Assembly: GCA_902570715.1 (NCBI GenBank)
Contig: CACFZB010000003.1
Coordinates: 1-51,343, forward strand
Direction: 5' to 3'
Origin: an uncultured Pelagibacteraceae bacterium
Lineage (GTDB): Bacteria; Pseudomonadota; Alphaproteobacteria; Pelagibacterales; Pelagibacteraceae
Length of the DNA: 51,343 nt
Each line of letters opens with the position of its first letter. The stretch's first letter is position 1. The translations under genes and the position numbers were made by a program. The notes beneath the pieces are model-generated. The model saw only the letters and a program-made list of their open reading frames with translations, was not told where the DNA came from and did no database searches. This document shows positions 1 to 51,343 of this stretch, piece after piece.

Positions 1-2
1 CA

Positions 3-1043
3 AACTCTAACAAAGCTCTTTTGAAAGAAATAGGAAGATTAGGCTTGGGAGCTGATGTGGTCTCAATAGGAGAATTAATGAAAGCTTTGAAATCAGGTAT
101 CAAATCTAATAAAATTGTTTTTTCGGGTGTTGGTAAAACATCAAGAGAAATTAATTATGCTATAGAAAAAAAGATTTTATTGATAAATGCAGAGTCAAAA
201 AGTGAAATTTTAGAAATAGAAAAGATTGCAAAAAATAAAAAAAGAAAAATTGATATTGGAATTAGATTAAATCCAAATACTGATGCAAAAACTTTAAGTC
301 AAATATCAACTGGTAAGAAAGATAATAAATTTGGAGTCTCTGAGAAGTCTCTTATAAATTTGGCTTTTTATGTAAAAAATTCAAATTTTTTAAATTTAAA
401 ATGTTTAAGTGTACATATAGGGAGTCAAATTCTTAATCATAAACCTTATGAAAAAATGCTTAATGTATTGCAAAGAGTAATAAATAAATTGAAATATAAC
501 TTTGATTATATAGATTTAGGTGGTGGTATGGGTATTGATTATGAAAAAAATAATCAAAAACTTAACTTTAAAAAATATGCTTTGTGTATAAAAAAATTTT
601 TAAAAAAAAATAATTCTAGGATTATTTTTGAACCAGGAAGAAGTATTGTTGCTAACGCTGGCTATCTTATATCAGAGGTTATTTACATAAAAGAAAGTGA
701 TAAAAAAAATTTTATCATAATTGACGCTGCCATGAATGACTTGATGAGACCAGCTTTATATAATGCAAAACATCAAATTATTCCTGTTAAAAAAAATAGT
801 TTTAGATCTCGTAAAATTTACGAAATTGTTGGACCAGTATGTGAAACAACGGATAAATTTTCAACAATAAAAAAATTTCAAAAATTAAAAGAGAAAGACT
901 TGATTGCAATTTGTGATGTAGGCGCTTACGGCATGTCTTTAAGCTCTAACTATAACTTAAGACCAAAACCAATTGAGTTACTTATCAAAAAATCAAAAAT
1001 AAAAGTTATTAACAAAAGACAAAATCTAAAAGAATTAATCTAA
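3..1043 (+). CDS. lysA: Diaminopimelate decarboxylase, 5'-truncated by window edge
   Basis: Frame is open to the window start (NSNKALLKEIGRLGLGADVVSIGEL); motifs HIGSQI, DLGGGMGI, EPGRSIVANAG, CDVGAYG typical of LysA. Confidence 0.95.
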   Translation, partial: NSNKALLKEIGRLGLGADVVSIGELMKALKSGIKSNKIVFSGVGKTSREINYAIEKKILLINAESKSEILEIEKIAKNKKRKIDIGIRLNPNTDAKTLSQISTGKKDNKFGVSEKSLINLAFYVKNSNFLNLKCLSVHIGSQILNHKPYEKMLNVLQRVINKLKYNFDYIDLGGGMGIDYEKNNQKLNFKKYALCIKKFLKKNNSRIIFEPGRSIVANAGYLISEVIYIKESDKKNFIIIDAAMNDLMRPALYNAKHQIIPVKKNSFRSRKIYEIVGPVCETTDKFSTIKKFQKLKEKDLIAICDVGAYGMSLSSNYNLRPKPIELLIKKSKIKVINKRQNLKELI

Positions 1044-1054
1044 CTTTTAGTATA

Positions 1055-1756
1055 ATGATTAGAAATATTTTATTTTCTCTGTTTTTTTTTACAGGCATCA
1101 CTTTGATTTCAATTCTATTTCTACCTTCTTTAATAATGCCTCAGAAATTTGTTCTTTTTGGTGGAAAAATTATGGGTTATTGGGCTGCAATTTGTTTAAA
1201 AATTTTTCTCTCAACACAAATTATTATAAAAGGGAAAGAAAATATATGTAAAGATCATAAATTTTTTATCGCCGCTTCTCACCAATCAATGTTTGAAACT
1301 TTTTATTTACAAACTATTTTTAATTCTCCAGTTTTTATCTTAAAAAATGAATTACTAAATATCCCAGTATTTGGTTGGTATTTAAAAAAAATTGGATCAA
1401 TTTCTATTAAACGAGATAAGGTATCTAGAGATAACTTAGATTTTTTTACTAATATAAAAAAAATTGTTAACAATTCTGACAGACCTCTAATAATCTTTCC
1501 TCAAGCTACAAGAGTTTTGCCGACTGAAAAACCTGAATTTAAAAAAGGGGCTGCTCGAATTTATAAGGAGTTAGATATATATTGTCAGCCTGTAGCAATA
1601 AATTCTGGATATGTTTGGCCAAAAATTGGAAAAAAAATCCCAAATAGAAAAATTACAATCTCGATTATAAAACCCTTAAGTCCAGGATTAAGTAGTGAAG
1701 AGTTCCTTCGAATACTTCAAAAAGAAATATACAATGAACTCGACAATATAAATTAA
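1055..1756 (+). CDS. plsC: 1-acyl-sn-glycerol-3-phosphate acyltransferase
   Basis: ASHQSMFET (HX4D-like block, here HQSMFE) and FPQATR motif; N-terminal TM segment. Confidence 0.85.
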   Translation: MIRNILFSLFFFTGITLISILFLPSLIMPQKFVLFGGKIMGYWAAICLKIFLSTQIIIKGKENICKDHKFFIAASHQSMFETFYLQTIFNSPVFILKNELLNIPVFGWYLKKIGSISIKRDKVSRDNLDFFTNIKKIVNNSDRPLIIFPQATRVLPTEKPEFKKGAARIYKELDIYCQPVAINSGYVWPKIGKKIPNRKITISIIKPLSPGLSSEEFLRILQKEIYNELDNIN

Positions 1757-2865
1757 CCTTTCATTGGCATTACAACAAAAATACTATCAAAGTCGCCTGG
1801 ATCCTTTATTAATGCTGGTGAACCTGAGTCATTGAAGAAAACCTCTACAGTTTTTCCATCAAGCTGAGACGCGACATCTAATAAATACCGAGAGTTAAAA
1901 CTTATTTCTAAATCATGATCAAATTTAACCATTAATGACTCTTTGCCATCACCACTATTTGTGTTGTTTACTGATAGATTTAGAATATCTTTAGTTAAAT
2001 CAAATTTAACCCCATCTTTTTTGTCAAGTGAAACAGATGCAACACGGTCTACAGAGTCTAAAAATTTTTTTAAATCGACTTCTAATTTTTTTTGATTATT
2101 TTTTGGTATCACTTGAATATAATTAGGAAATTTTCCATCTATTAATTTTGAAATTAAGATACTATCGTTTAATTCAAATTTAATTTTTGATTTTATATTT
2201 GAAATCTTTACATCACCATCAAAATTATCAAGTAAATTACAAAGCTGAAAGATAGTTTTTTTTGGAAGAATCACTGGTTCAAACTCTATTTTTTGACTTA
2301 ATCTTATCTTAGAGATAGACATTCTGTGACTATCAGTTGCAACGGCAGTGAGATAATATTTATCGTCCACTTCTGTCTGATGAAGATAAATTCCACTTAA
2401 ATAATGTCTTGTTTCATCATTTGAAACAGAAAATTTACATTTATTCAAAAGTTTTAAAAATTGTTTTGATTTAATAGAAAATTCATTTTGATTAAAATTT
2501 TCTTCGGTTAATGGAAATTCTGATGCACTAATACAATTTAAATTAAAAATAGATTTGTCAGACTCCAAATGCAGCTTACTTTCATCAGTTAAGGTTAAGT
2601 TAATCTTTTGTCCTGATGAAAATTTTCGAACAATATCATACATAATTGAAGATGATGTAGTTGTATTTCCTTCCTCAGATACTTCAACATTATTAATTTG
2701 ATGTATAAAAATTAGATCTAAGTCAGTTGCAGTAATTGTTAAATTTGAATTTTGGACGTTTAAAAGAATATTAGATAAAATTGGAAGAGTACTTCTCTTT
2801 TCAATTATACCTTGGCAATAACTTAGAGCTTGCTGCAAATCTTGTTGATTTAGATTAAACTTCAT
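1753..2865 (-). CDS. dnaN: DNA polymerase III beta subunit (sliding clamp)
   Basis: MKFNLNQQDLQQALSYCQGIIEKRSTLPILSNILL N-terminus, C-terminal VVMPMKG; adjacent to dnaA. Confidence 0.97.
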   Translation of the reverse strand: MKFNLNQQDLQQALSYCQGIIEKRSTLPILSNILLNVQNSNLTITATDLDLIFIHQINNVEVSEEGNTTTSSSIMYDIVRKFSSGQKINLTLTDESKLHLESDKSIFNLNCISASEFPLTEENFNQNEFSIKSKQFLKLLNKCKFSVSNDETRHYLSGIYLHQTEVDDKYYLTAVATDSHRMSISKIRLSQKIEFEPVILPKKTIFQLCNLLDNFDGDVKISNIKSKIKFELNDSILISKLIDGKFPNYIQVIPKNNQKKLEVDLKKFLDSVDRVASVSLDKKDGVKFDLTKDILNLSVNNTNSGDGKESLMVKFDHDLEISFNSRYLLDVASQLDGKTVEVFFNDSGSPALIKDPGDFDSIFVVMPMKG

Positions 2866-4264
2866 TATCTTTATTATTGTACAATATTTGATTCTTAAGT
2901 TTATTTATATTCTCAATTATTTCTGGATCTTTTTCTTTTAATTTTTCGATTGTTTTAACTGAATGAATTATAGTTGTATGATCTCTATTAGAAAACTCTC
3001 TACCAATTTCGGGTAAAGATTTAGAAGTTAAAATTTTTGTTAAATAAATTGCTGTTTGCCTTGGCCGAACCAAATATCTCGATCTTCTTGATGATAACAT
3101 CTCATTTTTACTTATCTTAAAAAATTTACACACTACAGTTTGAATAAGATCAATCGTTACTTTATTTTCAGAAACATTTAACAGATCTTTTAAAACAATT
3201 TTAGTTTCTGCAATATTGGGTATTTTGTTATATATTCTTGCAAATGATGCAATTCGATTAATAGCGCCAACTAATTCCCTAATACTAGTTGTCACTTCAT
3301 CACTAATAAAATTTTGTATCTCTTTGGAAATTTTGATATTTTCAGAATATAAATTATTTAGTTCCTCGGTTTTCTTTTCAACAATTTTTTTTCTTAGCTC
3401 TTGGTCTGGTTTTTGAATGTCTACGACTAAACCCCCAGAAAACCTAGACTTAATTCTTTCCTGTATTCTTAATAATTTATTTGGTGCCCTATCTGCAGAA
3501 ACAATTATTTGAGCTCCTTTATCGAGCAATGCATTAAAAGTATGAAAAAATTCTTCCTGCATTGCCTCTTTACCTGTCATGAATTGAATATCATCTATCA
3601 ACATAATGTCTGTTTCTCTAAAATGCTCTTTAAACTTCACCATATCATTGGATTTAATTGATTTTACGAATTGGTACATAAATCTTTCGGCGGAAATGAA
3701 CATTACTTTATTGGTCTTTTTAAGTTCAAATCCAATTGAATTTAAGAGGTGTGTTTTTCCCATTCCTACACCTCCATAAATGTAAAGTGGATTGTATTGT
3801 GATATATTTTCTGAAACTTTTAATGAGGCCTCGTATGCTAATTTATTACTTGGTCCAGTTATAAAATTTTCAAATCTTTTGTTTGGGTCTATTCTATTAT
3901 ATTGAAGATAAGAGTCTTTTATAAAAGATATATTTTCCTTATTTTGGTTTATATTTTTATCGAGATTATCATTTAATTTATGCTCAACAATTTTAAACTC
4001 TATTCGTATTAACTCCTTTTTAAAATTTTTTAAAATTTGTAAAATTTGGTCTAAATAACGTGAAGTGATCCAGTCTCTAATAAATCTAGTAGGAACAGAC
4101 AGTAGAAGATAATTATTAAACTCTTCTACTAATTCTATCTTTTTTAACCAACTTTCATAAATATCTTGGCCTAATTTAGTTTTCATTTCTATTTGGATTA
4201 AATTCCAATCTAGTTTTTTTGATTGCAGATTATTAATGTTTTTATTTGTGACGATATTGTTCAT
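2855..4264 (-). CDS. dnaA: Chromosomal replication initiator DnaA
   Basis: Walker A GGVGMGKTHLL, LIDDIQF, C-terminal DNA-binding domain GREFSNRDHTTIIHSV. Confidence 0.98.
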   Translation of the reverse strand: MNNIVTNKNINNLQSKKLDWNLIQIEMKTKLGQDIYESWLKKIELVEEFNNYLLLSVPTRFIRDWITSRYLDQILQILKNFKKELIRIEFKIVEHKLNDNLDKNINQNKENISFIKDSYLQYNRIDPNKRFENFITGPSNKLAYEASLKVSENISQYNPLYIYGGVGMGKTHLLNSIGFELKKTNKVMFISAERFMYQFVKSIKSNDMVKFKEHFRETDIMLIDDIQFMTGKEAMQEEFFHTFNALLDKGAQIIVSADRAPNKLLRIQERIKSRFSGGLVVDIQKPDQELRKKIVEKKTEELNNLYSENIKISKEIQNFISDEVTTSIRELVGAINRIASFARIYNKIPNIAETKIVLKDLLNVSENKVTIDLIQTVVCKFFKISKNEMLSSRRSRYLVRPRQTAIYLTKILTSKSLPEIGREFSNRDHTTIIHSVKTIEKLKEKDPEIIENINKLKNQILYNNKDNEV

Positions 4265-4535
4265 AATTGCGGAGAAGTTCAGTTAGAGCTATTATGAAAT
4301 TTTTGCAAGAAATAATTTAAAAAATCAAAAAAAAAATAAAATCTAGGATTGTGTGCTCTTTATTTTTTTTTTTTAAATAAATATTTATTAGAGTAAAATT
4401 TTTTAATTATAAAATTTATGATTGAATAACAAAGATAATTAAATTTACTAAATCTAAATATTGTACCAGCAATAATTTATTTTATAGATTTTGTAGCTTT
4501 AAAAGTTGAATCTTATAACAACCTGCAGTGTATTA
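4265..4535. promoter_or_regulatory. AT-rich intergenic region between dnaA and rpsT (likely dnaA promoter/leader)
   Basis: 271-bp gap, long for this compact window; contains A10/T12 tracts forming an inverted repeat. Confidence 0.4.
4327..4382. repeat. A/T-only 14-bp inverted repeat upstream of dnaA
   Basis: AAAAAAAAAATAAA (4327-4340) and TTTATTTTTTTTTT (4369-4382), 28-nt spacer. Confidence 0.7.
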
Positions 4536-4796
4536 CTAAATAGTTGAAATTTTTTTAGTTATCCTAGATACATTTCTAGAGGCATTTTGTTTTTTTATAA
4601 TTCCAGTTTTAGCTATCCGCATTAATTCAGAATTCAACTTGGGTAAGAATTTTAAAGCTTCAGATTTATTCTTATTTTCAATCAAAAGGTTCATTTTTTT
4701 TAAAGCGTTTTTATACCTGCTTTTTCTAGCTTTATTAACAGTAGTCTGTTTAGATATTCTTCTAATTCTTTTGATTGCAGATTTTGTATTGGCCAT
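4536..4796 (-). CDS. rpsT: 30S ribosomal protein S20
   Basis: MANTKSAIKRIRRISKQTTVNKARKSRYKNALKK. Confidence 0.97.
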   Translation of the reverse strand: MANTKSAIKRIRRISKQTTVNKARKSRYKNALKKMNLLIENKNKSEALKFLPKLNSELMRIAKTGIIKKQNASRNVSRITKKISTI

Positions 4797-4846
4797 TTCC
4801 GCAGGTATATAGCTTGAGATTTAATTATGGTCAATCAAATAATTGA

Positions 4847-5711
4847 TCATTTTTGGCATGAATTACAAAAATAAGAAGACCTGTTAGAAATTTTTTTTTT
4901 TTGAATGATTCCGTTGCAATTAAGTCTCTTACAATTCAAACCTTCTCTTTGATATACACTAAAATTCTTTTGAAACTCTCCCTTTTTCCCTGAGATATTC
5001 TTAAAATTCCTTATTGAAGATCCACCTTTATAAATAGCATTTATAAGAACCTTCCTAGAGTTAATCAAAACTTTCTTTAAATCATTTTTGTTTAGACATT
5101 TTGCCTTCTTGCAAGGTTTAATCATACATAAATATAATATTTCACTTGCATATATGTTTCCAATTCCAGAAACAAAAGTTTGGTCTAACAAAAAACTTTT
5201 TATATTTTTTTTCCTTATTTTTTAAAGAAGAAAAAATATAGTTAATATTAAAACTACTGCTCATTGGTTCAGGGCCAAATTTTTTAAACTTTTTCTTTAA
5301 GGACTTACGATCATTAATTATTTCAAAAAAGCCAAATCTTCTTGGATCATTGTATATCATTTTTAAATTATCAAATAAAATTATTATATGATTGTGTTTA
5401 TTAGGTAAATTTGGAGTTTTATAAAAACTTGTATTTGTAATTAAACCTTTTTTTTTTTCATTAATCAAATGAATGGTACCTGACATACCAAGATGTATTA
5501 GACAAATTTTTTTGCTAGATAAATATAAAATTAAATACTTTGAAAATCTCTCCACTTTGACAACTTTTTGTTTATGTAGAGATCTTTCAAAATAAAAAGG
5601 AACCTTAAATCTCAAATTCCTATTTTTGATTATAACCTTTTTAATGATTTTTCCCTTAATTTTTTTATTAAGTGATTGTCTAACTACTTCTACTTCTGGT
5701 AATTCTGGCAT
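4847..5711 (-). pseudogene. mutM: Formamidopyrimidine-DNA glycosylase, interrupted by an apparent +1 frameshift in an A8 tract
   Basis: N-terminal ORF (5142..5711, MPELPEVEVVRQSL) and C-terminal ORF (4847..5191, QTFVSGIGNIYASEI plus CX2C..CX2C zinc finger) are two halves of one Fpg; removing one A at 5205..5212 joins them as KEKNIKSFLLDQTFVSGIGN. Confidence 0.85.
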
Positions 5712-5742
5712 TTAACATTATATTGAACTTATATTTTTTTTT

Positions 5743-6447
5743 ATGCAACAAGATCTTCAAAATAAAAGAGGTCTGGTACAAAATGTCTTCGATCAAGTCT
5801 ATAGTCAATATGATTTGATGAACGATATAATGTCACTAGGTATACATCGATTATGGAAAAAAGATTTAATTCATATGATGAATCCATCTTTTAATCAAAA
5901 TTTGGTTGATGTTGCCAGTGGAACTGGAGATATTGCTAAGATATTTTTAAATAAGGTAAACAAAAATGCAGATATTACTTGCGTTGATCCAAATGATAGT
6001 ATGATTGATCAAGGAAAAAAAAAACTTAAGAAATATCAAAATATAAAGTGGATAAAATCTACTGCAGAAAATTTGAAGTTAAATAATAATAATTTTGATT
6101 TTTATACAATCAGTTTTGGTTTAAGAAATACTAAAAATATAGATAAAGCTTTAAAAGAAGCTTATAGAGTTTTAAAACCTGGTGGTCGGTATTTTTGTCT
6201 TGAATTTTCAAAAATAGATAATGAAAGTTTGAATTTTATATACAAAAAATATTCAAAAATGATTCCTTTACTTGGAAAATTATTTGTTGGTCAAAAAGAA
6301 CCATATGAATATCTGGTTAAAAGTATAGAAAACTTTGTAAATCAAGATGAATTACTTGATCTCATGAAAAAAAATAATTTTAAAAAATGTATATATAGAA
6401 ATTTATCTGGTGGAATAGTATCTATCCATAGTGGTTGGAAAGTTTGA
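5743..6447 (+). CDS. ubiE: Ubiquinone/menaquinone biosynthesis C-methyltransferase
   Basis: VFDQVYSQYDLMNDIMSLGIHRLWK, DVASGTGDIA, FGLRNT. Confidence 0.95.
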   Translation: MQQDLQNKRGLVQNVFDQVYSQYDLMNDIMSLGIHRLWKKDLIHMMNPSFNQNLVDVASGTGDIAKIFLNKVNKNADITCVDPNDSMIDQGKKKLKKYQNIKWIKSTAENLKLNNNNFDFYTISFGLRNTKNIDKALKEAYRVLKPGGRYFCLEFSKIDNESLNFIYKKYSKMIPLLGKLFVGQKEPYEYLVKSIENFVNQDELLDLMKKNNFKKCIYRNLSGGIVSIHSGWKV

Positions 6448-8015
6448 TGATTAAAAAATTAATTACATTATTCAAACTTGGAAGAAAGGTAGCTAAATCT
6501 GATATATTAAATATAACCTCTAAATTTAAGGAACCACCTTTAGCAGTAAAAATTTTATTTAAGATTTTATCTTTTTCATTTTCGCCAAAAAAAATAACAG
6601 ATTTAAATAAAGATGAAGGAGAAAGATTAACTAATTCGCTTGAGTCTATGGGAACAACTTTTATAAAGCTTGGTCAATTTTTAGCTACAAGACCAGATAT
6701 AATTGGAGAAGAGCTCTCTAAAAAACTTGAAACACTTCAAGATAGACTACCTCCTTTTTCCATATTAGAAGCAAAAGAAATTATAAAGAATGATTTAGGT
6801 AATGATAGTTACAATTCTATAATAGATTTAAGTGAACCTGTTGCTGCAGCTTCTATAGCACAAGTTCATAAAGCACAAATTAATGATAATGGTACAATAA
6901 AAGATGTAGCTATAAAAATTTTAAGACCAAACATAAAAAAAATATTTAACGATGAAATAGATGCAATCATGCTTTTTGCATTTTTAATTGAGTCATTCAT
7001 TAAAAAAACAAAAAGATTAAAATTAGTTGAGGTAGTTTTTTTATTAAAAGAAATTACTAATCTTGAGATGGATTTAAGATTTGAAGCTGCAGCAGCAAAT
7101 GAATATGCAGAAAATACCAAAAATGATGTTGGATTCAGAGTTCCTCAAATCTACTGGAATTTTACAAGTGAAAACGTCATGACTTTAGATTGGGTTGAAG
7201 GAATTTCAATAAGAGAAACGGAAGAACTTAAAAATAGAAACTTAAATACGGAAAAAATTGCAGAAGATATAATTCAAAACTTTTTAAGACATGCAGTTAG
7301 AGATGGTTTTTTCCACGCAGATATGCATCAAGGAAATATATTTATTGACGAAAATGGTTATATTGTTCCAATAGATTTTGGAATAATGGGTAGACTTGAT
7401 AAAATGAGTAAGAGATTTTTAGCTGAAATCTTATTTGGTTTTATTCAAAGAGATTATCGTAAAGTTGCTGAAGTGCACTTAATTGCTGGTTTAGTTCCTA
7501 AAAATGTACCAATTGATGATCTAGCTCAAGCGTTGAGATCTATTGGAGAACCAATATTTGGTCAAGCGGTAAAAGATATTTCTGGTGGAAAGTTATTAAA
7601 ACAATTATTTGATGTAACTGAAAAATTTAATATGCAAACTCAACCTCAACTATTGATGTTACAAAAAACAATGGTTGTTGTTGAGGGAGTTGCAAGAAAA
7701 TTAAATCCAAACACAAATATTTGGACCACTTCAAAGCCTGTTTTAGAAAACTGGCTTAAAGAAACAAAGGATCCAATGACAACAATAAATGAAACTATTC
7801 AAAACACGTCCGAAGTAATTAAAAGATTACCAGAATTTCCAGAAATAATGGATAAAGCTAATCAAGCATTGACTTATTTGGCTAGTGGACAAATTCCGCA
7901 AAATTCAAATTCATTCACCGATTTAAATACAAAAAAATTAGAGATGGTTACATTTAGAAACCAATCTATTATTGGTTTATTAGTCCTTGTAATTTTTGGT
8001 CTATTGGTATTTTAA
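6447..8015 (+). CDS. ubiB: Ubiquinone biosynthesis ABC1/ADCK-family kinase-like protein
   Basis: KLGQFLATRPD, AAASIAQVHKA, FHADMHQGNIF, IDFGIMGR; ATG at 6447 overlaps the ubiE stop (ATGA), preferred over the TTG at 6435. Confidence 0.95.
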   Translation: MIKKLITLFKLGRKVAKSDILNITSKFKEPPLAVKILFKILSFSFSPKKITDLNKDEGERLTNSLESMGTTFIKLGQFLATRPDIIGEELSKKLETLQDRLPPFSILEAKEIIKNDLGNDSYNSIIDLSEPVAAASIAQVHKAQINDNGTIKDVAIKILRPNIKKIFNDEIDAIMLFAFLIESFIKKTKRLKLVEVVFLLKEITNLEMDLRFEAAAANEYAENTKNDVGFRVPQIYWNFTSENVMTLDWVEGISIRETEELKNRNLNTEKIAEDIIQNFLRHAVRDGFFHADMHQGNIFIDENGYIVPIDFGIMGRLDKMSKRFLAEILFGFIQRDYRKVAEVHLIAGLVPKNVPIDDLAQALRSIGEPIFGQAVKDISGGKLLKQLFDVTEKFNMQTQPQLLMLQKTMVVVEGVARKLNPNTNIWTTSKPVLENWLKETKDPMTTINETIQNTSEVIKRLPEFPEIMDKANQALTYLASGQIPQNSNSFTDLNTKKLEMVTFRNQSIIGLLVLVIFGLLVF

Positions 8016-8023
8016 TTTAAACA

Positions 8024-9223
8024 ATGAACAATTTGAATAATAAAAAAATCTTATTAATAATTTGTGGTGGTATAGCAGCTTATAAAAGCCTCGAAATTAT
8101 AAGACTGCTTAAAAAAAGTGGTGTAATAATAAAAACAATTTTAACTAAAAATGGTTCTGAATTTGTTACACCTCTTTCAATAACTTCTTTATCTCAATCA
8201 AAAGTTTATCAGGATCTATTTAGTTTAGAAAATGAAGTAGAAATGGATCACATTACTCTTTCTAGATGGGCAGACCTTATCTTAATCGCTCCAGCAACGG
8301 CAAATACAATATCAAAACTCGCGAATGGAAATTCTGATGACTTAGCATCTACAGTTGCTCTTGCTTCAAATAAAAAAATTTTTATTGCACCAGCAATGAA
8401 TGTGAGAATGTGGGAACATAATTCTACTAAAGAGAATATAGATAAATTAAAAACTTATAACTATAAATTAATCGGTCCTGAAACAGGTGATATGGCATGT
8501 GGCGAATATGGTGAAGGGAAGATGTCGGAACCAAAAGATATAGTAAGTGAGCTAGAAAATTATTTTAAAGATTTAAAAAACAACAACAAATTAAAAGCGA
8601 TAGTGACTGCGGGTCCTACTAATGAGTATATTGATCCAGTAAGATTTATTACAAATAGATCTAGTGGTAAACAAGGATATGAAATTGCAAAATCATTATC
8701 AAAAAGAGGTTTTGATACAACCTTAATTTCTGGACCAACAAATTTAAAAATAGATAATGATGTTAAATTAATAAAAGTTGAGACTGCCGAAGAAATGTTT
8801 CAAGCCACACTAAAAAGTTTACCTGCTGATATTGCAATATTTTCAGCTGCAGTTAGTGATTTTAAATTAAAAGAAATCTCTAAAACAAAGATAAAAAGTC
8901 AAGATAGTCTAAACTTAAAATTTGAGAAAAATATAGATATACTAAATTATGTATCTCATCATAATTCCTTAAGACCTAAACTTGTAATTGGTTTTGCAGC
9001 GGAAACTAATAATTTGAAAGATTATGCAAATAAAAAATTAATTGAAAAAAATTGTGATTGGATAATTGCAAATGATGTATCTAACAAAAAAATCGGATTT
9101 TATTCAGATTTCAATGAGGTATCAATTTTTTATAAAAATAAAAAATCTAATAAACTTACATACAAACATAAATCTAAAATTTCAGATGAAATAGTAGAAA
9201 AAATTATTGATCATTTAAACTAA
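8024..9223 (+). CDS. coaBC: Bifunctional phosphopantothenoylcysteine decarboxylase / phosphopantothenate-cysteine ligase
   Basis: GGIAAYKSLEIIR, APAMNVRMWEH, TAGPTNEYIDPVRFITNRSSGKQG. Confidence 0.96.
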   Translation: MNNLNNKKILLIICGGIAAYKSLEIIRLLKKSGVIIKTILTKNGSEFVTPLSITSLSQSKVYQDLFSLENEVEMDHITLSRWADLILIAPATANTISKLANGNSDDLASTVALASNKKIFIAPAMNVRMWEHNSTKENIDKLKTYNYKLIGPETGDMACGEYGEGKMSEPKDIVSELENYFKDLKNNNKLKAIVTAGPTNEYIDPVRFITNRSSGKQGYEIAKSLSKRGFDTTLISGPTNLKIDNDVKLIKVETAEEMFQATLKSLPADIAIFSAAVSDFKLKEISKTKIKSQDSLNLKFEKNIDILNYVSHHNSLRPKLVIGFAAETNNLKDYANKKLIEKNCDWIIANDVSNKKIGFYSDFNEVSIFYKNKKSNKLTYKHKSKISDEIVEKIIDHLN

Positions 9224-9660
9224 TGGTTAAAGTTTTAATAAAAAAATTAAATCCCTTAGCTAAATTACCTGTATATAAAACAAATGGTGCATCTGGTATG
9301 GATTTAATGGCTTGCATAGAAGAATCTATTAATTTAAAACCAGGTAAATCTTGTATTATTCCAACTGGATTATCGGTTGCATTTTCAAAAGAATATGAAA
9401 TCCAAATTAGACCAAGATCTGGATTAGCAGCAAAAAATAATATTAGTATTTTAAATACTCCTGGAACAATTGATAGTGATTATAGAGGTGAACTAAAAAT
9501 TATTTTATTCAATCATGGTGATGAAAATTTTATAATCAATAACAATGATAGAATTGCTCAAATGGTTTTAACTCCAATTATTAAGATTAATTTGGAAGAA
9601 ACAAATGAACTTCCAGAATCAATAAGAGGTGAAGGAGGTTTCGGATCAACCGGTAAATGA
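9223..9660 (+). CDS. dut: dUTP diphosphatase
   Basis: GASGMDLMA, RPRSGLA, GTIDSDYRGE, RIAQMV, GGFGSTG motifs. Confidence 0.97.
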   Translation: MVKVLIKKLNPLAKLPVYKTNGASGMDLMACIEESINLKPGKSCIIPTGLSVAFSKEYEIQIRPRSGLAAKNNISILNTPGTIDSDYRGELKIILFNHGDENFIINNNDRIAQMVLTPIIKINLEETNELPESIRGEGGFGSTGK

Positions 9661-10394
9661 TGAGCCGTTTGGATAAATCTCAAATAGAAAGATATTCAAG
9701 ACAATTGGTTCTTAAAAACATAGGACCGAAAGGGCAAAAAAAAATTTTTTTTTCTAAGATTTTGATTGTAGGTGTTGGTGGTTTAGGCTGTCCTGCTGCA
9801 GAAAATTTAGTAAGAGCTGGTGTTGGAACTATTGGTTTAATAGATAATGATATCGTTAATCTTTCAAACATTCACAGACAAAGTTTATTTAATTCAAAAG
9901 ATTTAAAAAAATCAAAAGTTAGTGTAGCAGCAAAAAAACTAAAACAAATAAATCCAAAAACAAAAATTAAAACTTATAAATCAAGACTAAACAATAATAA
10001 TATTGAAAAAATAATTCAAGGATATGAACTTATCATTGATGGCTCCGATAATTTTCAAACAAAATTCTTGATAAACGATTATTGTGTTAAATTAAAAAAG
10101 AAATTAATCACTGGTGCTATCAGTAAATTTGATGGACATATATTTACTTTTGATTTTAAAGACAAAAAAACAGCTTCCTTGAGAAATTTTTATCAAGAAA
10201 AAGAAATTTCTGATGATATCTTAAGTTGTGAATTTGAGGGGGTCCTTGGAACTACTGCATCAATGGTAGGAGCTATTCAAGCAAATGAGACAATTAAAAT
10301 GATAATTGGAATTGGCCAAAATTTAAAAAATCAAATATTAATTATAGATCTATTAAATCTTAATTTTAGAAAAGTTAAATTTCAAAAGAGATAA
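9657..10394 (+). CDS. HesA/MoeB/ThiF-family adenylyltransferase
   Basis: RYSRQLVLKNIGPKGQKK, GVGGLGCPAAENLVRAGVG, DNDIVNLSNIHRQ. Confidence 0.9.
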   Translation: MMSRLDKSQIERYSRQLVLKNIGPKGQKKIFFSKILIVGVGGLGCPAAENLVRAGVGTIGLIDNDIVNLSNIHRQSLFNSKDLKKSKVSVAAKKLKQINPKTKIKTYKSRLNNNNIEKIIQGYELIIDGSDNFQTKFLINDYCVKLKKKLITGAISKFDGHIFTFDFKDKKTASLRNFYQEKEISDDILSCEFEGVLGTTASMVGAIQANETIKMIIGIGQNLKNQILIIDLLNLNFRKVKFQKR

Positions 10395-10405
10395 AACATA
10401 AATAA

Positions 10406-10852
10406 ATGATGAAAAACTTTCTCCTTTTAATTTTAATTTTATTTTTTATACCATTTCATACTTTTTCTGATGAAACCTTCCTTTCATTAAAGAAAAATAA
10501 AGTCAATGTCAGATATGGTCCAAGTCTTGAGTCTCCAATTAAATATATTTATAAAAAAATTAATTTACCAATTAAACAAATAGATCAAAAAGAAAATTGG
10601 CGAAGAATTATAGATTCTAAAAATAATAGTGGATGGATACACTTATCTCAATTAAAAAAAATTAATTCAATAATAACTCTTGAAGATAAAATTTTATTTA
10701 AAGATCCCTCAAATTTTTCAAAACCATTAGCCAACATTAAAAAAGGAAGACTTTTGATAATTAAAAGGTGTGATAGTGAATGGTGTAAAATAGAAACTGA
10801 AAATTTTAAAGGTTGGATTAAAAAAAATAATGTGTGGGGGTTAATTAAATAA
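10406..10852 (+). CDS. Secreted bacterial SH3-domain protein
   Basis: Signal peptide then NVRYGPSLESPI...W...GWIHLSQL and a second degenerate repeat WCKIETENFKGWIKK. Confidence 0.75.
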   Translation: MMKNFLLLILILFFIPFHTFSDETFLSLKKNKVNVRYGPSLESPIKYIYKKINLPIKQIDQKENWRRIIDSKNNSGWIHLSQLKKINSIITLEDKILFKDPSNFSKPLANIKKGRLLIIKRCDSEWCKIETENFKGWIKKNNVWGLIK

Positions 10853-11444
10853 AATCTGCGGATAAAGATTTTATAGTTTCAGAATTTAATTTTGTAGAAT
10901 GAGAATATTGACTATGATCAATTCCTATTTCTACCATTGAAGATTTTTTTTTAAAATTTTGGATTTGTTCATCATTAAAATGAAAATGAATGAATTGAAC
11001 TGATGATGCCTTACCTTCAGCTGAAGTTCTATCAACATCCTCCTCTGGTACTGCTTTAATTATTGCATCATTAACTTTCAAATATACTTTTTCCTCGATA
11101 CCGCCAACTTTCCCTAAAAAAGCTGCTCTAGAAATTGGGTTATCTATCTCAAACATTAAAGTTGCTGTTAATTCTTTGCCGTTAGGAACCAAAGGGTTAT
11201 ATGCTAGTAACTCATCTTTTAATTGTTCGTCTCCTCCTTTTTCAATATATAACATTTCTTGTACCTGAGCCAACATTGTCTCAAAGCTTTCAAAATAAAA
11301 TGTTGCATAAGGTCCAAGTGGTATTCTTCTATTTTTTTTAAATTCAACAATTTTTTTTCTCAATTCTTTTCTTTGAGTTGTGTAAATATCCAACGGCATA
11401 ATATCTTCCTTGCTTATTATTCTTTTCTCACGGGGCATAATCAT
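10845..11444 (-). CDS. DUF3501-family-like conserved protein
   Basis: YTTQRKELRKKIVEFKKNRRIPLGPYATFYFESFETMLAQVQEML; position next to Fe-S oxidoreductase and rubrerythrin; family assigned from memory. Confidence 0.75.
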   Translation of the reverse strand: MIMPREKRIISKEDIMPLDIYTTQRKELRKKIVEFKKNRRIPLGPYATFYFESFETMLAQVQEMLYIEKGGDEQLKDELLAYNPLVPNGKELTATLMFEIDNPISRAAFLGKVGGIEEKVYLKVNDAIIKAVPEEDVDRTSAEGKASSVQFIHFHFNDEQIQNFKKKSSMVEIGIDHSQYSHSTKLNSETIKSLSADFI

Positions 11445-12772
11445 AACCTATAACTTTTAGCCATCAATTCGATAGGATGTAGTGCCTCATCATTTGCAAT
11501 ATTAGTGTCAGCTTCTAACTGTTTTAAATGTTTACCTGCCAAAGGACAATCAGATGCCATATATTTATTATTTTTTGTTTTTATTTGTCTTGCAGTTGGA
11601 CGGCCAACTTTCACAGCTAATTTATGTGTATCTTTCATAACACCAAACGTTCCCCCATGACCCGCACATCTTTCAACTACATCTATTTTTATATTAGGAA
11701 TTAATTTAAGCATATCTCTCGCTTTAATTCCCATATTTTGAGCTCTTGCGTGACACGCATGGTGAACAGTAACTCCACCATCTATTTCCTGTAAACCATC
11801 AGCTAATCCCTCATTGTTCGAAATATTAACTACGTATTCATCAATATCCATCACATTTGCTGACAATTTCTTTATATTTTCATCGTTAGGAAGCAAAAGT
11901 GGCCATTCAAATTTTAACATTAAACCACAACTAGCTGTAAGAGTGACTACTTTATAACCTTTATCTATCCATTCTATTAAATCTTTCGAAACTTTTTTGG
12001 CTTGCTCAACTACTTTTGGTAAATCAGCTTGTTCTAAGAAAGGCATTCCACAACAACCAGGATAAGCTTCTTGAACCTCAACCCCATTTTTTTTTAATAC
12101 TTTTAAAGCTGCAACACCAGTATTTTTTTTGTTAAAGTTTACAAAACAAGTTGAATAAATAACAACTTTTCTATCACTTATATTATTTTTATAATCTATT
12201 TTATTAATATTTTTTTTAAAAAAACTTGAAAAAGTTTCAGAATTATATTTCGGCAGTTGAACTCTTAAATCTATGCCCGCAATGATTTCCAATACTTTTC
12301 GAAAAAATTTGCTTTTAATGCTGGATAACCAATTTATTAGAACCGAAAACATTATTCCTATTTTTGAATTCCTATCTATTTCAGCTAATTGTCTGGGAAC
12401 AACAGGTAATTTACCCTGTTTTTTTTGTGCCGTTCTGTATCTCAACATTAAATGAGGAAAATCTAAGTCAAAATCATGAGGAGGAACATATGGACACTTC
12501 GTCATAAAGCACATATCACATAAAGTACAAGCATCAACAACAGGTGCAAATTGTTCACTAGATAAACTTTCTACATCCTCATTCTTAGACTCATCAATCA
12601 TATCAAATAGTTTTGGAAACGAGTCACAAAGATTAAAGCACCTTCTGCAGCCATGGCAAATGTCAAACACTCTTCTCATCTCGGCATCTAATTTTTCTGG
12701 ATTTAAAAAATCCGGATTTTCGAAATCTATTGGATGTCTAATAGGTGCTTCTGTGCTTCCCTCTTTGCTCAT
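11441..12772 (-). CDS. Fe-S oxidoreductase, GlpC/HdrD-like (two 4Fe-4S clusters plus CCG domains)
   Basis: CHGCRRCFNLCDSFP and CTLCDMCFMTKCPYVPPH; YPGCCGMPFLEQ and CAGHGGTFG. Confidence 0.88.
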   Translation of the reverse strand: MSKEGSTEAPIRHPIDFENPDFLNPEKLDAEMRRVFDICHGCRRCFNLCDSFPKLFDMIDESKNEDVESLSSEQFAPVVDACTLCDMCFMTKCPYVPPHDFDLDFPHLMLRYRTAQKKQGKLPVVPRQLAEIDRNSKIGIMFSVLINWLSSIKSKFFRKVLEIIAGIDLRVQLPKYNSETFSSFFKKNINKIDYKNNISDRKVVIYSTCFVNFNKKNTGVAALKVLKKNGVEVQEAYPGCCGMPFLEQADLPKVVEQAKKVSKDLIEWIDKGYKVVTLTASCGLMLKFEWPLLLPNDENIKKLSANVMDIDEYVVNISNNEGLADGLQEIDGGVTVHHACHARAQNMGIKARDMLKLIPNIKIDVVERCAGHGGTFGVMKDTHKLAVKVGRPTARQIKTKNNKYMASDCPLAGKHLKQLEADTNIANDEALHPIELMAKSYRL

Positions 12773-12794
12773 ATTTGATAATAAAAGTTAGAAT

Positions 12795-12821
12795 TTTAGT
12801 GGGCAAAATTTGCCCACTAAA
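12795..12821. other. Perfect intergenic hairpin (13-bp arms) directly after rubrerythrin
   Basis: TTTAGTGGGCAAA-A-TTTGCCCACTAAA; weak U-tract, so possibly an attenuator or RNA processing/stability element. Confidence 0.75.
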
Positions 12822-12830
12822 TAATTTCGA

Positions 12831-13247
12831 TTAGCTAATAGATTCTAAAGTTTTTTGGAATTTACCAGCGTGAGATTTTTCAGCTTTTGCTAATGTTTCA
12901 AACCAATCAGCAATCTCTTCAAATCCTTCTTCTCTTGCAGTTTTTGCCATACCTGGATACATGTCTGTGTATTCATGTGTTTCACCAGCTACAGCTGACT
13001 CTAAATTTGCTTTAGTTTCACCTATTGGCTTACCAGTTGCTGGATCACCAACTTGTTCTAAATACTCTAGGTGTCCATGAGCATGTCCAGTTTCACCTTC
13101 AGCTGTTGATCTGAAAACTGTAGCTACATCGTTGTATCCTTCAATGTCAGCCTTTTGAGCAAAGTATAGATATCTTCTATTTGCTTGACTCTCACCAGCA
13201 AATGCTGCTTTAAGATTTTCTTCTGTTTTAGTTCCTTTTAATGACAT
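12831..13247 (-). CDS. Rubrerythrin (ferritin-like diiron protein)
   Basis: FAGESQANRRYLYFAQKADIEGY, TAEGETGHAHGHLEYL, EEIADWFETLAKAEKSHAGKF; no C-terminal rubredoxin domain. Confidence 0.95.
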   Translation of the reverse strand: MSLKGTKTEENLKAAFAGESQANRRYLYFAQKADIEGYNDVATVFRSTAEGETGHAHGHLEYLEQVGDPATGKPIGETKANLESAVAGETHEYTDMYPGMAKTAREEGFEEIADWFETLAKAEKSHAGKFQKTLESIS

Positions 13248-13270
13248 AATAATCTCCTTATCGTTAAAAA

Positions 13271-13302
13271 AATATATAATGATTATAAATTATATGTCAA
13301 CA
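13271..13302 (-). promoter_or_regulatory. Candidate sigma70-type promoter for rubrerythrin
   Basis: Minus strand TTGACA followed about 17-18 nt later by TATATT-like -10. Confidence 0.55.
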
Positions 13303-13303
13303 G

Positions 13304-13320
13304 TTTAGAATAGTTATAAT
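13304..13320. promoter_or_regulatory. Candidate ICE (Irr-binding) box upstream of rubrerythrin
   Basis: TTTAGAA-TAG-TTATAAT versus TTTAGAA-N3-TTCTAAA: 12/14 matches, 5 nt or less upstream of TTGACA. Confidence 0.5.
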
Positions 13321-13349
13321 GTAGTTTTTAAGTTGTTGAAATTGCAGTA

Positions 13350-13778
13350 TTATTTTTGATTTTGATTATCACTCGCAACTTTTATTAAAACCTCGACTGA
13401 CTTAATTTTTTTTCCTGTTAAATTATTTTTTACATTAATTTTTTCAATAACGTCATTATCACAATCAATTAATTCATTTGTATCTTCATCTAGAAAGTGA
13501 TGATGGTGAGTTATGTTGGTGTCAAAATAGCTTTGGCTACTATTAATTGAAATTTCCTTAAGATGACCCTTATTTTTGAACGCATGAACAGTATTGTAAA
13601 CTGTTGCTAAGGATATTTTTTGATTAAGTTGTTCAGAAATATTTTTTGCAAGATCACTTATAGTGAAATGGAAGGTTTTATCTCTTTTAAACAATACTTC
13701 ACAAATTTTAAGCCTTTGTTTTGTAGGTCTCAAACCAGAGGATCTTAATTTATCAATAAATTCGCTGTTTTTAGGCAT
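13350..13778 (-). CDS. irr: Fur-family iron response regulator Irr
   Basis: LRSSGLRPTKQRLKICEVLF, SLATVYNTVHAFKNKGHLKEI, THHHHFLDEDTNELIDCD; irr-fabA-fabB-fabI synteny known in alphaproteobacteria. Confidence 0.88.
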   Translation of the reverse strand: MPKNSEFIDKLRSSGLRPTKQRLKICEVLFKRDKTFHFTISDLAKNISEQLNQKISLATVYNTVHAFKNKGHLKEISINSSQSYFDTNITHHHHFLDEDTNELIDCDNDVIEKINVKNNLTGKKIKSVEVLIKVASDNQNQK

Positions 13779-13783
13779 TCTTA

Positions 13784-13800
13784 TTTATAATAATTCTAAA
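13784..13800. promoter_or_regulatory. Candidate ICE (Irr-binding) box between irr and fabA
   Basis: TTTATAA-TAA-TTCTAAA versus TTTAGAA-N3-TTCTAAA: 13/14 matches, in the divergent irr/fabA gap. Confidence 0.6.
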
Positions 13801-13852
13801 CTTTATGTATATTATATTTTAATAAAATCAAGTAGAACGAAGATCAAATTTT

Positions 13853-14353
13853 ATGAAAAAAAACTCCTACTCATATGATGAGTTAATAAATTGTGGAAAT
13901 GGGGGTCTTTTTGGTCCAGGAAATGCTAAATTACCTCTTCCACCAATGCTCATGTTTGATAGAATTACAGATATTAATGATAAAAACGGTGCTTTTAATA
14001 AAGGTTCATTAAAAGCAGAATTAGACATAAAAAAAGACTTATGGTTTTTTGATTGTCATTTTAAGGAGGATCCGGTTATGCCAGGATGTCTTGGTCTAGA
14101 TGCTATGTGGCAACTAGTAGGTTTTTATTTAGGTTGGATTGGAAACCCAGGAAAAGGTCGAGCTTTAGGAGTTGGAACAGTTAAATTTACAGGTGAAGTT
14201 TTACAAAATGTAAAGTTAGTAAAATATGAAATAGATATGAAAAAAATTATGTCTCCAGGAGGCACTACAGTTGGCCTTGCTAACGGAGTGGTTTTAGCAG
14301 ATGGTAAAAAGATTTATTCTGCAGAAAGTTTAAAAGTAGGATTATTTAAATAA
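13853..14353 (+). CDS. fabA: 3-hydroxydecanoyl-ACP dehydratase/isomerase
   Basis: [35 protein letters not shown]. Confidence 0.97.
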
Positions 14354-15564
14354 TGAGAAGAGTAGTTATTACAGGTTTAGGTATAGTTTCATGTTTGGGC
14401 AATAACCAGGAGGAAGTACATCAATCGCTTCTAAAATCTAAATCAGGAATATCTTATTCAGAAGAATATAAAGAACATAATCTTAAAAGTCATGTTCATG
14501 GAAAGCCAAATATAAAACTTGAAGATCATATTGACAGAAAAACCATAAGGTTCATGGGCTCAGGATCTGCTTATAATTACATAGCAATGAAAGAAGCAAT
14601 TAAAGATTCTGGATTGGATGAGCAAGAAATAAGTAATTTTAAAACTGGAATAGTAATGGGTTCGGGAGGACCGTCTATCGAAAATGTAATTTTAGCTGCT
14701 GATAAAACAAGAGCTAAAACTCCAAAATTAATGGGACCATTCATTGTTCCACGAACAATGGCCAGCACTGCCTCAGCAACACTAGCTGTTCCATTTAAAA
14801 TAAAAGGTATAAATTACACAATGAGTTCTGCATGTGCTACAAGCGGACATTGTATTGGAAACTCTATGGAATTAATTCAGATGGGTAAGCAAGATATTGT
14901 TTTTGCAGGTGGTAGTGAAGAGCTACATTGGGCTATGACAGCAATGTTTGATGCAATGACTGCATTATCGTCAAAATATAATGAAAAACCAGAAACAGCC
15001 TCAAGAGCTTATGATAAAACACGAGATGGTTTTGTTATTGCTGGAGGTGGTGGAGTGTTAGTTCTTGAGGAATATGAGCATGCCAAAGCAAGGGGTGCTA
15101 AAATATATGCAGAATTAACTGGCTATGGAGCAACATCTGATGGATACGATATGGTGGCACCATCAGGAGAGGGAGCTGTTAGATGCATGAAAATGGCAAT
15201 GGCAACTGCAAAAAATAAGATTGATTATATTAATACACACGGAACATCTACTCCAGTTGGAGATATAACAGAATTAAATGCAGTTAAAGATACTTTTGGA
15301 AATGAAATACCAAAAATTAGTTCAACAAAATCTCTATCTGGACATCCTTTAGGAGCTGCTTCTGTACACGAGGCCATTTATTGTTTAATTATGATGAAAA
15401 ATAATTTTATTGCAGGCTCAGCAAATATTAATGAAATAGATGAAGAGGCTAAAAAATTCCCAATAGTTGCAAAAACAGAAACTGGATTAACATTAAACAC
15501 TGTTATGTCAAATAGTTTTGGTTTTGGTGGAACCAATGCTGCTTTAATTTTCGAGAAGGTTTAA
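14353..15564 (+). CDS. fabB: Beta-ketoacyl-ACP synthase I
   Basis: [49 protein letters not shown]. Confidence 0.97.
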
Positions 15565-15567
15565 CTT

Positions 15568-16353
15568 ATGAGTTTAATGAAAGGAAAAAAAGGATTGATT
15601 ATGGGTGTTGCGAATGAAAGGTCCATTGCTTGGGGCATCTCTCAAAAATTAGCTAATGCCGGAGCTGATCTCGCATTCACATATTTAGGTGATGCTCTTA
15701 AAAAAAGAGTGGTACCATTAGCAGAAAAATTAAACTCAAAAACAACATTTAGCTGCGACGTTGAAAAAAAGGACGAAGTAGTAAAATTATTTCAAGATAT
15801 TAAATCTCAATGGGGAGAAATAGATTTTGTTGTTCACGCAGTTGCATTTTCAGATAAATCAGAATTATCAGGTGAATATTTAAATACAACAAGAGAAAAT
15901 TTTTTAAGGAGTATGTTAATTTCATGTTTTTCATTTACTGAAGTAGCAAAAGAAGCATCGAAATTAATGAAACAAGGTGGAAGCTTACTTACATTAACCT
16001 ACGAATCCTCTAAAGCTATTCCAAACTATAATGTAATGGGTGTATGTAAATCAGCATTAGAGGCAAGTGTAAAATATCTGGCCAGAGATTTAGGTACAAA
16101 GGGCATTAGGGTAAATGCAATAAGCGCAGGACCAATTAAAACACTGGCTGCTTCTGCTATTGGAGATGCAAAATTCTTATATAAATGGAATGAAGATCAT
16201 TCTTTCCTTAAAAGAAATGTAGATATCCATGATGTTGGAAATTCAGCATTATATTTACTAAGTGAGCTTGCAAACGGTGTTACTGGGGAAATTCACTATG
16301 TAGATGCTGGATATAACAAAGTTGGAATGCCTGATCCTAAAAATATAAGCTAA
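15568..16353 (+). CDS. fabI: Enoyl-ACP reductase (NADH)
   Basis: GVANERSIAWGI, TYESSKAIPNYNVMGVCKSALEASVKYLA, NAISAGPIKTLAAS. Confidence 0.97.
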   Translation: MSLMKGKKGLIMGVANERSIAWGISQKLANAGADLAFTYLGDALKKRVVPLAEKLNSKTTFSCDVEKKDEVVKLFQDIKSQWGEIDFVVHAVAFSDKSELSGEYLNTTRENFLRSMLISCFSFTEVAKEASKLMKQGGSLLTLTYESSKAIPNYNVMGVCKSALEASVKYLARDLGTKGIRVNAISAGPIKTLAASAIGDAKFLYKWNEDHSFLKRNVDIHDVGNSALYLLSELANGVTGEIHYVDAGYNKVGMPDPKNIS

Positions 16354-16367
16354 TATTAATCCAGGTT

Positions 16368-16487
16368 ATGGAAATATACGTATTATTAATTTGTATAGTA
16401 TTTGTAATTTATTATTTATTTAGACCCACCTCTAAAAGAGAAAAAGACCAATTTAATGATAAAAATAATTGGCGAGGTGGGTTTTAA
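16368..16487 (+). CDS. Small membrane protein ORF (39 aa), absent from the ORF track
   Basis: ATG..TAA encodes MEIYVLLICIVFVIYYLFRPTSKREKDQFNDKNNWRGGF; one TM helix with polar C-terminus; 14 bp after fabI. Confidence 0.5.
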   Translation: MEIYVLLICIVFVIYYLFRPTSKREKDQFNDKNNWRGGF

Positions 16488-16490
16488 TTT
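16424..16490 (+). terminator. Nested hairpin with U-rich tail after fabI; candidate terminator or structured RNA
   Basis: ACCCACCTC(16424-16432)/GAGGTGGGT(16474-16482), inner CCAATT/AATTGG, followed by TTTTAATTTTT. Confidence 0.55.
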
Positions 16491-18563
16491 TTATTCTGAA
16501 GCTTGCTTCATAGAAAGTTTAACTTTACCTCTATCAAAACCTATTACTTTAACTTTTACTTCATCACCTTCTTTGACCACGTCGGTAACTTTGGCAACTC
16601 TTTTTTCTGCAAGTTCTGAGATATGAACAAGTCCATCTTGTTTACCTAAGAAATTAACAAATGCACCAAACTCCATAATCTTCATCACTTTACCTGAGTA
16701 AATTTTGTTAAGTTCAGCTTTAGCAGTAATATCTTTAATCATTTGCATTGCAGTGTTTCTAGACTCTTCGTCTGGTGCAGCAACTGTGACTACACCTTCA
16801 TCATTAACATCAACTTTAGCACCCGATTTTTCAACAATCTCTCTAATTGTTGCTCCTCCTTTTCCTATAACAGCAGCAATATCTTTTTTGTCTACAGTTA
16901 TTTTCTCCATTTTTGGAGTATGTTTCCCAACATCTGCTCTTGAGGCTGAAAGTGCTTTATTCATTTCACCTAAAATATGGACTCTTCCATCTTTAGCTTG
17001 GCTTAATGCCTGTTCCATGATCTCAAATGTTATACCAGTAATTTTAATATCCATTTGAAGCGAAGTTATTCCATCTTTAGTTCCAGCAACTTTAAAATCC
17101 ATATCACCTAAGTGATCTTCGTCACCCAATATATCTGACAAGACACTAAAATCATTTCCTTCTTTAATTAATCCCATTGCAATACCTGCGACTGGTTCTT
17201 TAATTGGCACACCAGCATCCATTAATGCTAAAGATGTTCCACAAACAGTGGCCATTGAGGACGAACCATTAGACTCTGTAATCTCTGATACTACTCTAAA
17301 AGTATATGGAAATGCTTCTTTAGATGGTAACGAAGAATGAATTGCTCTCCATGCTAATTTACCATGTCCTATTTCTCTTCTTCCAGTTCCAATTCTTCCT
17401 GTTTCTCCAACTGAAAATGGTGGAAAGTTGTAATGAAGCATAAATCTTTCTCTTTGTAACCCATCTAAACTTTCAATTCTTTGCTCATCATCCGATGTAC
17501 CTAAAGTAGCAGTTACAATTGCTTGTGTTTCTCCCCTTGTAAATAAAGCAGAACCATGAACTCTCGGTAAAATACCAACTTCACAAGAAATAGGTCTTAC
17601 ATCAGATAATCCTCTTCCATCAATCCTATTTTTATTTTTTAAGATATCTGTTCTAACTATAGATTTTTCTAAATTTTTAAGTTCTGAATTCACGTCTAAA
17701 TCAGTATAATCCTCATTATCTTCATAAAGTTTTTTAGCTTTGTCAGTAATTTCTGATATTTGATTTGATCTATCTTGCTTATCTCTTGTTGCAAAAGCTT
17801 TTTTAAGGTCTTCTGTAAAAGTTTTTTCAAGTTTTTTCTTAATTTCTGAAAGATCTTTCTTTTCAACAGTCCATTCAGGTTTTCCACACTCTTTTGCAAG
17901 TTCCTCTATCATCTGAATAACAGGAACAAAACCTTCATGGCCAAACTTAACTGCATTCAGCATTTCTTCTTCAGTTAAACCACTTGCTTCAGACTCAACC
18001 ATAAGTACTGCATCTTTTGTGCCTGCCACAACTAAATCTAATTTTGATTTTTCCAGGTCAGCTTTTGATGGATTTAAAATGTATTTTCCATCGATATAAC
18101 CAACTCTAGAAGCTCCAACAGGGCTTAAAAATGGCATTCCTGATATAGCTAGTGCTGCTGATGAAGCTATAATTGATAAAATATCAGCCTCATTTTCTTT
18201 ATCGTAAGAAATTACAGTCGGTAACAACTGAACTTCATTTTTAAATTCATCAGGAAACAATGGTCTAATTGGTCTATCAATTAATCTTGAGATTAGTGTT
18301 TCACTTTCAGTTGGTCTTGCCTCTCTTTTAAAATAACCCCCTGGAATTTTTCCAGCTGCATAGTATTTTTCTTGATAATTTACAGATAATGGAAAGTAAT
18401 CAACATCGGGGTTTACTTTTTTTGCCCCAACCACTGTTGCTAAAACAACTGTCTCACCGCATGTTGCGATTATTGCGCCGTCTGCCTGTCTTGCTACTTT
18501 TCCTGTTTCTAAACTTATCTTTTTTCCTGCTACTTCAATTTCCTTCTTATATACTTTAAACAT
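16491..18563 (-). CDS. pnp: Polyribonucleotide nucleotidyltransferase
   Basis: [32 protein letters not shown]-terminal KH ([12 protein letters not shown]) and S1 domains. Confidence 0.98.
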
Positions 18564-18590
18564 TTCATTTCCATTTCTTTTCGTTCGTTT

Positions 18591-18608
18591 CGTTCCATCC
18601 GTTCCATC
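18591..18608. repeat. Tandem 9-bp repeat in the pnp leader
   Basis: CGTTCCATC x2 adjoining TTCGTTCGTTT; comparatively GC-rich for the region. Confidence 0.7.
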
Positions 18609-18619
18609 TAACTTGATTT

Positions 18620-18868
18620 TTATTTTCTCAAATTCAATTTCGACAGTACATTTTTGTAAGAATCCATCTTATTTTTTTTAAGATAATCTAACAATTTTTT
18701 TCTTTTATTGACTGCTTTCAATAATCCAACTGAAGAATGTTTATCCTTTTTGAATTTTTTAATATGGGTTGAAAGCGTTTCAATTTTATCAGTCAGCAAA
18801 GCTATCTGTATCTCTGAAGATCCAGTATCCTTCTCGTGAATTGCCAACTCTTTTGTTCTTTTATTCAT
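18620..18868 (-). CDS. rpsO: 30S ribosomal protein S15
   Basis: [55 protein letters not shown]. Confidence 0.97.
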
Positions 18869-18876
18869 ATTTTTTC

Positions 18877-19245
18877 CTATTTATTTGTTTGTTTTATTAA
18901 GTTCTCTATTTTTTCTGCATATTCAAATGATTCATCTTTTCTAAAAAGAATTTTCGGAAGAAATTTAACCACTACCTTTTGTGAAAGAATTTTTCTAATC
19001 ATAAAAGAATATTCTTTTAATTTTTCAATAACTTCATCCGCATTTTTTCCACCAAGTGGTAAAACATATGCTTTAGCAATTTTTAAGTCTTGACTCATTT
19101 TTACTTCTGTTACCGTAATAGTGTTAGTTTCTAAATTTGGTAATTTAGCCTCGTTTCTTATAAAAATCATACTTAAAGATTGTTTAATCATCTCACCAAC
19201 CCTAAGTTGCCTTTGCGAAACTGGTTTACCTATTCTATCAGTCAT
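18877..19245 (-). CDS. rbfA: 30S ribosome-binding factor A
   Basis: SQRQLRVGEMIKQSLSMIF, ITVTEVKMSQDLKIAKAYVLPLG. Confidence 0.93.
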   Translation of the reverse strand: MTDRIGKPVSQRQLRVGEMIKQSLSMIFIRNEAKLPNLETNTITVTEVKMSQDLKIAKAYVLPLGGKNADEVIEKLKEYSFMIRKILSQKVVVKFLPKILFRKDESFEYAEKIENLIKQTNK

Positions 19246-21462
19246 TTATATAGATCTTTCTTTAGATGTTACATTAAATGCTTCAATCGTGTCATTTTTT
19301 TGAAAATCCATATAATCTTTTAACGTAATTCCACACTCTTGGCCATTGTTGACTTGTTTTACTTGGTTCTTTTCTCTAAAAATAGTCCCAATTTTTCCCG
19401 TAAAAATAATACTCCCATCCCTTATAATCCTAACACTAGATGTACTAGAGATTTCACCATCAGTTACTTTAGAACCAGCAACTTTTCCAGCACCAGAAAC
19501 TTTAAATATTTCTAAGATTTGAGCTGTACCAGTGATTGTTTCCTGAATATCAGGCGTGAGCAAACCTGACATTTTACTTTTAACGTAATCTAACACCTCA
19601 TAGATAATATTATAAGATGATATTTTTATTCTCTCATTTTCAGCGAGTTTTTTTGCTTCCTTACTAGGCTTAACATTAAATGCTATTAAAACTGCACTTG
19701 AAGCTTTTGCTAGTGTAACATCTGTTTCTGTAACCATTCCTATATCTGCTAATATAATTTTTGGTTTTACTTCGTCATTTTTGATCTGACTAATTGCATT
19801 TTTAATAGCCTCAGATGATCCATGAACGTCTGATTTAATTATTAAATTCAATTCTTTTGAAGAATTGTCATTAAATGCAGATTCTTGTGTTGCAAACGAT
19901 AATGGATTCTTGCTCTCTTTTCTTTCTTGAGCTCTACTTTCTCCTAAAGTTTTTGCCTCTTTTTCACTATCTAAAACTATGAAATCATCACCAGATTTTG
20001 CGGCACCATTTATACCCAAAATTTCTACAGGTGTTGATGGAGTTGCCTCGCTAACGGCTTTACCTTTATCATTAATTATAGCTCTTACTTTTCCCCATTT
20101 TAATCCACTTACAAAAAAATCTCCTTTTTTCAAAGTGCCTGAAGTAATTATTATGTTAGCAACTGGACCCCTTCCAATATCTATTTTAGACTCTAATACC
20201 ACACCTGCTGCTTTAGACTCAAAGTCTGTTTTTAGATCTAAAATTTCAGCTTGTAAAATAATATTGTCTATCAACTTATCTAAATTTAATTTGGTCTTAG
20301 CAGATATTTCAACCATCAAAGTATCACCGGACAACTCTTCAGCAATTAATTCATGTTCTAATAATTGATTTTTAATCTTTTGTGGATCTGCCTCTGGTAA
20401 ATCACATTTATTTATTGCAACAACTATAGGAACTTTTGCAGCTTTCGCATGCTTAATTGATTCTATTGTTTGAGGCTTAACACCGTCATCTGCAGCAACA
20501 ACTAAAACAACTATATCAGTTAACTTTGAACCTCTAGCTCTCATTTCTGTAAATGCAGCATGACCTGGTGTATCAATAAATGTTAGTTTGTTAGACTTGC
20601 TCTCTATTTGATAAGCTCCTATATGCTGTGTGATTCCACCAAATTCACCTGAAACTACATTCGCACTCCTTAAAACATCAAGCACTGACGTTTTTCCATG
20701 ATCCACATGTCCCATTACCGTTATAATTGGTGGTCTATTTTGTAAATTTTCTGTTCTAGAATCTTTAATTTTTTGAATTATTTCATCAGCTTTTTTTTCT
20801 CTAATTGGATTATGTCCAAATTCCTTAACTAAATATTCTGCAGTGTCAGCTGCTAGTGTTTGGTTTATTGTAACAGTAACACCCATTCCAAATAAAAACT
20901 TAATAACATTACTAGATTGTTCTGCCATTCTATTGGCAAGTTCTCGAACAGTTATTGCTTCGGGAATATTAATATCCCTCTTAATATTTTTTGGTGTTAC
21001 ATTTCCTTCTTCTTTACTAGTACTTTTTAATTCTTTTTGTCTTGCTCTTTTTACTGAAGCTAAACTTCTTTGTCTTGTTTCAATTTCATCACTTAGTGCT
21101 CTTGAGACAGTCAATTTAACTTCTCTTTTTTTAGAACCTGTTTTTGTTTTTTTTTCTCTATTTTCTGTATCTCCTTTTAATCTTTTAGTCGCTCTTTGTT
21201 CTGCAAGCTTTCGTCTCTCAAAATCGCTCAAAACTTGTCCTGTTTTTGGAGGAAAATTTACTTTTGGAGATATGCCTCTTTTAAAACCTGATTGAGATTG
21301 TTTAAATTGTGAAGATCTATCAAAATTTCCCTTTTTTGAGGATTTACTGTAATTTTTTTCAATTATTACAGTTTTCTTTCCTAAAGTTTTTGAGCCCTGA
21401 AAATTTTTAGTTGGTTTTTTTGAGGATCCTGAAATAGTAAGTTTTGTTTTTTTTTTCTCCAT
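19246..21462 (-). CDS. infB: Translation initiation factor IF-2
   Basis: PPIITVMGHVDHGKTSVLDVLRSANV, FIDTPGHAAFTEMRARG, NKCDLP. Confidence 0.98.
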   Translation of the reverse strand: MEKKKTKLTISGSSKKPTKNFQGSKTLGKKTVIIEKNYSKSSKKGNFDRSSQFKQSQSGFKRGISPKVNFPPKTGQVLSDFERRKLAEQRATKRLKGDTENREKKTKTGSKKREVKLTVSRALSDEIETRQRSLASVKRARQKELKSTSKEEGNVTPKNIKRDINIPEAITVRELANRMAEQSSNVIKFLFGMGVTVTINQTLAADTAEYLVKEFGHNPIREKKADEIIQKIKDSRTENLQNRPPIITVMGHVDHGKTSVLDVLRSANVVSGEFGGITQHIGAYQIESKSNKLTFIDTPGHAAFTEMRARGSKLTDIVVLVVAADDGVKPQTIESIKHAKAAKVPIVVAINKCDLPEADPQKIKNQLLEHELIAEELSGDTLMVEISAKTKLNLDKLIDNIILQAEILDLKTDFESKAAGVVLESKIDIGRGPVANIIITSGTLKKGDFFVSGLKWGKVRAIINDKGKAVSEATPSTPVEILGINGAAKSGDDFIVLDSEKEAKTLGESRAQERKESKNPLSFATQESAFNDNSSKELNLIIKSDVHGSSEAIKNAISQIKNDEVKPKIILADIGMVTETDVTLAKASSAVLIAFNVKPSKEAKKLAENERIKISSYNIIYEVLDYVKSKMSGLLTPDIQETITGTAQILEIFKVSGAGKVAGSKVTDGEISSTSSVRIIRDGSIIFTGKIGTIFREKNQVKQVNNGQECGITLKDYMDFQKNDTIEAFNVTSKERSI

Positions 21463-21472
21463 TTTTCATACC

Positions 21473-23026
21473 TCAATCTTTATAAACTATATTTCTGGCA
21501 GACATTATTAGCTCATCTGCTTCATTCTTGGATAATGCAAAATCTTCCAAATAACCTTGAATCTTAATTCTTTCACCTTTCACAATATCAAAACCCCCAG
21601 TAAGTTCATCAGATGCGAGATCTGCAAAGTCTTCAAGTTTTAAGATTTTTTGTTCACCTAAGGTAACCAGCATCCCTGGAGTTAATCCTTTAAGATTTAT
21701 TAAAGAGTCCTCTAATCCTAAATCTTTTATTCTTTGAGAAATATCCTCTTGATCCTTTTGATAAAATTCCTTAGCTCTCTCTATTAATGCTTTAGCTGTT
21801 TCTTCCTCTATACCCTCAATCTTAGAGAGATTTTCTGTAGAGCTGTCTTTAATATCATCTATAGTTGAAAACCCTTCAGCGACCAATAATTGACCAAGTG
21901 TTTCATCTAGCTCTAGGTTTTTAACAAAATTATCTGTTTTTTCCTTAAATTCTAATTGTCTTCTCTCTGAGTCCTCCTGATCTGTCATTATATTTATTTC
22001 GTAATTTAAAAGTTTTGTAGCTAATCTAACATTTTGACCTCTACGACCAATAGCTTTACTTAAATTTTCTTCTGTTAAAATCACATCTAATTTTTTTCTT
22101 TCAGTATCAACATTTACTCTTTGAACTTCTGCTGGCGACAATGCATTTGAAACTAAAATAGCAGGGTCCTCAGACCAATTAACAATATCAATTTTTTCTC
22201 CTTGTAACTCGTTTACTACAGCTTGAACTCTTGATCCTCTCATCCCAACACATGCACCAACTGGATCTAAAGATGTATCTACAGCCCTAACACAAATTTT
22301 TGCTCTACTACCAGGGTCTCTTGAAGAAGATTTTATTTCAATTAAACCATCATATATTTCTGGAACTTCCTGAACAAAAAGTTTTTCCATAAACTTTGGG
22401 TGTGCCCTTGAAAGAAATATCTGTTGTCCTCTTGTTTCTCTTCTGACATCATAACAATAAGCTTTTATCCTATCCCCAGCTTTTATATTTTCTCTAGGAA
22501 TTAATTCATTTTTTTGTATTATAGCTTCAGTTCTTCCCAAATCGACAATTACATTCCCAAATTCTAATCTTTTCACAATGCCACTAAGAATCGTGTCTTT
22601 TTTATCAATAAAATCGTTAAATTGTCTCTCTCTTTCAGCCTCTCTTACATTAAAATTAATTACTTGTTTAGCCGTTTGTGCTGCAATTCTTCCAAAATCA
22701 AATGAAGGTAATGGTTGTAAAATTTCATCACCAATTTTTTTTTCCTTGTTTGAAGAATTTAATTTTACAGCATTTTCTAGTGTTATTTCTGCATTTGTAT
22801 TTTCAGGATTTTCGACGATTATCAACTTTCTGAAAAGTTCAATATCGCCATTATCTCTATTTATAATAACTTTAATTTCATTGTCCTGACCAAATTTGGA
22901 CTTTGCAGCTTTAGCAATTCCTGTTTCCATTGAATTGATTATTAATTCTTTATCTATAGATTTTTCAATAGCCACAGCTTCTGCTATTCTTAACAATTCT
23001 AATTTGTCAGCTCTTTTATTTAACAT
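21473..23026 (-). CDS. nusA: Transcription termination/antitermination protein NusA
   Basis: VGACVGMRGSRVQAVVNELQGEKIDIVNW, AIGRRGQNVRLATKL. Start set at the ATG at 23026 (MLNKRADKLELLRIAEAVA) because the longer ORF would be translated from within a terminator. Confidence 0.96.
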   Translation of the reverse strand: MLNKRADKLELLRIAEAVAIEKSIDKELIINSMETGIAKAAKSKFGQDNEIKVIINRDNGDIELFRKLIIVENPENTNAEITLENAVKLNSSNKEKKIGDEILQPLPSFDFGRIAAQTAKQVINFNVREAERERQFNDFIDKKDTILSGIVKRLEFGNVIVDLGRTEAIIQKNELIPRENIKAGDRIKAYCYDVRRETRGQQIFLSRAHPKFMEKLFVQEVPEIYDGLIEIKSSSRDPGSRAKICVRAVDTSLDPVGACVGMRGSRVQAVVNELQGEKIDIVNWSEDPAILVSNALSPAEVQRVNVDTERKKLDVILTEENLSKAIGRRGQNVRLATKLLNYEINIMTDQEDSERRQLEFKEKTDNFVKNLELDETLGQLLVAEGFSTIDDIKDSSTENLSKIEGIEEETAKALIERAKEFYQKDQEDISQRIKDLGLEDSLINLKGLTPGMLVTLGEQKILKLEDFADLASDELTGGFDIVKGERIKIQGYLEDFALSKNEADELIMSARNIVYKD

Positions 23027-23039
23027 ATTTGTTTGCTCC

Positions 23040-23066
23040 AAAAAAAAATGGGCCAAAGCCCATTTT
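23040..23066 (-). terminator. Rho-independent terminator between metK and nusA
   Basis: Minus strand AAAATGGGC-TTTG-GCCCATTTT followed by a T tract (T9 in total). Confidence 0.88.
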
Positions 23067-23122
23067 GATAATTCAACAATGTAGTGGCAATATATTAAAG
23101 TTTTTTAATTATTCAATAAAAA

Positions 23123-24292
23123 CTATTTTGAAAAAATATCTGATTTGTTAGTCTTTTCCCAAGAAAATGCTCCATCTTTATCGGGAATTCTGCCAAAATG
23201 ACCATATGCGGAAGTTTTTTCATAAATTGGTCTATTCAATTTCAACATTTCTCTGATTCCTCTAGGGCTTAAATCAAAATTTTCCTTTATCTTTTCTTCT
23301 ACAAATTTATTTTTATCAATGTCATTATCAAAAAGATTTACATAAATAGATAATGGTTTTGATACCCCAATTGCATAAGCAAGTTGTATTAAACACTTAT
23401 TAGAAATTTTTGAAGCAACCACATTTTTTGCAATGTATCTTGCAGCATAAGCTGCTGATCTATCTACCTTGGTTGGATCTTTTCCTGAAAAAGCACCCCC
23501 ACCATGTGGGGCTGCGCCTCCATAAGTATCAACAATAATTTTTCTTCCAGTAAGACCACAGTCTCCATCTGGTCCACCAATTACAAAGTTTCCTGTGGGA
23601 TTAACATAAAATTCGCTCTCATCAAAACCATCCATAAATTTTTTTGGTATCGAATTTATCATATATGGTCTTAACAACTCTCTTACTTGTTCCTGTTTCA
23701 CATCAGCTGAATGTTGTGAAGATATAACTACTGACTTAACTTTCGATGGTTTTCCATTTTCATATTCAAAGGTAACCTGACTTTTAGAGTCTGGCTCAAT
23801 ATTTTTCAACTTTCCTGATTTTCTATCTTCTGCCATTAATCTCAAAATTTTATGAGAAAAGTGAATTGGAGCAGGCATTAGAACATCAGTTTCGTCACAT
23901 GCATAACCAAACATTATGCCTTGATCTCCTGCACCTTCATCCTTGTTTCCTTTTGAGTCAACACCCATTGCAATGTCAGCTGATTGGGAATGAAGATAAC
24001 TTTCTATTTTAGTGGCCTCTTTCCATGTAAAACCTTCTTGATCGTATCCAATATCTTTTATGCATTCTCTAACTTTTTTAATTAAATCATCTTTTTTAAT
24101 TTCTGGTCCTCTTACTTCACCAGCAAGGACTACTTTGTTTGTAGTTGTAAGTGTTTCACAAGCAACTCTTGAATAAGGATCATTTGACAAGTATGTATCT
24201 ACAACCATGTCAGATATTCTATCTGAAACTTTATCTGGATGTCCTTCTGAAACTGACTCACTGGTAAAAAGAAAATTTTTTAAATTACTCAT
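23123..24292 (-). CDS. metK: S-adenosylmethionine synthetase
   Basis: [54 protein letters not shown]. Confidence 0.98.
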
Positions 24293-25829
24293 TTTTGAAC
24301 CTATTAAATGAAAAAATTAAAAAAATATACAACAAAATCAATAAACTAAATATTTTATTTCCATATAAAGAAAATAATGTTGGATATTGAACTCTTCTAC
24401 TATCAAAATCAATAAAGCCCTCTTTTCCAAAATCTATTTTTTTCTCTATTTGTCCAAGTGGATTAATGATAGCAGATATACCATTATTAGCTGACCTTAT
24501 AACATATTTACCAGACTCTAAAGCTCTATAAACACTATGAACAAAATGTTGTTTGGGGCCTATAGATTCTCCAAACCAACCATCCTCTGAAATATTAAAT
24601 ATTAAATCGAAATCAAAATTTTTTGATAAATTTCCACTATAAATCATCTCATAACAAATAAGAGGTAAAATTTTCAATTTTTTATTTTTGTTTTCAATAT
24701 CTATAATCTTTCTAGTTTGTCCTTTTGTAAAAGATCCAAAATTGTTGGTAATTGTTTTTAATCCGATCTTATTAAGAATATTTTCATAAGGTAAGAATTC
24801 TCCAAAAGGTACAAGGTTGATTTTATCGTAATCTTCGATCAAATTTAATTTAAAATCAAATACTGAAAAAGAGTTAAAATATATTTCGCCACTTTCACTC
24901 AATAATCTTTTAGTTATACCTAGGCCAATTAGATGATTTTTATTAAAGTTTTCTTTAAATGTGTAGCTATATAAATTTAACTCATCTTGATAAGTATCTG
25001 GTATTATTCCTTCGGGCCATAAAAAAAATATTTTTTTTGTTTTATTGGGAGCACTTAATTTTATTAATTCATTAATTACATTCTCAGTTTGAACATTGCT
25101 ATAAAATCTATCTAAGCTTATATTGGATCCTATTACTCTAATAATATAAGGATTATCTATAATTTCATTATTCAAAAATTTTTGCTTATAATAATTACCG
25201 TAATTAATGAATAATATTGGAATAAATATAAAAATTATAAGCACTAAAATATCTATTTTTGATTTTCTTAAAATATAAATCGCTGGTGCTGAAAACAAAC
25301 TTATTACAATAAGATTCAGAGAGTATGTTCCAATAACAGATATTATGCTTATAAAATTAAGTTTATCTGAAAGGCTATAAATTATAAAATTCCAAGGAAA
25401 TCCTGTAAAAATATTACCTCTAATAAACTCAATAGATCCAAATAATAAAGAAAATAAAAAAAAGGCACTTAATAAATTTCTTAAATTGAATAAATGAAAG
25501 ATTAAAGTAATCAAACCATAAAATAATGCTAAAAATGCAGGTATAAGGATTATTGACATTGGGATTAAATAACTAAAATCCCTATCAAATGTTAAAGATA
25601 TAGAAATCCAATAAATATTAGTTAAAAAATATCCAAAACCAAAAAACCAACCATAAAAGAAATAGATTTTTTTATCTGATTTAGTGTTTAATTTTTTGAA
25701 TAAAAAAACAAAAAAAATGCTAAATGTAAAAAAATTAATTAGAAAAAAATTAAATGGAGGAAGACTAAAAGAACTCAATACTCCTAATAGAAATAATAAT
25801 AATGTATCTAGTAATAATTTTTTTTTCAA
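24285..25829 (-). CDS. lnt: Apolipoprotein N-acyltransferase
   Basis: Multi-TM N-terminus; [41 protein letters not shown]. Confidence 0.94.
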
Positions 25830-25830
25830 T

Positions 25831-26292
25831 TTAATTTATAAATTTTTTAACAGATTTGAAAATTTTTTCTTCTTCATTATGCATTATCTTATAATCGTTT
25901 GATTTAAAATGCTTAAAACCCAATAAATGTAAAAAACCATGAATAAATATTTTTATTACTTTTTCTTTAAAATTTTTATTATTCAAGTTTCTTGGTTTAT
26001 TCATATAATTAAAACTAATTATAATATCCCCTAGATAAATTTCTTTTGTTTTTTTAAGTTTTTCTTGAAATGGAAAAGACAAAATATCTGTATGTTTATT
26101 TTTATTTTTAAACTTTTTATTCAGCTTTTTAATATTCTTATTATTGGATAGTAATAAAGTTAAATAAATTTTCTTGTCTTTAAATTGAAACTTTTTTGGA
26201 AAAAATTTGCAAATTCTATTAAAGAAAATTTCTTTTTTTTTTATTTTTTTATTCCAAAGTTTTTCTTCAGAAAAAACATTAACTCTTATCAT
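25831..26292 (-). CDS. ybeY: Endoribonuclease YbeY
   Basis: NKHTDILSFPF, IHGFLHLLGFKHFKSND; adjacent to phoH and lnt. Confidence 0.94.
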   Translation of the reverse strand: MIRVNVFSEEKLWNKKIKKKEIFFNRICKFFPKKFQFKDKKIYLTLLLSNNKNIKKLNKKFKNKNKHTDILSFPFQEKLKKTKEIYLGDIIISFNYMNKPRNLNNKNFKEKVIKIFIHGFLHLLGFKHFKSNDYKIMHNEEEKIFKSVKKFIN

Positions 26293-27283
26293 TATTGTTA
26301 GAATATGCTTTTACAATTTTAGATACTAATGGATGTCTTACTACATCGGAATGATCAAAATCCACAACTGATATCTCATTTAGATGAGAGAGTAATTTTT
26401 TTGCTCTATCTAATCCTGATAATTGTTTATTTGGTAAATCTATTTGAGATGGATCTCCATTAACTACAATTTTAGAATTTTCGCCAATTCTTGTTAAGAA
26501 CATCTTTATTTGAGTATCAGTAGCATTTTGAGCTTCATCTAAAATAGCAAATGAATTTTTTAAAGTTCGTCCTCTCATAAATGCTAATGGAGCTATTTCA
26601 ATATCTCCTATTTCTATCATCCTCTGAATCTTTTCAAAATGAAATAAATCATAAAGTGAGTCGTATAAAGGTCTTAAATATGGATCAACCTTCTCTTTCA
26701 TGTCACCTGGTAAAAAACCTAGTCTCTCGCCTGCCTCAACAGCTGGTCTAGACAAAATGATTCTCTCTATTTTTTTTTCTAAAAGCATTGTTAATCCGAT
26801 CGCGACAGCTAAAAATGTTTTACCTGTTCCTGCTGGACCTGCGGAAATAATTATTTCACTTTCTCTTAAAGCTCTTACATATTCTTTTTGTTTTTCAGAC
26901 CTTGGAATAATAGATTTTTTTGGGGTCTTAATTATATCTGTTACGTTAGTATTTTTTACTTTTTCATTTATCATGAACTTATCTATTGAAGATAAAATAT
27001 CCTTATTCTCTATTGTGCCATTATTTATGAATTGATCCACTAAAAATTGAATAGCATTTTTAATAATTTCATTTTTTTCAATTGTAGACTTTATTAATAT
27101 TGAATTCCCTCTTGAATATAAATTCGCACCAGTAATTTTTTCTAATTCTTTTAAATTTTTGTTAAATTCTCCAACTACACCCATCAATAAGTTATTATCA
27201 TGAAATATTACGCTCAATGAGTTATTTTCTGAATAAACAAATTTTAAGGAGGTTTGCATTTTTTTTTTAATTAAATTGCTCAA
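26279..27283 (-). CDS. phoH: PhoH-like ATPase (YbeZ)
   Basis: GPAGTGKTFLAVA, SRPAVEAGERLGFLPGDMKEKVDPYLRPLYD, LDEAQNAT. Confidence 0.95.
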   Translation of the reverse strand: MSNLIKKKMQTSLKFVYSENNSLSVIFHDNNLLMGVVGEFNKNLKELEKITGANLYSRGNSILIKSTIEKNEIIKNAIQFLVDQFINNGTIENKDILSSIDKFMINEKVKNTNVTDIIKTPKKSIIPRSEKQKEYVRALRESEIIISAGPAGTGKTFLAVAIGLTMLLEKKIERIILSRPAVEAGERLGFLPGDMKEKVDPYLRPLYDSLYDLFHFEKIQRMIEIGDIEIAPLAFMRGRTLKNSFAILDEAQNATDTQIKMFLTRIGENSKIVVNGDPSQIDLPNKQLSGLDRAKKLLSHLNEISVVDFDHSDVVRHPLVSKIVKAYSNNNDKS

Positions 27284-27285
27284 AT

Positions 27286-28626
27286 CTATGCAACTTTCAA
27301 TCTTGATTTATTAACTTTCTCACCAAAGAGTGTATTTTGGTTACTTTTGATAATTTTTACTTTGACAATTTTTCCCACATCTTCATCATTACTATTAAAT
27401 ATAACTGAAGTCATATACTCAGAACGGCCAAAAAATTTATCGCCCTTATCAGTTTTATTTTCAGTTAATACATTTATTATGCTATTTTCTAAAGATTTAT
27501 TTATCTTTATTTGCTCATTGAATAATTGCTTTTGAATAATTTCAAGTCTTTCTAAGGTTATTTTTCTGTCGATTAATTCTAATTTTGAGGCAGTTGTTCC
27601 AGGTCTAGGACTAAATATAAAAGAAAATGAGTTTGAAAATTTAATCTCTTTAATTAATTCCAGCGTATCTTCGAAATCTTTTTGATCTTCACCAGGATAA
27701 CCTATTATAAAATCACTTGAAAATTTGACAGCTGGATTAGTTTCTTTTAACTTTTCACAAATTTTTATGTAATCTTTAACATTGTGCTTTCTATTCATTA
27801 ATTTTAGAATCTTGTCAGATCCACTTTGAACCGGTAAATGTACTAAAGGCATTAATTTTTTTGAAATACCATATACTTTGATTAAATCATTTGTCATATC
27901 TGTTGGGTGAGATGTTGTGTATCGTATTCTTAGAATCTCAGGAATTTTCTCTATTTCAAGAATTAGATTTGATAATTTATAGTCCTCATATTTATAAGCG
28001 TTTACATTCTGACCAAGCAAAGTAATTTCTTTAACACCATTTTTTGCAAGAGTTTTTGCTTCATTAATAATTTCATCAAATGGTCTAGAATACTCTGGTC
28101 CTCTTGTATAAGGAACTACACAAAAATGACAAAATTTATCACAGCCTTCTTGTATTGTTAAGAAAGATGAAACTTTTTTTGATGAATTTTTAATTCCATT
28201 AAAATAACTAAATTTTAAAGTTGCATCAAAATCTGTTTCGTCTATTTTTTTTTGTTTGTTTAAATATTCTTCAATCTTATTATTTATTTTATGATATGCC
28301 TGTGGACCAATAACAATATCAATATACGGCTCTCTTTTTAACATTTCCTCATTTTCAGCTTGTGCAACACAACCAGCTACAATAACAAGAGGTTTAATTT
28401 TTGACTCAAATTTCTTTTTTACTCTTCCAATCTCATGATAAACTTTTTCTTTTGCCCTATCTCTTATGTGACAAGTGTTAAGTAAATAACAATTTGTTTC
28501 CTCGATATCTTCAGTTTTAGTGAAACCAATCTTTTTTACTGTATCAAAAATTCGGTTAGTATCATATTCATTCATTTGACAACCAAATGTTTTGATGAAT
28601 ATTTTTTTACTCATTTTTTGTGTCAA
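27286..28626 (-). CDS. miaB: tRNA-2-methylthio-N6-isopentenyladenosine synthase
   Basis: FIKTFGCQMNEYDTNRI, EGCDKFCHFCVVPYTRGPEYSR. Confidence 0.96.
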   Translation of the reverse strand: MTQKMSKKIFIKTFGCQMNEYDTNRIFDTVKKIGFTKTEDIEETNCYLLNTCHIRDRAKEKVYHEIGRVKKKFESKIKPLVIVAGCVAQAENEEMLKREPYIDIVIGPQAYHKINNKIEEYLNKQKKIDETDFDATLKFSYFNGIKNSSKKVSSFLTIQEGCDKFCHFCVVPYTRGPEYSRPFDEIINEAKTLAKNGVKEITLLGQNVNAYKYEDYKLSNLILEIEKIPEILRIRYTTSHPTDMTNDLIKVYGISKKLMPLVHLPVQSGSDKILKLMNRKHNVKDYIKICEKLKETNPAVKFSSDFIIGYPGEDQKDFEDTLELIKEIKFSNSFSFIFSPRPGTTASKLELIDRKITLERLEIIQKQLFNEQIKINKSLENSIINVLTENKTDKGDKFFGRSEYMTSVIFNSNDEDVGKIVKVKIIKSNQNTLFGEKVNKSRLKVA

Positions 28627-29026
28627 CTTTTACACCATACAATTCTAGTTTATGATCAACTAATTTATAACCATGTTTTTCAGCAACTCTCTTTTGTAAT
28701 TTTTCAATCTCATTATCTACAAATTCTATTATTTCTCCTGTTTTAACATCAATTAAATGATCATGATGACCCTCGTTTAACTCTTCATATCGAGCTTTAC
28801 CTCCTTTGAATTCATGTTTGGTAAGTATACCTGACTCTTCAAATAATTTTACTGTCCTATAAACAGTTGCAATACTTATTTTAGAGTCAATTTTTGAGAC
28901 TCTTTTATACAATTCATCTACATCTGGGTGGTCTGTGGACTCAGACATTACTTTTGCAATAATTTTTCTTTGTTCAGTAAGCTTCACTCCTTTAGATAGA
29001 CATTTTTGCTCTATAGTTTCAGACAT
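28607..29026 (-). CDS. fur: Fur-family transcriptional regulator
   Basis: GVKLTEQRKIIAKVMSES, DHPDVDELYKR, SIATVYRTVKLFEESGIL, GHHDHLIDVKTGEIIEF. Confidence 0.92.
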   Translation of the reverse strand: MSETIEQKCLSKGVKLTEQRKIIAKVMSESTDHPDVDELYKRVSKIDSKISIATVYRTVKLFEESGILTKHEFKGGKARYEELNEGHHDHLIDVKTGEIIEFVDNEIEKLQKRVAEKHGYKLVDHKLELYGVKVDTKNE

Positions 29027-29034
29027 ATTTAATT

Positions 29035-29421
29035 TTAACTCAAATAAATAGGATTAATCAAATTTTTTTTAACTTTTAATTTTTGACATAAACTCGGGAT
29101 ATTTTCATATTTCACCTCATTTTCTGCCACAAAATCCTGAAAACTAAAACAGTAATAATCAATTTTATTTACCAAATAAATAGCCTTTACTACTGATAAT
29201 GAATTTCTTATCCCAGCAAAACTGCCAGGACCTCTATTTACATAAATCTCTGAGATTTTATCAAAACTTAATTTTGTAGAATCTAAAAAATCATCAATAA
29301 GTAATGATAATCTCTCATAATTATTTTTACTATTTTCATGTGAAATATTATAATTATTATTATCATTAATGATCATAAAAAAAATTTTATCTTTTGCAGC
29401 ATCAATTATAAGTTTATTCAT
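29035..29421 (-). CDS. tsaB: tRNA threonylcarbamoyladenosine biosynthesis protein TsaB, short form (128 aa)
   Basis: LIIDAAKDKIFF, RGPGSFAGIRNSLSVVKAIYL; lacks most of the usual C-terminal half. Confidence 0.85.
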   Translation of the reverse strand: MNKLIIDAAKDKIFFMIINDNNNYNISHENSKNNYERLSLLIDDFLDSTKLSFDKISEIYVNRGPGSFAGIRNSLSVVKAIYLVNKIDYYCFSFQDFVAENEVKYENIPSLCQKLKVKKNLINPIYLS

Positions 29422-30430
29422 TTTTCAATTTTTATTTATTATAAATACTAATTCACAAGAAAATAATAGCAAATATTATTCAAATGATAATGGGGTTTTA
29501 TCAATTATGTATCATCGTTTTAATGAAAATAAATATCCATCTACTAATATAAAAATGGATATCTTTATTCAACAAATGAACTTAATTAAAAATCTTGGTT
29601 ATAATTTTTATGACCCAAAATTATTTATAAATGAATATAAAAAACCCAAAGATAAAAAAAAAATTTTAATCACAATCGATGATGGATTTAAATCATTTTA
29701 TAATGAGGCTTGGCCATATTTAAGAGACAATAATATTCCATTTATTCTTTTTGTTTCAACTGAACCAGTGGGAAAACGTGGATATATGACCTGGGATGAA
29801 ATTAGAGAAATAGATAATTCTGATATAGGATTTATTGGACATCATTCTCACACTCACGAATACCTAATAGATATGAGCGAACAAGCATTTGTTAATGATA
29901 TTGAAACAGCATCAGAAATTTTTAAAGAAAAATTAGGTTACGTGCCAAGTATTTTTTCTTATCCTTTTGGAGAATACTCTCTGTATATGAAAAAATATAT
30001 CTCAAAAAATTTTGAGATAGGCTTTGGACAACACTCAGGAATAATTGATATTAATAAAGATAAATATGAACTGCCCAGGTTCCCAATTAATGAAAAATAT
30101 GGAGAATTAAAAAGGTTTAAATCGATAATAAATTATCATCCTTTAGAATATAAAATATTAAAACCTGAAGAAAAAAAAATAGATGATAAGAACAACCCTC
30201 CAACATTAACAGTAGAATTTTTTGATGAACAAAAAAATATTAAAGATATTAATTGTTATTCAAATGATGGTGGTAATTGGAAAAAATCAGAACTCAAGTT
30301 TGAAGAAAGTACTTTAAAAATTGAATTTCAAAAACCTTTTCTACCAAGACGAGGAAGAGTAAATTGTTCTTTAAACGATAATGGTAAATGGCGATGGTTT
30401 GGAACTCAATTTACTGTGAAAAAAAATTAG
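29369..30430 (+). CDS. Secreted polysaccharide deacetylase-family protein
   Basis: Signal peptide MIIKKILSFAASIISLFIFQFLFIINTNSQ; LSIMYHRF, ITIDDGFKSFY, GHHSHTH, FSYPFGEY. Confidence 0.9.
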   Translation: MIIKKILSFAASIISLFIFQFLFIINTNSQENNSKYYSNDNGVLSIMYHRFNENKYPSTNIKMDIFIQQMNLIKNLGYNFYDPKLFINEYKKPKDKKKILITIDDGFKSFYNEAWPYLRDNNIPFILFVSTEPVGKRGYMTWDEIREIDNSDIGFIGHHSHTHEYLIDMSEQAFVNDIETASEIFKEKLGYVPSIFSYPFGEYSLYMKKYISKNFEIGFGQHSGIIDINKDKYELPRFPINEKYGELKRFKSIINYHPLEYKILKPEEKKIDDKNNPPTLTVEFFDEQKNIKDINCYSNDGGNWKKSELKFEESTLKIEFQKPFLPRRGRVNCSLNDNGKWRWFGTQFTVKKN

Positions 30431-31515
30431 ATTAAACTTTCAAGTTCAATGCTGGAAGGTAATAACTTTGCATCATCAAAATCTTGCAACTGATTCTGTT
30501 TAATAATTTTTTGTAATACTTCAACATATTGATTACCTGTTTCTGCATAATTATTTAAAAATTTAGATAAAATAATACTGTCCAAAGGTTTTCCTTGATC
30601 TCTTAATTTTGCTCTCTCTTGTCTAAATTCTTTATAAGTTGAATGAGTATTAATATTTCTTTGATATGCTCTGACTGAAGCTTGTAAAATATTAAATCTC
30701 ATTACTTTATGTCCTTCATTTTTATCAGCATCTTTTGGTTTCAATCCCTCACCTGACCATGTCCATTGACCAAATAATGCATTACCTTCTTGAGCAAACC
30801 TAGAAGTCCCCCAACCAGTTTCCTTAGCTGCTTGAGCTAATGCTAACGAAACAGGTATTTCATCCATTCTTATTTTTAAAACTGATAAATCTTTGGACGG
30901 TATACCGTACTGCTTAAACTTTTTAGCAAGCCATTTTTTTTCTAAATCTGTATTATTACTTTTGTTAATAATGCTAAAAAGCCTTTTTCTATCAATCTTA
31001 ATATTATTATTTTCTTGCAATATTAAAGGTAAAACGATTTGTATAAAAAATTCTTTTCTCTTAGTCGTATTTTCAATCATTTTTATTTCGTTTGGTAACA
31101 ATGTTAAAGCTACAGGTTTTACTAATTTTGTTTTTCTTACATCTTGAAGTTTGTAATTCGTATCTTTAAATAATTGTTCAATAGTAGATGCGTTTAATCT
31201 TACTGTATCAGTTTGTAAGTCATTAAGACTAAAAATGTCTAATAATAAGTCTTGTTCATTCAAAATTTTTTCATCATTATTACTACCCGAACCATTATTC
31301 AAAGTATAAGCCAAAACAGCTTTAGAATTATTTTTGAAAGCTGTATTTTTATTATTTGCAAAATTTATAATTAAGGGCATTGAATAAAAAAAGAAAATTA
31401 CTAATAAAGAGGAAATAAATATTCTGGGAATAGAACCTATCTGTTTTTGATCAAAATATCTTAGAACTTCAACTTTTTTGATAAAATTTTTTTTATACAC
31501 TTTAAATAGCCTCAA
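30427..31515 (-). CDS. Bax-like membrane-anchored glucosaminidase
   Basis: N-terminal TM; SLALAQAAKETGWGTSRFAQEGNALFGQWTWSGEGLKP. Confidence 0.88.
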   Translation of the reverse strand: MRLFKVYKKNFIKKVEVLRYFDQKQIGSIPRIFISSLLVIFFFYSMPLIINFANNKNTAFKNNSKAVLAYTLNNGSGSNNDEKILNEQDLLLDIFSLNDLQTDTVRLNASTIEQLFKDTNYKLQDVRKTKLVKPVALTLLPNEIKMIENTTKRKEFFIQIVLPLILQENNNIKIDRKRLFSIINKSNNTDLEKKWLAKKFKQYGIPSKDLSVLKIRMDEIPVSLALAQAAKETGWGTSRFAQEGNALFGQWTWSGEGLKPKDADKNEGHKVMRFNILQASVRAYQRNINTHSTYKEFRQERAKLRDQGKPLDSIILSKFLNNYAETGNQYVEVLQKIIKQNQLQDFDDAKLLPSSIELESLI

Positions 31516-32041
31516 CTTGTTTTACTTCTGGTATATAATGACATAATAGATTTTGTACACCTTGTTTTAATGTCATAGTTGAACTTGGACAACCAGAGCA
31601 GCTACCTTGTAATTGAACTTTTACTATACCATCTTTAAATTCTTTAAATTTAATATCACCACCATCCTTTGCAACGGCAGGTCTTATTTTTTGATCTAAT
31701 AATTGTACTATTTTTTTTTCAATATCTTTTAAATTTTCTTGACTCTCGTTTAATTTATTTTCAATTACGCACTCTTTTCCTGTTGAATAAAAATCATTTA
31801 TTAGAGAAATAATTATATGTTTAATATCTTCCCATTTAGCTTCATCATACTTGTTAATTGAAATAAAATCTTTTCCTAAAAAAATACCTTCCACACCATT
31901 AACAGACAAAAGATTTCTAACTAATTCATTATTAGTTTCATCCTTTTTTGTTACCTCAAATGATCCATTATTAGAAACAGTCTTACCAGGTAAGAATTTT
32001 AACGAATTTGGATTTGGTGTTGTTTCGGTCTGTACAAACAT
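31502..32041 (-). CDS. NifU-like Fe-S scaffold protein (Nfu N-terminal + NifU C-terminal domains)
   Basis: QTETTPNPNSLKFLPGKTV, DGGDIKFKEFKDGIVKVQLQGSCSGCPSSTMTLKQGVQNLL. Confidence 0.95.
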   Translation of the reverse strand: MFVQTETTPNPNSLKFLPGKTVSNNGSFEVTKKDETNNELVRNLLSVNGVEGIFLGKDFISINKYDEAKWEDIKHIIISLINDFYSTGKECVIENKLNESQENLKDIEKKIVQLLDQKIRPAVAKDGGDIKFKEFKDGIVKVQLQGSCSGCPSSTMTLKQGVQNLLCHYIPEVKQVEAI

Positions 32042-32093
32042 ATTTTATATATAATCAATATTTTTAAAATTGAAACTTGTTAATATTTATTTT

Positions 32094-33095
32094 TTAAAAA
32101 CCTATTATTTTATGAATTTCTTTTACCTTTCTAGAAGCAATAATATGGGCTTTTTGAGATCCATCATCAAGAATTTTATCTAAAAAGTTTTTTTCATCCA
32201 ATAATTTTTTTATTTCTAGAGATATAGGTAAAATTTTCTCAACTAATACTTGTGACAAATTTTCCTTAAAAACTGAAAAATTTTTACCAGAAAATTCATT
32301 TATAACTTTATCAATTTTAAATCCAGTCAAACTTGAATAAATAGCAATTAAATTTTTTGCTTCAGGTCTTTTGTTTAGTTCATCTAAGCTTGATGGCATA
32401 GGTAACGGATCAGTTTTTGCTTTTTTAATTTTGTTGATTATTTGATCTGCGCTATCGGTCAGATTAATTCTGCTCAAATCTGATAATTCTGATTTACTCA
32501 TTTTTTTTGTTCCGTCTTTTAAACTCATAATCCTTGAAAATTCTTTTTGAATTAAAGGTTCGGGTACTTTAAAAAAATCCTCGACTTGAAAATCATTATT
32601 AAACTTTTGAGCAATATCTCTACAAAGTTCCAAATGTTGTTTTTGATCATCGCCAACCGGTACATGGGTTGCATCATATAATAATATATCTGCCGCCATT
32701 AAAACCGGATAAGAATATAAACCAACACTTGCTTTTTCTTTATCTTTACCAGCTTTTTCTTTGAATTGTGTCATTCTGCTTAACCAACCAGTTCTAGCTG
32801 TACAACTTAATATCCAAGCTACTTCTGAGTGAGCAGTTACTTTTGACTGATTAAAGATAATACTTTTTTTTGGATCAATACCACTTGCAACAAATGTTGC
32901 AACTGTTTCACGTATATTTCCTCTTAATTCCTTAGGATTTTGTTTTACTGTAATAGCGTGGAGATCGACCACACAAAATATACAATCATTTTCTTTATCA
33001 TTGTTTAATTGAACAAAATTTTTAATAGCCCCTAAGTAATTGCCTAAATGAAGATTACCAGTTGGCTGAACACCTGAAAAAATTTTTTTTTCCAT
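32094..33095 (-). CDS. trpS: Tryptophanyl-tRNA synthetase
   Basis: [60 protein letters not shown]. Confidence 0.97.
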
Positions 33096-33097
33096 AA

Positions 33098-34627
33098 TTA
33101 GTACTTTAATTTAAGATCTTTGAAATTAAAAGCATTGATAAAAAGTGTTATCAACAAGTAAAGTATCAAACAAAATATTACTGATAAAATCAGATAAAAT
33201 AATTTGAAATCATAAATGTAATTCAATTGATTCTCAAAAAATAAAATTGAATAGCTAAAAGCTATTCCCATTACGATAGATGCGATAATTATCTTAATAA
33301 ATCTAATCCAAAAAATTTGATTAAAATTGAATAATTTTTTTTTTTTTAAAAAAATAAATAATACAATTGAATTAAACCATGATGATATTGAAGTAGCAAT
33401 TGGTATAATTATGAATCCAATCTCTTTAAAATAATAAATACTAATTAATACATTAAGAATTACAGAAATTAGAGAAATTACAAAAGGAGTTTTTGTATCG
33501 TGATTTGCAAAGAAAAAACTTGAAAAAACTTTAATTAGTGCAAAAGCTGGTAAACCAAGAGCAAAAAAATAAAGTGCCTTAGCTGAATTTTTAACAGACT
33601 CCTCAATAAAAGAACCATAACCAAATAAAGCAGAAATTATTTCTTCTGAACCAATTATAAGAGCTACAGTAGCAGGTAAACTTAAAAACATACTTAATTC
33701 CAATGCCTTATTTTGTATTAAGGTGATTTTTTTTTTTTTATTTAATTGAACATATTTTGAAAGTTGTGGTAAGACAACTACTCCAATTGCAATTCCTGCT
33801 ATAGCTAAATTTATTTGATAAATTCTGTCTGCATAATAAAGATATGAAACAGCGCTAGCTTGAAATGACGCAATTATTGTTCCTACAAGAATATTTATTT
33901 GAGTAACTCCTGATGAAAAAATGCTTGGAAGAAGTTTTTTAAAAAAAATTTTTACTGGTTTGGTAATCTTAAAATTAAAATTTATTTTTATTGAATAAAA
34001 CTCTTTTACAAATTTGTACAAAAAAATTAATTGTAATAAACCTGCAATTGAAACACCATAAGATAGATAAAATACAATTTTATCATCTAACATTTTCCCA
34101 AAAAGTAAGACGCCTATTAAAACTATATTTAAAATAATTGGTGCAGCAGAAGATGCTGCAAATCTATTATGGGAATTTAAAATTGCTGAAAAAAAAGAAG
34201 CTAAACAAACAAAAAGTAAAAATGGGAACGTAATTCTAGTTAATATAATTGCAAGTTCTATTTTTTGAAAATCTCCAATAAACCCCGGAGCAATTAAACT
34301 AACAAATGTAGGCATAAAAATTTCTATAACGAGAACCAAAAACAACAGCCCTAAAAATAATAAATTAAATATCTGATCTGCGAAATGTTTGGATTTTATC
34401 TTTCCTTTTGTTAGTTCTGATGTATAGCTAGGAACAAATGCTGCATTAAAAGTTCCTTCCGCAAACAATCTTCTGAAAGTATTTGGAATTCTAAAAGCTA
34501 CAAAAAAAGCATCTGCAATAAAACTTGTGCCAAGAAATACTGCAATAAGAATATCCCTAAAATAACCAAGTATTCTGCTGATTATTGTATAAAATCCAAA
34601 AGTCCCTGTTGACTTAATTAAATTCAT
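33098..34627 (-). CDS. murJ: Lipid II flippase
   Basis: [61 protein letters not shown]. Confidence 0.96.
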
Positions 34628-34677
34628 AAATCATATTAGTCTTAATTTTACCCCATTTGTACACCTAATTAACATAA

Positions 34678-36960
34678 ATGAAAAAAACAAAAGTTGATCA
34701 TTATACTGATAAAGAAGCGTTAGAATTTCATAGTCATAAAAAACCTGGCAAGATTGAAATTTCTTCTTCAAAAAACATGACAACAAAAAGAGATCTGGCT
34801 TTAGCTTACTCTCCTGGTGTTGCAGCTCCTGTTAGAGCAATTAGCGAAAATCCAGAAGCTGCTTTTGATTATACCAGTAAAGGAAATCTAGTTGCTGTTA
34901 TAAGTAATGGTTCAGCAATTTTAGGTATGGGAAACCTAGGTGCTTTAGCATCTAAACCAGTGATGGAAGGAAAAGCAGTTTTATTTAAAAGATTTGCAGA
35001 CATTGACTCTATTGATTTAGAAATAGACTCGGCTGATCCTGAGGAAATAATTAAAAGTATTAAAAATTTTGCACCAAGTTTTGGTGGTATAAATCTTGAG
35101 GATATTGCTGCCCCTGATTGTTTTATAATAGAAGAAAAGCTAAAAGAAATTTTGGATATTCCTGTATTCCACGATGATCAACATGGTACAGCCATTATTA
35201 CTACTGCAGCACTAATAAATGCACTCGATATAAGTAAAAAAAAAATTAGTGAAGTTAAAATAGTTGTTAACGGTGCAGGTGCTTCTGCAATGGCATGTAC
35301 AAACTTATTCAAAAAAAGCGGTGTTCCTCAAAAAAATATCACTATGGTTGATAGAAAAGGTGTCATATTTAGAGGAAGAGAAAGTTTAAACCAATGGAAA
35401 TCTAGTCATGCAATAGATACTAAAGACAGAACTTTGGATGATGCTATTAAGAATGCAGATGTATTTTTAGGTTTATCAGCTAAGGGTGCGTTAACAAAAA
35501 GTATGGTTAAAAAGATGGCCAAAAATCCAATTATTTTTGCATGTGCAAATCCAGACCCAGAAATTACACCTGAGGAAATTGAAGAAGTGAGAGATGATGC
35601 AATTATAGCAACTGGAAGATCAGACTACCCAAACCAGGTTAATAATTTGATAGGTTTCCCTTATATTTTTAGAGGTGCATTGGATGTAAGGTCAAAAACA
35701 ATAAATGAGGAGATGAAAGTTGCTGCAGCAAATGCAATAGCAAATTTAGCAAAAGAAGATGTACCTGATGAAGTTGTTGCTGCGATGGGTGGAGAAAGAC
35801 CCCATTATGGCAAAGAATATATTATTCCATCAACATTTGATCCAAGATTAATCAGTGTAATCCCAGCAGCTGTTGCAAAAGCAGCGATAGATACTGGTGT
35901 AGCAAGAATTAAAATTGATAATTTTGAAGTCTATAAAGATCAATTGAAACAAAGATTGGATCCGACTGTTACAATTATGCAAGGAGTTAATAATTATATA
36001 AAGAAAAAACCAAAGAAAGTTGTTTTTGCAGATGGTGAAGATGAAAATATGCTCAAAGCAGCTATAGCTTTTAAAAACTCAAAATTAGGAGTGCCAATTT
36101 TAATAGGTAAAGAAGAGTTAATTAAAAATCAAATTAAGAAAATTGGTTATAATGAAAATTTTGACATCGAGATTGTTAATTCAAAAGATACAGCTAAGAG
36201 AGAAAAATATGTCAAATATCTATTTAAAAAACTTCAAAGAGAAAGAGGTATGTTAGAATGGGATTGTGACCGACTTATAAGAAATGATAGGGTAATTTGG
36301 GCATCATGTATGGTCGCATGCCAAGATGCAGATGCAATGGTAACAGGAAATACAAGGAGATATTCTTCATCACTTGAAAAGATAATTCAGGTTGTTGATC
36401 CAAGACCAGGTGAAATTATGTTTGGTTTAAATCTTGTTGTTAACAGAGGAAAAACGATATTCATTTGTGATACCTCAGTAATAGAATATCCGGATGCAAA
36501 TCAATTAGCTGAAATGGCAAAATCAGCAGCAAGAGTTGTAAGGCTTTTTGGATTTGATCCAAAGGTTGCTTTTTTATCTCATTCAACTTTTGGAGAACCT
36601 GCTACTGATAGAACAAAAAGATTGAGTGATGCAGTAGAAATATTAAAAAAAGATAACGTTGATTTCAAATTTGATGGTGAAATGCAGCCAGATGTTGCAT
36701 TGGAAGAAATGTATAAAGAACTTTATCCATTTTCTGAAATTGTTGGAAACTCAAATGTGCTTATTATGCCTAGCCAACATAGTGCTGCAATTTCTTACAA
36801 AATGATAAAATCTATGAGTAGAGCAAAAGTAATTGGACCATTACTAATTGGTTTAGGTTTACCAATAGAAATAGCGCCTCTAAGATCTTCAACATCCGAA
36901 ATAATAAATTTAGCATCAATAGCAGCTTATTCTGCGGATGTTATAGATTATAAAATATAA
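34678..36960 (+). CDS. maeB: NADP-dependent malic enzyme with C-terminal phosphotransacetylase-like domain
   Basis: LAYSPGVAAPVRAI, FHDDQHGTAIITTAALINAL, C-terminal PTA-like region; 760 aa. Confidence 0.95.
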   Translation: MKKTKVDHYTDKEALEFHSHKKPGKIEISSSKNMTTKRDLALAYSPGVAAPVRAISENPEAAFDYTSKGNLVAVISNGSAILGMGNLGALASKPVMEGKAVLFKRFADIDSIDLEIDSADPEEIIKSIKNFAPSFGGINLEDIAAPDCFIIEEKLKEILDIPVFHDDQHGTAIITTAALINALDISKKKISEVKIVVNGAGASAMACTNLFKKSGVPQKNITMVDRKGVIFRGRESLNQWKSSHAIDTKDRTLDDAIKNADVFLGLSAKGALTKSMVKKMAKNPIIFACANPDPEITPEEIEEVRDDAIIATGRSDYPNQVNNLIGFPYIFRGALDVRSKTINEEMKVAAANAIANLAKEDVPDEVVAAMGGERPHYGKEYIIPSTFDPRLISVIPAAVAKAAIDTGVARIKIDNFEVYKDQLKQRLDPTVTIMQGVNNYIKKKPKKVVFADGEDENMLKAAIAFKNSKLGVPILIGKEELIKNQIKKIGYNENFDIEIVNSKDTAKREKYVKYLFKKLQRERGMLEWDCDRLIRNDRVIWASCMVACQDADAMVTGNTRRYSSSLEKIIQVVDPRPGEIMFGLNLVVNRGKTIFICDTSVIEYPDANQLAEMAKSAARVVRLFGFDPKVAFLSHSTFGEPATDRTKRLSDAVEILKKDNVDFKFDGEMQPDVALEEMYKELYPFSEIVGNSNVLIMPSQHSAAISYKMIKSMSRAKVIGPLLIGLGLPIEIAPLRSSTSEIINLASIAAYSADVIDYKI

Positions 36961-36961
36961 G

Positions 36962-37555
36962 TTAGTTTTTTTGAATTCTTAAATTGTCTACCAGTAAAAT
37001 ACTTGCAATAACGTCATCTACATCTAAAATTTCTTTTGCTTCCTTTATTACAGTTTCTTTTTCCTCAGAAGTAATAGCTATTCCATAAATATAAATTTTT
37101 TTTTTATAAGTATCTATTTGATAATTTGTTGCTTTTATATTCTTATTAAGAATTAAGGCCGTTCTAAGTTGGGAAGTAATTAATAAATCTTTGGCAGATT
37201 GTTTAAAATTAAATTCTTCTTTAATTTTAATATCATTTTTTACAGACCTAACACCTTTTACTTCCCATGCTAATTTTGTTAACTTTAGTTTTTTTTCAGG
37301 ATCATCAACTTTTCCAGTAATGAATATTCTTCCATCAATAACTTTTGTTTTTACTGATAAAAAATAATTCCTATCTTCCAATAAAATTTTAGCACTTAAA
37401 TTTTTCTGCATTATAGAGTCATCTATTTGAGTACCTAAAGATCTTGGATCTGTTGCCACACTTACACCTGTTCCAAAAATTCCGGTAGTTGATACACCAA
37501 CACATCCAGTTAAAATTAGCCCAATCAAAAATATTTTCAATAAATTAATTTTCAT
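36962..37555 (-). CDS. BON-domain lipoprotein (OsmY/DolP-like)
   Basis: Lipobox LTGC; two BON repeats (VIDGRIFITGKVDDPEKKLKLTKLAWEVKGVRSVKNDI; KKKIYIYGIAITSEEKETVIKEAKEILDVDDV). Confidence 0.88.
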   Translation of the reverse strand: MKINLLKIFLIGLILTGCVGVSTTGIFGTGVSVATDPRSLGTQIDDSIMQKNLSAKILLEDRNYFLSVKTKVIDGRIFITGKVDDPEKKLKLTKLAWEVKGVRSVKNDIKIKEEFNFKQSAKDLLITSQLRTALILNKNIKATNYQIDTYKKKIYIYGIAITSEEKETVIKEAKEILDVDDVIASILLVDNLRIQKN

Positions 37556-38411
37556 TTTTTAATTTTAAACAATAATCATAAATCTTTTTTTTTGATATTT
37601 TATTATCTTTATTTATAATTTTTGTTATTTCTTTTAAACTGAATTTATTAATCATTTTCTTAATATCTCTTTTATCTGATTCACTTAATTCTAGTGAAAC
37701 TTTTTTTGTAAATTTTTGAGAAATAACAAGTGTTAATTCTCCTTTTAAATTTTTTTTGAAAAGTTCCAATTTATCAATATCTAGTCTTATAAATTCCTCA
37801 TATAACTTAGATATCTCTCTACATATTACAATCTTTCTGTCAAAAAAATGTTCTTTTAATAAAGGAACAATCTTATTCATTTTTTTTGCAGAAATAAAAA
37901 AAATTAAAGAGCTATTAATTTTTGATGTAACTTCTAAAATTTTTTTAATTTCACCTTTTTTTTCAGGAAAAAAACCATAGAAAAAAAATTTTTCTGAAAA
38001 ACCACTTATTGATAATGCAGAAGAAACTGCGGATGCCCCTGGGACAGGGACAACTTTTATATTATTTTTAATACACTCATTTACTAATATTGCTCCTGGA
38101 TCTGAAATACATGGAGTACCAGCGTCTGAAATTAATGATATTATTGAACTATCATTAAATAATTCAATAATTTTTGACACATTTTTTTTTTCATTGAATT
38201 TATGATTTGATATTAATTTTCCATTAATTTCATATTTTTTTAATAGATTTTGTGAAATTCTTGTATCTTCACATAGAATATAATCAGATTTTTTAAGAAT
38301 TTCGATTGCTCGTAAAGTAATGTCTTTCAAATTACCTATTGGAGTTGATACTAAATATAAGCCCTTTTTTGTCTCTTTATCGTCTAATTTAGATTTTACA
38401 TTCATAAGCAC
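37545..38411 (-). CDS. rsmI: 16S rRNA (cytidine-1402-2'-O)-methyltransferase
   Basis: GLYLVSTPIGNLKDITLRAIEILKKSDYILCEDTR, LISDAGTPCISDPG, PVPGASA. Confidence 0.96.
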   Translation of the reverse strand: MLMNVKSKLDDKETKKGLYLVSTPIGNLKDITLRAIEILKKSDYILCEDTRISQNLLKKYEINGKLISNHKFNEKKNVSKIIELFNDSSIISLISDAGTPCISDPGAILVNECIKNNIKVVPVPGASAVSSALSISGFSEKFFFYGFFPEKKGEIKKILEVTSKINSSLIFFISAKKMNKIVPLLKEHFFDRKIVICREISKLYEEFIRLDIDKLELFKKNLKGELTLVISQKFTKKVSLELSESDKRDIKKMINKFSLKEITKIINKDNKISKKKIYDYCLKLKNEN

Positions 38412-38436
38412 AATTAAGATAATATAGTATCACTAA

Positions 38437-39594
38437 ATGTTAAAAATTTTAAAAATATTTATAATAGCTATTTTAATTATCTTTAAACATTCTCTAGGAT
38501 TTGCCGAAGATACAAAATTAAAAATAGGTCTACTAGTTCCCATGACTGGGGAAAATAATAAACTTGGAAATTTGTTAATTAAATCTACAAGATTAGCTTT
38601 GAATGACATTGGTACAGATAAGATAGAAATTTATCCTAGAGATACTGGAAACGATCCAAATAAAACACTTCAATCTGCAAAAGAATTAAAGAATATAGGA
38701 ACAAAAATAATAATTGGACCAATCTTTTATAAAAATATTGAATATTTGAGTGAGGTAACTGACATAACTTTTTTATCTTTTACAAACAAAACAGAAAGTC
38801 TTCCTAAGAACGTCATAAGCAGTGGGGTCAACTCTTTTTCACAACTAAATTCAATTAAAAAATTTATTGAGAGTAATGAATTAAAAAAAACTATTTTTTT
38901 AACACCTGACCTTGAATATAAATCAGAGATAAAAAAAGCAATTAAACAGTCTCAAATAAAAATTAAAAAACATTATATTTATAATACCGAGCCAACGAAG
39001 CTCACAAAGCAAGTAGAAAAAATTACAAACTATAAAATTAGAAAACAAAATCTTGCTGATGAAATAAAAAGAGTTGAAAATTTGGATCTTGATGATGAAG
39101 TAAAAAAAAGAAGAATAGAAAAATTAGAAAAAAGATACACTATTGGAAAAGTTGGATTCGACTCTGTAATAATTTCTGATTTTGATGAAAGTCTTAAAAG
39201 TGTTATAACCTCGCTATTATATACAGATGTATCACCTAAGGATAAATATTTTATTACATTTAACCAATGGTTTGACAAGAGTCTAATTAACGAAACCGCT
39301 ACACAGCCTATATATTTTCCCTCAATAAATAAAAATAATTTAGAAAAATTCATTAAAAAATTTTCTAGTATTTACGGTGAGACTCCAAATCATTTATGTC
39401 TTCTTAGCTATGATTTAGTTGGGTTAATATATTACTTATCTCTAAATACAGATTTTTCTAAATCAAATGAATTATTTAAAAAAAAAAATTCATTTAAGGG
39501 CAAAATTGGAGTTTTTGACATAGAAAATAACAAAATAAACCACAGGTTAAATTTTTATCAAATCAGTGGAGGAAAACTCAAAGAAATTTTTTAA
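38437..39594 (+). CDS. Penicillin-binding protein activator / periplasmic ligand-binding-fold protein (LpoA-like)
   Basis: Signal peptide, KIGLLVPMTGENNKLGN...LALND; divergent from rsmI. Confidence 0.75.
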   Translation: MLKILKIFIIAILIIFKHSLGFAEDTKLKIGLLVPMTGENNKLGNLLIKSTRLALNDIGTDKIEIYPRDTGNDPNKTLQSAKELKNIGTKIIIGPIFYKNIEYLSEVTDITFLSFTNKTESLPKNVISSGVNSFSQLNSIKKFIESNELKKTIFLTPDLEYKSEIKKAIKQSQIKIKKHYIYNTEPTKLTKQVEKITNYKIRKQNLADEIKRVENLDLDDEVKKRRIEKLEKRYTIGKVGFDSVIISDFDESLKSVITSLLYTDVSPKDKYFITFNQWFDKSLINETATQPIYFPSINKNNLEKFIKKFSSIYGETPNHLCLLSYDLVGLIYYLSLNTDFSKSNELFKKKNSFKGKIGVFDIENNKINHRLNFYQISGGKLKEIF

Positions 39595-40174
39595 TTTTCT
39601 TAAATGCTTTAAATCGGTGATCTAGCTTATATTTTAATGATGGTTTCATCTCCCCAAAAGTTTTATTTTTGTGAATTGGAATAAAAATTGGATCATAACC
39701 AAAACCATTCTTGCCTCTAGACTCAGAAGCAATTTTACCTTCAACTTTACCAATTACACACGCAATTTTTTTATTTAAATTATAAATTGATAAAGCACAA
39801 ACAAATCTAGCTTTAATTTTTTTCTTTTTCCAATTTTTATCTTTATTTTCTAATTCTTTAAAAACTCTATTGATAGCTTTTTTAAAATTTCCATCCTTTC
39901 CTGCCCATCGTGCAGAAAAAATACCTGGTTTTTTATTTAAGAGATCAATTTCTAAACCAGAGTCATCAGCTATACAAACTAGATTGGTTTTTTTTGAAAA
40001 ATATTTAGATTTTATTAAAGAATTTTGTTCAAAAGTCTTACCTGTTTCCTTTGGACTTTTAAGATCAAAATCGATTGGCGATTTAATTTTAATATTTCTT
40101 GGTAGCAAATCTCTTATTTCCCTTAATTTTCCCTTGTTATTAGAACCTATAATTATTTTTTTAATTTTTTTCAT
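39578..40174 (-). CDS. rdgB: XTP/dITP pyrophosphatase
   Basis: IGSNNKGKLREI, ADDSGLEIDLLNKKPGIFSARWAG, ESRGKNGFGYDPIF. Confidence 0.95.
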   Translation of the reverse strand: MKKIKKIIIGSNNKGKLREIRDLLPRNIKIKSPIDFDLKSPKETGKTFEQNSLIKSKYFSKKTNLVCIADDSGLEIDLLNKKPGIFSARWAGKDGNFKKAINRVFKELENKDKNWKKKKIKARFVCALSIYNLNKKIACVIGKVEGKIASESRGKNGFGYDPIFIPIHKNKTFGEMKPSLKYKLDHRFKAFKKIKKFL

Positions 40175-40216
40175 TTGGGTCTAGAATTTTATGATTTCCA
40201 TACCATATATGACTTA

Positions 40217-40858
40217 ATGGTTGAAGAAGAAAAATTTACTGAAAAAAAAGAGGCATCAGAAAATCAAGAAGCTGGTGAAAACGAAAATTCAAAAAATGCT
40301 GAAACTAAAGCAAGTGATCAGACTGAGGAAAAACTATCAGAAGATAAATCACCAGAAGAAAAGCTCATAGCGCTTGAAGATAAATTAGCTAGAACCTTTG
40401 CTGAAATGGAAAATCAAAGAAGAAGATTTGAAAAAGAAAAAGATGACGCCTTTGAATATGGTGGCTATACTTTTGCTAAAGAAGCTCTAAATTTGATTGA
40501 TAATCTTGAAAGATCAAAAAATATTTTAGAAAACGATGAAAATTTGAAAAATACTGATGCTTTAAAAAAAGCTTTAGAACATTTTGATATTATCTATAAA
40601 GACCTTGTCTCAATTTTTAAGAAAAATAATATTAAACCAATAGAGAGTATTAATAAAAAGCTTGATCCGAATTTTCATCAAGCAATGATGGAAATAGAGG
40701 ACGATACCAAAGAGCCTGGAACCATAATTCAAGAAATTCAAAAAGGATTTACCATAAAAGATAGATTGTTGAGACCTTCATTGGTAGGTGTAGCAAAAAA
40801 GACGGATAAAAAAGATGCTAAAAATCAAGAAAATAAAGAAAACTTAGACAACAAATAA
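40217..40858 (+). CDS. grpE: Nucleotide exchange factor GrpE
   Basis: AEMENQRRRFEKEKDDAFEYG, NFHQAMMEIEDD...QKGFTIKDRLLRPSLVGVAKK; ATG at 40217 chosen over track start 40175. Confidence 0.95.
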   Translation: MVEEEKFTEKKEASENQEAGENENSKNAETKASDQTEEKLSEDKSPEEKLIALEDKLARTFAEMENQRRRFEKEKDDAFEYGGYTFAKEALNLIDNLERSKNILENDENLKNTDALKKALEHFDIIYKDLVSIFKKNNIKPIESINKKLDPNFHQAMMEIEDDTKEPGTIIQEIQKGFTIKDRLLRPSLVGVAKKTDKKDAKNQENKENLDNK

Positions 40859-40919
40859 TGAGATCAACAACTTGTAGATTAATAAATAACACTTATATGA
40901 ACGGAGTAAGAATTTAATT

Positions 40920-42845
40920 ATGAGCAAAATTATTGGAATAGATTTGGGAACAACTAATTCTTGTGTGGCTATAATGGAAGGAAGCCAAGCAAAAGTATTA
41001 GAAAATGCTGAGGGAGCTAGAACAACTCCTTCAGTTGTTGCTTTTACTGATGAAAAAGAAAAATTGATTGGTCAACCTGCCAAAAGGCAAGCTGTTACAA
41101 ATCCTGAAAATACTATATTTGCTGTAAAAAGATTGATTGGAAGAAATTTTGATGATCCAACAGTAAAAAAAGATATTGAGGCAGCACCCTTTAAAATTAT
41201 TAATTCTGAAAAAGGTGATGCTTGGATTGAGTCAAAAGGTGAAAAATACTCTCCTTCTCAAATTTCTGCTTTTATTTTACAAAAAATGAAAGAGACAGCT
41301 GAAAAATATTTAGGTCAAGCAGTTACGAAAGCGGTGATAACTGTACCTGCATATTTTAACGACGCACAAAGACAAGCCACTAAAGATGCTGGTAAGATTG
41401 CAGGTTTGGAAGTTTTAAGAATAATAAATGAGCCAACAGCTGCGTCGTTGGCATATGGTTTAGATAAAAAACAAAATAAAAAGATTGCAGTTTATGACCT
41501 TGGAGGTGGTACATTTGATGTATCAATCCTCGAATTAGGTGATGGAGTATTTGAAGTTAAATCTACTAACGGAGATACTTTTTTAGGTGGAGAAGATTTT
41601 GATAATGCTATAGTTAATTATTTAATTAATGAGTTTAAAAAAGATAACGGTATTGATTTAAAATCAGATAAATTAGCCTTACAAAGATTAAAAGAAGGAG
41701 CAGAAAAAGCAAAAATTGAACTTTCATCTGCTGAGCAAACCGATATAAACTTGCCATTTATTACAGCTGATAAAACTGGTCCAAAACATATAAATTTAAA
41801 AATGACAAGAGCTAAATTAGAGGCTCTGGTTGAGGACTTAATTTCAAAAACAATGCCTCCTTGTAAAACAGCTTTAAAAGACGCTGGGATAACAGCGAGT
41901 GAAATTGATGAAGTTGTAATGGTTGGTGGTATGACAAGAATGCCAAAAGTTATAGAGGAAGTAAAAAACTTTTTCGGAAAAGATCCTAACAAAAGTGTAA
42001 ATCCAGATGAGGTTGTAGCTATGGGAGCTGCAATACAAGCTGGTGTATTACAAGGTGACGTTAAAGATGTTCTTTTATTAGATGTTACGCCATTATCTTT
42101 AGGTATTGAAACTTTGGGTGGCGTTTCAACAAAACTTATTGAAAAAAATACAACAATTCCAACCAAAAAAAGTCAAGTTTTTTCAACTGCTGAAGACAAC
42201 CAACCTGCTGTTTCGATCAGAGTTCTTCAAGGAGAAAGAGAAATGGCCACTGACAATAAACTACTTGGTAACTTTGAACTAGTTGGTATAGCACCAGCAC
42301 CGAGGGGAGTTCCTCAAATAGAAGTTACATTTGATATTGATGCGAATGGTATAGTTAATGTTTCTGCTAAAGATAAAGGTACTGGTAAGGAACAAAAAAT
42401 TCAAATTCAAGCTTCGGGTGGTTTAAGCGATGAAGAGATTGAAAAAATGGTAAAAGATGCTGAAGCTAACAAAGAGGCAGATAAAAAGAAAAGAGAGTCT
42501 GTAGAAGTTAGAAACCAAGCAGATACACTTATACACTCTACAGAAAAAAATCTTAAAGAACATGGTTCTAAAGTCACAGATGCTGAGAAAAAAGCTATTG
42601 AGGACTCTTCCTCTGCTTTAAAAGAAGCCCTTAAATCTGAAGATATCGAAGATATAAAGAAGAAAACAGAAGCTTTAGTACAAGCTTCAATGAAACTTGG
42701 AGAAGCAATTTATAAATCACAACAAAATACAAAACCAGAGTCTGATAAAGATGATGGAAATAATGATAAAGGGAAAAAAGACGATAATGTTGTTGATGCG
42801 GATTTTGAAGAAGTAAAAGACGAGAACAAAGAAAAAAGCGCTTAA
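40920..42845 (+). CDS. dnaK: Chaperone DnaK
   Basis: [36 protein letters not shown]. Confidence 0.99.
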
Positions 42846-42871
42846 CTGACATCTATTTGTCCATATAAAAA

Positions 42872-43996
42872 ATGGCTAAAAGAGATTATTATGATGTCCT
42901 TGGCGTAAATAAAAACGCAACACCAGACGAACTAAAATCTGCATACAGAAAATTAGCTGTAAAATTTCATCCTGATAAAAACCCTGGAGATAAAACTGCC
43001 GAAGATAAATTTAAAGAAGCTAGCGAAGCTTACGGTATTCTCTCAGATAAATCTAAAAAAGAAAATTACGATAATTTTGGTCATGCTGCTTTTGAAAACG
43101 GTGGTGGTGGCAGGGGTGGTTTTGGTGGTTTCAGTGGTGCAGATTTTTCTGATATTTTTGAGGACTTTTTTGGAGACTTTGGTGGTCGTAGTAGAAGAAG
43201 CTCCAGAAAAGCCAATAATAGAGGTTCTGATTTAAGATATGATTTATCCATATCTTTAGAAGAAGCTTACATGGGTAAAAAACAAAATATACAATTTTCT
43301 ACTACAGAAAAATGTAATACTTGTAAAGGAAATGGATCAAAACCAGGTTACAGTCCTGATAGATGTACATATTGTGGAGGAAATGGAAGAGTTCGCTCAA
43401 ATCAAGGATTCTTTACAGTTCAACAAACGTGTCCTCAGTGTGCTGGTAGTGGAGAAGAAATAACAAATCCTTGTAATGAATGTAATGGTCAAGGTAATAA
43501 ACAATCCTCAAAGAAAATATCAGTAACAATACCAAAGGGTGTAGATGATGGTACAAGAATAAGACTTGCTGGAAAAGGTGAAGCTGGCACACGAGGAGGT
43601 GCAAGTGGTGATTTATATTTGTTTGTAAATGTAGAGTCTCATCAAGTTTTTAAAAGATCAGATGTAAATCTATTTTTTGAATTTCCAGTCTCTTTAGCTG
43701 ATGCTGCTCTGGGAACAATAATTGAGATACCAACTATTGATGGTGGAAAAGCTAAAATCAAAATACCTGAAGGTACTCAAAATGGAAAACAATTTAGACT
43801 AAAAGGAAAAGGGATGCCTTTCATGCGAAGAGGTGACTTTGGGGATCTGTATGTTCAAGTTAAAACAGAAGTTCCAGTATTTCTTAATAAAGAACAAAAA
43901 GAGTTATTAGAAAAATTTAGAAAAATAGAAAATGACAGATCTAATCCAAGTATAAAAAAGTTTTTCCAAAAGGCTAAAGATTTTTGGAAAAATTAA
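42872..43996 (+). CDS. dnaJ: Chaperone DnaJ
   Basis: J domain with HPD, Gly-rich region, four CxxCxGxG-type zinc motifs. Confidence 0.98.
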
Positions 43997-43999
43997 AAT

Positions 44000-44167
44000 A
44001 TGGAACTAGAACAAATTATTTCAGCATTCGCTTTAATTGCGATTTTAATTTTGATTCTTCCAGGATTTATTCAGACAAATATCAAAAAGGAAGTATTTTT
44101 TAAAAATTTAAGTATTTGGGGTATTATTGTTATATTACTTATGATACTTTTAATTTTTATCTTCTAA
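44000..44167 (+). CDS. Small two-TM membrane protein ORF (55 aa), absent from the ORF track
   Basis: ATG..TAA encodes MELEQIISAFALIAILILILPGFIQTNIKKEVFFKNLSIWGIIVILLMILLIFIF; stop overlaps the dapB start (TAATG). Confidence 0.6.
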   Translation: MELEQIISAFALIAILILILPGFIQTNIKKEVFFKNLSIWGIIVILLMILLIFIF

Positions 44168-44943
44168 TGAAAAAAATTAGTTTAGGAATTACAGGATGCA
44201 TGGGCCGTATGGGTCAACAGATAATAAAATCTGTTAAATTAGACAAAAATTTTAAATTGGCTGCCCTAACAGAAGGAAGAAAACTAAATAAAAAAGTTAA
44301 TGGTATAAATGTTAAACAAAATTCAATTGAAACCTTCAAAAAAACAAATTTAATTATAGATTTTACAATTCCGGAATGCACTTTTGAAATATTGGAAATT
44401 GCATTAAAATTAAAAAAAAGAGTAGTAATCGGAACAACAGGTTTTACTAAAAGAGAAGAACAAAAAATAAAAAAATATTCAAAAAAAATTCCAATCCTAA
44501 AAGCTGGAAATATGAGTTTAGGTATAAACCTTTTAATGTATTTAAGTGAAATAGCCTCGAATTCATTAGGAGATAATTTTTTGAGTAAGATTCATGAGGT
44601 ACACCACAGACACAAAATTGATTACCCTTCTGGAACAGCTTTAATGCTTGGTAAAGGAGTTGCTAAAGGAAAAAATAAAAATTTTTATAATTTGATAGGA
44701 AAAAAATACCTTAATAAAAAAACTTTCCCTTATGGTAAGAAAATAAATTTTAATTCAATCAGAAAAGGAGAGGTTATTGGAGAACATGAGGTTAAATTTT
44801 CTAGTGGTAAAGAAATAATAACACTTAATCATGAAGCTTTTGATAGAACTTTATATTCTGAAGGTGCTTTATCTGCCGCAAGGTGGTTAATGTCAAAAAA
44901 GCCAGGTCTTTATTCAATGAGAGATCTTATGAATTTCAAATAA
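44167..44943 (+). CDS. dapB: 4-hydroxy-tetrahydrodipicolinate reductase
   Basis: GITGCMGRMGQQI, EVHHRHKIDYPSGTAL; ATG at 44167 preferred over track start 44116. Confidence 0.96.
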   Translation: MKKISLGITGCMGRMGQQIIKSVKLDKNFKLAALTEGRKLNKKVNGINVKQNSIETFKKTNLIIDFTIPECTFEILEIALKLKKRVVIGTTGFTKREEQKIKKYSKKIPILKAGNMSLGINLLMYLSEIASNSLGDNFLSKIHEVHHRHKIDYPSGTALMLGKGVAKGKNKNFYNLIGKKYLNKKTFPYGKKINFNSIRKGEVIGEHEVKFSSGKEIITLNHEAFDRTLYSEGALSAARWLMSKKPGLYSMRDLMNFK

Positions 44944-45596
44944 TGAATGAAATTCAAAGGGCAAAAATCATATCAAGAAATTTAAATAAGATATATCCTA
45001 ATATAAATGTCCCATTAAATAGCCGCAATGTGTTTACACTTTTAATTTCCGTATTATTGTCTGCTCAATGTACAGACGTTAATGTAAATAATGTTACTAA
45101 AAATATTTACCCTAATTATTATAAACCTGAACATTTTGTTAAATTAGGGAGAAAAAAAATTGAAAAACTTATAAAAAAAATAGGCATATTTAGAGTTAAA
45201 GCTAAAAGTATATATAGATTATCTAAAATTTTAATTGAAAATTATAATGGTAAGGTTCCTAAAACTTTTGAAGAATTAGAAAAACTTCCTGGTGTTGGTC
45301 ATAAAACTGCAAGTGTGATCATGTCTCAAGGTTTTGGATATCCTGCTTTTCCAGTTGATACACACATACATAGATTATCTCAAAGATGGGGTTTAACTAA
45401 TGGAAAAAACGTTGTTCAAACAGAATTAGATCTTAAAAGATTATTTCCAAAAAAAGATTGGAATAAACTCCATTTACAAATAATTTTTTACGGAAGAGAA
45501 TATTGTAAAGCTCGTAGCTGTTATGGTTTACATTGTAAAATTTGTAAAAGCTGTTTTCCAAATAGAAAAAAGATGATTATAACTAAAAAAGCCTAA
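44943..45596 (+). CDS. nth: Endonuclease III
   Basis: LLSAQCTDVNVN, LEKLPGVGHKTASVIM, PVDTHIHRLSQRWG, C-terminal 4Fe-4S CX6CX2CX5C. Confidence 0.96.
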   Translation: MNEIQRAKIISRNLNKIYPNINVPLNSRNVFTLLISVLLSAQCTDVNVNNVTKNIYPNYYKPEHFVKLGRKKIEKLIKKIGIFRVKAKSIYRLSKILIENYNGKVPKTFEELEKLPGVGHKTASVIMSQGFGYPAFPVDTHIHRLSQRWGLTNGKNVVQTELDLKRLFPKKDWNKLHLQIIFYGREYCKARSCYGLHCKICKSCFPNRKKMIITKKA

Positions 45597-46441
45597 TGAA
45601 AAAAATAATTTGGATTTCCTCATACCCTAAAAGTGGAAATACCTTTTTGAGATCTTTGTTAGCATCATACTTTTTTTCAAAAAATGGACAATTCGATCAA
45701 AAAGATTTGGGTAATATTTCTGAGTTTCCAAGAGATCATTTTAATTTTGTAAAAGAAGATGATTTCCTTAACGAATTTTTAGATTGGGAAAATAAACAAA
45801 GAAAGATTTCTGAAAATTGTAAACAAATGACTTTTTTAAAAACTCATTTAGCTAATATTAAAATAAAAGAAAATTATTATTCAATCAATCCGAAATTTAC
45901 ATTGTGTAGTATTTATATTGTTAGAGACCCTCGAAATGTAATATTATCTTTAAAAGATCATTTTCAAATGAATATATCCGAAGCAGAAAAATTTCTTTTT
46001 AACGAAAAAAAAGTTTTAAATATGCAAAAAGAAGGTCTTTTAAAAAGTTTTACGCCAATTTTAGATTGGGGATCAAATTACAAAAGTTGGAATAAGAAAA
46101 ATTTAGAGAGAAATTTAATAATAAAATATGAAGATCTTGTTTTGAAGACGCAAGAAACTTTCAAAAAGGTACTCGATCATATAATGAAATATAATAAGTT
46201 TATAATTAATGAAAAAAAACTTGCTAATTCAATAAATACCACAAGCTTTGATAATCTAAAAAAAATTGAAAAGAATTTTGGTTTTATTGAAAAAAAAATT
46301 ATGGGGTTAGAAAAAAACCCTAACTTATTTTTTAATAAAGGGATTGCAAGAGATTACAAAAAAAATGAAAATGATAAACAAATTTTTAAAAATATTGAGA
46401 AAAAATATTTTGAAATAATGACTGAACTAAACTATTTATAA
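45596..46441 (+). CDS. Sulfotransferase-domain protein
   Basis: SSYPKSGNTFLRSLLASYF (5'-PSB loop), IVRDPRNVILSLKDHF (3'-PB). Confidence 0.87.
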   Translation: MKKIIWISSYPKSGNTFLRSLLASYFFSKNGQFDQKDLGNISEFPRDHFNFVKEDDFLNEFLDWENKQRKISENCKQMTFLKTHLANIKIKENYYSINPKFTLCSIYIVRDPRNVILSLKDHFQMNISEAEKFLFNEKKVLNMQKEGLLKSFTPILDWGSNYKSWNKKNLERNLIIKYEDLVLKTQETFKKVLDHIMKYNKFIINEKKLANSINTTSFDNLKKIEKNFGFIEKKIMGLEKNPNLFFNKGIARDYKKNENDKQIFKNIEKKYFEIMTELNYL

Positions 46442-46445
46442 TTTA

Positions 46446-47384
46446 ATGAAAATTCTTGGAATTGGTAATGCAATTGTTGATGTAATTTGTAAAGTTGATG
46501 ACAATTTTATATTAAAAAATAATCTTACAAAAGGCCTAATGAAATTAATATTTGATGAAAGTGAGTTTAAAGAATTATTATCAAACCTTAAAATTGAAAA
46601 AACTGTATCTGGTGGATCGGTCGCAAATTCTATAGTTGGTTTATCTCAACTGCAAAATAATGTAGGTTTTATCGGTAAAATTTCAGACGATAAGTTTGGT
46701 TTAAAATACGAGGAAGGATTAAAAAAAGAAAATGTTGATTTCTTTTACTCAAAAAAAAAAGAACCTCTACCAACTGGAACTTGCCTGATTTTGATAACAC
46801 CTGACTCTGAAAGAACAATGTGCACTTATCTTGGTACGGCAGGAAAAATAAATGAAAAAGATATAGATGATCAAGCTATTAAAAAAAGTGAAATTATTTT
46901 TCTAGAAGGTTATTTATGGGATGAAGGTGAACCTAAAAAAGCTTTTGATAAATCCATAAGTTGCGCAAAAAAAGTAGCTATGTCATTATCTGATAAATTT
47001 TGTGTTGATAGACACAAACCACATTTTCTTGATTTGGTAAAAAATAAATTAGACATTATATTTGCCAATGAAGGTGAAATATCTTCTTTAATTGAGGCAA
47101 AAGATTTTAAAGAAGTAATTGAATTTGGAATGAATATTAAAAAACACCTAGTCATTACAAGGGGTGAAAAAGGTGCAATATCAATTAATAATAATGAAAT
47201 AGAAGAAATTGATGCAAAAAAAAATCTTAAAATTATAGACTTAACTGGAGCTGGTGATTTATTTGCTGCTGGTTATCTACACGGTTATATAAATAATTAT
47301 TCTCAAAAAGAATGTTTGAAAAAAGGAAATGAAATGTCGTCTAAAATTATTCAACAAATTGGAGCAAGAATTGATTTACAATAA
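46446..47384 (+). CDS. PfkB-family sugar/nucleoside kinase (adenosine kinase-like)
   Basis: GIGNAIVDVICKVDD, SGGSVANSI, DLTGAGDLFAAGYLHGY. Confidence 0.92.
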   Translation: MKILGIGNAIVDVICKVDDNFILKNNLTKGLMKLIFDESEFKELLSNLKIEKTVSGGSVANSIVGLSQLQNNVGFIGKISDDKFGLKYEEGLKKENVDFFYSKKKEPLPTGTCLILITPDSERTMCTYLGTAGKINEKDIDDQAIKKSEIIFLEGYLWDEGEPKKAFDKSISCAKKVAMSLSDKFCVDRHKPHFLDLVKNKLDIIFANEGEISSLIEAKDFKEVIEFGMNIKKHLVITRGEKGAISINNNEIEEIDAKKNLKIIDLTGAGDLFAAGYLHGYINNYSQKECLKKGNEMSSKIIQQIGARIDLQ

Positions 47385-47409
47385 AAAATAAAATGATGTA
47401 TAAATTTAA

Positions 47410-48018
47410 ATGTCAGAAAAAAATCAAGTTTTAAAATTTTTCTCTCAACCTGTTTTTAAATATCAGGTTAAGAATTTTGAAGAATTAAATAAAAGCTTGT
47501 TAGATTATATTTATAATCTACAAGAAAAAGATAAGGAAGGGGTAAAAAAATCTAACATACTTGGATGGCATTCCAAACCTTTTGATTTAAGTAATAAAGA
47601 AGCACCTCCCAATAAATTTTTTGCTAGCATAAATAATGAAATTGCTGATGTTTTTAATAAATATGGTTGGGTTTTTGAACCTTCAAAAGTAAAATGTACT
47701 TCTATGTGGTCTATTATAAATAAAAAAAACAGCTTTAACATAGAACATACACACGCAAATCACTATTTAAGTGCTGCCTATTATGTTAAGGCACCTGAAA
47801 ACTCAGGAAATTTCAAAATATCTAACCCTAATATTATAAATAGAAATAGATTTCCAAAATCTAATAAAAACACAGAATTTAACAGTAATACAGTAACTAT
47901 AAAAATAAACGCCGGGGATCTTTTATTTTTTCCATCTTATCTGCCGCATTCTGTTGAGGAAAATAAGTCTCAAGAGGATAGAGTAGTAATAAGTTTTAAT
48001 CTAGATATTTTAAACTAA
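47410..48018 (+). CDS. Putative 2OG-Fe(II) oxygenase (TIGR02466-like)
   Basis: SMWSIINKKNSFNIEHTHANHYLSAAYYVKAPENSG, LLFFPSYLPHSVEENKSQEDRVVISFN. Confidence 0.85.
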   Translation: MSEKNQVLKFFSQPVFKYQVKNFEELNKSLLDYIYNLQEKDKEGVKKSNILGWHSKPFDLSNKEAPPNKFFASINNEIADVFNKYGWVFEPSKVKCTSMWSIINKKNSFNIEHTHANHYLSAAYYVKAPENSGNFKISNPNIINRNRFPKSNKNTEFNSNTVTIKINAGDLLFFPSYLPHSVEENKSQEDRVVISFNLDILN

Positions 48019-48576
48019 TTAATTATTTAAGAAATAACCATTCTTATCACTTAAAATAAAATCATTTTTTCCAAAATTTTCTGATATTTTTTTTCTTAAA
48101 CGATAAATATGAGTTTCAACTGTATGAGTTTCTAATTTAGATTTAAAGCCCCAAACCTTCATTTCTAGTTGTTCGATATCTATTGGTTTATTTGCACTAT
48201 TTAAAAACATTATTAAATCAACTTCTTTTTCTGTCAGATTAATTTCTTTTTTTTGAAATTTTAATTTTCTTGAATTTAAGTCAACTTCGTAAAGTCCTAT
48301 TAAAATTGAGGATTTTTCCTTAGCATTTATTCTAAGAAATTTTATATTAATTTTTTCAATTAAATTTTTAAAATTCACAGGAAATTGAAGTTTTATGTGA
48401 TTGAGGTTAATCTCAAAATTTTGATCCGATAAAAGTATTGAACTTGAAAGAGCTTTATCTTTTAATTCTTTTTGACTATTCACTAAATACACATCATAAT
48501 CAAAATGATCCTCTAACTCTTTGAAAATTTCGAACAAATGTTTTATTCTAAAAATAATTATTTTTTGATCAGACAT
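48019..48576 (-). CDS. Atypical OmpR/PhoB-like winged-helix regulator with degenerate receiver-like N-terminus
   Basis: INLTEKEVDLIMFLNSANKPIDIEQLEMKVWGFKSKLETHTVETHIYRLRKKISENFG; N-terminus short, no clear receiver D-D-K pattern. Confidence 0.82.
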   Translation of the reverse strand: MSDQKIIIFRIKHLFEIFKELEDHFDYDVYLVNSQKELKDKALSSSILLSDQNFEINLNHIKLQFPVNFKNLIEKINIKFLRINAKEKSSILIGLYEVDLNSRKLKFQKKEINLTEKEVDLIMFLNSANKPIDIEQLEMKVWGFKSKLETHTVETHIYRLRKKISENFGKNDFILSDKNGYFLNN

Positions 48577-48589
48577 TTTAAATTACAAT

Positions 48590-49084
48590 ATGATAATCTA
48601 TTTAAAAAAAAAGAACATTCTTAAAATTGATGATTTTTACTTTAAATGTACAATAGGAAGAAATGGACTTTCCAAAAAAAAAATTGAAGGTGACAAAAAG
48701 ACTCCCATCGGTTTATTTAAGCTGGAAAATTTGTATTATAGAAGTGAGAGAATTAAAAAACCTATTACGAAACTAAAACTAGTTAAAATAAACAAAAATA
48801 TGTGTTGGTGTGACGATATAAAAGATAAGAAAAATTATAATCGTTTTTCACGTAAAATTTTGAAATCTAAACACGAAAAACTCTTCAGGAAAGATGATAA
48901 ATATGATCTCTTAATTCCAATTAAATTTAATTTTGAAAAACCAGAAATTGGCAAAGGTAGTTGCATCTTTATACATATTACAAAAAATTATAAACCTACT
49001 GCTGGATGCATTGCGGTTAGTAAAAAGGATTTTTTAATCATTTCTAAAATAATTAATTCAAAAACCAAAATAAATATAAGTTAA
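48590..49084 (+). CDS. L,D-transpeptidase (YkuD-family)-like protein
   Basis: GRNGLSKKKIEGDKKTPIGLFKL; FIHITKNYKPTAGCIAVSKKD catalytic Cys motif. Confidence 0.85.
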   Translation: MIIYLKKKNILKIDDFYFKCTIGRNGLSKKKIEGDKKTPIGLFKLENLYYRSERIKKPITKLKLVKINKNMCWCDDIKDKKNYNRFSRKILKSKHEKLFRKDDKYDLLIPIKFNFEKPEIGKGSCIFIHITKNYKPTAGCIAVSKKDFLIISKIINSKTKINIS

Positions 49085-50529
49085 TTGAATATTTTTTCAT
49101 ATACACCCTCTATCACAGAAAAAAAATTTTTATTAAATTTATTAGTATCAAATAAAGGACTTTTTATACTTTCATTAAAAACCTGATCTCTTAATTCTTT
49201 AAATTTAATTTTATTTTTTGATAATTCAGTTGCCTTTTCAATATATTCTGAATGATTCTTAGATATTAAATAATCTATTTTTAAATTTTTATTAATTGAC
49301 TCTCCACATCTTGAATTAAAATTGTAACCTTTCATTGTTAGAACAGGAACACCCATCCATACGGCTTCAAATGAAGTAGTTACGCCATTATATGGAAATG
49401 TATCTAATGATAAATCAATTTTATTGTATAAATCTAAATGATCCTTAAAATCTTTTTGCTTTGGTAAAAATTTAATTGATTTAATAACACCTTTCTTTTC
49501 AAATTTACTTGATAAAAATTCGACATCTCTTGATGAGACTGTTTTTAAAATTAATTTAGAATTCTCGACTTTTTTTAATATTTCTGACCAAACTTCAATG
49601 ACATTATCATTTATTTTACTAAAATTATTAAAAGATCCAAAAGTAAAATAATTATTATTAACACTTGGAGGTAAAACTTGTTTTCTTATTAAGTCAAAAC
49701 CTCTATGAGTATTCCAAATATCATTTAGATAAAGTATTTTTTCACTATAAAAATTTTGTTCATTATCATAAATTAAATTTTTATCTGCAATTATATAATC
49801 CATTTCATTTAATCCTGTAGTATTACAATAACCACACCAGGAAATTTGAATTGGAGCTATTCTATTTTTAAATAGGGTTATTCGATTGCTCGATGTCATG
49901 CCCATCATATCAATCATTACATCAATTTTTTTATCTCTAATTAAATTTAAAGCTTCTAAATCGTTTAAATTTCCAATATTAATTTTTTCATCTGAATAAC
50001 TTGAAAACTTCAAAGTAGTATCATCCTCGTATCTAAGATTATTAAATAAAAAAATTTTAAACTTTTTTTTTTCATACTTTTTAAGAATGGTCTCCAAAAA
50101 ATAAGTTATAGAATGATTTCCTCGAATATCAGATGATAAAAAACCTAAATAAATTTGATCTTTCTTTTTTTTAACTAATTTTTTTAATTCACTATTAGAA
50201 TAAGTTGGTAGCTTTTTAACTAAATCAATCGATTTTTGTAAAAACAATTCTTGTGACCAATCTGTTTTGAAAGAATTATAATAAATGTATGATGCATAAA
50301 TTATTGAGTCATTGCTATTTTTTTTTATAAGTTTATTTAAATTTGCAATCACATTATCAATATCAGAAAATCTCTTGTAAATTCTTGTTACAGCAAGTAA
50401 TAAAAGTTTATCATTTTTGAATAAATCATTAGTATATTTGTAGTAATTTAGACAATGAGTAAATAATTTTTTACAATAAATTTGGTTTTCCTGAGATTTA
50501 TCAAAGTCAAAAAGATTAGCGCTGGACAT
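49081..50529 (-). CDS. GT41 / SPINDLY-OGT-like glycosyltransferase, probably N-terminally truncated
   Basis: GFLSSDIRGNHSITYFLE, DVMIDMMGMT, APIQISWCGYCNTTGLNEMDY, FSKINDNVIEVWSEIL, DTFPYNGVTTSFEAVWMGVPVLTM; no TPR array; first ~15 codons antisense to the parB remnant. Confidence 0.85.
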   Translation of the reverse strand: MSSANLFDFDKSQENQIYCKKLFTHCLNYYKYTNDLFKNDKLLLLAVTRIYKRFSDIDNVIANLNKLIKKNSNDSIIYASYIYYNSFKTDWSQELFLQKSIDLVKKLPTYSNSELKKLVKKKKDQIYLGFLSSDIRGNHSITYFLETILKKYEKKKFKIFLFNNLRYEDDTTLKFSSYSDEKINIGNLNDLEALNLIRDKKIDVMIDMMGMTSSNRITLFKNRIAPIQISWCGYCNTTGLNEMDYIIADKNLIYDNEQNFYSEKILYLNDIWNTHRGFDLIRKQVLPPSVNNNYFTFGSFNNFSKINDNVIEVWSEILKKVENSKLILKTVSSRDVEFLSSKFEKKGVIKSIKFLPKQKDFKDHLDLYNKIDLSLDTFPYNGVTTSFEAVWMGVPVLTMKGYNFNSRCGESINKNLKIDYLISKNHSEYIEKATELSKNKIKFKELRDQVFNESIKSPLFDTNKFNKNFFSVIEGVYEKIFN

Positions 50530-50823
50530 GCTAAAATTTTAGTTGGATTAGATAATGCCCTAATGTTAGCTAATAAGATTATTGAAAAAAGCCTATCAGT
50601 CAGACAAGCCGAAAAATACGTTAAATTATTTAAATCAAATAAGAAAAAGTCATTTATTTCAAAAGACCCGAATATAAAAGATTTAGAAGATACACTCTCA
50701 AGTAAAACAGGTTTAAACGTTTCAATAAAAAACAAAAAAAATAATAAGGGTTCAATTTCCCTTGAGTACAAGGATTTAGACCAATTAAATAAGATAATTC
50801 AAATAATTAAAAGTAATTATTAA
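50485..50823 (+). pseudogene. parB: ParB C-terminal fragment (5'-truncated parB)
   Basis: KKISAGHAKILVGLDNALMLANKIIEKSLSVRQAEKYVK matches the ParB central/C-terminal core; no ParB N-terminal domain upstream, in-frame stop at 50464-50466. Confidence 0.8.
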
Positions 50824-51343
50824 GCTACTTTATCGAATATAAAATCTGTAACTAAATTTAAAGGATTATACGAGTATTTTTTAATTCTAAGTTCCATCTC
50901 ATTTAGGTCAAAAATAAATTCCTTTATTTTTTTAGGTGGCCATAATGATATTTGCTTTTTGGTTATTTCTTTGTCTTTCCAAAAGATTGGTGGTTTTGCC
51001 TCCGAAATTACCTTTTCTAAATTCTTATTTTTTTGATAATTAATTGATAAATTTAGAATTTTTTTTGATTTGCTTAAAAAGGTTCTTGTAATAATTATAC
51101 AGTCTTCGTTACCAAAGTTATTTTCATTTAAAATATCTACAACTTTTTTTTTATTTTTTGCTAAACAATGATCAACTAATTCAAAGATACTATGGTTTTG
51201 ACTTAGATTTATCAATTTATTAAGATTATTTTCATCAATTTTTTTTGTCAGAGAATAAAGGCTAATTTTTTTTAACTCATTTTTAAGAAATATTCTGTCT
51301 CCATTACATTTCCTTAAGATTGTATTTATGTTTTCTCTAGAAA
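50820..51343 (-). CDS. holA: DNA polymerase III delta subunit, 5'-truncated by window edge
   Basis: Frame open to window end: SRENINTILRKCNGDRIFLKNELKKISLYSLTKKIDENNLNKLINLSQNHSIFELVD... Confidence 0.83.
   Translation of the reverse strand, partial: SRENINTILRKCNGDRIFLKNELKKISLYSLTKKIDENNLNKLINLSQNHSIFELVDHCLAKNKKKVVDILNENNFGNEDCIIITRTFLSKSKKILNLSINYQKNKNLEKVISEAKPPIFWKDKEITKKQISLWPPKKIKEFIFDLNEMELRIKKYSYNPLNLVTDFIFDKVA

Follow-up and report, generated by a model that had tools for sequence, protein, structure and literature searches.

Irr regulators, ICE boxes and the control of peroxide-related genes by Irr are already known (PMC3413700, PMC7762939), as is the occurrence of katG in offshore SAR11 (PMC12636525). 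In Rhodobacter sphaeroides, Irr binds ICE boxes located before mbfA and ccpA, and the irr mutant is more resistant to peroxide (PMC3413700). For SAR11, the accessible part of a habitat study describes katG as present in most offshore Pelagibacteraceae genera and reports it as a habitat gene (PMC12636525).

We analysed a stretch of 51,343 nucleotides from an uncultured Pelagibacteraceae bacterium (contig CACFZB010000003.1), hereafter the window, in which irr lies between fabA and a rubrerythrin gene cluster. A preliminary description of this DNA had proposed that two ICE-like operators flank irr, and that Irr controls its own gene, the rubrerythrin cluster and possibly fabA. At this locus, conserved ICE-like boxes occupy a fixed promoter position, and the peroxidase cassette placed behind them is exchanged. 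The features of the window are as follows.

10845..11444, minus strand: gene for a DUF3501 protein, cassette gene 3 (Pfam DUF3501, 6.9e-62)
11441..12772, minus strand: gene for a GlpC-like Fe-S protein, cassette gene 2 (Pfam CCG, 7.2e-13; NCBIfam GlpC-type models below cut-off)
12831..13247, minus strand: rbr, short rubrerythrin of 138 aa, cassette gene 1 (Pfam Rubrerythrin, 9.5e-31)
13273..13278, minus strand: TATATA, putative rubrerythrin -10, with a 16-nt spacer (core TATAT 98-100% conserved in 55 loci)
13273..13289, minus strand: candidate Irr box B, TTTATAATCATTATATA, overlapping the spacer and the -10 (11/14 to ICE; weak in the window)
13295..13300, minus strand: TTGACA, rubrerythrin -35 hexamer (mean column identity 0.98 in 55 loci)
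13304..13320, minus strand: candidate Irr box A of the rubrerythrin promoter, ATTATAACTATTCTAAA on the rbr strand (12/14 to ICE)
13350..13778, minus strand: irr, Fur-family regulator of the Irr type, 142 aa (Pfam FUR, 7.5e-23; IrrA, 2.2e-37)
13784..13800, minus strand: candidate Irr box at irr, TTTAGAATTATTATAAA on the irr strand (13/14 to ICE)
13808..13816, minus strand: TATAATATA, probable -10 of irr, whose complement may serve fabA
13825..13834, minus strand: TACTTGATTT, near-invariant element of the irr-fabA spacer (mean column identity 0.99 in 131 loci)
13853..14353, plus strand: fabA, divergent neighbour (TIGR01749 fabA, 1.4e-77, above cut-off)
28607-29026: second Fur-family gene, of the Mur/Fur type (best match 5fd5)

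The Irr-type protein and the boxes of the window

The protein encoded by irr carries the Fur fold, with 81.4 bits against a Pfam FUR cut-off of 23.1. IrrA and Irr were by far its two best NCBIfam models, both scoring under the curated cut-offs (128 of 150 bits for IrrA and 118.3 of 170 for Irr), which are annotation thresholds and not biological features; it is therefore named here an Irr-type protein, not a certified Irr. The HxH heme site (H92-H93-H94) was invariant in 137 of 137 Pelagibacter Irr proteins and in four outgroups. Residues H37, D86, H92, H94 and D105, aligned to the metal site of PerR (2fe3), were likewise invariant in the 141 Irr proteins compared (SAR11 plus outgroups). The N-terminal heme regulatory motif, which is of the Bradyrhizobium type only and not obligatory for all Irr, was absent from these 141 proteins, i.e. 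no Cys-Pro was found within their first 50 residues. At two of the PerR metal-site positions, the Mur/Fur paralogue has Glu where Irr has Asp. Since the PerR-type residues are also present in outgroup Irr, they do not separate Irr from PerR.

Two ICE-like sites flank irr, with the coordinates, scores and placement given in the preliminary description: TTTATAATAATTCTAAA at 13784-13800 (13/14 to the ICE consensus TTTAGAA-N3-TTCTAAA) and TTTAGAATAGTTATAAT at 13304-13320 (12/14). Each combines a canonical half (TTTAGAA) with an altered one (TTATAA), and this pairing is the form that the motif takes in SAR11. The latter site does lie directly upstream of a minus-strand TTGACA (13300-13295), as had been noted, with a gap of 3 nt. 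A third, weaker box was found at 13273-13289 (11/14 to ICE and 12/14 to the SAR11 consensus); it covers the rubrerythrin -10, so that the rubrerythrin -35 is flanked by two candidate Irr boxes. GATAAT-type Fur-box repeats were not recognised in the window sites, which are devoid of the G of GATAAT. These sites are ICE palindromes at promoters, matching at 12-13/14, and at up to 14/14 in other alphaproteobacteria.

Over the whole window, the sites at 13784-13800 and 13304-13320 were the only matches with at most two mismatches to ICE. With up to three mismatches, 23 matches were obtained versus 36 expected, i.e. no enrichment, and a match alone is therefore weak evidence. Both intergenic boxes nevertheless surpassed the AT-matched background against which the earlier claim had to stand: in dinucleotide shuffles, the probability of an equally good match was about 0.0008 for the irr-fabA intergenic region and about 0.004 for the irr-rbr one.

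Conservation and distribution of the boxes

Orthologous loci were drawn from whole genomes and from named SAR11 assemblies. Of the 131 distinct Pelagibacter loci, 119 had a box at irr (GTTTAGAAnnRTTATAAA) scoring at least 12/14 to ICE (null 0.8%), and the box before rubrerythrin reached this score in 54 of 55 (null 1.2%); both half-site pairs thus withstood footprinting across SAR11. In the irr-fabA spacer (131 loci), the mean column identity was 0.90 for the irr box versus 0.64 for unassigned columns; in the rbr promoter (55 loci), box A had 0.96 and the -35 had 0.98, versus 0.76 for unassigned columns. The geometry made of box A, 3 nt and TTGACA was constant in all 55 rbr-type Pelagibacter loci and in both peroxiredoxin loci. 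Box A was intact in 45 of 74 katG loci versus all 55 rbr loci. For box B, 71 of the 74 katG loci scored 13/14 or better, and 25 of the 55 rbr loci scored 12/14 or better.

Outside SAR11, irr stands directly upstream of rbr in 28 of 29 rbr loci from other alphaproteobacteria. When the spacers of these 28 loci and of four outgroup loci were considered, 30 of 32 contained a box matching at 11/14 or better, in most cases 3 nt ahead of TTGAC, and perfect 14/14 palindromes occupy the same place in distant alphaproteobacteria (L385, L390 and L404). These spacers indicate that box A is ancestral and that its position at the rubrerythrin -35 is ancient across alphaproteobacteria. No clear box was found in the irr-fabA spacer of a related SAR11 family or of alphaproteobacteria with a placeable fabA, the sole 11/14 match among those spacers being 225 nt from irr; the putative autoregulatory box is thus a Pelagibacter novelty.

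The box at 13784-13800 ends 5 nt before the irr ATG and starts about 4 nt past the +1 predicted from the conserved TATAAT. A Pelagibacter subclade carries an insertion of about 20 bp between the irr box and TATAATATA, on the fabA side; in this subclade the box stays 5-6 nt from the irr ATG while the distance to fabA grows. That the box tracks the irr start despite the insertion argues against fabA as a target. The possible control of fabA was therefore the part of the earlier proposal that had to be given up, as the box moves with irr and not with fabA, and as no clear irr-fabA box occurs in the related family or in the other alphaproteobacteria compared; from the sequences compared, fabA is probably a bystander. 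In the same spacer, TATAATATA has a mean column identity of 1.00 across 131 Pelagibacter loci. Together with TACTTGATTT (13808-13834), it is 99-100% conserved in these loci, with a spacing that is fixed in the loci compared by eye and that does not match one ordinary -35/-10 pair.

A genome-wide ICE scan allowing one mismatch gave no excess over the reversed control, so that the motif has little predictive value outside the irr locus. The strict SAR11 motif yielded 79 matches in 55 Pelagibacter genomes versus 31 in the reversed control; 53 of the 79 are at the irr locus and the remainder is at about chance level, i.e. the motif exceeds the control at this locus alone. Exact matches off the locus, in G000, G012 and G082, comprised three within genes and one upstream of leuA.

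Several individual sites were also observed. An exact SAR11-type box lies 12 bp upstream of a leuA-like gene of the window's genome (G000:C7:4068-4084, L188), and an Irr-type box precedes an aminotransferase gene, a possible further target, in G006 and G041 (L232, L266). Some SAR11 also carry an Irr-type box in the divergent promoter between 1-Cys peroxiredoxin and metallo-beta-lactamase genes: of 33 distinct SAR11 promoters, 19 reach at least 12/14 (null 3%), and other SAR11 have lost the box (L277-L306, L357-L375); no 1-Cys peroxiredoxin gene was found in the window's genome, which is 55%-complete.

The exchangeable peroxidase cassette

The slot downstream of irr is occupied by rubrerythrin-GlpC-like-DUF3501 (as in the window), by katG-hydroxylase or by peroxiredoxin, and the three cassettes have a common promoter plan, i.e. 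box A, TTGACA and box B. The gene following irr is other than rubrerythrin in about half of the Pelagibacter loci; when outgroup loci are counted as well, it is katG in 75 (71 assigned by pattern and four by eye), rubrerythrin in 59 and peroxiredoxin in 2. In the longer loci, the slot has the same flanking genes on both sides (fabA-fabB-fabI and SH3-moeB-dut), and the cassette was therefore swapped in place. Among 87 Pelagibacter genomes, rbr was found in 25, katG in 42 and both in none (p = 8e-10, kinship ignored); in most of the remaining twenty, the irr locus was judged to be absent from the assembly or cut.

The cassette type switches six times on the Irr tree. Furthermore, loci that share just 63-64% identity in irr have katG genes at 98-99% identity; between L076 and L160, for instance, KatG shares 99% identity over 464 residues and Irr 63%. 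Such near-identical KatG beside divergent Irr shows that the exchange was recent and that its boundary lies between irr and katG. The gene after katG (L076:6301-6897, L133:6247-6843) is aspartyl/asparaginyl beta-hydroxylase-like. In genome G104 of the related SAR11 family f2, katG (L211) lies on another contig than irr, yet a box is retained before it.

As the same putative operators precede katG or peroxiredoxin in other SAR11, the link between Irr and peroxide defence is firmer than first proposed. A search of the literature retrieved no report of an Irr-controlled exchangeable slot; it did not extend to the 2006 prediction of the Irr regulon, which is said to be the original one and due to Rodionov et al.

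Proposed mode of action and comparison with known systems

We propose that the Irr encoded between the sites binds them as operators. It would repress its own gene via the box over the irr start, and would control the next promoter via two boxes, the ancestral one next to the -35 and another that overlaps the -10. This promoter would drive a slot holding one exchangeable H2O2-defence cassette, and repression would be relieved by heme loading or peroxide. The boxes at irr and at the rubrerythrin promoter are conserved far beyond chance and the adjoining gene fits the Irr family, so the core of the preliminary description stands as a sequence-based prediction: we regard it as probable that the boxes are Irr operators serving self-repression and control of the resident peroxidase cassette. 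Should Irr bind them, action by repression is the reading that we favour with somewhat less assurance. A box about 4 nt past the predicted +1 of irr and a box B over the -10 are in repressing positions; box A, abutting the -35, could serve repression or activation. The weak points of a two-box model are that about half of the rbr promoters, including that of the window, have a degenerate box B, and that some katG promoters have a degenerate box A.

The main tension with the repression model is the rbr response of P. ubique, in whose transcriptome rubrerythrin rose 1.57-fold when iron was limiting and irr did not respond to iron (PMC2864753). This misfits simple iron-dependent repression and favours activation or a non-iron signal. 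Irr might thus be an activator at the peroxidase promoter, a box A dimer recruiting RNA polymerase at low iron or heme while the irr box would be autorepressive. The place of box A just upstream of the -35, invariant in rbr loci, agrees with this, as does the capacity of ICE to mediate activation or repression according to location (review PMC7762939). We nevertheless hold activation to be rather unlikely, because the box with the higher conservation at katG is box B, whose place over the -10 suggests repression, and because a rise of 1.57-fold is small and might be an indirect effect.

It is very improbable that the second Fur-family protein, and not Irr, acts at these boxes, even if this Mur/Fur paralogue is encoded in the same window, is close kin of solved Fur-family regulators (5fd5), and the core AGAATnATTnT is common to Fur and ICE boxes. 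Pelagibacter sfuC promoters, i.e. those of iron uptake, carry tandem Fur boxes (TTGATAATCATTCnCAA) that differ from ICE at the diagnostic GATAAT positions, and show no visible ICE. Family f2 has a Fur box adjacent to a separate ICE at rbr (L177, L178, L179) and at sfuC (L307-L336), so two distinct motif classes coexist; this arrangement suggests that rubrerythrin and the iron-binding protein may be under dual Fur and Irr control in f2. ICE-class boxes, for their part, accompany irr across alphaproteobacteria. Finally, the matches could be AT-rich coincidences or promoter elements devoid of a regulator, given that ICE scans at low stringency showed no enrichment, either in the window or in the genomes, and that each box partly overlaps core promoter elements. 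This we consider scarcely credible in view of the conservation in 119/131 and 54/55 loci against about 1% expected, of the perfect palindromes at the same place in distant alphaproteobacteria, and of the conservation of box A beyond the promoter hexamers.

Returning to Irr as the probable repressor, it is possible, albeit short of probable, that Irr in Pelagibacter has given up the breadth of a global iron regulator and become a PerR-like peroxide switch with its own autoregulatory box, running a single slot in which whole peroxidase cassettes are exchanged between lineages while the operators stay. SAR11, which rank among the most abundant bacteria of the ocean, possess very few regulators. 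For each SAR11 lineage, the arrangement predicts the gene that would respond to H2O2, and it suggests a possible reason why katG marks offshore SAR11, i.e. that it occupies the rubrerythrin slot. It also provides an example of operators conserved while the regulated enzyme is exchanged, and one protein with three short DNA probes would suffice to address which signal Irr senses outside rhizobia.

With the Irr of Bradyrhizobium japonicum and Rhizobium leguminosarum, the Pelagibacter protein shares the Fur family, the HxH heme site and ICE boxes (PMC7762939). Rhizobial Irr is a global iron regulator (PMC7762939). In Pelagibacter, by contrast, no excess of the strict motif over the control is seen away from the irr locus, Fur boxes stand at the iron-uptake promoters, and Irr has no N-terminal heme regulatory motif. 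Likeness to PerR (B. subtilis 2fe3, FUR-family 5nl9) lies in the peroxide-defence targets and in five aligned metal-site residues, including the Asp at B. subtilis 104, these residues occurring equally in outgroup Irr and hence not being PerR-specific. The katG habitat study, in its accessible part, makes no mention of rubrerythrin or of exchange at an Irr-box promoter (PMC12636525). In the accessible part of the R. sphaeroides report, mbfA is a membrane ferritin and not rbr, and neither a double-box promoter nor target exchange at one locus is described, whereas the common ground is the presence of ICE boxes before a rubrerythrin-related ferritin-like gene and a peroxidase gene (PMC3413700).
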